In this document: positions 1-64,000 of the stretch, piece by piece
How positions within the stretch are numbered: position 1 is the stretch's first letter
Layout of the letters: every line of letters starts with the position of its first letter
Source: Leptothoe kymatousa TAU-MAC 1615
GTDB taxonomy: Bacteria > Cyanobacteriota > Cyanobacteriia > Phormidesmidales > Phormidesmidaceae
Assembly: GCF_018739865.1 (NCBI RefSeq)
Contig: NZ_JADOER010000003.1
Coordinates: 62,001 to 126,000 of the forward strand
Direction: 5' to 3'
Length of the DNA: 64,000 bases
Translations under genes and position numbers: made by a program
The notes under the pieces: model-generated
Database searches by the model: none
What the model was told of the DNA's origin: nothing
The model's input: the letters and a program-made list of their open reading frames with translations, nothing else

Positions 1-2
1 AA

Positions 3-701
3 GATAAGCGGCAAGACTATCGGCGGCTCAAATATTATCAAGCCGTATTACTTAAGCCCCATAACATACCTCCAGGGTACCAAGTCGAAAATAATGCTTT
101 GGTAGAAGGAGGATTGCTATCTAAGAATGCTCGTGGACAGACTAAAGTAGCAAATCCAATTTATCGGCGCGTTTTCAATGCGCCTTGGATTGAGCAACAA
201 TTGGACCGTCCCTTGATACAGAGCAAAGGAAATTGGTTGTTACTCACGTCCCTACTCTCTATTCTGGCATTTATAGTGTTACAGAGTATCTTCCGGTATA
301 TTCCTCTTTCAGCTAATCATCACTGCCATCAAGAGACTGACCTACGGGATGCTGTTCTCGCCAAACTTTCTCTGGAACCGATGCAAATGCAAACGTCCAT
401 CAATCAGCTCCTGACGCTACGGGCACAAAATCAACTGAGTGATCAGTGTCAAAGCGTATTGCATGATTTGCAATATAGCTATGGCATTTATGTATCGGCT
501 GGCACCCATAATAATCCAATCGATGCCGCTCAGTATTTATGTCAAATTCCTGAATCTTATTATTTAAAAAGAAATTCCGTGCCGTGGTTTAGTCGATGGT
601 CCAATATTTATAAGCGCATTGATTTTGCTGATTCACTGGCTAACTATGTTGAGCAAAATCCCTGTCCTGGCTATAGCTTTTTAAATCGAGTCAGTCCTTG
701 A
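3..701 (+). CDS. C-terminal part of an AAA/STAND-like ATPase with a membrane segment (5' truncated by window edge)
   Basis: The reading frame is open from base 3, so the gene begins before the window. The first ~60 visible residues look like the winged-helix tail of cyanobacterial AAA-like (STAND) ATPases: a GYQVENNALVEGGLL segment followed by VANPIYRRVFNAPWIEQQL. A hydrophobic helix follows (around NWLLLTSLLSILAFIVL), then ~110 residues with several Cys and no recognised domain. This suggests a cytoplasmic regulatory ATPase anchored in the membrane with an extracytoplasmic tail. The stop lies only 44 bp before the CheW start, with the same strand, so cotranscription with the phototaxis genes is possible. 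The family call rests on the short winged-helix part only and is moderate. Confidence 0.5.
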   Translation, partial: DKRQDYRRLKYYQAVLLKPHNIPPGYQVENNALVEGGLLSKNARGQTKVANPIYRRVFNAPWIEQQLDRPLIQSKGNWLLLTSLLSILAFIVLQSIFRYIPLSANHHCHQETDLRDAVLAKLSLEPMQMQTSINQLLTLRAQNQLSDQCQSVLHDLQYSYGIYVSAGTHNNPIDAAQYLCQIPESYYLKRNSVPWFSRWSNIYKRIDFADSLANYVEQNPCPGYSFLNRVSP

Positions 702-745
702 TTCTATGGGCGTACATACCTCTTTTAAGGAGGGCATCTATTTTT

Positions 746-1228
746 ATGCGATCGCAACCATCTGAAACTCAATCGATGCTGAGTTTTCGCTTAACCTCCC
801 AGCTACAAGCCGTCATCTCAGTCAACGAATTAATCGGTCTCACAACAATTCAAACCAACTGCATTGCGCCTATTCCAGATACCCCCCCAGCGACCATGGG
901 CATCTACAACTATCGTAGCCACCCCGTTTGGATTATTGACTTACCGTGCTTACTAGACCTAACCCCCCTCTACCTAGCCAATACCCGCCAAGTCTGTAGC
1001 ATTATTTTTTTACGCGCCCAGCAGCAAACCATCGGATTTGCCGTCCACCAATTAGGGCAAATGGTCACATTCAAGGAGGGGCAACTCCAAAAGGACTACC
1101 AGAACCCAGGAGTCCAACGCTTAAATTGGTGCATCAATGGTATCTATACCGACAATAATGTCACCATGCTGTCCCTACAAAGCAGCAAAATGTTTGACCT
1201 CTTGAAAAACAACGAAATGACAGTATAG
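746..1228 (+). CDS. pixI: CheW-like chemotaxis adaptor (PixI/TaxW type)
   Basis: This 160-residue protein has a single CheW domain: beta-strand-rich pattern LSFRLTSQLQAVISVNELIGL, then IYNYRSHPVWIIDLPCLLDL and a C-terminal IIFLRAQQQTIGFAVHQLGQM. CheW adaptors couple receptor hairpins to the CheA kinase at the inner membrane. I chose the ATG at 746, which follows AAGGAGG by about 9 bp; an upstream in-frame TTG at 698 overlaps the previous stop and lacks such a site. Its stop is 3 nt before the receptor gene, so the two are surely cotranscribed and probably translationally coupled. The symbol follows the Synechocystis pix order (pixI before pixJ) and is inferred from context. Confidence 0.8.
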   Translation: MRSQPSETQSMLSFRLTSQLQAVISVNELIGLTTIQTNCIAPIPDTPPATMGIYNYRSHPVWIIDLPCLLDLTPLYLANTRQVCSIIFLRAQQQTIGFAVHQLGQMVTFKEGQLQKDYQNPGVQRLNWCINGIYTDNNVTMLSLQSSKMFDLLKNNEMTV

Positions 1229-1231
1229 GCC

Positions 1232-4200
1232 ATGAATTCTAACCACTACCCACAACCCAATAACGGCGGGGATCAAGCAGAGAAAGACTATTCGCCGCTC
1301 TCCACCAATGCAGCCGAAGCAAACATGGACGTAGCTGCCCCCCAAAAACAACTAGCAACTATCACCCAAGTTGGGGCCAAAAGCCCCGAAGCAACTGAAC
1401 AGGAGCCAGTAACGCCCCAAAATATGCCCCCTCATCTTCAAAGAGGACCACGTTGGCAAGTCCTGTTGTTGACCATTTTATTCAGCTTACCCCTAGTGAT
1501 TGGTATTGCGGCCCTGATGCTGTGGCTCAAGCAGCCTTTAGTGGGCGCTTTATTAGGAAGCATTGTCACAGCGCTTGTGGGTAGCTTAATTATTTCCCGA
1601 CGTCGCTCCTCAACTGAGCTTTATCAGACATTAAAATATGACGAGATGGACCTATTGGAAGTGGACAATAATCGATTGTCTGCCCAATTAGCCGACATAA
1701 CACAACAAAAAGACCAGATAGCTCAACAGTATCAGCTGTTAAGCATGCTAGCCTTTCGAGTCAGACAAATCCCGGAACAATCCGTCCTGTTTGAAACGCT
1801 TGTAAAAGGGCTGCGCGACTTATTAGATACCGATCGAGTCATTGTCTATCGCTTTAATCCCGACTGGTCTGGGACCATTATTGCTGAATCTGTGAATCCT
1901 CAGTACCCAGCGTCCCTGGATGAAACAATTGGAGATCCCTGCTTTCATCAACGTCACGCGGTTCAATATGCCAATGGTCGCACCAGAGCTATTGCCGACA
2001 TTTACGAAGAACCAGGCTTAACCGATTGCCACATCCGCATGCTGGAACAATATCGGGTGCGGGCTAATCTCGTGGTGCCTATTCGCCAAAATGACGCCTT
2101 ATATGGCCTACTAATTGCCCATCATTGTCGTGCCCCTAGATCCTGGGCAGACACTGAGCTAAACATGATGACTCAAATAGTGACCGAAGTTGAGTACCAC
2201 ATTGGCTTCCTCACTCAAACCCAGCAATATGCTCAACAAAACCGTCAGGCTCAATTGTTGAGCATGCTGGCCTTCAGAGTACGGCAAATACCTGAGCGCC
2301 ATATTTTATTCGAAACCGCAGTCGAAGGGTTACGGGACTTGCTCGATACCGACCGAGTCGTCATTTATTGGTTTAACCCAGATTGGTCTGGAACCATCGT
2401 GGCAGAATCGGTGGATCCACGCTATCCAGCCTCCTTAGACGAAACTATTGGCGATCCCTGCTTTCACCAACGCCACGCAGCTCAATATAAAGATGGTCGC
2501 ACGCGAGCCATTGCAGACATATACAAAGAACCAGGCTTAACCGATTGCCACATTCGGATGCTGGAACAATATCGAGTACGAGCCAATTTAGTCGTGCCCG
2601 TTCGTTGGAATGATCAACTCGTGGGATTAATGATTGCCCACCATTGCAGAGATGCTCGATATTGGTCAGAGGATGAACTGAGTCTCACCTCCCAAGTAGC
2701 AACAGAAATTGAGTATCAATTAGACTTCATCATCCAAAATCAACAGAAAACTGCTAGCGCAAGCCACGCATGGTTTCTAGGAGATATCGCCTTCCGAGCT
2801 CGACAAACAAATGACCTCGACGACCTCTTTAAGTCGACCGTCAAAGGGTTACGCCAGTTACTCTCGACAGATCGAGTCATGGTTTATAAATTCAACCCCG
2901 ACTGGACTGGCACTATGGTGGCAGAATCCGTGGGCAGTGACTTTATGTCAGTCCTCAACGAAAAAATTGATGATCCCTGTTTTCGAGGGCGCTATGTCGA
3001 TCTATATCGCAATGGCAGAGTGCGCGGCATCAACAATATTCGCAAAGAGCCAGGGCTGACAGAATGCCATGTGCGCCTACTGGAAAAATATGAGGTCAAA
3101 GCGAACTTAATTGCGCCATTGCGACTGAAGGATGAACTGTTTGGATTACTGATTGCCCATCAGTGCTCGGCACCGCGAACCTGGACATCAGAAGACCTGG
3201 ATATTGTGGCACAAACGTCTACACAGCTAGGCTATGCCCTTGAACATCTCCATTCACTCAGAGACCTCGAAAGTTCGGTGGAACGCTCCCGCCTCTTTGG
3301 CGACATTGCCTTTAGAACCAGACAGTCTCTAGACGTGGATGCCGTCATGCGGATAGTCCTGGAAGGTGGCATTAAAATGCTACGCACCAACCGGTTGCTC
3401 ATATACCGGTTTAATGATGACTGGAGTGGGACCATGACCCACGAAGCCGTTTCTTCAGAGCGCTGGCCGAGGGTCTTAAATACAAAAATCTTTGATCCAT
3501 GCTTCAAAGGCCGGTATGTCGACCTGTATCGCAACGGTCGAGTACGGCCAATCAACGATATTTATCAGGAACCTGGCCTGTCCGATTGTCACATCCGCAC
3601 ACTAGAGCAGTATGACGTCAAAGCAAATCTCGTGGCACCTATTCGCATGCAGGGGGAACTGTATGGACTTTTAATTGCGCACCATTGTGACGGCGCCAGG
3701 GTCTGGACCCAAGCTGACATCGAGTTTCTATCAGAACTCGCGACACAAACTGAATATGCCTTGGGGCACTTAGATTTTATATCTGAGCTGGAAAATGCTC
3801 GCCACACAGCAGAACAGGTATCGTCACAGCAGCGTCACCAGCGTGAAACAATTCAGCATCAGCTCACAGACTTAAGACAGTCTTTGGAAGTTGCTTTCAA
3901 GGGCGATTTAAGGGCCCGCGCCATCGTTCCAGAAGGCGATATTGGCATTTTTGCCTCTTTCTTGAATGAGTCGATTGAACACTTACAACAGCTTGTTCAA
4001 GAAGTCCGACTGGCATCGGAAACCATGACCCAAACAGCGGATGGTAATCAAATTAATGTGGCAAAGCTTTCTAAAGCAACATTACGCCAATCGGACGAAC
4101 TCGCCGAAGCGATGCAAACAGTAGAGGCGATTGCCAATGAGATTCAACAGGTCGATAGCAATGCCCAAAGTGCACAGTTAAAGGTGCAACAAGCGGATCA

Positions 4201-4837
4201 GGTCTTCCAAGCAGGCGATCAGGCCATGAATCGGGCGGTAGATTCAATTTCTTTACTACAGACTAAAGTAGAAGAAACGGCGCAACAGGTTAAGCGGCTA
4301 GGAGAAGCCTCACAAAATATTTCCCGCGTGGTCAATCTGATTCGAGATTTAGCAGGCCAAACTAATGTGCTGGCGCTCAATGCCTCAATTGAAGCGAATA
4401 GTTCTGGAGATCAGAGTCAAGGGTTTGGCATTGTGGCAGAAGAAGTGAGATCCCTGGCTGAACAATCCACCGTTGCCACTCGAGAGATTGAAACCTTGGT
4501 GGAGGAAATCCAAACGGAAACCAATCAGGTGGTGAGCACCATGGAATCCTGGAGTGAAGACGTGACTGAAAGCATGGGCCTTGTGGAAACATCGAGACAG
4601 CGATTGAATTCCATTTCTACCCTAGGTGGCGAAATCCGCATCCTAGTGGAAGCTATTGCCCAAGCAACCCTCGTACAAAATCAGGCGGCGACCTCGGTGT
4701 CCCACACTGTGCAAGATGTCAGACAGATCTCTCAAGAGAATTCCCACCTTGCTGTCAGCGTGGCAGACTCTTTCCAACAGCTACTCGATGTGGCTAATCG
4801 ACTCCAGGCAAGGATTGACCAATTTAAGGTTCATTAA
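1232..4837 (+). CDS. pixJ: Phototaxis methyl-accepting receptor with four tandem cyanobacteriochrome GAF domains (PixJ/TaxD1 type)
   Basis: 1201 residues. Two membrane helices lie at about 74-97 and 101-121, after a Pro/Gln-rich cytoplasmic N-terminus. Four GAF domains follow. Each carries a DPCF motif (Cys 237, 410, 583, 757) and a Cys-His pair in a GLTDCH-like motif (266/267, 439/440, 612/613, 786/787). In known cyanobacteriochromes the Cys-His cysteine attaches the bilin and the DXCF cysteine makes a second, reversible link that gives blue-absorbing states. A HAMP-like segment (~890-940) and an MCP signalling hairpin (tip around 1035-1090, QTNVLALNASIEAN) complete it. It should sense light and control the downstream CheA. 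GAF2 has Trp (about 380) where GAF1 and GAF4 have Arg in the YRFNPDW-like strand. The family is certain; bilin binding by every GAF is inferred. Confidence 0.93.
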   Translation: MNSNHYPQPNNGGDQAEKDYSPLSTNAAEANMDVAAPQKQLATITQVGAKSPEATEQEPVTPQNMPPHLQRGPRWQVLLLTILFSLPLVIGIAALMLWLKQPLVGALLGSIVTALVGSLIISRRRSSTELYQTLKYDEMDLLEVDNNRLSAQLADITQQKDQIAQQYQLLSMLAFRVRQIPEQSVLFETLVKGLRDLLDTDRVIVYRFNPDWSGTIIAESVNPQYPASLDETIGDPCFHQRHAVQYANGRTRAIADIYEEPGLTDCHIRMLEQYRVRANLVVPIRQNDALYGLLIAHHCRAPRSWADTELNMMTQIVTEVEYHIGFLTQTQQYAQQNRQAQLLSMLAFRVRQIPERHILFETAVEGLRDLLDTDRVVIYWFNPDWSGTIVAESVDPRYPASLDETIGDPCFHQRHAAQYKDGRTRAIADIYKEPGLTDCHIRMLEQYRVRANLVVPVRWNDQLVGLMIAHHCRDARYWSEDELSLTSQVATEIEYQLDFIIQNQQKTASASHAWFLGDIAFRARQTNDLDDLFKSTVKGLRQLLSTDRVMVYKFNPDWTGTMVAESVGSDFMSVLNEKIDDPCFRGRYVDLYRNGRVRGINNIRKEPGLTECHVRLLEKYEVKANLIAPLRLKDELFGLLIAHQCSAPRTWTSEDLDIVAQTSTQLGYALEHLHSLRDLESSVERSRLFGDIAFRTRQSLDVDAVMRIVLEGGIKMLRTNRLLIYRFNDDWSGTMTHEAVSSERWPRVLNTKIFDPCFKGRYVDLYRNGRVRPINDIYQEPGLSDCHIRTLEQYDVKANLVAPIRMQGELYGLLIAHHCDGARVWTQADIEFLSELATQTEYALGHLDFISELENARHTAEQVSSQQRHQRETIQHQLTDLRQSLEVAFKGDLRARAIVPEGDIGIFASFLNESIEHLQQLVQEVRLASETMTQTADGNQINVAKLSKATLRQSDELAEAMQTVEAIANEIQQVDSNAQSAQLKVQQADQVFQAGDQAMNRAVDSISLLQTKVEETAQQVKRLGEASQNISRVVNLIRDLAGQTNVLALNASIEANSSGDQSQGFGIVAEEVRSLAEQSTVATREIETLVEEIQTETNQVVSTMESWSEDVTESMGLVETSRQRLNSISTLGGEIRILVEAIAQATLVQNQAATSVSHTVQDVRQISQENSHLAVSVADSFQQLLDVANRLQARIDQFKVH

Positions 4838-4867
4838 CTGTTTTTTCACTGCCATATTTGTTGACCT

Positions 4868-7636
4868 ATGGTGTCAGACTTTCGTCCTGAGGAGTCATAT
4901 CAGTTCTTTTTGCAAGAAGTACCTGAGTTATTACAGGCACTAGAATCAGGGTTTCTTAACTTACACCAAAGTACTGAGATAGACCATATCTGGAATCTGA
5001 TGTGCACCACCCACTCCATTAAGGGTGGTGCAGCTTGTGCCAGCATGGATGCAATCCAAGACTATGCGCACCATTTGGAAAGCTGCCTCAAGGTCTTAGC
5101 CGAGCAACCTCTACCGATCGCCCTCGCGACAGAAGAGCTATTGCTCCAAGCCCTAGATTATTTAAAGGCTGCGGTTGTAGAGGAAGTGAAGGGCGGCAGT
5201 AGCCACAGCGTTTTACTACAGGGGCAACCGGTCCTTGATGCCCTAAATCAACAGATTCCTACACCGGAAACAGATGATGCTCCAGAGATGGATGTAGTTC
5301 ATGTTTTATTCAAGGAGGATGTCACTAAAGGCCTACAACGATTAAAACAACTGCTAACGGATCAGACCATACCCGCGCGTCTAGAAACCTTTAAAATTCA
5401 GGTGGAGATTCTTCAGGGCATTGGTGAGATTGCCAATTTGCCAGGGTTTATTGCGATCGCAACCACCACCCTAACCGCCCTCGAACAAGAACCCCAACAA
5501 TTTGACACCATTGGTACAGTTGCGCTCAATGACTTCACCGCTGCCAAAAGCCTAGTAATAGAAGGAGACCGCAATGAGGGGGGCACCCCATCCCAGGCAT
5601 TAGCATCCCTAGCCAACGTTGTGGCCCCTCCAGACACTGAACCAACACCCGAAAGTTTCGCCGCCGAAGAAACGCTAGAAACCCAGATCAGCAGTGAGGC
5701 ACGCCTCCCATCACCACCCATCAGTCCCACAGGACCGATTTTATTATCATCACAAAATGATGAACAACAATGGACTAGCATCAACGACTTAGTCGGAGAA
5801 ATGGTCACCCTTGACAGTCGCCTAATGGCACATCAAACTCAATCTAAGGAGACCTTAGTTGTGGGTGAGCGGTCACTGTTTCGACTAAAACAACTGCTCA
5901 TAAACCTACAGCATCGCTACATATCGGCTCAAAACACCCTCTCCGAGGAAGATACAGAAAGCAGCTTACGATATCGTATACAACAACAAAAATATAAGCG
6001 ACTACAAGCAGACCTCCAAGACATGTCTGCCGAAATGTCACAACTAGGGGAATTCTTTAAAGACTTTAACCTGGTTTATCAACAACACCAGCATTTACTC
6101 AAGCAACATCACAAGCAACTTAAACAAGCACAAAACCAACTATTACAGGCACAAATGGTGCCCATCAGCGTTGTCCTCAATCAATTTCCCCGCATAGTAC
6201 GACAGCTATCCCAACAACAAAACAAATCCATCAGACTGCTAATTACAGGCGACACCACCCTAGTCAATAAAACAATCCTCGAGAAACTCTATGAGCCCCT
6301 CCTGCATTTGATTCGCAATGCCATTGACCATGGCATTGAACCCAATGAGATCCGTCAGGCTGCTCAAAAGTCTTTGCCAGCAACCATTGCCATCCGAGTC
6401 AAACGCCAAGGATATACCATCTACATAGAAGTAGAAGATGACGGTCGAGGCATTGATGTCGAAACCATTCGTAGCAAAATTGTAGCAAAAGGATGGTTAG
6501 CACCGGAAGAAGCCGACTCCGTACCCAACCAACATTTGCACGATTATCTCTTTCAACCTAACTTCTCAACAGCCGCCACCGTTAGCCAAATATCTGGCCG
6601 TGGAGTGGGTCTATATGCCGTCCGCTCCCAAATCAATGATTGTCAAGGCTCCGTCCGGGTCAGCTCAAAAACCGGAAGCAGTACACGTTTTACCTTACGC
6701 TTACCCGCGAATACGTCAGTTACAAAACTACTTCTCTTTCGCAGCCAACAACAGCTATATGCCCTTGCTGTAGACACCATTGTGGCCTTAACCTATGCCA
6801 CACCCAAACGGCTCAAATCCGAAAAAAATCAAATCTACTATCTTTGGAAACAACAAAAAGTTCCCCTCTACACCCTATTCCATCTTTTAACCTATCGCTA
6901 TCCTTTACCCTCAGTCAGTCGCGAAGCATTAGGATGGCTGGGACCTAGCGCCGTCGAGCAAGTGGCCATAGACAATACGGCCAGTAGCTTTCATATTCTG
7001 ATTATTGGAGATGGAGAAGCCTATGTCGCCCTACGCGTTGACGAGATTTTAAGCCAGCAAGAACTGGTAACAAAAGCGCTAGATGATAGTTTCATCACGC
7101 CCCCTGACTACTTACAGGGAGCCGTTATTTTGGGCGACGGACAACTTCTACCCGTATTGAATGGCAATGTTTTAGTAGAACGCTGCCTCCAGTTGCGCTA
7201 TCCACAAATTCCCAAGCTATCGATTACCCAGCCATCTATAGAAAATACATTTATCCCCACCATCATGATTGTCGATGATTCGTTGACAATCCGTAGTGTT
7301 CTAGCACTAACGCTACACAAAAACGGCTATCGAGTTATTCAAGCCAAAGATGGCCAAGAAGCCCTCCCCCTGTTAGAACAAAATTCTGATACATCTGCCA
7401 TCATCTGTGACATCGAAATGCCCCACATGAGCGGAATCGAGCTCCTCAGTCGATGTCGACGCAGTGGCCTCACCATTCCCATCATCATGCTCACCTATCG
7501 CAATAGCGACCAATATCGCTTGCTTGCTAAACAGTTAGGGGCCTCTGCCTATATGACTAAACCTTATCTCGATAAAGAACTACTACAAGTTCTACAGAAT
7601 TGTCTAAACGAGCATCAGCAAAGCCCAGCAGTCTAG
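4868..7636 (+). CDS. pixL: Hybrid CheA-type histidine kinase with C-terminal CheY receiver (PixL/TaxAY type)
   Basis: 922 residues. An N-terminal HPt domain has the phosphoacceptor His49 in a THSIKGGAA motif. A low-complexity Pro/Thr linker (~255-300) and a dimerisation region follow. The HATPase domain shows the N box LIRNAIDHGIEPNE, the G1 box DDGRGID and the G2 box GRGVGL. A CheW-like regulatory domain (~615-760) and a receiver domain (~795-915) with Asp848 in CDIEMP come last. It is expected to autophosphorylate under control of the receptor and pass phosphate to its own receiver or to a separate CheY driving type IV pili. It starts 30 bp after pixJ on the same strand. No terminator is apparent before the convergent ruvC end. 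Confidence 0.92.
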   Translation: MVSDFRPEESYQFFLQEVPELLQALESGFLNLHQSTEIDHIWNLMCTTHSIKGGAACASMDAIQDYAHHLESCLKVLAEQPLPIALATEELLLQALDYLKAAVVEEVKGGSSHSVLLQGQPVLDALNQQIPTPETDDAPEMDVVHVLFKEDVTKGLQRLKQLLTDQTIPARLETFKIQVEILQGIGEIANLPGFIAIATTTLTALEQEPQQFDTIGTVALNDFTAAKSLVIEGDRNEGGTPSQALASLANVVAPPDTEPTPESFAAEETLETQISSEARLPSPPISPTGPILLSSQNDEQQWTSINDLVGEMVTLDSRLMAHQTQSKETLVVGERSLFRLKQLLINLQHRYISAQNTLSEEDTESSLRYRIQQQKYKRLQADLQDMSAEMSQLGEFFKDFNLVYQQHQHLLKQHHKQLKQAQNQLLQAQMVPISVVLNQFPRIVRQLSQQQNKSIRLLITGDTTLVNKTILEKLYEPLLHLIRNAIDHGIEPNEIRQAAQKSLPATIAIRVKRQGYTIYIEVEDDGRGIDVETIRSKIVAKGWLAPEEADSVPNQHLHDYLFQPNFSTAATVSQISGRGVGLYAVRSQINDCQGSVRVSSKTGSSTRFTLRLPANTSVTKLLLFRSQQQLYALAVDTIVALTYATPKRLKSEKNQIYYLWKQQKVPLYTLFHLLTYRYPLPSVSREALGWLGPSAVEQVAIDNTASSFHILIIGDGEAYVALRVDEILSQQELVTKALDDSFITPPDYLQGAVILGDGQLLPVLNGNVLVERCLQLRYPQIPKLSITQPSIENTFIPTIMIVDDSLTIRSVLALTLHKNGYRVIQAKDGQEALPLLEQNSDTSAIICDIEMPHMSGIELLSRCRRSGLTIPIIMLTYRNSDQYRLLAKQLGASAYMTKPYLDKELLQVLQNCLNEHQQSPAV

Positions 7637-7676
7637 CTTTTGGCCATCTTAGGCACATAGCAAAGAAGCCAGCAGC

Positions 7677-8171
7677 TCACAGAAGATTCATCCAACCAGT
7701 TACAGCGACCGCAAGAGCGTCCGCAGCATCATCAGGACGAGGTATCACTTGCAGCTTTAATTCTCGCTGCACCGCTTCTTGCACATCCTGCTTATCCGCA
7801 TTGCCATAGCCCGTTAAAGCCTGTTTTATTTGCGCAGGGGTAAATTCTATAAACGGCAAACTATGCTGGGCTAACACCAACATCATCACACCACGTGCCT
7901 GGGCCACCAAAATCGTATTGCCCATGCGATAAAAAAACAACTTTTCAATTGAGACCGAATCAGGCTTATACGTCTCAATCAGACTATTAAGATCATCATA
8001 AATCGTACATAGCCGTGAACCAACCTCCGTCCCAGCCGGAGTTTCAATCACCCCAAAATCAACCACCTGCAAGTCTGGGTTCAAATTTCTAGTGGTCGCT
8101 GGATCATATTCAAGAATACCGAATCCCAGGATGGCTAAGCCTGGATCCAATCCCAGGATTCGTTTACGCAT
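7677..8171 (-). CDS. ruvC: Holliday junction resolvase RuvC
   Basis: 164 residues, normal length for RuvC. The RNase-H-like endonuclease resolves four-way DNA junctions together with RuvAB during recombinational repair. All four metal-binding acids are visible: Asp9 (GLDPGLA), Glu76 (SIEKLFF), and Asp148 and Asp151 ([12 protein letters not shown]). Its ATG starts directly after the chlI stop codon with no gap (TAAATG), so translation is probably coupled to chlI. Transcription runs leftwards and converges with the end of pixL, 40 bp away. Confidence 0.95.
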
Positions 8172-9302
8172 TTATCGTGCGCCCACAGGGGTACGGCCAT
8201 TGGTCGATGGATCTGGAATAGTCACACCAAAAATATTGCCAAAGGTTTTTTCAACCTTATAACCAGAGTCAATCGACTCTAGAGGGTCTTTCCGCAGCCG
8301 ATGACGCAGACACAAAGCAATAACGGTTTGAATATCGTCCAGCGTTACTTCTGTACGGCCTTCATAGGCAGCCAGGGCTTTCGCAGCCCGGTTGGATACA
8401 ATATCGCCCCGCAAACCATCAACATCGAGCTCAGAACATACCTGGGAAATCTGGACACGATACTCATGATCGATGGTGACTTCCTTCAACCGCTGCTGCG
8501 CGCTAACGATTTTTTCCTGCAGTGCGGTTTGTTCAGCCTGATATTTATCCAGAAACGCATCCGGATCTTGATCAAATTCAGAACGCTGCTCAACGATTTG
8601 CACTCGCTGCGCAGGCTCCTTCACTGTCCGAATTTCAGCATGCATGCCAAAACGGTCTAGCAACTGCGGGCGGAGTTCACCTTCCTCAGGGTTACCTGAA
8701 CCGATTAAAACAAATTGAGCAGGGTGGCGAATAGAAATGCCCTCACGCTCTACGGTGTTACGCCCAGACGCCGCAGAATCCAGCAGCACATCCACCAAGT
8801 GGTCATCCAAAAGATTGACTTCATCTACATACAGCAAACCGCGATTGGCCTTAGCAAGTAGACCGGGCTCAAACGCTTTCACCCCTTCAGAAAGGGCTTT
8901 TTCAATGTCAATTGTGCCGCATACGCGATCTTCAGTCGCTCCCAGCGGCAAATCTACCATCGGCACCTTCATCCTACCTTCAGGTATCCCTTGGCCTTCA
9001 AACTCGCGCTTCACCTCAGGGTCCTCAGGCGCTCGATTAAACGGATCGTTTTCCACCACACTGATTTCGGGTAAAAGATCCGCTAAGGCACGAATAGTCG
9101 TGGATTTACCAGTACCGCGATCGCCCATAATCATCACACCGCCGATCTTAGGATCAATCACATTCAAGATCAGGGCCAGCTTCATATCTTCTTGGCCAAT
9201 TACCGCAGTAAAGGGGAAAACGGCACGCCGGTTAGAGGTAGCAGTACTCACAGGGCTTTTTAAAACGCTAGGTATTTTAACGACTAGGTTTAATTGTGCC
9301 AC
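8172..9302 (-). CDS. chlI: Magnesium chelatase ATPase subunit I (ChlI)
   Basis: 376 residues. ChlI is the AAA+ motor that, with ChlD and ChlH, inserts Mg2+ into protoporphyrin IX, the first committed step of chlorophyll synthesis. Walker A (GDRGTGKS) is at about 60-67 and Walker B (LLYVDE) at 156-161. The ChlI-type insert [17 protein letters not shown] and the sensor region [19 protein letters not shown] are intact. It is the first gene of a two-gene unit with ruvC. Its start faces the divergent msrP gene, leaving about 110 bp for both promoters. The ChlD partner is encoded 34 kb away in this window. Confidence 0.96.
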
Positions 9303-9413
9303 AGTGCGGCTAATGACGTTATTCAGCCTCTGCTAATTTGAGACTCAGAAGAATAGGTTAAGCTGACGGCGAATGAATTTACTTGCTTATCTTCCCGCTG
9401 TGTCCGCTACACC

Positions 9414-10397
9414 ATGAGCTTTATCCACATTCGTCCCAACTGGCAACTCCCCGAAAAATTAGCAACACCTGAGAAGGCCTACCTCAACCGCCGCCGCTTT
9501 ATCAAAAATTTGGCTGGCGTTGGCCTAGGGATAGCGGCCACGAGCTGCCGTGGTCGGCAATTGAGCGCCCAAGGGGCAGAAGCCTTAGAAAAGACGTTCG
9601 GTGAACCGATAGACAATTTCACAGTCAACAGCACCTTCAGTAATGCCAATCGACCGCTCACCAATCAGCAGTTCGCCAGTCGCTACAACAATTTTTATGA
9701 GTTTGGCCTAACTAAAAATATTTGGGCTAATGCCCAAAAACTACCGACCGACCCTTGGAAGTTAGAGGTCTCTGGACTCGTCAAAAACCCAAAAACTTAC
9801 GATTTAGACGATCTATACAATAAATTTGCATTAGAAGAGCGCATTTATCGTTTTCGCTGCGTTGAAGCATGGGCCATGGTCGTCCCATGGATCGGGTTTC
9901 CCATGAAAAAAATTCTGGAGGACGTAGAACCCCAGTCAGACGCCAAATTTGTGCGGTTTGAATCCTTTTATGACGAACAAATTACAGAAGGCCCAGCCAT
10001 TTCATTTTCGAACTTACCCTGGCCTTACCATGAGGGGCTTCGCATTGAGGAAATGGCTAACGATTTAGCATTTTTTGCTGTCGGCATTTATGGTCGCACG
10101 ATGCCAAAACAACACGGTGCACCGATCCGCATGGTGCTGCCGTGGAAATATGGCTTCAAAGGGGCAAAATCCATTGTCAAAATTGATTTTGTAGCCGAGC
10201 AACCTACCACCTATTGGAATACTATTTCCCCCAATGAGTATAAATTTGAAGCCAATGTGGAACCGGATGTGGCTCATCCCCGCTGGTCACAGAAGCGTGA
10301 ACGCCTAGTAGGGGAAGGCGAATCATGGGACTGGGTAAAACAGGACACAGTTATTTATAACGGCTATGGCGAATATGTAGCAGATTTATATACGTAA
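9414..10397 (+). CDS. msrP: MsrP/YedY-like molybdopterin oxidoreductase (periplasmic methionine-sulfoxide reductase catalytic subunit)
   Basis: 327 residues. A twin-arginine signal (NRRRFIKNL, about 25-33, then a hydrophobic AGVGLGIAAT stretch) predicts folded export. The family's molybdenum-ligating Cys is in the RFRCVEAW motif (Cys149). The oxidoreductase molybdopterin-binding fold continues through GAPIRMVLPWKYGFKGAKSIV to the C-terminus. In E. coli MsrP repairs oxidised methionines in envelope proteins and takes electrons from the haem membrane protein MsrQ. No msrQ is adjacent here. A ferric-reductase/Rieske fusion at 30506 is a conceivable but untested partner. A small ORF follows 53 bp downstream on the same strand. 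Confidence 0.88.
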   Translation: MSFIHIRPNWQLPEKLATPEKAYLNRRRFIKNLAGVGLGIAATSCRGRQLSAQGAEALEKTFGEPIDNFTVNSTFSNANRPLTNQQFASRYNNFYEFGLTKNIWANAQKLPTDPWKLEVSGLVKNPKTYDLDDLYNKFALEERIYRFRCVEAWAMVVPWIGFPMKKILEDVEPQSDAKFVRFESFYDEQITEGPAISFSNLPWPYHEGLRIEEMANDLAFFAVGIYGRTMPKQHGAPIRMVLPWKYGFKGAKSIVKIDFVAEQPTTYWNTISPNEYKFEANVEPDVAHPRWSQKRERLVGEGESWDWVKQDTVIYNGYGEYVADLYT

Positions 10398-10450
10398 GCT
10401 ACGCCCATTGCATTGCTTTAGACAGATAGCAAGATCAGACGCATCGATCT

Positions 10451-10675
10451 ATGCACATTGCCGATCCAGACTACATTAAGACCGCAGTTGCCTTTCCCTA
10501 CCGTGGGGTAACTATTCAAATTACCACTGGCACGCATTTGGGGGTCAAAATCTATACCGCTTGGATTGATTACGAAACCGGGAGTGCTGTGGCCGTGCCC
10601 AAAGCCTACAGTCGCCGCGAAGCTATTACACGGGCAAAGCAATGGGTACAGCAAAAGTTTAGCTTTACCCCTTAA
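10451..10675 (+). CDS. Small conserved-looking hypothetical protein
   Basis: 74 residues with no recognised domain. It has a compact predicted beta-sheet part (VTIQITTGTHLGVKIYTAWIDY) followed by a helix (SRREAITRAKQWVQQKF), a composition typical of a real small soluble protein. The ATG lies 53 bp after msrP on the same strand, so it may be read from the same transcript. Its last codons and stop form the first unit of a perfect 17-bp tandem duplication (10659-10692). Function unknown. Confidence 0.6.
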   Translation: MHIADPDYIKTAVAFPYRGVTIQITTGTHLGVKIYTAWIDYETGSAVAVPKAYSRREAITRAKQWVQQKFSFTP

Positions 10676-10692
10676 TTAGCTTTACCCCTTAA
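10659..10692. repeat. Perfect 17-bp tandem duplication at the end of the small ORF
   Basis: TTAGCTTTACCCCTTAA occurs at 10659-10675 and again at 10676-10692 without a gap. The first copy contains the stop codon of the preceding ORF. Two further loci in this window (40683 and 55855) also have 17-bp tandem units of different sequence. Confidence 0.95.
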
Positions 10693-10777
10693 GAGTATGG
10701 GCGGTTCTAGCAAATGCCATCGCTAACTCTCGCCTAAAGCACATCTTTACCAGCAATAGTAAGCGCTCCGCCCTTGC

Positions 10778-10850
10778 ACCCGCTTGCATATGGAGGGTTG
10801 ATACGCCCCCATATGCAAGCGGGTGGGTGGCTGATATCAGCCACCCACCC
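10778..10850. repeat. Two nested perfect inverted repeats (15-bp arms plus a 30-bp palindrome)
   Basis: ACCCGCTTGCATATG (10778-10792) is the exact reverse complement of 10810-10824, with a 17-nt loop. Its right arm shares four bases with a perfect 30-bp palindrome at 10821-10850 (centre GATATC, ends GGGTGGG and CCCACCC). The two hairpins are therefore mutually exclusive at their junction. The element lies between convergent genes (end of the 74-residue ORF and end of the 132-residue ORF) and may act as a bidirectional terminator, although no T-run flanks it. Confidence 0.9.
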
Positions 10851-10886
10851 GACTCAAGCCATTACACCTGAAGCCAAAACCGGATT

Positions 10887-11285
10887 TTAATCCGTGGAAT
10901 CTTCAGTGCCCAGCTCCTGGGTCGAATTGCTTTCATCCTTCCCGTCTTCTGGAATGAATAGTTTTTCTAGACGGTCCTTAGACCAGCTATCACTAACAAA
11001 GGAAACAGCACTGATTTCCTCCAGGCGCACGAGCCATACAGTTCGACGGGAAACCTCATCATCGGGCTCGTCATCCTCATCGGGCTCGTACACATGTACG
11101 TAGACAATTTCAACGCAGGTTTCATCTAGATACACGGGAACACCGCTCAAACCACCCCAAGGAAGGCGTACCTGAACTTCGGTACCCTCCTGCATCGCCT
11201 CATCTAGCCGCTGATGTAAGCGACCAGCATAGGATTGCTTTTTGTTATCCCCAATCAGGTAAGGCACTTGCCGATTAATAGTCAT
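10887..11285 (-). CDS. Hypothetical protein, possible Sm-like small barrel with acidic tail
   Basis: 132 residues. The N-terminal half alternates hydrophobic strands (VQVRLPWGGLSGVPVYL, VEIVYVHVYEP) with an acidic turn (DEDDEPDDE), then RRTVWLVRLEEISAVSF. This resembles a short strongly bent beta-barrel of the kind seen in Sm-like proteins, but the assignment is only a fold impression. The C-terminal ~35 residues are acidic and Ser/Thr-rich, probably disordered. The ATG at 11285 is clear. It faces a short rightward ORF at 11349. Function not recognised. Confidence 0.7.
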   Translation of the reverse strand: MTINRQVPYLIGDNKKQSYAGRLHQRLDEAMQEGTEVQVRLPWGGLSGVPVYLDETCVEIVYVHVYEPDEDDEPDDEVSRRTVWLVRLEEISAVSFVSDSWSKDRLEKLFIPEDGKDESNSTQELGTEDSTD

Positions 11286-11348
11286 GGCGATCCCTGTCAG
11301 CTAATGGACAAATTCGAGCAATAACATGACAAATTCTGTGAACATGCC

Positions 11349-11504
11349 ATGGAACCGGAGCAATACATCATTCTGCATTGGCTACGGACACTAGCTCATT
11401 ACAATGCGACTCAAGTCAAAAGACCCCTGTATCAGAAGTTTGGTTTCTTAAGTAGCCTATATCACCAAATACGGACTCTACAGGAACATCAGCAATCAGC
11501 TTAA
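11349..11504 (+). CDS. Possible small protein of 51 residues
   Basis: An ATG at 11349 opens a 51-residue frame starting MEPEQYIILHWLRTLAHYN, with helical, hydrophobic/basic composition and a TAA at 11502-11504. There is no clear ribosome binding site. It starts 63 bp from the divergent gene at 11285. It could be a genuine small protein or a remnant; no family is recognised. Confidence 0.3.
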   Translation: MEPEQYIILHWLRTLAHYNATQVKRPLYQKFGFLSSLYHQIRTLQEHQQSA

Positions 11505-12450
11505 CGTAAGCATCTCTTAATTGTGGGTACATCAATGGACTAAAGCGTGACAGTAAGCCTTCCTGCACATCAGTGATATTAGCTACAGCGCCCTTTTATT
11601 GGCTGCTGTGCAAAAGGCTTTCAGCTCTATTGGGCCAATGCTAACACTGGCGTTTCTAGACAAACTACGCCGTTAGATGCTGGGCACCAACCGAGGACGA
11701 TTGCCCACGATGCCCCAAGCACATCTGACGGCGTAGAAAGGCAATCATGATTTGATGAGCCTATACAGCCAGGAAAAACCATGGCAGCCTCCTCAAACGA
11801 GCACCACCTATAGCTACAGCAGCACTGCAACATATTTCGTATATTTGACTAATTTTTTTCAGCCAAAAGTACTTAAGTCAAATAAGTTTGATGGGTTTGG
11901 GAACAATCTTCCCAAAGAGATGAACAACGCGTAACAAAGATTACGCGCAAACCGTATTACAACAACTTTTTTTGATACCTACATCGATTTGACATCTAAA
12001 TTAAAAGGATGTTTAAAGAACTACGCACATTGGCTGACATCCCCCCTGCTTCCCCTAAAATCCTTTAAACGTAAGCCCATACACCGTAAGCCCATGCACC
12101 AGACCAAAAAAACGGGTTAAACGCCTGACCAAAAATGGACAAATGTGTTCCCAATATATCTTCTAAAAGACGTACCACAGCTGAGTGACACTACATACAA
12201 GGAATACGTGATTATTATGAATAAGCTACATACCTAATTCCTTATAGGAATATAAAGATCACGGATCCTATCTAAATCGTATGATTACTCAAGATTGCAA
12301 CAGATATGCAACTCATCTACGGCTAAAATCAGCATATTAGCTACTGGCAACTTCCCAAAGGAGCGGTACACTCTAGAGTATAAGGTCAGCCTTTCTCTAC
12401 GCTACTGCTTGTAGTATAGAAGTCCATATTACAGTTCTCTAATACGATTA
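11505..12450. other. Gene-poor stretch with one long imperfect hairpin and a short tandem repeat
   Basis: About 950 bp without a convincing gene. It holds a long hairpin: CTACGCCGTTAGATG at 11665-11679 pairs with 11722-11736 (one G-U wobble), and an inner stem TGGGCA/TGCCCA (11681-11686 with 11702-11707) closes the top. A 15-bp near-perfect tandem repeat (CGTAAGCCCATACAC) lies at 12070-12099. The A/T-rich part before 12450 probably carries the promoter of the next gene. ORFs here of 60-68 residues look like chance. Confidence 0.6.
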
Positions 12451-12789
12451 ATGAGCCTAAATACAAAACTGCCCACCACTGATATGCAAGTCACTAGTAT
12501 TCGCTTTGAGCGAGAGCTCATTGACAAATTGAAGACGCTTGCCGGCAGCCGTGGCTATCAGTCCTTAGTACGTGAGATTTTGTGGGACTACGTGCGCCAG
12601 CACTCCGATGATCCAGGGTTCCAAATTCAGCGTCAGCAAATTCGAGCGATTATGGCTGCTGAAGCACAGCGCCCCGAACGATGCGCCCTTACGGGTGAAA
12701 CGATTGAGCCCGAGGAAGAGATGTGGATAGCGTTCACAACAGACCACGAGCTTGTGCCGTTATGTATTGATAGCCTAGAAGTTGATTAG
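12451..12789 (+). CDS. Ribbon-helix-helix domain protein with C-terminal Cys-containing tail
   Basis: 112 residues. The segment VTSIRFERELIDKLKTLAG followed by YQSLVREILWDYVRQ has the beta strand plus two helices of the MetJ/Arc ribbon-helix-helix DNA-binding fold. Such proteins bind DNA as dimers through the strand. The tail has CALTGETIEPEEEMWIAF and a later LVPLCIDS, unlike a simple antitoxin, and no toxin gene is adjacent. The ATG at 12451 is used; an internal Met at codon 12 is an alternative start close to the domain. A regulatory role is inferred from the fold only. Confidence 0.72.
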   Translation: MSLNTKLPTTDMQVTSIRFERELIDKLKTLAGSRGYQSLVREILWDYVRQHSDDPGFQIQRQQIRAIMAAEAQRPERCALTGETIEPEEEMWIAFTTDHELVPLCIDSLEVD

Positions 12790-12880
12790 GTAACCGCTAT
12801 CGTAGATTTATCGGATATAAGAACAAATTAGAGTGGTCTTATGTCTAATAGTTCAACGACTGTGGGGGCAATGCAACCTT

Positions 12881-13348
12881 ATGTCCTCTAATCTGTGTCC
12901 TTGTGGTAGTCAACAGTCCTATGGCAGTTGCTGCGAACCATTTTTGGTGAATGCATCTGTAGCACCAACTGCCGAGGCTTTGATGCGATCGCGATATGTT
13001 GCCTATTGCAAAGGCAATGTGAACTACTTAGTTGACACGCGGCATCCATCCAAACGTCAGTTTGATGATCGTATTAATTTAATTAGAAGTGTGCGTTCTA
13101 CCGTGTGGGAATACCTTACGGTGGTCAGGACCCAGCAGGGCGGCAAAAACCACACCAATGGCTATGTGGAATTTATGGCGGTCCATAGTCAGCCGGAATG
13201 GGGACAACTGCACGAACGTTCACGCTTTATAAAGGAAAATAATCGCTGGTTTTATGTCGATGGCGAAATGTTACCGCCCATATTACCCAAGCGAAATCAG
13301 CCCTGCTGGTGTGGCAGTGGCAAAAAGTTCAAGCACTGTCATGGCTAA
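12881..13348 (+). CDS. YchJ-family protein with SEC-C motifs at both ends
   Basis: 155 residues from the ATG at 12881; an in-frame GTG at 12833 would add 16 unlikely residues. The N-terminus has a zinc-binding SEC-C motif ([13 protein letters not shown]) and the C-terminus a second one ([14 protein letters not shown]). Between them lies an NTF2-like alpha/beta domain ([36 protein letters not shown]). This architecture is that of YchJ/UPF0225 proteins. SEC-C motifs bind Zn2+ and, in SecA, contact SecB and ribosomes; the role of YchJ proteins is not established. Confidence 0.88.
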
Positions 13349-13525
13349 GACCCTGCGGGGGTAGAACACTGCACCCATGCGTGGCCATAGTTGGGAAAAA
13401 CTTAAAAAGACGAGTCTAACCACGTAGACAATTTACGCACTGGTCCTCACTCAGAATTGGAGGAAGCGCGCTAGGTTAGCGTTAGTAAACAGGTATTGAG
13501 TTAGTTTTGCGCAAGGAATAAAACC

Positions 13526-14275
13526 ATGGGTTGGATCACGTCTCTTCAAAGCTGCGGCCAGATATTAACCTCATTGAAGGGATGCACCGTGGCTAAAGCT
13601 AGTGTTTTGGTCATGATGGGTTCTGTGTCGGGCCCGATGGTAGAAGTCGCCCTTGCCAATAATGGAGAGGCCGATGCGGCTCCCCTTAGCTCTCGCTTCA
13701 CCTGTGAACTGCAAAATGGCTCATACACAGTCATGTATCGTCCTAAAAGTGAACCGGGACAAGCTTATCCCTGGGCCGTGCCAACTGCCATGGGAGGTGG
13801 TTGGACTCCACAACGACGGTGTGAAACGATCAGCGCTCGTTTAGAAGAATATCGACCGGATGGCTTAGTGGAACTGCGGACCGATGTCGAGAATGGCTAT
13901 AACACCGTATGTGCAACCACTGAAGACAATTTAGAGTCTTGTAGAATTGTCTTCACGGTTCCCCCTGGGCAAGATCCCACGGCCACTCGTGATGCTGTTT
14001 TTTCGAATATTACCTTGGCAGACAGTGGGACTTCAACGAGTGGAGTCAATACATTTGTGGGCGGCACCCAATTGCCAGAAACGGAGCTGTTCGACTCAGA
14101 GGTCTGGAATAGTTCAATCGCAGAGACGCTGGGCAATGTGTTGTCTGGACAAACACCTCAGCGCCAAAGAGCATCTGGTATTTATTTAAAGCCCTATTTA
14201 GACCCTGCTGACGGTGGTACGGGGGAATACTTAACACCCTCGAAGCAATTATTAAGCCCTGACAATTTTCGCTAA
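13526..14275 (+). CDS. COP23-domain exported protein
   Basis: 249 residues. The N-terminal ~45 residues include a hydrophobic stretch ending near ALA, suggesting export; a GTG at codon 22 could be a shorter start with the same signal. The mature part begins SSRFTCELQNGSYTVMYRP and continues with WTPQRRCETISARLEEYRPDG, ENGYNTVCATTEDNLESC and IVFTVPPGQDP. This matches the COP23 family, named after a circadian oscillating membrane-associated protein of cyanobacteria. The four conserved Cys probably form disulfides outside the cytoplasm. It lies 128 bp before a histidine kinase gene on the same strand, so cotranscription is possible. Biochemical function unknown. Confidence 0.85.
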   Translation: MGWITSLQSCGQILTSLKGCTVAKASVLVMMGSVSGPMVEVALANNGEADAAPLSSRFTCELQNGSYTVMYRPKSEPGQAYPWAVPTAMGGGWTPQRRCETISARLEEYRPDGLVELRTDVENGYNTVCATTEDNLESCRIVFTVPPGQDPTATRDAVFSNITLADSGTSTSGVNTFVGGTQLPETELFDSEVWNSSIAETLGNVLSGQTPQRQRASGIYLKPYLDPADGGTGEYLTPSKQLLSPDNFR

Positions 14276-14403
14276 AGCAATACAGTTTCAGAGAAGATTG
14301 ACGCAGCAGATTAAGGCTGAGTATTAAGAGATCTGCCGGAGATGGCTCCCCTGGAACCTGGGCATACTGGAACCAGTTGTCTTGAGCCAGTATAGTTTCC
14401 ACT

Positions 14404-16137
14404 GTGCTAAAACGTCTTTCAATTCGTCAACGGATTACCTCCGGCTATGCTCTGGTTTTGGGCATAGCCGTTGCAGGTATAGCGGTAGGACTCTACTTGG
14501 GCAATGCTTATCAGCAAAAGGCGCTGACAACTTTGCAGCAGATCACAACGGAAAGATCGCTGTTGAATGAGTTGCAGATTCGTATGCTGCAAAACCACTT
14601 GACCAAACAATTATCTCCGCATCTTGATGATTCGGTGCAATTTAAGATTGCCACTGACGCACTCTTAGCTAGGGTTCAGCAGGTCCAAGTTTTATTAGGG
14701 AAATACCGGCTAGCTAGGGCTAGTTCACCCCACACAAATGATAAAACCCATGGGGAGTTAGATAATTTACTGATTGAATTAGACGCAGCAACTGAGCAAT
14801 TTCGACAGCGGGTGGAGACGTTTGCTTTAGTAATGCAGGATCTGGATACCATGCCAGAAGCTGTTGCCAGGCAACATCTGTTGCAGTTTGTCCAAAGTGA
14901 AGAGTTTGCGCAGTATATTGAATTTCCGGGAAAACTGGTGCAATTCTCGGAGTATTTGGAACAACGAGAAGAATTAGGTAAAACGTCTCTACAGCAAGCG
15001 GAACGCTTAAGAACTCGGATTATCGCCACTAGTTTGATGCTATCGGTTGCGATCGCAACCTTAGTTGCCCTCTACACCAGCAATCACATTGCCCAACCGA
15101 TCAAAGCCGTCATCGATGTGGCCCAACAAGTCAGACACAACAACGACTTTACCCTCCAGGTGCCTGTGGCAAATACAAGCGATACGGGCCAGTTGGGTAT
15201 ATCACTGAACCAATTAATTACACAAGTCCAGTGTTTACTACAAGAATTAGAATGCAAAAATGCAGACCTGAATAACGCGCTCCAGCAACTCAACGAACAA
15301 CAATCACAGCTCATTCAATCAGAAAAAATGTCGGGGCTGGGCCAACTTGTAGCAGGCGTTGCCCACGAGATTAACAATCCGGTGAACTTTATCCATGGCA
15401 ACCTCACCTATATCAAAGAATATACCGAAAACTTGCTCGACTTAGTCGCCCACTACCAGGAGCATTATCCCCAGCCCATAGCCGACATTCAACAAAAGGC
15501 TGACAACATTGATTTGCCATTCATCCAGAATGATTTACCCAAAACGCTACAATCCATGGCGTTAGGCACCAATCGTATTCGGCAGATTGTCATCTCCTTG
15601 CGTAATTTTTCGCGCAAAGACGAGGCAGACATGAAAAGCGTCGACATTCATGAGGGCATTGAAAGTACTCTGGTGATTTTAAAGCAAAATCTATACGACA
15701 TTAAAATCATCAAACACTATGGAGATTTACCCCTAGTCGATTGTTATCCTGGGCAGCTAAATCAGGTGTTCATGAACATATTGGCGAATGCTATCGACGC
15801 TTTAAAAGATCCCAAAACACGTTCCAATCCCAGTCGTCACATTACGATTAAAACAGGACTGGCAACAACCGGGAAAGGCGTAGACATCGAAATTTCAGAC
15901 AACGGTGCTGGCATTCCTGAAGATATCCAGAATCGTATCTTTGATCCGTTTTTCACAACGAAAGCCGTGGGCGAAGGCACAGGTCTCGGCATGTCCATTA
16001 GCTATCAAATTATTACCCAAACCCACGGTGGGCAGCTAGGATTCACATCTGAACCGAATAAGGGGACAACGTTTACCATCCAAATTCCCATTCACCAAGC
16101 GTGCCAAGAACCCAGCTCAGTTCTCACGGCTGCCTAG
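14404..16137 (+). CDS. Membrane-bound sensor histidine kinase with HAMP domain
   Basis: 577 residues from a GTG start. One membrane helix at about 13-32 and another at about 203-222 enclose an extracytoplasmic helical sensor of ~170 residues. A HAMP domain (~222-285) and a short coiled coil lead into the kinase core. The phosphoacceptor is His321 ([12 protein letters not shown]). N box [15 protein letters not shown]1 DNGAGIPE, F box FDPFFTTK and G2 [11 protein letters not shown] are all intact. The core has the same extra helical segment between H box and N box as the kinase at 18597, so they are paralogues. No response regulator is adjacent. The stimulus is unknown. Confidence 0.9.
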
Positions 16138-16203
16138 AGATTTTATGGGCATCACTATGAGGCTCCAAAGCACCCCATAGTATTGTCTGGGGGATGGGTC
16201 TTC

Positions 16204-17208
16204 TTAAGCCGGTGGCAAGAGTTCGTCGGACCAAAGGCCTTTAGACTCTAACCACTCTCGATTAAAGAGCTTGGATTGATAACGAGAGCCACTGTCACAC
16301 AGTACCGTCACAATAGTGTGGCCAGGCCCCATCTGTTTTGCCAGGGCAACAGCCGCACCCACGTTAATACCAACAGAGCCTCCCATAAACAGACCATCCC
16401 TGTAGAGCAGTTGGTAGACCACGCGCAGCGCAAACGGGTCATCAATCTGAACCGCATCGTCAGCTGGGGCACCGGCCATATTGCCAGTCACCCGGCCATT
16501 GCCAATACCTTCCGTAACAGAATTACCTTCCGACTTGATTTCCCCCGTTTTGACATAGCTGTAGAGACCACTGCCCATCGGGTCGGCAACCACACACTTG
16601 ATATTTGGATTTTTATCCTTTAAAAACATGGCTGTGCCCGCATAGGTGCCACCAGTTCCCGTGGCTGCAACCCAGGCATCTACCTTGCCATCAGTCTGTT
16701 GCCAAATCTCTGGACCCGTTGTTTCATAGTGGGCCTGACGATTGGCTAAGTTCTCAAATTGATTTGCCCAAATGGCATTATCCATGTCTTCTGCCAATCG
16801 TCCCGAAACCTTGACGTAGTTGTTGGGGTCTCGATAAGGAACAGCGGGCACGGTCCGAACATCAGCACCTAGGGTACGCAGTAACTCTATTTTTTCTTGG
16901 GACTGAGTTTCTGGAATGATGATGACGCACTTATACCCCTTAGCATTACAAATATGGGTTAAACCAATGCCCGTATTGCCAGCGGTGCCTTCAACAACCG
17001 TACCGCCAGGTTTCAGTAAACCTTTTTTTTCTGCTTCCTCGATAATAAATAGCGCCGCACGATCTTTGACAGAACCACCAGGGTTAAGAAATTCAGCTTT
17101 ACCTAGGATTTCACAGCCGGTTTCCTCGGAGAAACTATTCAACCGAATCAGCGGGGTGTTGCCAACGGTGCCAACAAAACCTTGCTTGATATCCATGGGA
17201 GCCTTCAT
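16204..17208 (-). CDS. cysK: Cysteine synthase A (O-acetylserine sulfhydrylase)
   Basis: 334 residues. A fold-type II PLP enzyme that converts O-acetylserine and sulfide to cysteine. The PLP lysine is Lys48 (GGSVKDRAAL), the substrate loop is GTAGNTGIG and the phosphate-binding loop is ATGTGGTYAG. At ~334 residues it is slightly longer than the ~310-residue E. coli CysK and has insertions (VPYRDPNNYVKVSGRLAED) seen in the cysteine-synthase-like subgroup. It stands alone, convergent with the histidine kinase at 14404. Substrate preference within the family (O-acetylserine or related) is not proven by sequence. Confidence 0.9.
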   Translation of the reverse strand: MKAPMDIKQGFVGTVGNTPLIRLNSFSEETGCEILGKAEFLNPGGSVKDRAALFIIEEAEKKGLLKPGGTVVEGTAGNTGIGLTHICNAKGYKCVIIIPETQSQEKIELLRTLGADVRTVPAVPYRDPNNYVKVSGRLAEDMDNAIWANQFENLANRQAHYETTGPEIWQQTDGKVDAWVAATGTGGTYAGTAMFLKDKNPNIKCVVADPMGSGLYSYVKTGEIKSEGNSVTEGIGNGRVTGNMAGAPADDAVQIDDPFALRVVYQLLYRDGLFMGGSVGINVGAAVALAKQMGPGHTIVTVLCDSGSRYQSKLFNREWLESKGLWSDELLPPA

Positions 17209-17391
17209 GCAATAAACGTTGGGGAATGATCTGTGCTGGTGCTACTTTAAAGCATGAATGCTTCTGAAAACACGGCCTTGTAGCAGCGCTTTACGGATGC
17301 AATCATACCGAGGGTGAGCAACGACGCAGCTTTATTATCCTAATGGGGAATGGCCCAGGGAAAACAGTGGAATGAAAGAATTTACTTTGCC

Positions 17392-18354
17392 CTAGGGCCA
17401 TAGATTGTCGTTAACTGACATGGCCATCGGTGGCAAAGCTGCGATCAATCCAGCTTGCTGAAGCTGTTTCGCAGATTCATGCCATCGTCGAGCATCAATG
17501 ATCCCCAATCGCGGGGCGTCCTTGGGGAGGACATAGTCAGCCAAAATCTCAAGGGACGCTTGCTGATAGGCAATATTTTGATAATCGGGTTCCACATACT
17601 GCTCCACGAGTAGATTGGCGGTTGTGGAGGGGTGCTCTATGGCCCAACGCCAGCCGGCAAAGGTAGCAGATAAAAAGTGCTGAATGTTTTGCGGTTGGTC
17701 CATAACTAAGGAAGTCGGCGCAAAAATAACCTGGCTGTAGGCATCAAACCCATAGTCTTTTAAGGGTAGAACCGTCGGCACTTGCCCCGAGCGTTGGGCA
17801 AATTCGATCGGTTCATCGAGGGCGTAACATTGAACGGCGTCGAACTCTCCTTGGCTAAGACGTTGGTACTTTTTGTCATAGGGGATATCGACTAAATCTA
17901 GTTGCTGGGGATCGATGTTATGGCTGTAGAGAACAAGTTCTACGGCTTTACGCCCGTCGCTGTGCACACCGATACGTTTACCGATGAGCTGCCGGGGATG
18001 GGTTAAGGATTGCTGGGGCAAACTCATGAGGGCTAAGGGTGAGGCCTGCAGCATGGCAGCGATCGCAACGATATCTATCCCCTCCGACTGAGCCGTCAAA
18101 ATCAACGACTCTTCGGCACAGCCTAGGGTCTGAGGCTGTGCCACAACCGTCTGCACCACATCCATGGCCGGCTCAGCCGCCTTTAAATTGACCACAAGCC
18201 CTGCGCGTCGATAATACCCCAGAGATTCAGCCACGCATAGCCCAGCAAACTGAGCATTGAGATGCCAATCTAGCTGCATCGTGAGGCGAGGCATGGCCCG
18301 CCAAGGTAGCCAACCAATGCCCGCTTGCAACAAACCACGCCGCGATATCACCAC
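17392..18354 (-). CDS. NMT1/THI5-like substrate-binding protein with twin-arginine-type N-terminus
   Basis: 320 residues from a GTG. The N-terminus (VISRRGLLQAGIGWLP) resembles a Tat signal. The rest is a periplasmic binding protein of the NMT1/SsuA/THI5 class: LDWHLNAQFAGLCVAESLGYY, then LIGKRIGVHSDGRKAVEL, GEFDAVQCYALDEP and VIFAPTSLVMDQPQNIQHF. Relatives bind pyrimidine precursors of thiamine, riboflavin-like compounds or sulfonates for ABC uptake. No permease or ATPase gene is next to it, so it is an orphan; the ligand cannot be deduced. Transcribed leftwards, 183 bp upstream of cysK. Confidence 0.8.
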   Translation of the reverse strand: MVISRRGLLQAGIGWLPWRAMPRLTMQLDWHLNAQFAGLCVAESLGYYRRAGLVVNLKAAEPAMDVVQTVVAQPQTLGCAEESLILTAQSEGIDIVAIAAMLQASPLALMSLPQQSLTHPRQLIGKRIGVHSDGRKAVELVLYSHNIDPQQLDLVDIPYDKKYQRLSQGEFDAVQCYALDEPIEFAQRSGQVPTVLPLKDYGFDAYSQVIFAPTSLVMDQPQNIQHFLSATFAGWRWAIEHPSTTANLLVEQYVEPDYQNIAYQQASLEILADYVLPKDAPRLGIIDARRWHESAKQLQQAGLIAALPPMAMSVNDNLWP

Positions 18355-18596
18355 AGTTTTTTCTATCTATACACAAAATTAGAGCAAAGGGGCTGGGGTA
18401 TTTTGGGTCATGCCCCCATCGCCACACCCTTCATCCTAGGAAAAATCTGAACCATAAGTGCACGGCGATAACCAGCCAGCCTTTAACCAAGCTAAAGGTT
18501 CACGTCACAGCGTCAGTCCGTAGTTTAGAATTTATCAGTTATCGAGGTTTCAAGGTAGAACCGGGCAAGCTAAACCAAGGACATATAGACAAAACA

Positions 18597-19901
18597 ATGG
18601 TATGCAGTGACACTACATTTGAAATGCTGGCCAATAGCAGACAGCTATGGCCTCAACTGTTTAACCATTTAAATACGGCCATCCATCTCAAAACACTGAA
18701 TGGCAAATGGATTTACGCCAATCATGCCAGCCAGAAATTATGGAACCATGGCCCCATTGACCTGGGCGAAACCAAGACCGACACCGACTGCTTGCCCCCC
18801 GAAAAAATTGCCAGCTTTACCCAAGCTGATGCTCAAATCATTGAGCAAAAATCTCCCGTAGAATTTACCAGCCATAGCGACAACCAGACCATCATTGTCC
18901 GCAAGTCTCTAATTGCCTTAGCCACAAATAAGTCTTGCATCTTGACAGAATGTCAGACTATAAACCACCCAATAAATCCTGAAACCCCAGAGACTCCAGC
19001 GGCACTCGAAGCCACCTTACAAGAGCTACAACAAACCCAGCTACAGCTCGTACAACATGAAAAAATGTCGAGCTTGGGTCAATTAATGGCAGGGGTCGCC
19101 CACGAAATCAATAACCCCGTCAACTTTATTTACGGCAACATTCGCCATGCCCAGTCCTATGTCCAAGAACTCATCGAACTGATCAGCGCCTATCGAGGGG
19201 CAGATGGCCAACCCAACGATGTCGTCCAAACCCTTTTAGACGATATGGATCTAGACTTCATGATGGTGGACTTACCCAAAGTGCTGTCGTCCATGAGCGT
19301 CGGTGCCGAAAGAATTCGGGCGATTGTATCGTCCCTGCGAACATTTTCTCGCATGGACGAAGCCAAGATGAAAACCGTTAATCTCCACGATGGCTTGAAT
19401 AGCACCTTGATGATTTTGGAGCATCGGTTTAAGGCAACCACTGAACGCGCCGCGATTACCATCCAAAAACAATATGGGGAGCTGCCCCCAGTAGAATGCT
19501 ACCCAGGACAGCTCAACCAGGTCTTTATGAATCTCTTGGTGAATGCCATCGATGCCATCGAAGACGCCATGGCAACAGAAGCGATGCCCCTCCCATTGCA
19601 AATTACAATTTCTACCCAGGCAGACCAAGCAATGGCCATCATCGCAATTCATAACGATGGGCCACCCATTCCCCAATCTATTCAACCCCGGCTCTTTGAT
19701 CCGTTTTTCACCACTAAACCTGTGGGTAAAGGCACGGGCATGGGGCTATCCATTAGCTATCAAATTATCAATGAACGCCATGGCGGCCAGCTTAGCTGTG
19801 AATCCGATGAGCACATAGGCACCACGTTTACCATTCGGATTCCCCTGATGACTCAAACGAAAAAACAGGATGCTCCGATGGAACATCCTGCCAAAGACTA
19901 G
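18597..19901 (+). CDS. Soluble PAS-type sensor histidine kinase
   Basis: 434 residues without a membrane segment. The N-terminal ~125 residues resemble a PAS sensor (LNTAIHLKTLNGKWIYANHA). A short coiled coil (ATLQELQQTQLQLVQHEKM) leads to the kinase core with His169 ([12 protein letters not shown]), N box [22 protein letters not shown] and GTGMGLSISYQ. The G1 box is altered: HNDGPPIP stands in place of the usual DxGxGI, so ATP binding may be weakened or tuned. It is a paralogue of the kinase at 14404. Its final codons contain the hairpin that probably ends transcription of the convergent peroxiredoxin gene. Confidence 0.88.
   Translation: MVCSDTTFEMLANSRQLWPQLFNHLNTAIHLKTLNGKWIYANHASQKLWNHGPIDLGETKTDTDCLPPEKIASFTQADAQIIEQKSPVEFTSHSDNQTIIVRKSLIALATNKSCILTECQTINHPINPETPETPAALEATLQELQQTQLQLVQHEKMSSLGQLMAGVAHEINNPVNFIYGNIRHAQSYVQELIELISAYRGADGQPNDVVQTLLDDMDLDFMMVDLPKVLSSMSVGAERIRAIVSSLRTFSRMDEAKMKTVNLHDGLNSTLMILEHRFKATTERAAITIQKQYGELPPVECYPGQLNQVFMNLLVNAIDAIEDAMATEAMPLPLQITISTQADQAMAIIAIHNDGPPIPQSIQPRLFDPFFTTKPVGKGTGMGLSISYQIINERHGGQLSCESDEHIGTTFTIRIPLMTQTKKQDAPMEHPAKD
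19860..19890 (-). terminator. Intrinsic terminator of the peroxiredoxin gene, inside the 3' end of the kinase gene
   Basis: Read on the minus strand, a stem CAGGATG/CATCCTG (arms 19884-19890 and 19866-19872) is followed at once by six T residues (complement of 19860-19865). It lies 42 bp after the peroxiredoxin stop but within coding sequence of the opposite-strand kinase. Confidence 0.75.
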
Positions 19902-19931
19902 CTAGCCAAAAGCCAGTAACCCATTGTCGCC

Positions 19932-20573
19932 CTACTTGTTGGGCTGAGGAGTCATGCGCAGGTAAGGCTTCACTTCGGTAACACCTTTGGGGAACTGCTT
20001 CTTAGCATCTTCAGTGGAAATAGAAGGCACCACAACACAGTCTCCGCCGTCCTGCCAGTTAGCAGGCGTTGCCACCTTGTGGTAGTCGGTTAGCTGTAGC
20101 GAATCAATGACCCGCAAGATCTCGTCAAAGTTACGACCTGTGCTCGCAGGGTAGGTAATAGAAAGACGCAGCTTCTTATTGGGATCGATTACAAATACGG
20201 ATCGCACAGTCAATGTATTACCTGTGCTGGAGTTGGGATGGAGCATCCCGTATAGGTTAGACACTTTCTTGTCTTCGTCCGCCAAGATGGGGTAATCGAC
20301 GTTAGTGCTTTGGGTCTCGTTGATATCACCAATCCAGCCGTTGTGGGAGTCAACACCGTCAACGCTGAGGGCAATGGTTTTCACATTGCGCTTTTCAAAC
20401 TCGGCACGGTACTTAGCAACGGTACCAAGTTCGGTAGTGCAGACAGGAGTATAGTCTGCGGGGTGGGAGAAAAGCACGACCCAGCTATCGCCAGCCCACT
20501 CATGAAAGTTGATATCCCCAGCGGAGGATTTTTGGGTAAAGTCTGGGACCTGATCCCCTAGTTGAAGTGCCAT
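19932..20573 (-). CDS. 1-Cys peroxiredoxin (Prx6 family)
   Basis: 213 residues. A thiol peroxidase reducing hydrogen peroxide and alkyl hydroperoxides. The peroxidatic Cys45 sits in PADYTPVCTTE. The length, the SVDGVDSHNGWIGDI segment and the long C-terminal extension (PANWQDGGDCVVVPS, then KPYLRMTPQ) are those of the 1-Cys/Prx6 group. A second Cys in the extension is present but not in a typical resolving position. It is monocistronic and followed by a good intrinsic terminator. An inverted repeat (GTTT-type arms around CCGG, about 20666-20692) lies upstream. Confidence 0.94.
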   Translation of the reverse strand: MALQLGDQVPDFTQKSSAGDINFHEWAGDSWVVLFSHPADYTPVCTTELGTVAKYRAEFEKRNVKTIALSVDGVDSHNGWIGDINETQSTNVDYPILADEDKKVSNLYGMLHPNSSTGNTLTVRSVFVIDPNKKLRLSITYPASTGRNFDEILRVIDSLQLTDYHKVATPANWQDGGDCVVVPSISTEDAKKQFPKGVTEVKPYLRMTPQPNK

Positions 20574-20772
20574 AACGGAATTTCCTGTTTATTTCCTTTA
20601 ATCGCAGCAATATATGCTTGCACTAACGACCTGTATCCAGGCTATGTGGACTAAGCATCTCATAAACCCCGGTATTCCGACCGGAGTTTAGATGATTCTT
20701 AATTATCCTATCGTGAAAGGACTCAAATGGTATCAACTGTGCCAGACGTCTAAGAAAAAATCTGCACATTTT

Positions 20773-21330
20773 TTAACTTGGGTTTGACCAGTGCTGCAGG
20801 CCTAAATACAGAGCTGCCAAGGTCCCAGCCACTTGAATGTAACCAGCGGCGATGTACTGGTGAATGTCATCAATCGATAGGAGAACGACTTCGATGTCTT
20901 CGGTTTCATCGAGGCGCTGCTCTCCGACGAGATAGGCATTTTCCGCAAGAAATAGGTGAATGCGGTTAGTTTCTTTGACCGGGTTGTCATATAAGACGCT
21001 GAGAAATTTTAAGGTGGGGGCGGTGTAGCCCGTTTCTTCTTCAAGTTCACGCTTGGCGGCAATTTGCGGATCTTCTTGGGAGGGATCAAATGTACCGGCT
21101 GGCAGCTCTAGCAAAATGGCTTGGGCACCATGGCGGTACTGCCGAATCATGACGATATCGCCATGGGCAGTCAGGGGTAAAACTAGGGCGACATCGGGAC
21201 GGACACTGACAAAATAGTCGTCAATCACCTTGCCATTGGGAAGACACACGGTATCTTGGCGGACTTTGTACCAGCGATGATCAAACGCTAAACGGGAGGA
21301 TAGGATTTTCCAGAGTTGAGGTGTAGGCAT
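20773..21330 (-). CDS. NUDIX hydrolase, ADP-ribose pyrophosphatase type
   Basis: 185 residues. A NUDIX box is present: GTFDPSQEDPQIAAKREL followed by EEETGY, with one extra residue between the first Gly and Glu compared with the strict consensus. The preceding MIRQYRHGAQAILLELPAG is typical of ADP-ribose/ADP-sugar pyrophosphatases (NudF-like), and a hydrophobic YTAPTLKFLSVLYDNP follows. It probably hydrolyses ADP-ribose or a related nucleoside diphosphate derivative. Its start is 120 bp from the divergent response regulator start at 21451. Confidence 0.87.
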   Translation of the reverse strand: MPTPQLWKILSSRLAFDHRWYKVRQDTVCLPNGKVIDDYFVSVRPDVALVLPLTAHGDIVMIRQYRHGAQAILLELPAGTFDPSQEDPQIAAKRELEEETGYTAPTLKFLSVLYDNPVKETNRIHLFLAENAYLVGEQRLDETEDIEVVLLSIDDIHQYIAAGYIQVAGTLAALYLGLQHWSNPS

Positions 21331-21450
21331 AGGTGTACGCAGGAGATTCGTCCGCTAGATTTACGATATAAGGCCATTCCCAGGCTGACCGTTGCTCTAT
21401 GTTTCCAAATACCGATTAAGCTTAGGAACTGTAGCGTCAAAGGAAAAGCG

Positions 21451-22149
21451 ATGGCAGAGGCAGCAAAACGAGTCCTGTTAGTGGATGATGAGCCGGGTCT
21501 ACGGGAAGCCGTCCAGGCTTACTTAGAGGACAGCAACTTTGAGGTCCGTACCGCCAGTAATGCTGGGGATGGCATGGAGCTGCTACAACAGGAAACACCG
21601 GATGTGCTGATCTCAGACATTATGATGCCTGAGGTAGATGGGTATAAATTTCTTAAGCAGGTGCGTGAAGATCCTCGCTACAAGTCACTGCCGGTTATTT
21701 TTCTAACGGCTCGGGGCATGACGAGCGATCGCATCCAAGGATATAACGCTGGTTGCGACGCTTACCTCTCTAAACCCTTTGATCCTGAAGAGCTGGTGGC
21801 CATGGTCACTAACTTAATCGAGCGTCAGGCTGCCCGCACACCTGAAGCAGGCGCTACTCCTGATATTGCTGCCATGGCGCGGCAAATTGAAGAAATTAAA
21901 GCACTCTTGACCCAACGGGGCACCATCCCTCAAAAAACCTCTCCTATTCGCATTGACCTCACCCCTCGGGAACAGGATGTCTTAAATCTGGTAGCCGAAG
22001 GGTTAATGAATAAGGAAATCGCCAGCCGCCTAGGCACAACGGTCCGCAACGTGGAGAAATACGTTAGCCGACTGTTTGGCAAAACCGGCACCAACAGCCG
22101 CACAGAGCTAGTACGCTTTGCCCTAGAACATGGCCTAGTGACGACTTAA
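21451..22149 (+). CDS. NarL/LuxR-family response regulator (Rre1/Ycf29-like)
   Basis: 232 residues from the ATG at 21451, preceded by AAAGGAAA; the frame stays open upstream to 21316 but that part overlaps the divergent gene start. Receiver domain with Asp56 (DVLISDIMMPEVDGY) and Lys in LSKPFDP; linker with a helical AAMARQIEEIKALL; LuxR-type HTH (TPREQDVLNLVAEGLMNKEIASRLGT in the pattern, then VRNVEKYVSRLFGKTG). The motif set resembles the widely conserved cyanobacterial/plastid Rre1/Ycf29 regulator, linked to stress responses. The exact orthology is from memory and moderate. It converges on the DUF1824-like gene over a perfect palindrome. Confidence 0.82.
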   Translation: MAEAAKRVLLVDDEPGLREAVQAYLEDSNFEVRTASNAGDGMELLQQETPDVLISDIMMPEVDGYKFLKQVREDPRYKSLPVIFLTARGMTSDRIQGYNAGCDAYLSKPFDPEELVAMVTNLIERQAARTPEAGATPDIAAMARQIEEIKALLTQRGTIPQKTSPIRIDLTPREQDVLNLVAEGLMNKEIASRLGTTVRNVEKYVSRLFGKTGTNSRTELVRFALEHGLVTT

Positions 22150-22162
22150 AGGCTTATTTGAC

Positions 22163-22198
22163 TAGATCTATTCGACTAGATCTAGTCGAATAGATCTA
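22163..22198. terminator. Perfect 36-bp palindrome across the DUF1824-like stop codon
   Basis: The sequence beginning TAGATCTATTCGACTAGA (22163-22180) is followed directly by its exact reverse complement (22181-22198). It lies between the end of the response regulator (22149) and encodes the last codons and stop of the opposite gene (stop at 22182-22184). A role as bidirectional terminator or RNA end-stabiliser is inferred from its place; no T-run is present. Confidence 0.7.
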
Positions 22199-22604
22199 AG
22201 GGAAAGGGACCATAGGTGCCATTGACCAGATCGTACTCCGGTTCACTGGCATGGAAAGAGACTAAAACTCCCCGGTTGGGACCGCTGTAGTCATCTAAAT
22301 ACCAGGCCCCTTTGAGGGTATTAAATTTTAGGTACACAGACCCATCTCGGGGAGGCAAGTCTAAATTGACGGGCTGGGCTAGTTTATGGACATAGGCTTC
22401 TGTGGCAGCTTTAGCGGCAGCCAATGTCTCTGTGCAAATCCCTAGGGTTTCGTAGTCTGCCAGGTGACTAAACCAAAGCAGGGCATCCACCAGCGATCGT
22501 TTTTGATCGTGGGTGAGGTTGGGGGGAACCGCAAGACAGCTAAACTGCGCCAGTTGCTGGCGTACCTTTTTAAGGTTGTCCGGGGTAGGTTTGAGTTTGA
22601 GCAT
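22182..22604 (-). CDS. DUF1824-like cyanobacterial protein
   Basis: 140 residues. A helical first half (LKKVRQQLAQFSCLAVPPN, ALLWFSHLADYETLGICTE) and a strand-rich second half (SVYLKFNTLKGAWYLDDYSG, GVLVSFHASEP, NGTYGPFPLDLF). The last motif and the length agree with the cyanobacterial DUF1824 family as I recall it; no function is known. The final codons Asp-Leu-Phe-Asp and the stop are written within one half of a 36-bp palindrome. Confidence 0.75.
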   Translation of the reverse strand: MLKLKPTPDNLKKVRQQLAQFSCLAVPPNLTHDQKRSLVDALLWFSHLADYETLGICTETLAAAKAATEAYVHKLAQPVNLDLPPRDGSVYLKFNTLKGAWYLDDYSGPNRGVLVSFHASEPEYDLVNGTYGPFPLDLFD

Positions 22605-22730
22605 AGTGCTAACGATCTCAGGTTCGCGATTTTACGCGGTTGAGGGTTGCAAGTCGTGGGCGGGATGGGCTCACTAGAGTGAGACGGTGCGCCATTGCAC
22701 CAGCGCTATTATGCCATTGACCCTACGCCT

Positions 22731-23495
22731 ATGACACTTACCTGCGATCGCACTCAAGAGCAGGCCCCCCGCTATAATTTGCGGGTCCACGACATGCCAG
22801 CAGACCAGCGCCCCCGCGAACGCTTAATGACCTACGGGGCCAAAAATCTCACATCGGCTGAGCTGCTGGCAATTTTACTGGGCACTGGGGTATGTCGTGG
22901 CAATAAGCTATCTGCGGTTAATTTAGGCCAACATATTCTCAATGAACTGGCCCAGGAGGGCAGCTCTGCCCTGGATGCCCTCAGGCAGGTGACCTACCAA
23001 GAGCTAATGCTAGTCCCCGGCATCGGACCGGCCAAAGCCAGTACCATTTTGGCAGCGCTGGAACTAGGCAAGCGCGTTTTACACAATCGCCCCACCGACC
23101 GCACCGTCGTAGACGATCCCGCCATTGCGGCAGCGGCCCTAAGCCAAGATTTAATGTGGCAATCCCAGGAGAGATTTGCGATCGCTCTTTTAGATGTCAA
23201 ACATCGCCTCTTAGGCACCAAAGTGATCTCCCTGGGCACAGCAACAGAAACCCTAGCCCACCCCCGTGAGATTTTTCGTGAAGTGATTAAACAGGGGGCG
23301 ACCCGAGTCATTGTTGCCCACAATCATCCCAGCGGTAGCCTCCAACCCAGCACCGCAGACTTAGATCTGACCCACCAACTGCTCAAAAGCGCCAATATTT
23401 TAGGCATTCCGCTATTAGATCACCTGATCCTTGGCAATGGCGACTTTACCAGCCTGCGACAAACTACAGATCTCTGGAATGAAGACACAGACTGA
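22731..23495 (+). CDS. radC: RadC-family JAB/MPN domain protein
   Basis: 254 residues from the ATG at 22731; a TTG at 22695 in frame would add 12 residues. The N-terminal helical part ([20 protein letters not shown], then [21 protein letters not shown]) has a helix-hairpin-helix DNA-binding motif. The C-terminal JAB domain carries the metal-binding signature [16 protein letters not shown]. The family is historically called a DNA-repair protein, but its biochemical role is uncertain. It is divergent from the DUF1824-like gene and has no operon partner. Confidence 0.9.
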
Positions 23496-24344
23496 GGAGA
23501 AACCTTACGAGATATTAAAACATCACCTCTAGCGAAACATACTTCAACAAATGTTCAAAAAAGGACGTATGAAGAAGAGATTTGGTACGTCTTTTTACAT
23601 GTAGTAATACGTTGGCCATAGCCAATCTATCACCATGCCGTTAGAGACTGCCTGCCATACATCGTTCCATGACATAGGAACTGCGACGGCTGCATCACAT
23701 AATCGGCCCCAATCCCTTGCTGCATGCAAGTCTGGGCTAGCCCCCATTACCCGGCACCAGCATCAGATCGCCCTGAAGTTAGGATAAAGAATAGGTTGAG
23801 ACCTATTGTTGTGGCGATATTATTTGAAACTGTCTGGAAAACCTGTCTGGAAAACTGCTTGGCAACAGACATCTCACATCAATGCCATTTTCCTTGATTT
23901 TGTTAATTCTTTTTTTACACTCTGGACGCAAGTTAACATTTATCCCGTTGTTGCCATCTTCATAGCCACTTACGCCCCAGCAGTCGTAACATTTGTAACT
24001 GTTCGCTAGTTATCAAATACGTTAAATGGTGAGCTTGGCAAGCTTCAAATCGCTATAACCCTTGTTCAAGTTTTATGGGCAACGGGCATTTGTTCACCCA
24101 TGTCCAGCCAGGTTTAGAGATATCCCATCGGATCTCCATCGTAGATAAGTAATTCATTGGCCTTGGGAGGATCTATTTCTACCTGGCTTATTCCATGGCG
24201 GTTCAGACCTAGTGAGGCTATCTGCCGTTATCCCCTGGCCTGGAGAATAATTATTTTGGAAAAATTGCATTGGTTTAGATCCCCAATATCAACAACTTTT
24301 ATCTTGCCTAATTAAATCAGTGCTTTTGGAGTCAGACATCAGCC
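23496..24344. other. Intergenic region upstream of the SulP transporter gene
   Basis: About 850 bp without a convincing gene. A perfect 13-bp direct repeat (CTGTCTGGAAAAC) is at 23830-23855. A 67-residue frame at 23806-24009 has no family resemblance or ribosome binding site. GGAG at about 24329, before the ATG at 24345, is the likely ribosome binding site of the transporter. The long leader may hold low-CO2 regulatory sites, but none is recognised. Confidence 0.5.
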
Positions 24345-26039
24345 ATGACCATTTCTCTATCCGTCCTTAAGCCCGGTCTCAAGTTCCATAATTTACGGGG
24401 AGATATTTTTGGCGGTCTCACCGCCGCCATCGTAGCTTTACCCCTAGCCCTAGCCTTTGGTGTCGCATCTGGTGCGGGTCCCAGCGCGGGCCTCTACGGA
24501 GCAATTTTTGTTGGCTTCTTAGCCGCTTTTTTTGGCGGCACGCCATCCCAGGTCTCCGGTCCCACGGGGCCCATGACCGTGGTGATGGCCTCCACATTTG
24601 CAGCCCTCACCGCCAAACATCCAGAAACAGGCCTAGCCATGGCCTTTACGGTGGTCATCTTGGGGGGCTTATTTCAAATCCTGATGGGGGTTTTGCACCT
24701 AGGCAAGTACATTACCTTGATGCCTTACACCGTGATCTCAGGATTTATGTCCGGGATCGGCGTGATTATTATCTTGATCCAAATTGGGCCACTGCTGGGC
24801 CATATCGGCACTGGCGGCGTCGTCGCATCCATTCGGCAATATCCAGAGGTCTTTAGCCACATTGATCCGGTGGCTGCAGGCTTAGGACTGCTCACTTTGG
24901 CCATTGTGTTTGCGGCCCCCCCCAAACTCAACCGCATCTTGCCCGCCCCATTAATTGCCCTGGTACTTTGCACCCTACTCTCGGTCTACTATTTTCCCGA
25001 GAGTGGCATTCCCCGCATTGGTGATATTCCAGAGGGATTGCCTCGCCTGCAAATGCCCTACCTGACCTGGGACACCATCCGAGAAATGCTGGGCTACAGC
25101 CTGATGCTGGGAGTGTTAGGTGCCCTGGATTCACTGCTAACCTCCCTGGTCGCCGATAGCATTACCCGCACTCAACATAATTCTGACCGTGAGCTCATCG
25201 GCCAAGGCATTGGCAACTGCGTAGCCGGATTATTTGGCGGCCTGCCGGGAGCTGGGGCCACCATGCGAACAGTGATTAATGTGCAGTCCGGCGGTCGCAC
25301 CAATCTTTCTGGGATGATCCATGCCCTAGTGCTGGCGGTGATTGTCTTAAAAGCTGGCAACTTAACCGAGCCCATTCCCCACGCAGTCCTGGCCGGTATT
25401 TTGATCAAGGTTGGCATTGACATCATTGACTGGGGCTTTTTAAAGCGCGCCCACCGACTTTCGACCAAGGGCGCAGGCTTAATGTATTTGGTGATGGGCC
25501 TAACGGTCTTTGTCGATTTGATCACCGCCGTCGCCGTTGGCGTATTCTTAGCAAATTTATTAACCATTAAAGCCATTACCGATATCCAAGTGAAGGATAT
25601 GCGGGCCGTGACCCATGGTGATAATGAAAACTGGCTCACCCCGGAAGAGCGATCGCTATTAAAAGCTGCCAAGGGACGCATTTTAATGTTCCACCTGAGC
25701 GGGCCCATGAGTTTTGGGGCAGCTAAGTCGATCTCACGCAGGTTAGCCATTGTCGAAAACTATGAAATTCTGATTTTAGACCTGACCACGGTGCCCAGAT
25801 TAGGCGTGACTGCCTTACTGGCCATTGAAACCATGATGAAAGACGCCATCGCCAAACGCCGTGACATATTTTTGGTCGGTGCCAAGGGGCAGGTGCAACA
25901 CAGGCTGCAGCGGTTAGAAATCGTAGAGAAATTGCCAATGTCCCATAAGGTGAAAGAGCGCAGTATCGCCCTGACACGTTCGATGGAACTGCTCAATATG
26001 TATGTCCCGGCAGACGTGCAGCAGGAGGTAGCGCAATAG
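24345..26039 (+). CDS. bicA: SulP-family bicarbonate transporter (BicA-like)
   Basis: 564 residues. The N-terminal ~400 residues are a multi-pass SulP membrane domain beginning LRGDIFGGLTAAIVALPLAL and continuing GGTPSQVSGPTGPMTVVMA, IGQGIGNCVAGLFGG and GAGATMRTVINVQSGGRTN. A cytoplasmic STAS domain (~440-550) follows (RILMFHLSGPMSFGAAKSI). The motifs and length agree closely with BicA, the Na+-dependent low-affinity, high-flux HCO3- transporter of cyanobacteria, more than with sulfate-type SulP members. It feeds the carboxysome-based CO2-concentrating mechanism, of which ccmK4 is also in this window. Alone on its strand. Substrate assigned by similarity. Confidence 0.87.
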   Translation: MTISLSVLKPGLKFHNLRGDIFGGLTAAIVALPLALAFGVASGAGPSAGLYGAIFVGFLAAFFGGTPSQVSGPTGPMTVVMASTFAALTAKHPETGLAMAFTVVILGGLFQILMGVLHLGKYITLMPYTVISGFMSGIGVIIILIQIGPLLGHIGTGGVVASIRQYPEVFSHIDPVAAGLGLLTLAIVFAAPPKLNRILPAPLIALVLCTLLSVYYFPESGIPRIGDIPEGLPRLQMPYLTWDTIREMLGYSLMLGVLGALDSLLTSLVADSITRTQHNSDRELIGQGIGNCVAGLFGGLPGAGATMRTVINVQSGGRTNLSGMIHALVLAVIVLKAGNLTEPIPHAVLAGILIKVGIDIIDWGFLKRAHRLSTKGAGLMYLVMGLTVFVDLITAVAVGVFLANLLTIKAITDIQVKDMRAVTHGDNENWLTPEERSLLKAAKGRILMFHLSGPMSFGAAKSISRRLAIVENYEILILDLTTVPRLGVTALLAIETMMKDAIAKRRDIFLVGAKGQVQHRLQRLEIVEKLPMSHKVKERSIALTRSMELLNMYVPADVQQEVAQ

Positions 26040-26662
26040 ACTTTGCCCCCAAGGCTGGGGAGGAGCTGCCCGCCGCATCACGATGCCAAGGCAACCATTT
26101 AAGGTTGCAAATTGCGTGAATCCACCCTTCGGTTATGGCTAATTCATCAACTACGCTTGCGATGTAAGGCTAGTTCCAATATTAGAAACGCTTCGTTTTT
26201 AGCTATTTTCGATGGGTTAGAGACTGTGGGATGCCCATGGTGTCTAGCTTTGCAAGTTTTCTTAAAAGATATGCAACGAAGTTGACCTAACTCACGTCTG
26301 AGGATAAAAGGCATTGCGAAATGCTGCTACTAGAGCATCGCATAGCTTAAGTCCTACTCAGAGTGCAATGTTGGGTCATCTTTATTTATGGTGCAGTTAG
26401 CTATTCTTGACCTGCATAAATATCATGCATGTTTTTCATGTTGAACTCCTGAGGCCGATCCAAGCGACAGGATTTTAGATCAAGATAGTTACGGGTATTT
26501 ACATTTCTATAGCAGTCTGCCGGAGTTATTCGTCAGGCTGTATTGCACATCGCTATTGCTATCTATCTTCTAGCGATCATTCATCAGATGGACTTGTGCA
26601 AAAACATTTATCGATTTTCAGGGTGACCTTGCTTGTGATTGTTAGTTAGAACATCTGTGCTG
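26040..26662. other. Intergenic region, no gene seen
   Basis: About 600 bp with stop codons in all frames and no hairpin or repeat that I could support. The part before 26662 should contain the promoter of the HD-domain gene. Confidence 0.4.
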
Positions 26663-27508
26663 ATGTACAGCCCTAAGAAAACACTAATTGAAACTTTTAC
26701 TACCTATCTACAAAGAACCTACGACACTGTCTTTTGTGGCAGTGATCCTTGCTACGGTGAGTTTTTGCGGTCTACCGCTCGTATGGTTTTGGGTACGATA
26801 GCCCAGAGTGATGCTCTATATCACGACTTAGAACACACCCTGCTAGTGACGGCTGTTGGGCAAGAGATTCTGCAAGCCAAGCGGATTTGCGAAGGTTCGA
26901 CCAGTGTCACCCAACAGGATTGGCTGCATGTCATCACTGCTTTGCTTTGCCATGATATTGGCTATTGCAAGGGCATATGCCAACAGGATGATGCTGAATT
27001 GGGTCGTCATATCACTGGCATCGGTGAAGAGTATGTCTTTTTACCGTTTGGCTCCACTGACGCGGCCCTGAGCCCCTACCATGTGGACCGGGGTAAGCAG
27101 TTTGTTTGTGAGCGATTTGGGACGACGACGTTGCTGGATATTGCCACGGTGCAAAACATTATTGACCGCACCCGGTTTCCGGCCATCGATCGCCCCATGC
27201 CGGCCAATGTGAAAGCCCTCGCAGATCTGGGACGGGCGGCGGATTTGATTGGTCAGTTTAGCGATCGCAACTATTTACAAAAGCTGCCCGCACTCTTTTA
27301 CGAGTTTGAACAAAACGGCACCAACCAAAGCCTAGGCTATAACCATCTCACCGATGTGAAACTAGGCCTTTCAGAATTCTATTGGAGCCGTGTACACGAA
27401 CACGTAGAAGGGGCCATTGACTATCTCAAATACACCCCCACAGGTCAACAAATCGTGACGGAGCTGTATGCCAATGTAGCCGTGCCAAAAGCCAGTATGT
27501 GCGCGTAG
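26663..27508 (+). CDS. HD-domain metal-dependent phosphohydrolase
   Basis: 281 residues from the ATG at 26663 (an in-frame TTG at 26639 adds eight). Metal-binding motifs of the HD superfamily are YHDLEHTLLVT and LLCHDIGYCKG. A later SDRNYLQKLPALFYEFEQNG fits the family's helical C-terminus. HD enzymes hydrolyse phosphate esters of nucleotides or cyclic nucleotides; which substrate applies here cannot be told. Monocistronic between two gene-poor stretches. Confidence 0.8.
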   Translation: MYSPKKTLIETFTTYLQRTYDTVFCGSDPCYGEFLRSTARMVLGTIAQSDALYHDLEHTLLVTAVGQEILQAKRICEGSTSVTQQDWLHVITALLCHDIGYCKGICQQDDAELGRHITGIGEEYVFLPFGSTDAALSPYHVDRGKQFVCERFGTTTLLDIATVQNIIDRTRFPAIDRPMPANVKALADLGRAADLIGQFSDRNYLQKLPALFYEFEQNGTNQSLGYNHLTDVKLGLSEFYWSRVHEHVEGAIDYLKYTPTGQQIVTELYANVAVPKASMCA

Positions 27509-27652
27509 CAACAGGCTTCTAAGATTTCGAAAAGTCTTGGCAGTCCTGGTGTTATACGCCATGTACCTGTTTTTTGTGCTCGTATCTGACAACACCCGTA
27601 TGCAGATCGGCAGAAAGCACCTAAACTAGGGCTGTTCTTATCTGAAAGACCC

Positions 27653-28027
27653 ATGGCTCCACGTGACGCGAGTAAACCTGAAGCAGCTCCTGCCACCGCT
27701 CCTACCAAGGAAGCAGAGGCAGCCCCTGCTCAAGCAAAAGCGCCTGAACCTCCAGTAGATACCGACAATTTGGATGTCGTCTTTAGTGCCCTCAAAACAC
27801 TAATGACCACGGTGGATAAGCTACAAAAGTCACGTCAAGAAGTGGGCGACATTAAACCCTTAATTGTGCGCATGCTGGATGGAGAACTCCTATCGGGGGA
27901 TGAACTAGACCAGCTAAAAACAGGCGTGAGCGGCCTCTCGAAACTGGTACGCATCTATGGTGACTACCAAACCGCCCTGGAAAAAGCACAGCCAGCCCGA
28001 GAAATTTTGGACACCGTTCTCAAGTAA
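27653..28027 (+). CDS. Hypothetical protein with Ala/Pro-rich N-terminus and helical C-terminus
   Basis: 124 residues. The first ~40 residues are rich in Ala, Pro and Glu (ATAPTKEAEAAPAQAKAPEP), probably disordered. The rest is predicted helical: DVVFSALKTLMTTVDKLQKS, IKPLIVRMLDGELL, LVRIYGDYQTALEKAQPA. No signal, membrane segment or known domain. It resembles small adaptor-like cyanobacterial proteins, but no function is assigned. It is convergent with the CNNM-type gene across a 12-bp-arm hairpin. Confidence 0.65.
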   Translation: MAPRDASKPEAAPATAPTKEAEAAPAQAKAPEPPVDTDNLDVVFSALKTLMTTVDKLQKSRQEVGDIKPLIVRMLDGELLSGDELDQLKTGVSGLSKLVRIYGDYQTALEKAQPAREILDTVLK

Positions 28028-28067
28028 ATAAGCCCTTAGCTCTATCCATTTGAGCACCAGCCAAGGC

Positions 28068-28102
28068 GGCATATTAAGCGTGCCGGGGCTGCTTAATATG
28101 CC
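28068..28102. terminator. Perfect inverted repeat between convergent genes
   Basis: GGCATATTAAGC (28068-28079) is the exact reverse complement of 28091-28102 with an 11-nt loop. It lies between the ends of two convergent genes (28027 and 28163), so a bidirectional terminator is likely, though no T-run follows. Confidence 0.55.
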
Positions 28103-28162
28103 TGAATATATGGGCCACCTATGGGCCAAACTCCAACGCTATTGGTTTGGGGCGGCATTGTT

Positions 28163-29470
28163 TTACCCTTCGTCGGTGGGGCAGGTATTAGCTGGGGGAG
28201 TCACCAAAACCTTATCTACTCGGTTGCCGTCCATGTCCATCACCTCCACGGTAAAGCCACGCCATTCAAACCGATCCGTCGCTTTAGGAATCCGCCCCAA
28301 CTGGTGAATCACTAACCCGCCTAGGGTGTAGTAGCTGACGGTGCGATCGGGCAAATCAATCAACCCCAAACAGCCATAGACATCTTCGATGTGCATCATG
28401 CCCCCCAACAGCCAAGAGCCATCGTCACGCTGATAGGGTTTGTCAGTGGGCTCATCTAGGGCCGGCGCATCGCCCACTAGGGCTTCTAAAATATCCCACA
28501 GGGTAACTAAGCCTTGGATCACACCGTATTCATCCACCACCAATGCCGTATGGACGCGGGAGCGTTTGAACTGCTCTAGCAACGGTAGCGATCGCGATAG
28601 TTCCGGAATCACCAGGGGCTGTTCCAGGCCAATGGTTAAATCGAGGGGATCTTGATCGAGGGCACGGGTGAGCAACGAATTCACGCTGATTAGGCCCAAA
28701 TTATTGTCTAAACTACCCTGACAGACTGGCAATCGCCGATAGCGGCTAGCCACAATTTTTTGCTGGTTTTCTGCCGGAGCATCTTCTAAATCTAGCCACG
28801 TAATCTCCGGACGGGGGGTCATAATCGACGTGACCGCGCGGTCGCCCAGGCGAAAAACCCGCTCCATAATTTCCCGTTCTGCCACCTCCAGGGTGCCTTC
28901 TTCCGTACCCTGTTGAATAAAAGCACGGATTTCTGCCTCCGTCACACTGGGGCCATCCTCCGCCTGAATGTTCAGCAACCGCACCACCAAATTTGTCGAA
29001 AAACTGAGCAAGGTCACCAGGGGTGCCGCCAATTTGGATAACAGCGACATCGGCCCCGCAATCACCTTGGCAATGGTCTCGGGCATGGTCAACGCCAACT
29101 GCTTGGGCACCAGCTCCCCCAAAATTAAGGATAGGTAGGTAATGATGGCAACCACTAGGGGAAAGGCAAGGGTGTCGGCATAGTTGGCCAGCCCTGGAAT
29201 TTGGCGCAATAACTGGGTGACGGGGGCCGACAGGGCCTGACCACCAAAGGCACCACTGACGATGCTAATCAGGGTGATGCCGACCTGCACTGTGGAGAAA
29301 AAATTGTCCGGTCGTTTCGCTAGTTTGAGGGCGGCCTGGGCTTTGCGATCGCCCCGGCGCGCTGCCTGCTCTAAACGCACCTTACGGGACGACACAACAG
29401 CCAGCTCAGACATGGCAAAAATGCCATTGGCGATAATCAGCGCGAGAACAATCAGAATATTCGTGACCAT
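28163..29470 (-). CDS. CNNM/CorC-type membrane protein (DUF21, CBS pair, CorC/HlyC domain)
   Basis: 435 residues. A DUF21 membrane domain with three to four helices (IVLALIIANGIFAMSELAVVSS, then AFPLVVAIITYLSLILGELVPKQLAL) is followed by a CBS pair (VTSIMTPRPEITWL, RSRVHTALVVDEYGVIQGLV) and a C-terminal CorC/HlyC domain (TVSYYTLGGLVIHQLGRIP). Members are often named hemolysins but are more likely Mg2+/Co2+ transport or homeostasis proteins. Complete and of normal length. Not in an operon. Confidence 0.9.
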   Translation of the reverse strand: MVTNILIVLALIIANGIFAMSELAVVSSRKVRLEQAARRGDRKAQAALKLAKRPDNFFSTVQVGITLISIVSGAFGGQALSAPVTQLLRQIPGLANYADTLAFPLVVAIITYLSLILGELVPKQLALTMPETIAKVIAGPMSLLSKLAAPLVTLLSFSTNLVVRLLNIQAEDGPSVTEAEIRAFIQQGTEEGTLEVAEREIMERVFRLGDRAVTSIMTPRPEITWLDLEDAPAENQQKIVASRYRRLPVCQGSLDNNLGLISVNSLLTRALDQDPLDLTIGLEQPLVIPELSRSLPLLEQFKRSRVHTALVVDEYGVIQGLVTLWDILEALVGDAPALDEPTDKPYQRDDGSWLLGGMMHIEDVYGCLGLIDLPDRTVSYYTLGGLVIHQLGRIPKATDRFEWRGFTVEVMDMDGNRVDKVLVTPPANTCPTDEG

Positions 29471-29900
29471 ATGGACCAGCCAGCAGCAGAATCTTTATCC
29501 TACTATTAGTCCGCTTTTCAGCTATGCGCCACGTCATGAATACTAGGTTTGCCCTGGCGTTTGCCCTAGATTGGCCCTGGAACTGCGGCTGTTTTTTTGA
29601 CACCCTCAACTCCGCTCAACATTATTCACATCACGCTTTAATTCTTCAACTTTTGTTGTACTACTCCTCGATATATTTTTAATCTGAGACAAATGCTCCA
29701 TAAAATATTTCTTCAGATCGGTATACCCTGCAATCAACACAAGCCGACAAAGCTCCCCAATCAAGGCTTATGTCAATTTTGCATAAGTTCTAAGCATTTT
29801 CTCATAGGCACAAGATACTATCCAACATAATTCTGAAATTAGAACTAGGTACGCTTAGTTTTTCTCAGCCATCAACATATCTGGAGGGATTTTCCTCACC
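29471..29900. other. Intergenic region between divergent genes
   Basis: About 430 bp, A/T-rich towards 29800, with no gene seen. It must hold the promoters of the leftward CNNM-type gene and of the rightward membrane redox cluster. GGAGG at 29882-29886 lies about 14 bp before the ATG at 29901. Confidence 0.45.
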
Positions 29901-30173
29901 ATGGATCCTTTCGCCATTACTTTCGTCGAGTTTCTCATCAAAGCCATTCGGGTTTACTTTATCGCAGGCTTAATTTTTGCTGTCTTGTTTTCATTGTTGG
30001 GCGTGCAGCGCACAGACCCCGGCGCTAAAAGCTTTGCCCCCTTCTTTCGTTTACTCATCATTCCAGGGGTGAGCATTTTTTGGCCCCTGTTTGCCCTCCG
30101 GCTAGTGCGTGGGAAACAACATCCAGTGGAACAAACAGCCCATCGCCAAGCGGCGAAATTCACGCAACCATAG
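29901..30173 (+). CDS. Small two-helix membrane protein, first gene of the redox cluster
   Basis: 90 residues with two hydrophobic helices (AIRVYFIAGLIFAVLFSLLG and FFRLLIIPGVSIFWPLFALR) joined by a short polar loop containing RTDPGAK. The C-terminus is basic and hydrophilic. No known domain. It is followed at 58 and 51 bp spacing by another small membrane protein and the ferric-reductase/Rieske protein on the same strand, so it is probably an accessory subunit or assembly factor of that complex. This role is inferred from position only. Confidence 0.7.
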   Translation: MDPFAITFVEFLIKAIRVYFIAGLIFAVLFSLLGVQRTDPGAKSFAPFFRLLIIPGVSIFWPLFALRLVRGKQHPVEQTAHRQAAKFTQP

Positions 30174-30230
30174 TCGCTGTTCTAGTCGCGTCTAATCGCT
30201 CAACACAACACTGTTAGCACGGAGATTCAG

Positions 30231-30455
30231 GTGATTATTTCACGTCGAAAAATCCATCTATACGCATCCATTGCCCTCGCCGTTATTCTGCCGATTATTT
30301 TTATTGCCGGCATCGTCTTTAGGCCCACCTATGCCACCGTTACTGACGACACGGGGAAACTGCTGAGCCAAGACCTCGGCAAAAGTGTTATCGCTCAGCC
30401 ACAGCAAACCAACAACCATCAGGAGAATCCCATCGCTACCTTTTTAGCAGAATAG
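30231..30455 (+). CDS. Small single-helix membrane-anchored protein, second gene of the redox cluster
   Basis: 74 residues from a GTG preceded by GGAG. Basic start (ISRRKIHLY), one hydrophobic helix (ASIALAVILPIIFIAGIVF), then a polar tail of ~40 residues predicted outside the cytoplasm. No recognised family. The helix could be a signal anchor. It lies between two other membrane redox-cluster genes and is likely cotranscribed. Confidence 0.62.
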   Translation: MIISRRKIHLYASIALAVILPIIFIAGIVFRPTYATVTDDTGKLLSQDLGKSVIAQPQQTNNHQENPIATFLAE

Positions 30456-30505
30456 TCACCGGACTATTGCTAGCAATCTCCTCGTAACGTGATGTCTTTT
30501 TTGCC

Positions 30506-31582
30506 ATGAGTGTTTCCTATAAATCCATCCAATGGAATCGACAAAAGCTGATTTACGATGCCCTGTTATTAGGCACGGTCGGCCTGTATCTGTATATCTT
30601 TTTAACGGTCGCCAGCAAAACGGGTACCAGCCTTGATTTACGAGGCATTCGCATCCGGGCCTATGGGTCTGCGGCCTTTATTTTGCTCAACGTGATTCTA
30701 TCCATTGGTCCCCTGACCCGATTGGATAAACGCTTTTACCCACTGCTGTTTAATCGACGTCACATGGGCGTCACGTTTTTCTTTCTCGCCTTGATCCATG
30801 CCATTGGCCTGAATCTGCCATTTTTGCCGTTTAAGGTGGATGGGGGGGTGCTCACTTGGTATCACGACTTTGGCAACCTCAAGCCCTTGGTCAGTTTGTT
30901 TGTGAGCAACACCGAATATGGGGATTTGATCCGTTTTCCCTTTGAAAGTCTGGGGGCTGCGGCCCTAGTCATCTTCTTTGTGATGGCGGCTACCAGCCAC
31001 GATTTTTGGCTGGTCAACCTGACTGCCCCCATTTGGAAGGCACTGCACATGGGGGTATACGTAGCCTATGGTCTGGTGGTATCCCATGTGATTTTAGGCC
31101 CCTTACAAACCAACCAGCATCCTTGCCTGACCATCGGTGTAGCCATCAGTGTTATATGGATTGTGGGCTTGCATTTGTTCACGGCCCTCAGGGAATCGAA
31201 ACTGGATGCGAAAGCTGCGGGTAGCACGGATGACGCTGGGTTTATCGACGTGGGCACCATCGCCGAGATTCCAGAAAATCGGGCCAAGATTGTCACCCTG
31301 GCAGGAGAACGTGTAGCCATTTTTAAATACGAGGGCAAACTCTCAGCAGTTTCTAATGTTTGCCAACATCAAAATGGCCCCCTAGGGGAAGGAAAGGTGG
31401 TGGATGGCTGTATTACCTGTCCCTGGCATGGTTATCAGTATCTACCGGCGGAAGGGGCTTCACCACCGCCCTTTACCGAAAAGATTCCCACCTTTGAAGT
31501 ACGCGTTGCGGGCGATCGCATCTGGGTCAACCCGATTCCGAAACCACCGGGGACCAGAGTCGAACCGGCCTTACTTGCTTAG
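30506..31582 (+). CDS. Ferric-reductase-like haem membrane domain fused to a Rieske [2Fe-2S] domain
   Basis: 358 residues. The N-terminal ~230 residues form six or so membrane helices of the ferric-reductase/YedZ fold. Likely haem ligands are His86 and His98 (RRHMGVTFFFLALIHA) and His181 and His194 (LHMGVYVAYGLVVSH). The C-terminal domain (~245-350) carries a complete Rieske motif: Cys286-x-His288 (CQHQNGPLG) and Cys305-x2-His308 (CPWHGY). The design suggests electron flow between a soluble or cytoplasmic donor, the Rieske cluster and membrane haems. Relatives (MsrQ) deliver electrons to the periplasmic molybdoenzyme MsrP. Substrate and direction here are unknown. An imperfect hairpin follows at 31584-31674. 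Confidence 0.88.
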   Translation: MSVSYKSIQWNRQKLIYDALLLGTVGLYLYIFLTVASKTGTSLDLRGIRIRAYGSAAFILLNVILSIGPLTRLDKRFYPLLFNRRHMGVTFFFLALIHAIGLNLPFLPFKVDGGVLTWYHDFGNLKPLVSLFVSNTEYGDLIRFPFESLGAAALVIFFVMAATSHDFWLVNLTAPIWKALHMGVYVAYGLVVSHVILGPLQTNQHPCLTIGVAISVIWIVGLHLFTALRESKLDAKAAGSTDDAGFIDVGTIAEIPENRAKIVTLAGERVAIFKYEGKLSAVSNVCQHQNGPLGEGKVVDGCITCPWHGYQYLPAEGASPPPFTEKIPTFEVRVAGDRIWVNPIPKPPGTRVEPALLA

Positions 31583-31583
31583 G

Positions 31584-31674
31584 GCTGGTTAAAAATTAAA
31601 ATCATGGCCTAATTCCTTGAAACCATTGCTAAAAGAGCTTTTGAGGCCTAAACCATGACGTAGTTTTTAACAGC
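31584..31674 (+). repeat. Long imperfect inverted repeat between the Rieske gene and the next gene
   Basis: The arm at about 31584-31606 (starting GCTGGTTAAAAA, ending CATGG) pairs imperfectly with 31653-31674 (starting CCATG, ending TTTTTAACAGC). It directly follows the Rieske-gene stop. It could attenuate transcription or protect the upstream mRNA end within the cluster. Confidence 0.5.
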
Positions 31675-31714
31675 TCCTAAGTGCACCTTGAATTTTTCCA
31701 TTTGGATACCTCCG

Positions 31715-32470
31715 ATGACTGAACGCGACGATTTTTATATTGGCTATGGGCCAGTGCCCCCCAGCGTGCGGCGATTGTTGCTGTGGTTTGTGCCGGTGTT
31801 GGTGCTGGGCGTCTTGGGTTTGGCCATGATCGGCCCACCGCTCCATTTTGACCAGGCCAACCCAGGGCAAATTAAGGGCAGCCAAGCATTTGAGGGTTTG
31901 CTATTGGCTGAGCCTTCCCCCCATTTATTAGTGCCAAATCCAGATACACCGGATGAGCCCTTTAAGGTATACCCCCTGTCGGGATTGAATAAGATGTCGC
32001 CGAGGCGCGCCATCATGGACAATGCGGGCAGCTGGGTCAAGCTCCAGGGTGTGTTGGTGAGCCGCAAGCCCTATGAGATGTTGGCGGCGCAAAAAGCCGA
32101 AGCCATTGAGACGCCGGCTGGGGCAGACCGCATAACAGACCAAACCCTATCCCTCGGGGAATTTGCGATCGCAGGCGAAATCGTCGATGGCAAATGCTAT
32201 CCCGGCATTATGAAACCGGGCCGCACTAAAACCCACCGGGCCTGTGCTGTTCGCTGCATCAGCGGCGGGGTACCCCCTGTTTTTCGGGCGGGCAATAAGA
32301 ATGGTCAATCGCTTTATTTCTTGCTATCTGACCTGGAGGGGCAAGCGGTGAATGATCGGGTGCTAAATATGGTGGCCGACCCAGTGGAGATCACGGGAGA
32401 AGTGCTGCAATATGGGGATTCTTTTATTTTGAAAGCAGACCCCAGCACCTATAAGCGTTTACCCGCCTAG
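31715..32470 (+). CDS. Membrane-anchored extracytoplasmic protein with OB-like domains, last gene of the redox cluster
   Basis: 251 residues from the ATG at 31715 (a TTG at 31688 is in frame). One membrane helix near the N-terminus (LLLWFVPVLVLGVLGLAMI) anchors a soluble part with two OB-fold-like strands sets (WVKLQGVLVSRKPYEML and VEITGEVLQYGDSFILKA). Between them sits a conserved-looking Cys motif GEIVDGKCYPGIMKPG plus HRACAVRCISGGVPPVF (Cys161, 177, 181; His174), which could bind metal or form a disulfide. Same strand as the Rieske fusion, 132 bp downstream. I recall similar Cys-motif proteins near such reductases, but the function is unknown. Confidence 0.75.
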   Translation: MTERDDFYIGYGPVPPSVRRLLLWFVPVLVLGVLGLAMIGPPLHFDQANPGQIKGSQAFEGLLLAEPSPHLLVPNPDTPDEPFKVYPLSGLNKMSPRRAIMDNAGSWVKLQGVLVSRKPYEMLAAQKAEAIETPAGADRITDQTLSLGEFAIAGEIVDGKCYPGIMKPGRTKTHRACAVRCISGGVPPVFRAGNKNGQSLYFLLSDLEGQAVNDRVLNMVADPVEITGEVLQYGDSFILKADPSTYKRLPA

Positions 32471-32511
32471 ACGTTATTTCATCGCCATTCCTAAACAACC
32501 TAGTCCATGGT

Positions 32512-32554
32512 GCGAGAATTTCTGTTGCCACTGCTGTCAGCCAGAAATTCTCGC
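32512..32554. terminator. Perfect 13-bp inverted repeat across the MATE gene stop codon
   Basis: GCGAGAATTTCTG (32512-32524) is the reverse complement of 32542-32554, with a 17-nt loop. The stop codon of the leftward MATE gene (32537-32539) is in the loop and one arm encodes its last residues. It lies between convergent genes and is probably their shared transcription end. Confidence 0.6.
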
Positions 32555-33910
32555 GGCAATCAGGTGTTGAAATCGTCGAGTCAAAACAATGGCAGCAACC
32601 ACTTGCCCCAGGGCCAAACACCACCACAGCCCCATCCCTTGCAGACCCAAAACCTGCCCCACCACATATCCCAGCCCCACACCCAGCCCCCAATGCACCA
32701 CAACATCCACAGTCGCCAAAAGGTGGGTATCCTTTAGCCCCTGCAAAGTACCGGCACTGATTAACCGAATCCCCTGGGAAATTTGGAAGACAACCCCCAC
32801 TTTGAATAGATTCGCGGCAATCTCCACGGTCTCCCTGTTGTCTGGCAAACTCACATCCAAATAAAAGCCCGCAATCGTTTGGGGCAACACCCACAGCGGT
32901 ATCGACAAAATCACCACCAGCAGAAGATTCATCAGCAGATTTGCCTGGGCCACTCGACGAGCAGCCCGAGGATCGTTGGCCCCGATTTTATGGCCCGTGC
33001 GCATGGCGGCCGCATAGGCAAACCCCCAGGAAAACATCAGCAACAGCTCTGTGGTCGTCATCACAATCCGATGGGCCGCCAACAGTTCCGTACTCCACAG
33101 CCCCATTAGCAACGCCGCCGCCGTAAACGCCCCGGTCTCGGTGCCATAATCCACACAAAGGGGCCAGCCAAGGTGAATAATTTCCTGCAAAATGGCGCGA
33201 TCGCACCGCCACCAGCGCCGCAATAACCCCAGCCGCCGCAACGATGGCTGCCGCTTGAGGCATACCACAGCGGCACTAAAGCTAAACCAAAAAACGAGGG
33301 TACTGGCCCAGCCAATGCCCGCTAAACCTAACTGGGGCAGTCCCCATTGGCCATTGGCCAGTCCATAATTTAGGATCACATTCAGCGGCAGACTCAATAC
33401 CATCAGCGCCACCACCAACCCCGGTCGCGATAGGGCCGTCAAAATTTCCTTAAAAACAAAGCCCCCCAGCGCCGCCGGTAAGCCCCACAGGATGGCGCGT
33501 AAATAGGCCATGGCACCGTCAATGATGGCGGGGTTTTGGCCAAACAGGCGAAACACAATATCCAAATGCCACATCAACACCATCAAAGGCATAGACACGG
33601 CAAAACTAAGCCACAGCCCCTGTACGTTAATGCGGCTAACGCGATACGGGTCTTGGGCTCCATGGGCTTCTGCTGCGATCGCGCCCGTCATTTCCAATAG
33701 CCCCGCACATAGAAAAAACAGCATCCAAAATGCCGTTGCTCCCAGGCCACCAGCCGCCAATGTGGATGAGCCCAAGCCCCCCATCATCACCGTATCGACA
33801 AAGTTAACCGCCCCCTCCGACAGCTGAATTAGCATCAGCGGCAGTGCCAGCCTAAGTGAGGCCTTCGCTTCAGTCCAGAGCGGCGACTTTAACAAAAACA
33901 AGGAAACCAT
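32537..33910 (-). CDS. MATE-family multidrug/cation antiporter (NorM-like)
   Basis: 457 residues, the usual length for MATE exporters, with twelve expected membrane helices. The start LRLALPLMLIQLSEGAVNFVDTVMMG is the typical first MATE helix pair with the family Gln/Asp/Met pattern, and the second half repeats it (HLGWPLCVDYGTETGAFTAAALLMG). These transporters exchange Na+ or H+ for organic cations. The natural substrate is unknown. Monocistronic and convergent with the redox cluster. Confidence 0.9.
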   Translation of the reverse strand: MVSLFLLKSPLWTEAKASLRLALPLMLIQLSEGAVNFVDTVMMGGLGSSTLAAGGLGATAFWMLFFLCAGLLEMTGAIAAEAHGAQDPYRVSRINVQGLWLSFAVSMPLMVLMWHLDIVFRLFGQNPAIIDGAMAYLRAILWGLPAALGGFVFKEILTALSRPGLVVALMVLSLPLNVILNYGLANGQWGLPQLGLAGIGWASTLVFWFSFSAAVVCLKRQPSLRRLGLLRRWWRCDRAILQEIIHLGWPLCVDYGTETGAFTAAALLMGLWSTELLAAHRIVMTTTELLLMFSWGFAYAAAMRTGHKIGANDPRAARRVAQANLLMNLLLVVILSIPLWVLPQTIAGFYLDVSLPDNRETVEIAANLFKVGVVFQISQGIRLISAGTLQGLKDTHLLATVDVVVHWGLGVGLGYVVGQVLGLQGMGLWWCLALGQVVAAIVLTRRFQHLIAARISG

Positions 33911-34096
33911 ATAGACCCAACCAAGTCGCCATCAAGTAGCTTCCTTGCTACATGTGTGAATTACAGACACCACGCGATGCCAGCTGATAATTTGCCATGG
34001 CCAAATCTTCCAAAAGCCTAGTAGCTCGGATTTTTTACCCCCTTACCAGGGGCCTTGTAACCGCAAACTCATCATCAAGTGCCATTGATTTGCTAG

Positions 34097-40485
<6,389 letters not shown>

Positions 40486-40509
40486 AGGATTTCGCAAGGA
40501 AAGGGGCAC

Positions 40510-41089
40510 AACTTCAGAAATAATGCTGTCAGCTACAGGCTCATAGGTCGATCTTGATATTCAGCAGCAATATCATCCGACATGGTTACAAGTTTAAACC
40601 GTTACTCAAAAGTCGGACTTCCATCCCTAAGAGAATAAATGCCCCATGTATTCATCTGTATGCATCCATTGCCACTTCCTGAAATGACTGCCCGTTGCAA
40701 ATGACTGGCCATTGCAAATGACTGGCCGTTGCAAATGAAGACCATGGGAAACCTTGATGGCTTACCCGTCTCCTACAACAACAGGAATATAGGCTCTCAC
40801 CCAGCCTGACAGATACAACACACATCACAGAGACAACGTCTATCCTAGTAGCTGTTAAGAAACTACTGCACGGTTTAATCCGACAAGGCTTGTCAAGCCA
40901 TGATTTCAAGGAACAAGACCATGATTTTATTTTTTAACCAGCCTTTAATTATTAGGACTGGTGCAAAATGCAGCATAAACAGCCCAAACATCTAGACTTA
41001 CACAACACAATCACACCATCAAGAAAACGACCTTAAACCAAAAAACTCCTGCTTTCTACTACATCCCTACCAATGGAGAGTAAATCGCA
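40510..41089. other. Gene-poor region upstream of the giant c-di-GMP gene
   Basis: About 580 bp. It contains three 17-bp tandem units (40683-40733) and A/T-rich sequence. An 85-residue minus-strand frame here (40652-40909) overlaps the repeats and looks like chance. The start-proximal part must include the promoter of the giant leftward gene. Confidence 0.45.
40683..40733. repeat. Three 17-bp tandem repeat units
   Basis: Units at 40683-40699, 40700-40716 and 40717-40733 read AATGACTGGCCATTGCA with one or two changes (AATGACTGCCCGTTGCA, AATGACTGGCCGTTGCA). A partial fourth unit (AATGA) follows. The array is in an intergenic region. Confidence 0.95.
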
Positions 41090-41188
41090 ATGCATGATCA
41101 GCCATCGCCCCTCACACCACTGGGCCAAGTGTTGCAAACAATTCGCCATACCACAGGAAAACAAAGACTTTTAGGGCAACTCGACTAA
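41090..41188 (+). CDS. Possible 32-residue small protein
   Basis: ATG at 41090 with GGAGAG about 10 bp upstream and TAA at 41186. The peptide starts MHDQPSPLTPLGQVLQTIRH and ends KQRLLGQLD, amphipathic and basic. A strong hairpin with a T-run lies 94 bp further on and would terminate a rightward transcript, which supports transcription of this strand. No similarity is recognised. Confidence 0.35.
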   Translation: MHDQPSPLTPLGQVLQTIRHTTGKQRLLGQLD

Positions 41189-41281
41189 ACTAAAAAGCCC
41201 AAGGGACTCAACGCCACAGCTAGACCTTTGGCTAATGTTTTGCCCCAAAAAATAAATCAACAAGAGACAACATTCGTCAAC

Positions 41282-41321
41282 AAAAACGCTTGGGAAAGAC
41301 AAGTCTTTCCCAAGCGTTTTT
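41282..41321. terminator. Strong bidirectional intrinsic terminator after chlD
   Basis: A 19-bp perfect stem (41282-41300 with 41303-41321; core CGCTTGGGAAAGAC) ends in a run of five or six T on either strand. It lies 88 bp after the chlD stop on the minus strand and also faces a short rightward ORF. Confidence 0.85.
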
Positions 41322-41408
41322 CTGATTATTTCAGCCCCTTTACCAGGTCTTCACAACAACCATAATTTTGCGTAAAGAGCCAGGGACAACAACGGGTTAT
41401 CCCTTGGA

Positions 41409-43463
41409 CTACCCCTGTAAATCCGCCAGCGCACCACGGGCCATGTTGGCAATGGCTTTATCAGTCGCCTTCGGCAGCTGATAGTATTTCCCCCCTGCGG
41501 TGTTGGCCAGCTCCTTGCCAAACCCTGTGGAAACAAATTTACGTTCGGTGTCAATGATCAACAGCTGGAAACCCGTCATCCGAATGCGAGCTGCAATATC
41601 TAAAAGCTCCGCTTTAATATCAGGCTTTGCCCCCTCTTCCATGGGCTCCCCCAGGGAGCGGGCCAGGGGCACATTGCCGCGACCATCGGTGATGGCAATA
41701 ATCACCACATTCCCCGTATCCCCAGACTGCTGGGCATTTACGCCCACACGCACCGCCTGGCTCAGTCCGTGGGCCAGGGGAGAGCCACCACCACAGGGCA
41801 TGGTTTCTAATCGACGGCGAGCGGAGGTAATGGACCGTGTGGGCGGCAACAAAACGTCCGCCTGTTCTCCACGAAATGGGATCAAGGCCACCTGGTCACG
41901 GTTTTGGTAGGCGTCGGTCAACAAGCTGAGCACCGCACCTTTAGCAGACTGCATCCGGTTTAAGGCCATAGAGCCAGACGCATCCACAACAAAAATAATT
42001 AAAGAACCGGCCTTACGCGCCAGGCGTTTAGCTCGAATATCCCCCTGCTCCACAATGACCTTGCGATCGGGCTGCCGGGCACGGCGCGCTTTTTGGTACG
42101 GCGCGGCGGCGCGCAAGGTGGCATCTACGGCAATGCGGCGGACGGGGCCCTGGGGCAAAATCGGCTTAATGTAACGGCCTCGGTCTTCCGAAATCACCAG
42201 ACTCTGGTTACCAGAATTGCCCTGTTTGCTCATGGTTTCGGCAAACAACATCAACGAGGGATCTAAGACGACGCCTTCTGGATCAAACAAAAACTCTTCG
42301 GGCACGCTAGGGGGCGCTTCTTCTTGCTCCTCTTCGGGCTCGTCGTCGTCATCGTCGCTATCGTCGTCGTTCTCTTGGGACTCGTCTTGCTCGTCCTCTT
42401 GCTGGTTTTCTGGCGGTGGGGGCGGTGGGGGCTGCTGATCATCCTCCGGTGGGGGTTGGTCCATATTGATGGCTCGGGGAATAATCACCAGTTCCACGGC
42501 CCGCCGCAGATCGTCGGCATTAATGTCGGTTCGACCGTCTAGGGCCGCACTCGCTTTGGCCACCCGGACGGCAAAGAGCTCCGCACGGTGACCTTCCACC
42601 CCACCGCGGATGGCCTCCGTGACTAGATACTGCACCTGGTCAGGGGAAATTACGACATCCTTTAACCATTCACGGGCCAGGATAATTTGGGTTTTAAGAT
42701 TATCAATGTCTTCTACATAGCCAGCTAAGAAGCCCATCGGATCATCCGCGTAGTTCGTAGCTTGGCCCGTGGCCTCCACCCGCTCGTCCATGGTGAGGGC
42801 ACGATCGGCGGAAAGGGCGATCGCAATGCGATCTAACAAATGCTGCCGTAGCATCCCTTCTTCTGGGTTGTAAGTCGCCACTAGCAATGGCTTACAAGGG
42901 TGTTGAAAACTAATGCCTTCCCGTTCAATTTGGTTGCGGCCTTCGGTCAGGGTCCCTAACAAAAGATTGGAAATCTGATCGTCCAGCAGATTGACTTCAT
43001 CCACATAAAGCACGCCCCGATTGGCTTCTGCCAACAGCCCCGGTTGAAATACCGATTCCCCCGTTTGAATGGACTTAGCCACATCCACCGACCCGAGCAA
43101 GCGATCTTCCGTTACCCCCAAAGGAATCTGAATAAACGGCGAGGGAACGACCTTGGTCGGTAAATCGTCAAGGTTAGTCACATCATCCGGGCACTCACCA
43201 AAACGCTCCAGCGTGGCATCATCCCACTCGCGCATATTAGTAGGATCCACGTTGGCACAGGAGCCATCGATCACTTCAATGGGAGGCAGCAGCTGGTGAA
43301 GTCCTCGGGCCAACACTGACTTAGCCGTTCCCCGACGTCCGGCAATAACCACACCGCCCAACGCAGGATCCACCGCCGCTAATAACAGAGCAAGTTTGAT
43401 GGAATCTTGGCCAACAACAGCCATTAATGGAAATGTGGTGGGCGTATCCGCGAGGGCCTGCAT
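41409..43463 (-). CDS. chlD: Magnesium chelatase subunit D (ChlD)
   Basis: 684 residues. The N-terminal AAA+ domain (~1-335) resembles ChlI (Walker A region [28 protein letters not shown]). A Pro-rich then acidic linker follows (~345-400). The C-terminal ~215 residues are a von Willebrand A domain with the MIDAS motif DASGSM and a later TDGRG. ChlD forms the platform on which ChlI ATPase drives Mg2+ insertion by ChlH into protoporphyrin IX. Length and order are normal. It is transcribed alone and ends at a strong terminator. Confidence 0.95.
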
Positions 43464-43596
43464 CTTTTATTTGTAGTCAACGTAATAGTTACTTTATCAC
43501 TGTGCTTCAGCAATCGACCCCATGAAAATCGGCCACCTTCGGGGTGAAAGGCGGATGTTCAACCTTTAGAATTTAAAATTATCCTGTGAGTTCCTG

Positions 43597-44160
43597 ATGA
43601 CCGTTGTCGCTTGTAAGCTGCTGACCTATAAAGGCCAGTACAATACCTGCCAGATCAAAGTGCCAGATGTGGAGGTAAAACTATCCGCCATTGAAATAGA
43701 CAGCCAGTACTACAGTCTGTTTCGGCGGTTTAAAGATGCAGACACTGTGGTGCAAGCCCTGGAAAAACTCTCGAAACACCAGGGGGAAGTGTTGGCCCTG
43801 ACCCGGCAAAAGAGCAACTATACAATGTGGGCTTTAGAGCTAGAGGCCCTCGCATTTAAAGGCCCCCGCAAGCAGTCCCACCATGCTTGGCCGACCCATG
43901 GCCCAGCCAAATGCCTCATGCTGGGAGACGCCACCCAATATCAGCAGTGCTATGTGCAGGTACCCGAGCTGGCCGAGCCCATCATTGCGGTACACCATGA
44001 CAATCGCTTTTATAGCGTTTATCAACCAGGGTTAGGGGCAATTGCAGCCCTTAAACTGGCGGCTAAATTCACCCGACGGGGCAACGAAAGCGCGATCGCA
44101 GCCACAGCCAAGGGCTATGCCGTGTGTCTATGGGAACCGGAAGCCACGAAAAACGGGTGA
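43597..44160 (+). CDS. Unknown protein with an internally duplicated ~75-residue domain
   Basis: 187 residues. The first half (CKLLTYKGQYNTCQIKVPD, IDSQYYSLFRRFKDADTVVQALEKL, YTMWALE) is repeated in the second (CLMLGDATQYQQCYVQVPE, HDNRFYSVYQPGLGAIAALKLA, YAVCLWEPE). Each unit looks like a small alpha/beta fold. No signal or membrane segment. The ATG at 43597 is 134 bp from the divergent chlD start. It converges on ccmK4, 50 bp away, over a stem that includes its own stop codon. I do not recognise the family. Confidence 0.75.
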   Translation: MTVVACKLLTYKGQYNTCQIKVPDVEVKLSAIEIDSQYYSLFRRFKDADTVVQALEKLSKHQGEVLALTRQKSNYTMWALELEALAFKGPRKQSHHAWPTHGPAKCLMLGDATQYQQCYVQVPELAEPIIAVHHDNRFYSVYQPGLGAIAALKLAAKFTRRGNESAIAATAKGYAVCLWEPEATKNG

Positions 44161-44197
44161 AGACACTGCGTTCCCCACCCGTCCGCTTATTTTTTTT
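44153..44197 (+). terminator. Intrinsic terminator of the duplicated-domain gene, overlapping its stop codon
   Basis: ACGGGTG (44153-44159) pairs with CACCCGT (44176-44182). After seven bases a run of eight T follows (44190-44197). The stop codon TGA (44158-44160) is at the base of the stem. Confidence 0.6.
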
Positions 44198-44210
44198 AAG
44201 TATTGGCCCC

Positions 44211-44552
44211 TTAACGACGACCAGGCAAAATCGGCTGCTCCACAGCATTGCGAAAACGCTGCACATCTTCACTAAAGTCGATGGGTAGGACGGCCACTAC
44301 GTTTTCATGGGGACGGGGGATAATCACCCACGTCTCCAAAACACCACCGTAGGCATTTTCAGCAGCTTCTACGCCGGCAGCCATGGCCGCTTTAACCTCG
44401 GATACATCGCCACGAATATTGATACAAAACCGGGCGCTACCTGCACGAATGTAATTAACCAGTGTGACTCGTCCTGCTTTGACCATCGCGTCTGCGGCGG
44501 CTAGTACGGGCGGAAACCCTTTTGTCTCTAGCGATCCTACTGCCTCAGGCAT
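44211..44552 (-). CDS. ccmK4: Carboxysome shell protein, CcmK4-type BMC hexamer subunit
   Basis: 113 residues with a single BMC domain. The start AVGSLETKGFPPVLAAADAMV and the pore-side and core segments YIRAGSARFCINIRGDVSEV and TWVIIPRPHENVVAVLPIDF agree with CcmK4 rather than CcmK1/2 (which have GSGRVTVIVRGDV). CcmK proteins form the hexameric tiles of the carboxysome shell through which bicarbonate and RuBP pass. In Synechocystis ccmK4 sits beside ccmK3; here no ccmK3 is adjacent on either side. The C-terminus is short and basic. Paralogue assignment is by motif and is fairly secure. Confidence 0.88.
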   Translation of the reverse strand: MPEAVGSLETKGFPPVLAAADAMVKAGRVTLVNYIRAGSARFCINIRGDVSEVKAAMAAGVEAAENAYGGVLETWVIIPRPHENVVAVLPIDFSEDVQRFRNAVEQPILPGRR

Positions 44553-44609
44553 TGCCGTTCTCCTTAACTACGAGCCAAGATTGGCTATTTTGATTTATAA
44601 CTCCAACGT

Positions 44610-45518
44610 CTATTCTACGGGAGACGCGGGGGGTTGAATAGAAAAGGTGGGTTGCGTTTGCTGAACAAACGTTTCAACCTTTGTAAAGTATTCAGCTCCA
44701 GCCGTATCTGCCACGTTGTTGTGCCCTGCCCCTGGCACCAGCCAAAGCTGCTTTGGTGCGGGCGATGCGCCGTAGAGCATTTGGGTCATGCTAGCCGCCG
44801 TGGTGTCGTCGTCTACGCCATGGATGTAGAGCACCGGCATGGTCAAACTAGGGACTTTCGCCATTGAGTCAAAGCGCTGGGTCAAAATCCAATTCACAGG
44901 TGCCCAGTCATATTGACCGGTGAGATCAATGACATCGAGCATGGAACTAAAGCTGCTTTGGACAATCAGCCCAGCCGCCAATTGCTGACTCGCCAGCTCA
45001 ATGGCAATGGCGCCCCCCAGGGAATGGCCAAAGAACCAAAGCTGTTGGGGCAAAATTTGCTGGGTTTCGAGCAGATAACGATAGGCTGCGATCGCATCCT
45101 CATACACCCGCCTTTCGTTAGGAAAGGGCCCCGCACTGAGGCCATACCCGCGATAATCCACCAGCAGCACATCAAACCCCATGCGCTGATAGCGATGAGC
45201 GTGGGTGAGATTCGCCCCAATATTTTCGCTATTGCCATGGAGATATAGCAACGTTAGGGACAGCTCCGCCAGGGGGCCAGCTAATCTAGGCAACCACCAA
45301 CCATGCATCCCTTGATGTGGAGACGCCTTTTTACCCGCAGCATCAATCCACACCTCTTCATAGTCCACCCCCAAAGCCCCAGGGGTTTGGGTCAAAGTCG
45401 CCACAGGTTTAAAAATAGAACGGGTCTGGGTTAGATATAGCCCCACACAAAGCGTGCCGTAGACGCCAGCCGCCGCAAGGGCAATAGTCAACAATCCCTG
45501 ATGAAAATTTATTGGCAT
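44610..45518 (-). CDS. Membrane-anchored alpha/beta hydrolase
   Basis: 302 residues from the ATG at 45518 (a GTG at 45530 adds four). An N-terminal hydrophobic helix (LLTIALAAAGVYGTLCVGLYL) is followed by an alpha/beta hydrolase fold of the ABHD13/Bem46 type: oxyanion loop LLYLHGNSENIG, nucleophile elbow GHSLGG, acid region YIHGVDDDT and catalytic His in GAGHNN. Likely a serine esterase or acyl hydrolase acting at the membrane; substrate unknown. It is upstream of ccmK4 on the same strand with 57 bp between, so the two may share a transcript. Confidence 0.87.
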   Translation of the reverse strand: MPINFHQGLLTIALAAAGVYGTLCVGLYLTQTRSIFKPVATLTQTPGALGVDYEEVWIDAAGKKASPHQGMHGWWLPRLAGPLAELSLTLLYLHGNSENIGANLTHAHRYQRMGFDVLLVDYRGYGLSAGPFPNERRVYEDAIAAYRYLLETQQILPQQLWFFGHSLGGAIAIELASQQLAAGLIVQSSFSSMLDVIDLTGQYDWAPVNWILTQRFDSMAKVPSLTMPVLYIHGVDDDTTAASMTQMLYGASPAPKQLWLVPGAGHNNVADTAGAEYFTKVETFVQQTQPTFSIQPPASPVE

Positions 45519-45756
45519 GCAAACGATCACTACCTGGATAGATAATTTCCCTAGATATATCTTCTAGCGTTTCTGACCCTCGGAATGATTTTATGGGTCC
45601 CATCCAGGTTATTAGCCCACTTGGCAGCTCATTGTATCCGCCAAAGCGCCAACGGCACTTTGCCCTAAGCCATGCTGACCCATCAGCCGATCATCAGCAT
45701 GATTGCCCCCAATGGCTGCACCTAACGACAATAGTCTCGGTCAAGGTCCGACCGCG

Positions 45757-46578
45757 CTAAAAAGACCAACTATTCCTAATAGCTTGCAGCTGCCATACGC
45801 GCGTCTCGGTCAGCGAAGCCAAACAGTTCTCAATATTTAACCCGGATGGCAAACTAGACTCATACTCACAATGGGCATCACGATAGTCTAGCCAGTTCAG
45901 CTGCACATCAATCAAAGCCTGAGTTTGATCCTCTTGGGTCAAAGACTTCACCGCCCCATAAACCTGATTTAGCTGGGTATCTGCCGTCACAAAATTGATT
46001 CCCGGCCCCGGCGTTTGTTTCAGTTCAGCCGTACGATTGTCCGTAATCTGTTCCAGACAGCTCGACTGAATCAAGGGAGCCATGGACCCTCCCTCAAGGT
46101 AGGAACTTTCAAAGGCACACTGGGCATCCCGAAAAGTAATCCAGCGCCCCTCGGCATCCGTCAGCTGCTTTTTCGCGAACTCATCTTCCAACCCCTGACG
46201 GACCTGCTGGTAGACCTCATTTAGCTCTTTGTCAGCCACCTTATAATTATCCGCAGCACACTGGTTCATAGCCTGTTGCGTTTCTAACTGCCCACAGTCT
46301 TGCTTAACCAGAGACACAGGGGACGGGGTAGCGGTTTCAGGTGCCGCCGAAGCTGGAGCTGCCTGAACGACAGGTTCACTAGAGACATCTTCCACTGAAG
46401 AGTCTTCTGCCTCCGTGGCAGCACTATCCCCAGGCTGTTCAGAGGCCGCCAAAACATCAACCACCTCAGACTCAGTAGCCAAAGATTCCGCCGGTTCCAC
46501 TGAAGGATTGGAGGTTACACAGCCGACAAGCACCGGCAACACACTCAAACAAAGTACTTGAGATATTAATTTTTGCAT
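45757..46578 (-). CDS. Lipoprotein with two LprI/DUF1311-type domains
   Basis: 273 residues from the ATG at 46578. The signal peptide ends in a lipobox (VLPVLVGC), so Cys is probably lipidated. A ~75-residue Ala/Glu/Ser-rich linker is followed by two copies of the LprI-type domain: CGQLETQQAMNQCAADNYKVADKELNEVY with WITFRDAQCAFES, and DTQLNQVYGAV with WLDYRDAHCEYES. Pairs of Cys in each copy suggest disulfides. LprI of Mycobacterium inhibits lysozyme; the role here is unproven. Its start overlaps the divergent recombinase-like frame region. Confidence 0.85.
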   Translation of the reverse strand: MQKLISQVLCLSVLPVLVGCVTSNPSVEPAESLATESEVVDVLAASEQPGDSAATEAEDSSVEDVSSEPVVQAAPASAAPETATPSPVSLVKQDCGQLETQQAMNQCAADNYKVADKELNEVYQQVRQGLEDEFAKKQLTDAEGRWITFRDAQCAFESSYLEGGSMAPLIQSSCLEQITDNRTAELKQTPGPGINFVTADTQLNQVYGAVKSLTQEDQTQALIDVQLNWLDYRDAHCEYESSLPSGLNIENCLASLTETRVWQLQAIRNSWSF

Positions 46579-46725
46579 TTTGTTGTAGGCCCCCAGCATG
46601 CACTCTTGGAGTTTAGCGTACGGCTGCTGAGCCGTGGAAATTCTAAAGATAAATCAGCCTTTCTGCCGATAAGCCACCTACAAGCTGTAGATTGGCAAAT
46701 AAGCCAGCTAAAGTATGCCATCTCT

Positions 46726-48015
46726 GTGCACATCGCCGCATACCTGTACACCGACCCCCAGCTAGAGACCCCAACCGACGACAATCTCTGGGGTTGGGAG
46801 ATTGATCATATTTATCACGATTGGGCCATAGGACCACAGCGACCACAGCTAGATGCCCTGCTAAAGAAGGTTCCAGCCCCTGACTACCTATTGGTACGTC
46901 GCTTGGATGAACTGGGCGATTGTTTAAAAAGTGTCACAGAACATCTGGGCCAAATAGAGGCAGCAGGCACCGTAGTCATTGCCATAGAACAGAGCTACCA
47001 AACAGCCACAGGAGAACAATCTAAGCAGCTATTGCCAACGGTGCTGGCAGACGTGGCCACCGCACATCAGCGGCGACGCATGCGGCGAGGGCATGCCGCC
47101 AATCGGCTCAAAGCGTTACCGCCCCCAGGGAAAGCGCCCTATGGCTATCGCCGTGGGAAGCAGGGATATATCATCGACCGCACAACAGCCCCCATCCTTA
47201 AAACATTTTTTGAGCAGTTCATCCTGTATGGCTCACTTAGGGGGGCCGTACGCCACATTGCTAAGCAGTATGGCAAAAAAATTTCTGTCTCCACCGGTAG
47301 GCGATGGCTAGAGCATCCGATTTATCGAGGCCACACCCGCTATGGGGATGGTGGCATCGTGCTGGGCACCCATCGCGCTTTATTGGCCGAAGAAGAAGCG
47401 GCCCAAATCGATCGCCTGTTGCGCCGCAATCGCTCGCTTCCCCCTAAAACTGCGAGCGCCAAGCGGTCTTTAGCGGGCTTGGTCACGTGTCAGGCCTGCC
47501 AAACCAAACTCACCGTCAGCAAGGTGAGTGCCCCCCGCCGTACCCAAGACTACACATACATGCGGGTGACGCAATGCCCCCACCAATGCAAAGCCCTCGC
47601 CTATGAAACCCTGCTAAAGGAAACCATTGAAACCATCTGTGCGGAGCTGCCCAAAGCCGTAGCCCAATGGGACCAACCCACCGAGAGCCCAAAAGCTGGG
47701 TTGGAAACCAAGATCGCCGCAAAACAAACCATCTTGGACCAGCTACCCGAGTTGATTACCCAAGGCATCCTGGACCAGACCACCGCAGACCTAAGGGCCT
47801 ATGGCCTGCAAACAGAGCTGGCGACGCTTAAGCAACAACTTGCCCAACTGCCTCCAGTAAACCTCAAGGAACTCTCCCAAGCTGTGAGCATCCCTCAATT
47901 TTGGGAAGGATTGTCCGAAACAGAACGGCGCTTCTTCTTTAGAGAATTTATCCGCGACATTCAAATTGTCCGCAACAACAATGAATGGAGTCTCAAACTA
48001 GTGTTTACATTTTAA
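46726..48015 (+). CDS. Large serine recombinase relative lacking the catalytic motifs
   Basis: 429 residues from the GTG at 46726; the frame is open back to 46573 but that part overlaps the lipoprotein gene. The N-terminal ~100 residues align with a resolvase domain (HIAAYLYTDPQ in place of YARVSTDEQ; LLVRRLDELGDCLKSVTEHL in place of KLDRLGRS). The catalytic Ser is absent and both Arg of the DRxxR motif are replaced by Glu and Asp. The DNA-binding Recombinase domain (APYGYRRGKQGYIID, then HPIYRGHTRYGDGGIV), a Cys zinc ribbon (CQACQTKLT, CPHQC) and a coiled coil remain. It therefore probably binds DNA but cannot cut it. Confidence 0.8.
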   Translation: MHIAAYLYTDPQLETPTDDNLWGWEIDHIYHDWAIGPQRPQLDALLKKVPAPDYLLVRRLDELGDCLKSVTEHLGQIEAAGTVVIAIEQSYQTATGEQSKQLLPTVLADVATAHQRRRMRRGHAANRLKALPPPGKAPYGYRRGKQGYIIDRTTAPILKTFFEQFILYGSLRGAVRHIAKQYGKKISVSTGRRWLEHPIYRGHTRYGDGGIVLGTHRALLAEEEAAQIDRLLRRNRSLPPKTASAKRSLAGLVTCQACQTKLTVSKVSAPRRTQDYTYMRVTQCPHQCKALAYETLLKETIETICAELPKAVAQWDQPTESPKAGLETKIAAKQTILDQLPELITQGILDQTTADLRAYGLQTELATLKQQLAQLPPVNLKELSQAVSIPQFWEGLSETERRFFFREFIRDIQIVRNNNEWSLKLVFTF

Positions 48016-48041
48016 GGTAGCCTGCTCGCCGTGATTCTCCC

Positions 48042-48785
48042 TTAGGACAGGGTGGAGTCATCTAACTTGAGCGGATACATCGGTTCCGCACCGTTTAATT
48101 GCCAAATGGCAATCACCAACGCACTGGCCACCCCCAGCCAAATAACCATGGGCAACAATAGTTGACCGGCTAACGCCACCGTTTGCCAATAGGCAAAGAC
48201 AACAACTACAGCCGACAACAAAGGACCCACTAGAACCATGGGCACGGCTGCCCCTAAACGCCCTTCCACAGTAAAAATAGTGTTCCAGGTATCGCCTAAG
48301 GCTAAGTGGACCATGAAGAGCACCAACGGCAAGGAGAGATAAGACTGGCCCAGGGCTTGCCACACCAGGTAGGACGCAATGACGCGCAATACCCCAATGC
48401 TCATCCAAATAATGGGAAAAGCTAGGGGTGGTGGGGCCCAACCAGGCCGACTGACGTTGCTGTAGGTCGTACGGGTGCGGGCATTGTTCAGGGGCGAAAA
48501 TACACGGGACCGAATAGAGACGAGAATGAAAAATACAATGGCGATGCCCACCTGTACCCGGCTGGGCAGTCCCTGGGTCGTTAGCTGCAGCAACCCTAGG
48601 GCCGCAATCATTGCCCCCATCTGCACCGCAGTGCCCCCCACATAGGTCCCTAGGGCCGACCAATCTATAGCTTTAGAGGCGGCAGCTTCAGACGCCCGCC
48701 GCTGCTTTACGTCCTCGGTCTGCACACCCATGATGGAATTCACCAGGGGTTCTACCTTATTCAATGGATTTGATTTTTCTGCCAT
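48042..48785 (-). CDS. TspO/MBR-family membrane protein with N-terminal extension
   Basis: 247 residues with about six hydrophobic helices. The region RPGWAPPPLAFPIIWMSIGVLR corresponds to the conserved PxWxPP motif of TspO/peripheral benzodiazepine receptor proteins. Later helices end in WLGVASALVIAIWQLN, like the family's C-terminal SIWRLN. TspO proteins bind tetrapyrroles and affect their turnover. A ~70-residue N-terminal part, including an extra helix (AVQMGAMIAALGLLQL), makes it longer than the usual ~160 residues. It converges on the recombinase-like gene. Family assignment is moderate. Confidence 0.75.
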   Translation of the reverse strand: MAEKSNPLNKVEPLVNSIMGVQTEDVKQRRASEAAASKAIDWSALGTYVGGTAVQMGAMIAALGLLQLTTQGLPSRVQVGIAIVFFILVSIRSRVFSPLNNARTRTTYSNVSRPGWAPPPLAFPIIWMSIGVLRVIASYLVWQALGQSYLSLPLVLFMVHLALGDTWNTIFTVEGRLGAAVPMVLVGPLLSAVVVVFAYWQTVALAGQLLLPMVIWLGVASALVIAIWQLNGAEPMYPLKLDDSTLS

Positions 48786-48888
48786 AGGTCTGGGGTTGGG
48801 ACACTGCCATTCATTATTCTCCCATGACTATCTATCATGATTGCCGCTACCATTTTGGAAATAGGGCATAGCGGGAAATAAAATCAAC

Positions 48889-49983
48889 ATGGCCAGTGTG
48901 CGGTTCGAACGCGTTACTAAGCAATATGAAAATGGTTACGTCGCGGTTAAGGATCTTAATTTAGATATTTGCGATCGCGAATTTCTCGTCCTGGTTGGCC
49001 CCTCTGGCTGCGGCAAAACCACATCTTTACGCATGCTGGCTGGCCTAGAGAGCATTACCAGTGGCCACATATACATTGACGATCGGCGCGTTAGCGACCT
49101 GCCGCCCAAGGACCGAGACATCGCCATGGTGTTTCAATCCTACGCCCTATATCCCCACATGAGCGTTTTTGAAAACATGGCCTTTAGCCTGGAACTCCAG
49201 GGCGTGCCCAAGGCCGATATCCAACAGCGGGTGAAGCAAGCCGCGACACAACTGGGTATCGACACCCTGCTGGACCGCAAACCCAAACAGCTGTCCGGCG
49301 GACAACGCCAGCGGGTCGCCGTGGGCCGCGCCATTGTCCGCAATCCATCGGCCTTCCTGATGGATGAACCCCTCTCCAATTTGGATGCAAAGCTCAGGGT
49401 CCAAGCCCGGGCAGAGCTCAATAAACTGCACAAACGGCTGGGTACCACCTTTATCTATGTCACCCACGACCAGGTGGAAGCCATGACCATGGGCAGTCGC
49501 ATCGCCATCATGAATCAGGGAATTTTGCAGCAGATCGACACCCCCCAAACCATCTACGAGCAACCGAACAATATTTTTGTAGCAGGGTTCCTCGGCAGCC
49601 CATCCATGAACTTTTTAGAGGCCACCCTCCACAGCCACGACCATCAGCCCATCGTAAAAACCAGCCGCTTTAGCCTGCCACTCAAGCGCCATAACCTGGA
49701 AGCCTACATCGATCGGCCCGTCATCCTGGGGATTCGGCCTGAAAGTATCTACCATCCCAACTATTTACCACCGGGCATTGCGGGCCACGACATTCAAGCG
49801 GAGGTTTCTGTGGTCGAAACCATGGGGCACGAACGCATTGTGTACGCCGCCCTCAGCCGCGAAGAGGAAATCGTCGCCAGACTCGATCCTCGGGCCAACT
49901 TAACCCCTGGAGAAACGATAAATCTACAGATTGACAGCGATCGCATCCATCTATTTGACCCGGACACCCAGCAAGCAATCTAG
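48889..49983 (+). CDS. UgpC/MalK-type ABC transporter ATPase
   Basis: 364 residues. Walker A GPSGCGKTT (37-45), Q loop MVFQSYALYPH, signature LSGGQRQRVAVGRA, Walker B FLMDEPLSNLD and switch His in THDQVEAM are complete. The C-terminal ~120 residues form the regulatory/TOBE domain (VILGIRPESIYHPN) of sugar-type importers. No permease or binding protein gene is adjacent, so it may energise several CUT1-type importers, as MsiK or UgpC-like ATPases do. In cyanobacteria such ATPases serve glucosylglycerol/sugar or glycerol-phosphate uptake. Confidence 0.92.
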   Translation: MASVRFERVTKQYENGYVAVKDLNLDICDREFLVLVGPSGCGKTTSLRMLAGLESITSGHIYIDDRRVSDLPPKDRDIAMVFQSYALYPHMSVFENMAFSLELQGVPKADIQQRVKQAATQLGIDTLLDRKPKQLSGGQRQRVAVGRAIVRNPSAFLMDEPLSNLDAKLRVQARAELNKLHKRLGTTFIYVTHDQVEAMTMGSRIAIMNQGILQQIDTPQTIYEQPNNIFVAGFLGSPSMNFLEATLHSHDHQPIVKTSRFSLPLKRHNLEAYIDRPVILGIRPESIYHPNYLPPGIAGHDIQAEVSVVETMGHERIVYAALSREEEIVARLDPRANLTPGETINLQIDSDRIHLFDPDTQQAI

Positions 49984-50251
49984 CAATTTCACGGACAAAA
50001 CGTGGGCACTGACTTAAGTACACTTTTTTTGCAACCGTATTTCATCGCTTGAATCCTTAGCACACCGCGCCTAACGTATCTAAAGAACTTTATATTTTTG
50101 TGCGTGAATGCGCCCAATTGTAAAGTTATTAATATCTAAATAGATTAAATTCCGGACTCCAGTAAAGAGTCAGTGAACTGAAGTGACCAATTTAGTTCTA
50201 AGATGTGAATATTAGTCAAGGTTAACAGAAGCGAATATTCCGCTAAGCACC

Positions 50252-51283
50252 ATGTCCTCCGACGGTCTTCCGACTGACTATCCTCAACCGATGTTTGCCA
50301 AAAAGCAAGATGCTATAGAACAGGCGGTGGATAGTCTAATGCAGCACTCCCAGCATCTACGTATCAAAAAGCTCTTGTTTAGTGTTTGCTATGGGACCTG
50401 GGAAAATGAAAGTTCTGTGCTTAACACAGTCTCAGTGCATTCCTTAGTCAGTGTTTTATTAGGGCGCTATTCCACACTGCAGCAGTGCCGCATTACTTTA
50501 CACAAAAAGGCGAACAGTCTCAATCGTAAGAAGCTCTACATTGCGATCGCAGACACCATTTTATATTACATACGCGCCGTTTTTGTAGCACAGGAAGCCC
50601 ATAAGGCCTCCATGGATCAGCAGGCTGCAAACTTGTCAGCCTCCGTCCAAAAGCGCGCTAAATCTGATTTTTATCAGCCGGTCATCGACACCCTATCCAA
50701 GGCCAGTAATCTCGAAGTTATCAGAACCTTTCTGGGGTATCTGGGGCAAAAGCCTGGCCAAATTGCAGATACCGCCAGCAGCGACCTGCTGAGCCTGGTG
50801 CAGCTAGCCCATCGCCAATCGCCCACCCCCCTACAGCTCAAGCAAAATTTACTCGAAATTACTCGACATCAGTCATCCCCAGCCAAGGCTCAGCTGATTG
50901 CGCGCCAAATTTTGCGCGCCTTTCGCCCCCTCTATGCCCTAGGGGCTACCTCGGTGGTCACCACCCCCGACAGCCTCACCATGCTCGAGCAAGAACTGGC
51001 AGACAAGTGCGACACCCATCAAGTAAGAATTCTGCTGTATTCCATTTTGTATGGCCCCTATGCCAACAGCCCCCTACAGCGACAGATTTTACAAACCAAA
51101 ACGCTGAGGGATCTCTTAGAAGAAACCTTCGACTATTGCAACTCCTACAGCGATTTTGAAAGCAAGCTCACCATTTTGGCCCACTGCTTAGAAACATCCG
51201 ATGGCATCAATCGAGCGTTGAAGGTGATGCTGGTGTCTATCTATCGCTATTACACACGCGATCAGCATCCCATCAAGGCCTAG
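50252..51283 (+). CDS. Hypothetical helical protein with two related halves
   Basis: 343 residues, predicted almost all-helical and soluble. The N-terminal half (RIKKLLFSVCYGTWENESSVL, LVSVLLGRYSTLQQCRITL, DTILYYIRAVF) is echoed by the C-terminal half (QVRILLYSILYGPYANSPLQ, LRDLLEETFDYCNSYSDFESKL, VMLVSIYRYYTRD). This indicates an internal duplication separated by a ~100-residue linker. No known domain is recognised. It is preceded by ~270 bp of A/T-rich DNA and is convergent with uvrB. Confidence 0.75.
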   Translation: MSSDGLPTDYPQPMFAKKQDAIEQAVDSLMQHSQHLRIKKLLFSVCYGTWENESSVLNTVSVHSLVSVLLGRYSTLQQCRITLHKKANSLNRKKLYIAIADTILYYIRAVFVAQEAHKASMDQQAANLSASVQKRAKSDFYQPVIDTLSKASNLEVIRTFLGYLGQKPGQIADTASSDLLSLVQLAHRQSPTPLQLKQNLLEITRHQSSPAKAQLIARQILRAFRPLYALGATSVVTTPDSLTMLEQELADKCDTHQVRILLYSILYGPYANSPLQRQILQTKTLRDLLEETFDYCNSYSDFESKLTILAHCLETSDGINRALKVMLVSIYRYYTRDQHPIKA

Positions 51284-51318
51284 GGGTATAAGGACCTTGG
51301 GACCTGGGGGCCTAGGGG

Positions 51319-53331
51319 CTAATCCGCCGGTGTGCGCTTGCCCAAAAGTTTTTCTCGCAAATGTTTGATGCGATCGCGGAATTTGGCCGCTTCTTCAAAA
51401 TCCAGTTCTTTCGCTGCCGCCTTCATTTGTTTTTCTAACTGACCAATCAGTTCAGGAATATCCTCCAGTGGCAGATCGTCGCTGTGTTCATAGACTTCTT
51501 CTAATTCTTGGGCATTGAGTCGACGGGACACTTCCAAGAACGACAAAATGGCATTGCTCTTGCGGCGAATAATGGGCTTCGGCTCAATCCCATGCTTCTC
51601 ATTGTAGGCATGCTGAATCACACGGCGACGTTCCGTCTCATCAATGGCTTTCGCCATACTGTCGGTCAGATTATCCGCATAGAGAATGGCCTTGCCCTGC
51701 ACATGGCGCGCCGCCCGGCCCATGGTCTGAATCAGCGACCGCTCTGCCCGCAAAAACCCTTCCTTATCCGCATCCAGAATTGCCACCAAAGAGACTTCCG
51801 GTAGGTCCAGACCTTCTCGCAAAAGGTTCACACCCACCAGCACATCAAAGTTGCCATTGCGCAGATCTTGAATAATCTCAATCCGCTCAATGGAGTGAAT
51901 TTCGGAATGGAGATAGCGCACCCTGACCCCGTGCTCATCAAAGTATTCGGTGAGGTCTTCGGCCATACGTTTAGTCAACGTGGTGACCAACGTCCGCTCG
52001 TCGCGCTCCACCCGATCTCTAATTTCACCCAACAGATCGTCCACTTGGCCGGTGGTGGGCCGCACAAAAATCTCAGGGTCTAATACCCCGGTGGGACGAA
52101 TAATCTGTTCTACCACCCGGTCTTCAGAAATTTCTAATTCCCATTCCCCCGGTGTGGCGGAAACAAAAATGCAGTTCTTGACCTTATGCCAAAACTCATC
52201 TGCCTTGAGGGGACGATTATCCGCCGCACTGGGCAAGCGAAAACCATGGTCAATCAACACCTTTTTGCGGGCCTGGTCGCCGTTATACATACCCCGCAGC
52301 TGGGGAATGGTGACATGGGACTCGTCAATCACCAAGAGCCAATCTTCAGGAAAATAATCCAAGAGACACTCCGGTGGTGCCCCGGCTAAACGACCCGCCA
52401 GATGGCGTGAATAGTTTTCCACGCCGTTGCAGTAGCCCACCTCTCGCAACATCTCCAGGTCATACTTAGTGCGCTGTTCCAGCCGCTGCGCTTCCAAAAG
52501 CTTGCCTTCTTTTTCCAGCAATTCTAGCTGGGTTCTGAGTTCTTCTTGAATGCCATTGCAGGCAGATTCTAACTTGTCGTCGGGGGTGACAAAGTGGCGG
52601 GCAGGGTAAATATTGAGGGCGTCCATACTTTGCAGGGTGGCCCCCGTCACCGGATCCACATAGCGAATGGCATCGATCTCATCCCCAAAGAATTCCACCC
52701 GGATGATGCGGTCTTCGTAGGCAGGGCCAATCTCTAACACATCGCCCTTGACCCGAAAGCGGCCCCGCCCCAGGTCAATATCGTTGCGGGTATACTGCAC
52801 CGAGGCCAGATCTCGTAGCACCTGCCGTTGATTTAGCTCCATGCCCACCCGCAGGGGAATAGACGCCTTGAGATATTCCGTCGGAATGCCTAAACCGTAG
52901 ATGCAGCTAATGGAGGCAACAACAATCACATCCCGCCGTTCGAACAGGGAACGGGTGGCCGAATGTCGCAGCATATCGATTTCTTCATTAATCGATGCGG
53001 TCTTTGCAATGTAGGTGTCGGTAACGGGAATATAGGCCTCTGGCTGATAGTAGTCGTAATAGCTAATAAAATATTCCACCGCATTGTCGGGGAAAAACTC
53101 CCGCAGCTCATTGCATAGCTGGGCCGCCAGGGTTTTATTGTGGGCCAACACCAAGGTGGGCCGCCCTATTTGGTCAATGACCCTTGCCACCGTATGGGTT
53201 TTGCCCGTACCGGTGGCTCCGAGCAATGTCTGGTACTGCGCCCCAGCCTGCAAATAGTCCAGTAGGCCGGCAATGGCCTTAGGCTGGTCACCCTTGGGGT
53301 CAAAAGGAGCTTGAATATCAAAATCTTTCAT
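51319..53331 (-). CDS. uvrB: UvrABC excinuclease subunit B
   Basis: 670 residues, the normal UvrB length. Helicase motif [11 protein letters not shown], the beta-hairpin region [12 protein letters not shown] used to insert into damaged [21 protein letters not shown], and the C-terminal helicase motif [16 protein letters not shown] are all present. The C-terminal UVR domain ([19 protein letters not shown]) contacts UvrC. UvrB verifies DNA lesions delivered by UvrA in nucleotide excision repair. Monocistronic; divergent from the lipoprotein gene at 53569. Confidence 0.97.
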
Positions 53332-53568
53332 GGAGCAACCGGGTGATGGCTAGGGTCCCTATGATCTTAAAAGTAATGTTCAAAATCTGCACAGGATTGT
53401 CGTGACCCGGCATACTTTGAGGGGTGAAAGAGGGACCAAAGCGCCGACGTCACCATGCCAGTTGCATAGGTGGGCCCCAGGCCCTTTGCTCTGGCTAGAA
53501 CTCGCTACCCTAGGAATTAAAGGTGATGTTCTCGCTGACTAAAATATTGGGTAACGGAGGTGCTAGGG

Positions 53569-55185
53569 ATGAAAATTCGGCGTTGGGGATGGATCGGGTG
53601 TGCGATCGCACTAAGTGCCTGTGGGCTCAACCAAACGGCCCAGGACACAGCCGCTAGGCCGGATACATCATCGACAGCAACCCCAGTCGCCGTCGAAAGT
53701 GAGCCCAGCCGTTGTGCCCCCATGGCCCAGCAGGTGCCGCTACGGCCCGCCACGGAGAATGAACTGCCCTTCGAACAATTTGACTTTCGGCCCACAACGG
53801 TCACCGAAACCGAAGACACCCTCACATTTGCCGGCAATCGCTACAGTTTTACCTTCTGCAAACGCGATCGCACCTGGGGCATAGACACGGTTGCCCCCCG
53901 GCGCCAGACCGAAGAAGATTACGACGCCTATTACGAAAACCTCAGCAATCCAGAGTATGCCCCCATCAACCAACCTGGAGGAGACACCTACGAAGCCCGT
54001 GTGCGCCTCGATGCGGCTTGGTTAGACAACCCCAACAACGCTGAAAACAATCTAGAGCAAGTCGTCTTTGAACTGATCAAACCTGGCACAACCCAGCCCA
54101 GCAGCACCGTACTCTACACCAATGGCGATATCATCGAGCGCGAGTTAGGCGCCTCCGCCGGAGTGCCCCATGTTAGCCGTGCCCTCGCCACCGCAGACTC
54201 CCTATGGTGGGCAATTGGCTTTGAACAGGGGGAAGGGGCCAGTGGCATTACGACCCTCGTCCAATATCAACCTGCAACCGATGAAATTAAGGTGTGGCAA
54301 CCGACGGCCTTAAACAGCACTCAAATTAATGATTTAGCCATTACGGGCAATGGGCACAATGCCACCCTCTGGCTAGGCACCCAATATTCCGGCGAGGGCA
54401 ATCCATACCTCCCCGCCCAGGGCTTAGTCGCCTACCAACCAGCCCAAAATGCCACCGCAACCCACACCGTTGAAAATAGCCCCTTGGTGGGGGCGATTCC
54501 CACTCGCCTATGGACGGTGGACCAACAGCTCTGGGTGGCCTCCGGCAGCGGCATTTGTGAAATCGACGGGGCCGCAGCCAACAACAATGAAGCCTGGACC
54601 TGCTGGCAATTTACCACCATGGCTGATACGCCCGCCGGGCAGGCACTGTATCCCAGCCTACTGGCGGATACCCCCACAGAACAGACCGACCAAGCGGCCC
54701 CAGCAGAAATATTATGGGTGGCGGATCAAGAGGTTACTACAATAGACAATATCCTACGGTATGAAGTGAAGTATGCCCCCGGCATTACCACCACCGTCGA
54801 CCAGGGGGCCGACTATTATGCGGGGCCAGACGACAACCCTGAGGATGGCTATTTTTGGTGGCCCGGACGAGACTGGAGCTGGAATGGTCACCGGTTTACC
54901 CGCCATTGGGACCAGGTAGCCCTTAACTATGTCGGTGGCGGGCCAAACGGCATTAGTGCCGGTGATGACGCCAACTATGTGGCCGACTGGCTCACCATGC
55001 GAGGAGACTTTGAGCTCGTGAGCATCACCGAAGACAGCACTGAACTCACCTACTATTCTGCCTGGGTTGATGCCGAGGATCTTGCCCCCTGGGTCACCGT
55101 CACCCCCGTGGAGCCCCCCCAGCCCTCAGATGATCCTAACCCCACCGATGATATTCTGGCGGAGCTAAAACAAGCCACAAAATAG
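53569..55185 (+). CDS. Secreted lipoprotein of unknown function
   Basis: 538 residues from the ATG at 53569, which has GGAGG eight bases upstream; a GTG at 53560 is in frame but overlaps that site. The signal peptide ends in a lipobox (AIALSACG). A Thr/Ala/Pro linker follows. The mature part is Trp- and Asp-rich with repeated beta-rich segments (DSLWWAIGFEQGEGASGITT, ATLWLGTQYSGEGNPYLP, QQLWVASGSGICEIDGA), suggesting a propeller-like or beta-sandwich fold. The C-terminus contains DPNPTDDILAELKQ. No enzyme motif is seen. Probably an envelope protein. Confidence 0.8.
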   Translation: MKIRRWGWIGCAIALSACGLNQTAQDTAARPDTSSTATPVAVESEPSRCAPMAQQVPLRPATENELPFEQFDFRPTTVTETEDTLTFAGNRYSFTFCKRDRTWGIDTVAPRRQTEEDYDAYYENLSNPEYAPINQPGGDTYEARVRLDAAWLDNPNNAENNLEQVVFELIKPGTTQPSSTVLYTNGDIIERELGASAGVPHVSRALATADSLWWAIGFEQGEGASGITTLVQYQPATDEIKVWQPTALNSTQINDLAITGNGHNATLWLGTQYSGEGNPYLPAQGLVAYQPAQNATATHTVENSPLVGAIPTRLWTVDQQLWVASGSGICEIDGAAANNNEAWTCWQFTTMADTPAGQALYPSLLADTPTEQTDQAAPAEILWVADQEVTTIDNILRYEVKYAPGITTTVDQGADYYAGPDDNPEDGYFWWPGRDWSWNGHRFTRHWDQVALNYVGGGPNGISAGDDANYVADWLTMRGDFELVSITEDSTELTYYSAWVDAEDLAPWVTVTPVEPPQPSDDPNPTDDILAELKQATK

Positions 55186-55512
55186 CGGCCCCGCGAGAGT
55201 TTCACCCGGCGCTAAAGCAGGGGCGAATATAGGCCATAATGCTTAATTATCATCTAAGAGATGCTGTATTTGCATAGGACGGGATCTGACAACCCATTCA
55301 TATTTTATGATTGGTGACAACATCTCAACAGATGCAGTTTGCCATGTCGGAGCGCTCGTTCCGACATGGCCTAATTAACTCACCCACTTCACCCCAGCGG
55401 TTACCTGATCAGAGGCGTTAACCTCTGGTGATGGGCATAGCCCACGCACTTACCCTGGGAAGATTTTACTTTCAGCACTGCAAAACTGTTTCCCTACAGA
55501 TTAATAGGAAGT
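55186..55512. other. Intergenic region with a series of hairpins
   Basis: About 330 bp without a gene but with several short inverted repeats: CATCT/AGATG near 55255, the same pair again near 55323, a perfect 11-bp-arm hairpin at 55341-55370 (GCCATGTCGGA with TCCGACATGGC), and CAGAGG/CCTCTG at about 55414-55431. None has a T-run. It may be a structured leader or small RNA region; this is speculative. Confidence 0.5.
55341..55370. repeat. Perfect hairpin with 11-bp arms
   Basis: GCCATGTCGGA at 55341-55351 pairs with TCCGACATGGC at 55360-55370 around an eight-base loop. No poly-T follows on either strand. Confidence 0.85.
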
Positions 55513-55803
55513 ATGTCGTCTCAGCCATCAGACGTCCCCTCTTCAGACTCTAATCCGTCCCCGACTCCCCATCGTCTCCTATCTAAACAGCTATCGTTAT
55601 TGCTGTTTACCCACATGCTGTTACTGAGTCTGGCCCAGGCGGTCACTCAAATTATGGCTCCGGCGGCTAAACCACCGATGATGCCCACGACACGAAAAAT
55701 CCATCGCAAAGACAGCGGTAAGCGAAAAAACCAGACCTTAGAAGATGAGGATATGTCGCAACAGACCCACGTCGCTCACCCTCAAATCGATGTGGAAGCC
55801 TGA
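55513..55803 (+). CDS. Small hypothetical protein with one membrane helix
   Basis: 96 residues from an ATG preceded by TAGGAAG. A Ser/Pro-rich N-terminus is followed by one hydrophobic helix (LSLLLFTHMLLLSLAQAVTQ) and a basic, hydrophilic tail (RKIHRKDSGKRKNQT). No family is recognised. It is isolated and directly precedes a 17-bp minisatellite. Confidence 0.45.
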   Translation: MSSQPSDVPSSDSNPSPTPHRLLSKQLSLLLFTHMLLLSLAQAVTQIMAPAAKPPMMPTTRKIHRKDSGKRKNQTLEDEDMSQQTHVAHPQIDVEA

Positions 55804-55854
55804 ACAATATGCCACGGTAGAGGATGACTCCATCGAGGCAATAAGCCGTAGGTC

Positions 55855-55905
55855 GCCATTTTTGCGTAGTGGCCATTTTTGCGTAGTGGCCAGCATGTAG
55901 TAGTG
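55855..55905. repeat. Three 17-bp tandem repeat units
   Basis: GCCATTTTTGCGTAGTG occurs perfectly at 55855-55871 and 55872-55888, with a degenerate third unit (GCCAGCATGTAGTAGTG) at 55889-55905. It lies between two convergent genes. Confidence 0.95.
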
Positions 55906-55965
55906 GCCAGCAGGCCATAGGTCAACGGCCCCAACATTTTTACAGGATTGTTGGCCCAGGCTTTT

Positions 55966-56787
55966 TTACTGGAGCGTGGCAAATAGCTGCGACCAATCAA
56001 GGGTTGCTGGACGTTTGCCCTGATTAATGATTTCAAATACCTTGCCGACGGTGGCACCGTCACCTAACGATTCTACGCAGGCAGCGGCTACATCCTTACG
56101 GCTCGTTTGGCCCAACAGACGATCGCCACTGCCCAACACCACAGCTTGTTTGCCATCTGTGGAAGCCTTGATCAAGGTATTGAGGTCATAGGATGTGTAG
56201 GGACCATCAATCAGGCGACCTGGCCGCACAATGGTATAGCTCAGCCCCGAGCTGCGTAAAGTAGTTTCGGCCACTGCTTTGGCGTCTAGCACCCCATAGG
56301 TATTTAGGACCGAAAAGGGAAACTGTTGTTTGCGTTCTACACCTAGGGAAGAGACAAAAACAAACCGTTGAGCATTGGATTGTTTTGCCGCATGAATCAG
56401 ATTAGTGACGCCCTGACCATCCGCCACCATGGGAGAGTTTTTGGCATACATCTGGCGATAGTCAGCATCGAAGAGAACGCGACTCCAGGTGAAGGCCTGT
56501 TCCCAAGGCTGATCGGGTAAATCGACCTGCCATTTGTCGGAGGGAAAGGCGGTGGTGCCGCTGCAGCAGAGGACGGCGTCCATATCGGCGACCACGGCGG
56601 GCAAGGTGTCGGGCAGCCGCAGGTCAGCGGTGACTAATTCGACCCGCTGATCGAACAGGGGACGGGCTTTGGCTACATTGCGCGTCAATGCCCGGACGGT
56701 ATATCCCTGCTTGAGAGCATAGGCCACCGCCAACTGCCCCACCCCACCCGTGGAACCGGTAATTAATATGCGTTGAATAGTAGACAC
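55966..56787 (-). CDS. NAD(P)-binding SDR/atypical epimerase-like protein
   Basis: 273 residues from a GTG at 56787 (a TIQRILITGSTGGVGQLAV Rossmann start follows at once); an in-frame ATG at 56874 would add 29 residues without similarity to the fold. The dinucleotide motif is TGSTGGVG. Further motifs DMDAVLCCSGTTAF, RFVFVSSLGVE and YTIVRPGRLIDG match the NmrA-like/atypical SDR group found in plastids and cyanobacteria. The usual YxxxK is replaced by VLDAKAVAE, typical of atypical members. It may be a quinone- or chlorophyll-related reductase or chaperone; substrate unknown. Confidence 0.8.
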   Translation of the reverse strand: MSTIQRILITGSTGGVGQLAVAYALKQGYTVRALTRNVAKARPLFDQRVELVTADLRLPDTLPAVVADMDAVLCCSGTTAFPSDKWQVDLPDQPWEQAFTWSRVLFDADYRQMYAKNSPMVADGQGVTNLIHAAKQSNAQRFVFVSSLGVERKQQFPFSVLNTYGVLDAKAVAETTLRSSGLSYTIVRPGRLIDGPYTSYDLNTLIKASTDGKQAVVLGSGDRLLGQTSRKDVAAACVESLGDGATVGKVFEIINQGKRPATLDWSQLFATLQ

Positions 56788-56925
56788 TGCGATCGCAAAA
56801 AATATAGCGTTGCGCCCACAGTCTACAGCAATTGGGAAAAGCGAGCGGCCACCGGCTGCCCCCTGACTAGCCATGGCTAACCTGGCTGACTACAATAAAA
56901 ACCCACCCCACCAAGGCCACCCACC

Positions 56926-58746
56926 ATGGCACAGCTACAACAAACCTGGGATAACCAAAATTTCTTTCAAGGAACCAACGATCCCCACCTCACCACAACC
57001 CTGAACGAAATCCGCGAGACTATCCAACACATTGCCGCAGACTGCGCCCCGTTCGGGCAACATATCGACCAGGCAGAGACCTTAGGAACCGACGACTTTC
57101 CCCCGCTGCTAGCAAGGGTCCGAGGGATCCACCAAACCCGCACCGCCCTGCTCAAAAAACTGGGCAATGTGCGCACTTACATTTCCTCAGCCCTCAGTGT
57201 CGATGCCAAAGACACCAACGCCAGTAGCTTGATGCCCACCATTCAACAAGTGGGGGCAGAACTCAACCAGGCCCTCAAACCCATGGAGGTTTTTCTCAAT
57301 CGAGCAACGCCTGAGTTTATTGACCATCTAATTGCCCACACAGACCTGGCAGAAATGGCATTTTTGCTCACCCACCAGCGCAAACTGCGCGACCAACTGT
57401 TGAGCGTGGCTGAAGAGAGTCTGGTCACCGGCCTCGCCACCAACGGTCTCCATAGCTGGGGCAACCTCTACACAACCCTAGCGGGCACGATCAAGTGCGA
57501 GGTCAATGGAGAAACCATGGGGTTGGCACGGGCGGCTAACCTACAAAGTGATCCCCAACGGGAAACTCGACGGGCGGCATGGCAAGGCACCCGCAATGCC
57601 TGGATTGGTCATCAGGCAACGGCCACCGCTATTATCAATGCCATCAATGGCTGGCGCTTAGAAGAAACCCAGAAACGGGCTGGCGTACGCGAACTGCACT
57701 ATCTCGATAAGAGCTGCCACCAGAGTCGGATTGAACGGGCCACCCTGGATGCGTTGATGGACACCACCTATGACCAGCGCGCCATTGGCCAACGAGCCCT
57801 ACAGGCCATGGCACAGGTGCTCCAAATTCCCAAAATGGCCCCCTGGGACCTCCAGGCCCCCGCCCCCACCAACGGTGAGCCCACCACATTTACCTTTGAA
57901 GCTGCCATTGATCTAATTGCCAACGCTTTTACCAAACTCACCCCAGCCATGGGCAAGTTTGCGGTGATGATGGCCGAAAAAGGCTGGATTGATGGCCAAC
58001 CCACCCCCAATCGAGCCACTGGAGCCTATTGCACCCGCTTTTCAGACCCGCGCGAGCCAAGGATTTTTATGACCTTTTCAGGCACCATGGGCAATGTCAT
58101 GACCCTGGCCCATGAACTGGGCCATGCCTGGCACAACTGGGTGATGCGCGATCTACCCCCCATGCGCACCTATTACCCCATGACCCTGGCAGAAACCGCC
58201 AGCATCTTTGCGGAAACCCTGGTGCGAGAAGCCCTATTGGACCAGGCCAACACACCGGCGGAAAAACTCAACATTCTCTGGCAAGATGCGGAAAGTGCAG
58301 CGGTCTTTTTATTAAATATTCCAGCCCGGTTTGAATTTGAAAAACGTCTGGTGGAAGCCCGTAAACACGGGGTGGCCATCGCCCCAAAACTGAAAACCAT
58401 GATGGCGGAGAGCTGGGCCCATTGGTACGAAGATAGCCTCTCGGAATATGACGACATGTTCTGGGCGACCAAGCTGCATTTTTCCATATCCCAACTTGGG
58501 TTTTACAACTACCCCTATTTGTTTGGCTATCTCTTCAGCCTAGGCATTTATGCTCAACAAGCCAAGTATGGTGAGGGGTTTAACGCGCTTTATACCTCCA
58601 TTTTGCGCGATACGGGCAGCATGACGGCGGAAGAACTCGTGGCACACCATTTGGGCCAAGACATTTCCACGCCAGAATTTTGGCAGGCTAGCCTGGGCAT
58701 TGTAGAAAGAAGTGTTACGCAGTTCGAACAATTGGCAACAGCTTAG
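56926..58746 (+). CDS. pepF: M3-family oligopeptidase (oligoendopeptidase F type)
   Basis: 606 residues. The zinc site is HELGH (His396, Glu397, His400) with the third ligand Glu423 in TLAETAS. The N-terminal helical part (~1-200) caps the channel and limits substrates to short peptides. Features such as FMTFSGTMGNVMTLAHELGHAWHN and GFYNYPYLFGYLFSLGIY are typical of PepF-like M3 peptidases. Cytoplasmic peptide turnover is expected. Its start is about 140 bp from the divergent SDR gene; a HAD gene follows 75 bp downstream. Confidence 0.92.
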   Translation: MAQLQQTWDNQNFFQGTNDPHLTTTLNEIRETIQHIAADCAPFGQHIDQAETLGTDDFPPLLARVRGIHQTRTALLKKLGNVRTYISSALSVDAKDTNASSLMPTIQQVGAELNQALKPMEVFLNRATPEFIDHLIAHTDLAEMAFLLTHQRKLRDQLLSVAEESLVTGLATNGLHSWGNLYTTLAGTIKCEVNGETMGLARAANLQSDPQRETRRAAWQGTRNAWIGHQATATAIINAINGWRLEETQKRAGVRELHYLDKSCHQSRIERATLDALMDTTYDQRAIGQRALQAMAQVLQIPKMAPWDLQAPAPTNGEPTTFTFEAAIDLIANAFTKLTPAMGKFAVMMAEKGWIDGQPTPNRATGAYCTRFSDPREPRIFMTFSGTMGNVMTLAHELGHAWHNWVMRDLPPMRTYYPMTLAETASIFAETLVREALLDQANTPAEKLNILWQDAESAAVFLLNIPARFEFEKRLVEARKHGVAIAPKLKTMMAESWAHWYEDSLSEYDDMFWATKLHFSISQLGFYNYPYLFGYLFSLGIYAQQAKYGEGFNALYTSILRDTGSMTAEELVAHHLGQDISTPEFWQASLGIVERSVTQFEQLATA

Positions 58747-58821
58747 CGTCTTGGCAGGTACCCAATGACGTTAACCTAGTTAAGCCTACTCGCCCGGGCG
58801 GTATAGACTACAACATCGACT

Positions 58822-59541
58822 ATGACGACGAGCACATCACTCGACTGGATCTTTTTTGACTGTTTCAACACCCTCATTGACGACTTTGACACCTCCGGTT
58901 ACGAAATTGGTTTAGCCCCGATGTACCAGGTGCTCGTTGCGGCGGGACTGTATAAACATATTGAAGACGTGCGCGCTGACTACCATCGCTGGCGTCTGGA
59001 AAATATTGCTGGCAAGCCCGAAGAACAAACGCTGCAGCAGCGCTTTCGGAATCTGCTGGCAACCTATCGGCCAAACGTGCCCCCCGCAACGGTTGACCAG
59101 GTGGTGGCAGAAATGGAAGTGGAGTTTATGCAATGCTTCCCCAATACGCTGAGACTGCCACCGGGTGTGGAAAGTATGCTGCAACGCTGGCATGGCCATG
59201 TGTCGATGGGGGTGATCTCTAACTTTTTTCTGGCGGATTGGCCCGCAAAAATGCTGGAACGCTACGGCCTACGACACTACTTTCAGTTTGTGATCGATAG
59301 CGCCGACTGCGGCCATCGGAAGCCGGGGGACAAAATTTATCAGCTCGCCTTGGCCGCAGCCGACAATCCAAACCCGAGCCGGATTATGTTCATTGGCGAC
59401 CATTTGACCAATGATGCGATCGCACCCCAGCGCCTGGGCATGCAATCCATCTACTTTGACCGATCCGCCGACCGCCCCTCATCATCCGCCGCCCTAGCCA
59501 CCATCAAATCCATCAACCATTGGGATCAATTTCAGCCCTAA
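58822..59541 (+). CDS. HAD-superfamily hydrolase
   Basis: 239 residues. Motif I is FFDCFNTLID with Asp13 as nucleophile; the usual second Asp is replaced, as in dehalogenase-type members (DxFxT). Motif II lies in VISNFF, motif III in HRKPGDKIYQ and motif IV in IGDHLTNDAIAP. A helical cap lies after motif I. It probably removes phosphate from a small metabolite. It follows pepF on the same strand; a 10-bp palindrome CGCCCGGGCG at 58791 lies in the gap. Confidence 0.87.
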   Translation: MTTSTSLDWIFFDCFNTLIDDFDTSGYEIGLAPMYQVLVAAGLYKHIEDVRADYHRWRLENIAGKPEEQTLQQRFRNLLATYRPNVPPATVDQVVAEMEVEFMQCFPNTLRLPPGVESMLQRWHGHVSMGVISNFFLADWPAKMLERYGLRHYFQFVIDSADCGHRKPGDKIYQLALAAADNPNPSRIMFIGDHLTNDAIAPQRLGMQSIYFDRSADRPSSSAALATIKSINHWDQFQP

Positions 59542-59685
59542 GCAAACTGGTCGAATGGGCAAATACGTATATTTCAGGACAATCGGCAGCATATTTCAGC
59601 CATTCTTCGCCCCGACGACAGCCCTAATAGGGGCTAGGGTAGAAAACAGCTAGTGTATTCAACCGGTTAATTCAAGGGAGCGGCG

Positions 59686-59691
59686 TATAAT
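59686..59691 (+). promoter_or_regulatory. Possible promoter -10 element for the SpoIID-domain gene
   Basis: A perfect TATAAT lies about 148 bp before the ATG at 59839 in a gene-free stretch. The expected -35 position (around 59660-59668) has no clear consensus but includes the palindrome ACCGGT. The intervening leader is A/T-rich near the start codon. Confidence 0.35.
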
Positions 59692-59838
59692 AAGGAACGG
59701 CTCACAACCGTAAATCACTATTTTTATTAGTCAGCTAGACGTAATCGTTAACCCCTATCCCCATCAGTTGAGGTGGCCTTGCACCCACAATTGATTTTTA
59801 TTTATCCAATCCAATAAATATTATTTTATATAGCTTCT

Positions 59839-61080
59839 ATGCGTCGCAGCCCTATTAATGTCGCCAGCGTCATCCTGTCAGGACTTATGGCGACTGGTGT
59901 TTGTACAGGACTTTACCAGCCATCCGCCCAAGCTAGTGACCCTAGCCCAGCTCAACCTGCCAAGGCCAAACCATCGCCATCCCCCAGCAAGCCCGGTACA
60001 ACAGCGGCACAAAAAAATAGAAAAAGCGCCATAGAACCTATCGAGCCCTTTATCCAGGCGGATGTGGTTGCCCTAGGGCAGTGGTTGGTCACCAAAAAAG
60101 TCAAAAAACTCGTTGCGGCTCAGCCCTCTACAGAAAAAAAAGCCAGCACCGAAACCCCAAAAGCTGACCCAGCCAAGCGGCCCAGTGCCAAACCGGCTTC
60201 GGCAGCGGCGACCCCAGCAGCCACGCCGAGGGCAACCAAAAAAGCAACTGCACCTGCGCAACCTCCGGCTCAGAAACCCTCCAATACCCAAACCGCCACC
60301 TTACCCCCCGTTGCCGTCCAGGCACTGCCTCCCGAGCCCTCCGCAAATCCAACCATTGATGGGTATACAGAAATGCGGGTGGCGCTGACCAAACAAGCGG
60401 CCAACGTCAACATCGCGGCCTCGTCCGGGGGCAGCATTATTAGCACCAATGGCGACTTAATCGAAAACGTAGCCGCGAACGTTAGCTACCAGGTTAGCGC
60501 TGATGCCAATGGGCTATTTATCAACGGCAAACCCGTCCCCACTGCCGTTTGGCTAGATCCCCAAGACGGGTATGTGGCCGTGGGCAACCGCTGGTATCGG
60601 GGGCGTTTGCTCCTATTGTGGCAAAATGGCGGCGTCATGGCCGTGAATCACGTCCTCCTAAGCGACTATCTATATAGCGTTGTGGGAGCGGAAATGTCCG
60701 CCAGCTGGTCGATCGAAGCACTGAAGGCCCAGGCCGTTGCCGCCCGTTCCTATGCCATTGTGCACACCGTACGCCACCAACGTCGGGCCTACGATCTGGA
60801 TGACACCCAGCGCTACCAGGCCTATAAAGGCATCGCCACTGAAGCCACCTCCACCCAGCGGGCTGTGCACGAAACCGCCGGAGAATTTATTAGCTATGGC
60901 GGAGGTGTGGTGGAATCCCTCTATGCGGCCAATCAAGAGATCGTCGATGATGCCCACAGTGGGTATGGCATGAGCCAAACCGGTGCCTTAGACCTGGCAG
61001 AACAGGGCTATCAGTATTATGAAATCCTATCCGCTTACTATCCCGATACGTCGGTCGGTCGCATTGATGTCGGCGATTGA
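59839..61080 (+). CDS. SpoIID/LytB-domain cell-wall protein
   Basis: 413 residues. A signal peptide (ending near SAQAS) exports it. About 150 residues of Lys/Ala/Pro-rich linker (KAKPSPSPSKPGTTAAQK) follow, suited to spanning peptidoglycan. The C-terminal SpoIID domain shows LLSDYLYSVVGAEMSASW, EALKAQAVAARSYA and GYGMSQTGALDLAEQGY. SpoIID enzymes are peptidoglycan lytic transglycosylases acting on denuded glycan; cyanobacterial homologues probably remodel the septum or wall. The catalytic Glu of the VVGAEM segment is retained. Confidence 0.85.
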   Translation: MRRSPINVASVILSGLMATGVCTGLYQPSAQASDPSPAQPAKAKPSPSPSKPGTTAAQKNRKSAIEPIEPFIQADVVALGQWLVTKKVKKLVAAQPSTEKKASTETPKADPAKRPSAKPASAAATPAATPRATKKATAPAQPPAQKPSNTQTATLPPVAVQALPPEPSANPTIDGYTEMRVALTKQAANVNIAASSGGSIISTNGDLIENVAANVSYQVSADANGLFINGKPVPTAVWLDPQDGYVAVGNRWYRGRLLLLWQNGGVMAVNHVLLSDYLYSVVGAEMSASWSIEALKAQAVAARSYAIVHTVRHQRRAYDLDDTQRYQAYKGIATEATSTQRAVHETAGEFISYGGGVVESLYAANQEIVDDAHSGYGMSQTGALDLAEQGYQYYEILSAYYPDTSVGRIDVGD

Positions 61081-61090
61081 TATGATTTTG

Positions 61091-61137
61091 CCATGGGCCA
61101 TCGCCATGGGCCATCGCCATGGGCCATCGCCATGGGC
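61091..61137. repeat. 13-bp tandem repeat, 3.6 copies
   Basis: CCATGGGCCATCG repeats at 61091-61103, 61104-61116 and 61117-61129, with a partial copy to 61137. Each unit contains the palindrome CCATGG. It lies ten bases after the SpoIID gene stop, between convergent genes. Confidence 0.95.
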
Positions 61138-61167
61138 GGCCTGGGCAAACAAACCACTCTGGGTAAA

Positions 61168-61968
61168 CTAAGATTTTTTGGCCGTCCTGCGCCCAATGCT
61201 ACAGCTTAAGTTCTCACCTTCAATCAGGATCGGCCCCAAAGCCGTTTGAATCAGCAATTTATTTTTACCCGCCCTCACCACTCGACGCAGGTTGTCAGGC
61301 ACCACCGGATTGGCCGATTCATCTACCGGCGCTGGTTTCTCACTAATATCTTCACCACTATGGTACGGATAGGGAGAAGGGCTCGTTTTACCGGGAGCAT
61401 GATGCTTGGGTACCTGAATGCGTCTACGACGCTTCTGGGTATTGCGATCGAGCCATACAATCGTATCTGATACGGCAAAGACCCGTTCCCCTTGCCAGGT
61501 TTTCATATAGATAGTGCCTGTTTCGCAAACCATTTTGTTCACAGGAGCCCAGCGCTTATCACAGAGCAATAGCATATCCATCAACTCTAGCTGGCGGTGA
61601 TTCACCCACCAGGTCTTCCACAATGCAGCCGCTTCTTGGCAGTGAATTTCATAGCCTGCGGGCACGCTGTGGTAATCGTATTGGACAAATGTTGCCCCCT
61701 CGAAACGGGCTTTATCCATACCAAATGGCAGATAATTGGCCTGTAGCGCAAGCTGGTGCACAACCTGCCAATAGTCGGACTGGAGACGCACAACAACATA
61801 GGGGTTTGATCCCTTCAATCGCGCCTTTGCCAACAAAATACCTTGATTAGTCAACAGCTGTGTTTCTTCTCGGGCTTTTTCTATATGTAATTCCCGATTC
61901 GCCAACAGAGAATCTTCGCCCTGTAGAAACTTTTGGATCAAGGTAGTGTTATCTAGCGTATCTTTCAT
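61168..61968 (-). CDS. Hypothetical protein, not recognised
   Basis: 266 residues from the ATG at 61968; a TTG at 62007 is in frame. The first ~160 residues are mixed alpha/beta with an N-terminal helix (ANRELHIEKAREETQLLTNQ), a strand-rich part (NPYVVVRLQSDYWQVVHQL) and Trp-rich segments. Then comes a basic and Pro/Ser-rich stretch (QKRRRRIQVPKHH) and a C-terminal ~45 residues like a small beta domain (RRVVRAGKNKLLIQTALG). No signal peptide. Function unknown. Confidence 0.7.
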   Translation of the reverse strand: MKDTLDNTTLIQKFLQGEDSLLANRELHIEKAREETQLLTNQGILLAKARLKGSNPYVVVRLQSDYWQVVHQLALQANYLPFGMDKARFEGATFVQYDYHSVPAGYEIHCQEAAALWKTWWVNHRQLELMDMLLLCDKRWAPVNKMVCETGTIYMKTWQGERVFAVSDTIVWLDRNTQKRRRRIQVPKHHAPGKTSPSPYPYHSGEDISEKPAPVDESANPVVPDNLRRVVRAGKNKLLIQTALGPILIEGENLSCSIGRRTAKKS

Positions 61969-62382
61969 GATGTGCGACAACAAGTCTATATAGGTAGATC
62001 CCAACAATCAAAGCCAGCATTGAGCCACCATCAACATCGTCCATAGGTGCTGGGATTTCATATGCTAGGCAATCAGTTTAGAACCAGTATTCCCACCTCA
62101 TGGGGAAAATTGCGGCAACAATGCTGTGCCATTACACGCCTCAGCCCAGTAGTCTCACGGGTCCCTATGCAATCTAGAGTTGCCGTCAGTCGCCACCGCA
62201 ATCACGGACCGACCTCAAAGAACAAGGGACACCTCAGTTAGCATCCGCGCACATACTGACAACCCAAAATCTTTTACCGATATCTTTACGCTGAAACACA
62301 GACCCTCGCCCCTAGCTAAAGAGAAAACGAAAAGATACGCACAGGTCTGAAAAAATAATTACAACAACAATCCGTAGAGTTG
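61969..62382. other. Intergenic region between divergent genes
   Basis: About 400 bp. A 64-residue rightward frame (62047-62241) has no features of a real gene. The region must carry promoters for the leftward unknown gene and for hisC. Nothing else is recognised. Confidence 0.4.
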
Positions 62383-63435
62383 ATGCAATACTTTTGCCCC
62401 ATCGTCCAGACACTTGAGGGTCACAAACCTAGTCCCTATCTCCCCCCAGGGACATCCATCCTGAAACTCAATAGCAATGAGAATCCTTATCCGCCTTCGC
62501 CCAATGTGATGGCAGCTCTCCGCACATTGGAGGGGGACTGGCTACGGCGCTACCCGGATCCCTATGCCCACACGTTTTGTGACGTGGCGGCCAGCGTTTT
62601 AGGCGTCCCGGCCAATTGGCTTATGGTGGGCAATGGCTGTGACGATCTCCTAGGGCTGTTATTTAGGGCCTGCGTCAACCAAGAACGACCGATCGTTTAC
62701 CCCATCCCCACCTATGGCCTATACCGCACCCTAGCCGAGCAATGTAGCGCTCCTGTGATTGAAATCAGCTACCCTGCGGACCATGCCTTGCCCCTAGACC
62801 AGCTGCAACAGGCACAAGGTGCACTGACGCTCATTGCCTCGCCCAATAGCCCCTCTGGCCATCAAGTCCCACTTTTTGAGCTACGTCACCTGGCAGAAAG
62901 CGTGCCTGGCATCTTGGCCATCGATGAAGCCTATGTGGATTTTGGCGAGGGCTCGGCCCTAGGGTTAGTCCATGACTATGAAAATGTCATCATATTGCGC
63001 ACCTTGTCCAAGGGGTATAGTCTGGCGGGTCTCCGGTTTGGCTTTGCCATTGCCCAACCCCAGCTACTCAAGGGCCTTTTTAAGTTGAAAGATAGCTATG
63101 GCGTAGATGCGATCGCAATCCACCTCGCAGCGGCGGCCATGGCCGACCAAACCTACAAAAACACCTGCATCAGCCACATCAAAGCCGAACGCACACAGCT
63201 CACCATGGCCCTCAGGCAGCTCGGATTCCAAGTGAATCCATCCCATGGCAACTTTGTTTTAGCCCAGCACACCCACGCCAAAACCATCCACGACACCCTC
63301 AGACACCAAGATATTTGGGTACGCCATTACCACCAGCCCAAACTCCACACCAAGCTACGGATTACGGTGGGGACGCCCGAACAAAATCAGCAGCTTTTAA
63401 AGGCCATGGCTGAGGCCATACCCCCAAAGAATTAA
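62383..63435 (+). CDS. hisC: Histidinol-phosphate aminotransferase
   Basis: 350 residues from the ATG at 62383 (the preceding TTG is less likely). A fold-type I PLP enzyme: substrate region LKLNSNENPYPPSP, NGCDDLLGLLFRA, PNSPSGH, AIDEAYVDFGEG, PLP Lys210 in TLSKGYSLAGLR, and the C-terminal Arg in LRITVGT that binds the phosphate substrate. It catalyses the transamination of imidazole-acetol phosphate with glutamate in histidine synthesis. Related aminotransferases of the same group act on phenylalanine or tyrosine, so specificity is likely but not certain. Not in a his operon here. Confidence 0.88.
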   Translation: MQYFCPIVQTLEGHKPSPYLPPGTSILKLNSNENPYPPSPNVMAALRTLEGDWLRRYPDPYAHTFCDVAASVLGVPANWLMVGNGCDDLLGLLFRACVNQERPIVYPIPTYGLYRTLAEQCSAPVIEISYPADHALPLDQLQQAQGALTLIASPNSPSGHQVPLFELRHLAESVPGILAIDEAYVDFGEGSALGLVHDYENVIILRTLSKGYSLAGLRFGFAIAQPQLLKGLFKLKDSYGVDAIAIHLAAAAMADQTYKNTCISHIKAERTQLTMALRQLGFQVNPSHGNFVLAQHTHAKTIHDTLRHQDIWVRHYHQPKLHTKLRITVGTPEQNQQLLKAMAEAIPPKN

Positions 63436-64000
63436 GTATGACCACTTAACTTAGCGTTACGCCAAGGTCATTTCGCTGGCCCTATGCACTGTTTCAACAA
63501 TGTGACCACCGGGAGCAACCCCTGAAATCAGCGACGAACAATACTCCACCTTTGGATAATGACAAACATCAAAACATTTAGATACATTGATACGTGAAAC
63601 TAAACCTCGGAGCGAGGTGACGGGTTTTGAAGTCTTGCTGGAAAACTATTGGCCCATGTTGGCAGGTAGTCCAAGCTAACTAACAAGAATCGACTCTCCC
63701 ACCTCCTCCAGAATATCCTGTCAAACAAAATCTCGCAGGTAGTTAGCCTACGGGGTTTTTTCTTTGAGAAGATGGGTATGGCTCCGTTTGGAAAACCATT
63801 ATTCAAATACCTGACTGTGACAATTTCACGGGTTTTCACCGAAAAACAACAACTTTTCTGGCTTCAAAAATCAACATATTTAACTATAAATACGGAACAA
63901 CCATGAGAACACAGTAAAAACACTGAACCGCAGCCAGGGCAAGAGCTTAAGGTTTTATTTATCAACGGCTTACGTTGCTTGTCGCCAGGGTAAAGTAGGA
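63436..64000. other. Intergenic region to the window end
   Basis: About 565 bp without a convincing gene. A weak hairpin TTAAGT/ACTTAA (63432-63449) overlaps the hisC stop. A GTAG/CTAC hairpin near 63740 is followed by GGGG and a run of six T (63756-63761) and could be an intrinsic terminator. The 79-residue minus-strand frame here looks like chance. Confidence 0.4.

Follow-up and report, generated by a model that had tools for sequence, protein, structure and literature searches.

Four adjacent cyanobacterial genes apparently encode one membrane machine that carries electrons

Four genes that follow one another in a cyanobacterial genome raise the question whether they make one membrane machine and, if so, which way it carries electrons. 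The genes lie in a window of 64,000 nt (the whole stretch of DNA analysed) on contig C3 of a cyanobacterial assembly of 4.07 Mb in 18 contigs. The features are:

29901..30173, + strand: P1, open reading frame (ORF) of 90 aa with two predicted transmembrane (TM) helices
30231..30455, + strand: P2, ORF of 74 aa with a GTG start and one TM helix
30506..31582, + strand: P3, 358 aa, a six-TM ferric-reductase-type haem domain with a C-terminal Rieske [2Fe-2S] domain (from ORF, Pfam and AlphaFold2)
30665..31078, + strand: Ferric_reduct region of P3 (PF01794, residues 54-191)
31247..31456, + strand: Rieske domain of P3 (PF00355, residues 248-317; ligands C286, H288, C305 and H308)
31583..31682, no strand assigned: interspersed palindromic repeat in the P3-P4 gap, outside the module proper
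31715..32470, + strand: P4, 251 aa with an ATG start, a TM anchor and two predicted OB-fold domains (from ORF, AlphaFold2 and Foldseek)
32195..32257, + strand: site in P4 made of C161 (32195-32197), M166, H174 (32234-32236), C177 (32243-32245) and C181 (32255-32257)

The genes are separated by 57 nt (P1-P2), 50 nt (P2-P3) and 132 nt (P3-P4). An earlier note on this DNA had described four co-directional genes with short gaps; the place and the strand stand, but 'short' is slightly generous for the P3-P4 gap, because about 100 nt of it match a repeat that occurs about 40 more times in the genome. This repeat of about 100 bp had 41 matches in the genome, its own copy included, at 75-100% identity, and folds as a long hairpin (z -2.1). 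In close relatives (loci L059/L060) the gap is shorter and has no repeat; thus, the repeat looks like an inserted MITE-like element. An in-frame TTG is present upstream of P4 at 31688; homologues start at the later ATG, 31715. Both flanking genes, a CNNM/PaeA-like gene upstream of P1 (28163-29470) and a MATE transporter gene downstream of P4 (32537-33910), are on the strand opposite to the module, so that P1-P4 stand as an isolated unit.

Co-occurrence of the four genes in other genomes had been set beforehand as the test of the module, and they do occur together. The same four genes in the order P1-P2-P3-P4 were present in three genomes from another cyanobacterial family; all four are also on Rhizobium plasmids, where the annotation goes no further than 'hypothetical protein' and 'Rieske 2Fe-2S domain-containing protein'. 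When genome contigs were scanned with the P4 alignment, 171 relatives came up, and the best 80 loci were retained. Profile searches in 87 loci picked via P4 found P1 in 77, P2 in 79, P3 in 85 and P4 in 87. At 77 loci at least 2.2 kb of sequence was available upstream of P4, and 75 of these had the P1-P2-P3-P4 order on one strand; the exceptions were L067, where P1 was not found, and L129, which has a lone C-terminal P4 domain. The hosts are cyanobacteria, Planctomycetota, Acidobacteriota, Verrucomicrobiota, Bacteroidota, Alphaproteobacteria and others, from at least eight phyla.

As these loci had been selected by P4, a whole-genome co-occurrence test was made in planctomycetes. Full-length P4 was found in 14 of 179 genomes, and full-length P3 in the identical 14 and none elsewhere (14/14; p=4e-21, ignoring relatedness). 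A natural fusion of P3 and P4 in one reading frame was seen in two genomes (L127 and L130); P3 and P4 were in one frame at only nine loci.

Several variants of the module were seen. In the Rhizobium versions (L052:9865-10074, L053-L055) P4 is followed by a fifth gene, for a small membrane protein, and P1 is preceded by an SDR gene; farther upstream of the module, L052-L055 have a TPP enzyme without a Rieske domain. A single C-terminal P4 OB domain with the Cys/His/Met site is encoded at L129:8010-8453 and at G371:C35:190178-190495, with neither the TM anchor nor the first OB domain; at L129, P1-P3 are also absent nearby, while genome G371 also has the Rieske-POX fusion described below.

In the P3 tree cyanobacteria, Bacteroidota and Verrucomicrobiota each form one group, and the nearest relatives of the window's P3 are in Leptolyngbya and Adonisia. 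That the tree keeps each of three phyla together suggests that the module was inherited anciently within phyla and lost many times. Among other recurrent neighbours, an EamA gene lies just downstream in cyanobacteria, while YHS, TANGO2 and alpha/beta-hydrolase genes and a family of about 200 aa without a name recur in other phyla; a consistent substrate was not indicated by any of these. We considered a role specific to photosynthesis and rejected it, since most of the phyla with the module are non-photosynthetic.

The two small proteins are predicted membrane proteins, in line with the earlier note. In profile searches of Pfam and NCBIfam, no family passed its cut-off for P1, P2 or P4. P1 has the motif GVQR-x-D-x2-A ... 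FRLLIIPG ... WPL, with D39, P55, W61 and P62 at least 97% conserved in the homologue alignment; in P2 the N-terminal R6 and H9 are invariant among homologues. A broken P2 in the window's genome was considered and rejected, as close relatives (L059-L061) share the short form. Short forms of about 50-75 aa are found in the window's clade, Rhizobium and others; in the long forms of about 160-200 aa, seen in many homologues, the TM helix is followed by a further domain of about 100 aa.

P3 matched PF01794 Ferric_reduct with 47.4 bits (cut-off 28), passing the FRD superfamily threshold, and PF00355 Rieske with 57.1 bits (cut-off 20.3), with the score and the ligands of a Rieske protein. Its AlphaFold2 model (pLDDT 90.3, pTM 0.85) has six long helices and a beta domain. 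The candidate haem ligands H86/H98 (TM3) and H181/H194 (TM5), each 100% conserved in 81 homologues, fall in the third (84-100) and fifth (174-201) long helices of the model; spacings within the pairs are 12 and 13 residues. Judged from the model, this is the usual two-haem FRD layout.

The claim of an intact Rieske centre fused to the haem domain was exact to the residue number: all four ligands are 100% conserved across the 81 P3 homologues. The motifs in the window are CQHQNG and CPWHGY, and the extra disulfide cysteines of the bc1/b6f type (CTHLGC / CPCHGS) are absent from this domain. Past residue 240 Pfam found only Rieske-type domains, the FAD- and NAD(P)H-binding domains of the NOX type being absent. 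The nearest sequence and structure matches of the Rieske domain are dioxygenase-type ferredoxins (naphthalene dioxygenase ferredoxin, BphA3, CarAc); those are soluble and free-standing, whereas the P3 domain is tethered to a haem membrane domain. Dioxygenase-type Rieske ferredoxins have low potential; given this nearest kinship and the absence of the disulfide cysteines, the P3 centre is probably of low potential, too.

The AlphaFold2 model of P4 (pLDDT 90.1; three plasmid rows were left out of the structure-model alignment) has a helix at 16-43 and then two beta domains. Nearly all top Foldseek matches were OB proteins, with low whole-chain TM-scores; the best was a two-OB (tandem) single-stranded DNA-binding protein of Thermus (E 3.8e-4), to which the likeness, as modelled, is of fold alone. 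Sequence comparison of P4 with solved structures gave nothing convincing. The cysteines pointed out earlier, C161, C177 and C181, were numbered correctly and are invariant in 79 aligned homologues, as are M166 and H174, which the note had not mentioned. The conserved Cys/His/Met site is located in the second predicted OB domain; H174, C177 and C181 share one helix (172-183) of the model. Both in the window and in the consensus, arginines precede the TM helix and none follow just after it, and this positive-inside pattern points to an extracytoplasmic location of the OB domains. No Tat motif was seen in P4. If the domains are indeed outside, then, with no Tat motif, copper, zinc, haem or a redox disulfide loaded outside would be more likely at the site than an Fe-S cluster.

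Three kinds of cytoplasmic Rieske-fused enzymes recur near the module: a TPP enzyme, a glutamate-synthase-like FMN enzyme and an FMN reductase (PF03358). For the TPP enzyme (Rieske-POX; PF02776/PF00205/PF02775), the closest matches are E. coli PoxB and pyruvate oxidases. Its gene lies close to the module at a dozen loci or more and was found in 22 of 50 module genomes. In planctomycetes it is present in 6/14 module genomes versus 3/165 others (p=5e-6), and in the window's order in 6/10 versus 2/55 (p=6e-5; both Fisher, ignoring relatedness). The window's genome has it on another contig, C15 (G000:C15:80946-82883; L146:6935-8887), and the Rieske domains of P3 and POX are reciprocal best among eight compared in this genome (score 207, next 93 and 112). 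Enrichment, proximity and reciprocal-best domains, all read from sequence, support Rieske-POX as an electron partner of the module; as fewer than half of the module genomes have it, it would not be the sole donor.

The Rieske-POX fusion has about 60-80% identity across several phyla; in the window's genome an FMN_red family gene (L146:9125-9883) follows it. At about 14 loci from several phyla, a gene near the module encodes a stand-alone FMN domain of the glutamate-synthase kind (PF01645) with a Rieske domain fused to it (e.g. L100:2178-3845, L092:4809-6503 and L116:6173-7837).

A membrane electron-transfer module, as had been proposed from the window alone, is favoured by the conserved gene order, the identical set of planctomycete genomes, the two fusions and the conserved ligands. 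We consider it somewhat probable that P1-P4 encode one conserved transmembrane electron-transfer complex with P3 as a wire leading outward to P4. Most likely, the complex is NOX/MsrQ-like, with a Rieske domain instead of a flavin module and P4 as the extracytoplasmic partner. The low-potential Rieske domain, in the cytoplasm, would take the place of the FAD/NADPH module of NOX and ferric reductases; the dehydrogenase module of known FRD proteins is cytoplasmic (PMC3591440). Two stacked b haems, putatively held by H86-H181 and H98-H194, would relay electrons through the membrane. P4 would be held in the membrane by its single helix, the two OB domains facing the periplasm (or lumen), and would take the electrons at its invariant Cys3-His-Met site, and either P4 or a partner may reduce an extracytoplasmic substrate. 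P1 and P2 could be small membrane subunits for assembly or docking. In many species the probable donor is the cytoplasmic pyruvate-oxidase-like TPP enzyme with a related Rieske domain. We infer the outward direction, Rieske to haem to haem to P4, from analogy with the FRD family (PMC3591440, PMC5676040) and from the Rieske-POX link. More tentatively, we suggest the whole to be an undescribed, widespread bacterial transmembrane oxidoreductase complex, in which a two-haem FRD wire would draw electrons from a Rieske domain and pass them to a new extracytoplasmic metallo-OB family, with a new Rieske-fused 2-oxoacid oxidase as donor.

Should P4 or a periplasmic partner instead oxidise an extracytoplasmic substrate, electrons would run inward via the haems to the Rieske domain and then to cytoplasmic Rieske-fused enzymes, e.g. 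the glutamate-synthase-like FMN protein. Ferredoxin-dependent glutamate synthases are electron acceptors, which gives weight to the about 14 loci with such an enzyme nearby; also, Rieske ferredoxins commonly donate to an oxygenase. Still, inward flow is unlikely: the direction in known FRD proteins is outward, the commonest associated enzyme, Rieske-POX with E. coli PoxB as its nearest relative, is of an electron-releasing type, and an acceptor enzyme is not nearby in most module loci.

Among solved structures, PoxB comes closest to the associated TPP enzyme, and PoxB reduces quinones; MsrQ, a named FRD relative, reportedly uses quinones. The P3 haems could then exchange electrons with the quinone pool, making the module a Rieske-fed (2-oxoacid:)quinone oxidoreductase in which P4 is structural or regulatory. 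We regard this as improbable, for it leaves the invariant Cys/His/Met site of P4 and the P3-P4 fusions unexplained.

More doubtful still is a role in metal handling, where P3 would act as a cupric or ferric reductase and hand the reduced metal to P4, a chaperone for metal or haem outside the cytoplasm. The combination of Cys, His and Met ligands with a predicted OB fold in P4 would suit such a chaperone; the haem chaperone CcmE is likewise an OB protein, and YHS-domain genes lie near some module loci. The FRD superfamily includes metalloreductases (PMC3591440). Yet a conserved metal transporter or regulator was not recognised among the recurrent neighbours, and P4 matched no chaperone family in Pfam, NCBIfam or the sequence search of solved structures.

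Finally, fortuitous adjacency of unrelated membrane genes, which might be entertained since P1, P2 and P4 have no annotated family and nothing known links them to P3, is hardly credible against the conserved order across phyla (75/77), the planctomycete co-occurrence and the P3-P4 fusions.

How does the proposed outward-carrying complex compare with known systems? In the MsrPQ methionine-sulfoxide reductase system, the FRD haem protein MsrQ hands electrons through the membrane to a partner outside the cytoplasm, as P3 is proposed to do; P3 differs from MsrQ by having a Rieske domain and only a weak match to the MsrQ family NF003831 (34.8 bits, below the cut-off of 130), and the adjacent P4, unlike MsrP, is modelled with two OB domains in tandem, carries a Cys/His/Met site and has no molybdopterin family match in Pfam/NCBIfam. 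Long-form FRD proteins (NOX and ferric reductases, e.g. SpNOX and FRE) share with P3 the two bis-His haem sites in TM3/TM5 and a C-terminal electron-input module; in our module, however, a Rieske domain replaces the FAD/NADPH part, P4 is always alongside and there are two small subunits. With flavin domains absent and the MsrQ score failing, the module belongs in neither NOX nor MsrQ. Cytochrome bc1/b6f also combines a haem b membrane part and a Rieske protein in one complex. This is an analogy only: the haem part of P3 is of the FRD family, its Rieske domain has no disulfide cysteines, and no cytochrome c/f is among the conserved genes.

The view that no complex with this gene set had been described agrees with our literature search. 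It found only the FRD+Rieske architecture, which Zhang et al. 2013 (PMC3591440) list as 'M4' for a bacterial FRD protein in the legend to a figure of domain architectures; the legend also ties M4 to FMN, and no operon, partner, family or function is given there. Nothing further on operon or function was found in a search of published papers, few of them from subscription journals. Transmembrane electron transfer by FRD proteins is already known; the partner families P1, P2 and P4 are new to Pfam/NCBIfam.

If our reading is true, bacteria of at least eight phyla, among them filamentous marine cyanobacteria and Synechococcus WH7803, have a new membrane redox complex with three families outside Pfam/NCBIfam. 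It would also mean that a haem wire of the NOX/MsrQ type can be driven by a Rieske centre rather than by a flavin. The module offers a candidate donor enzyme and, in P4, a precise site for mutagenesis.
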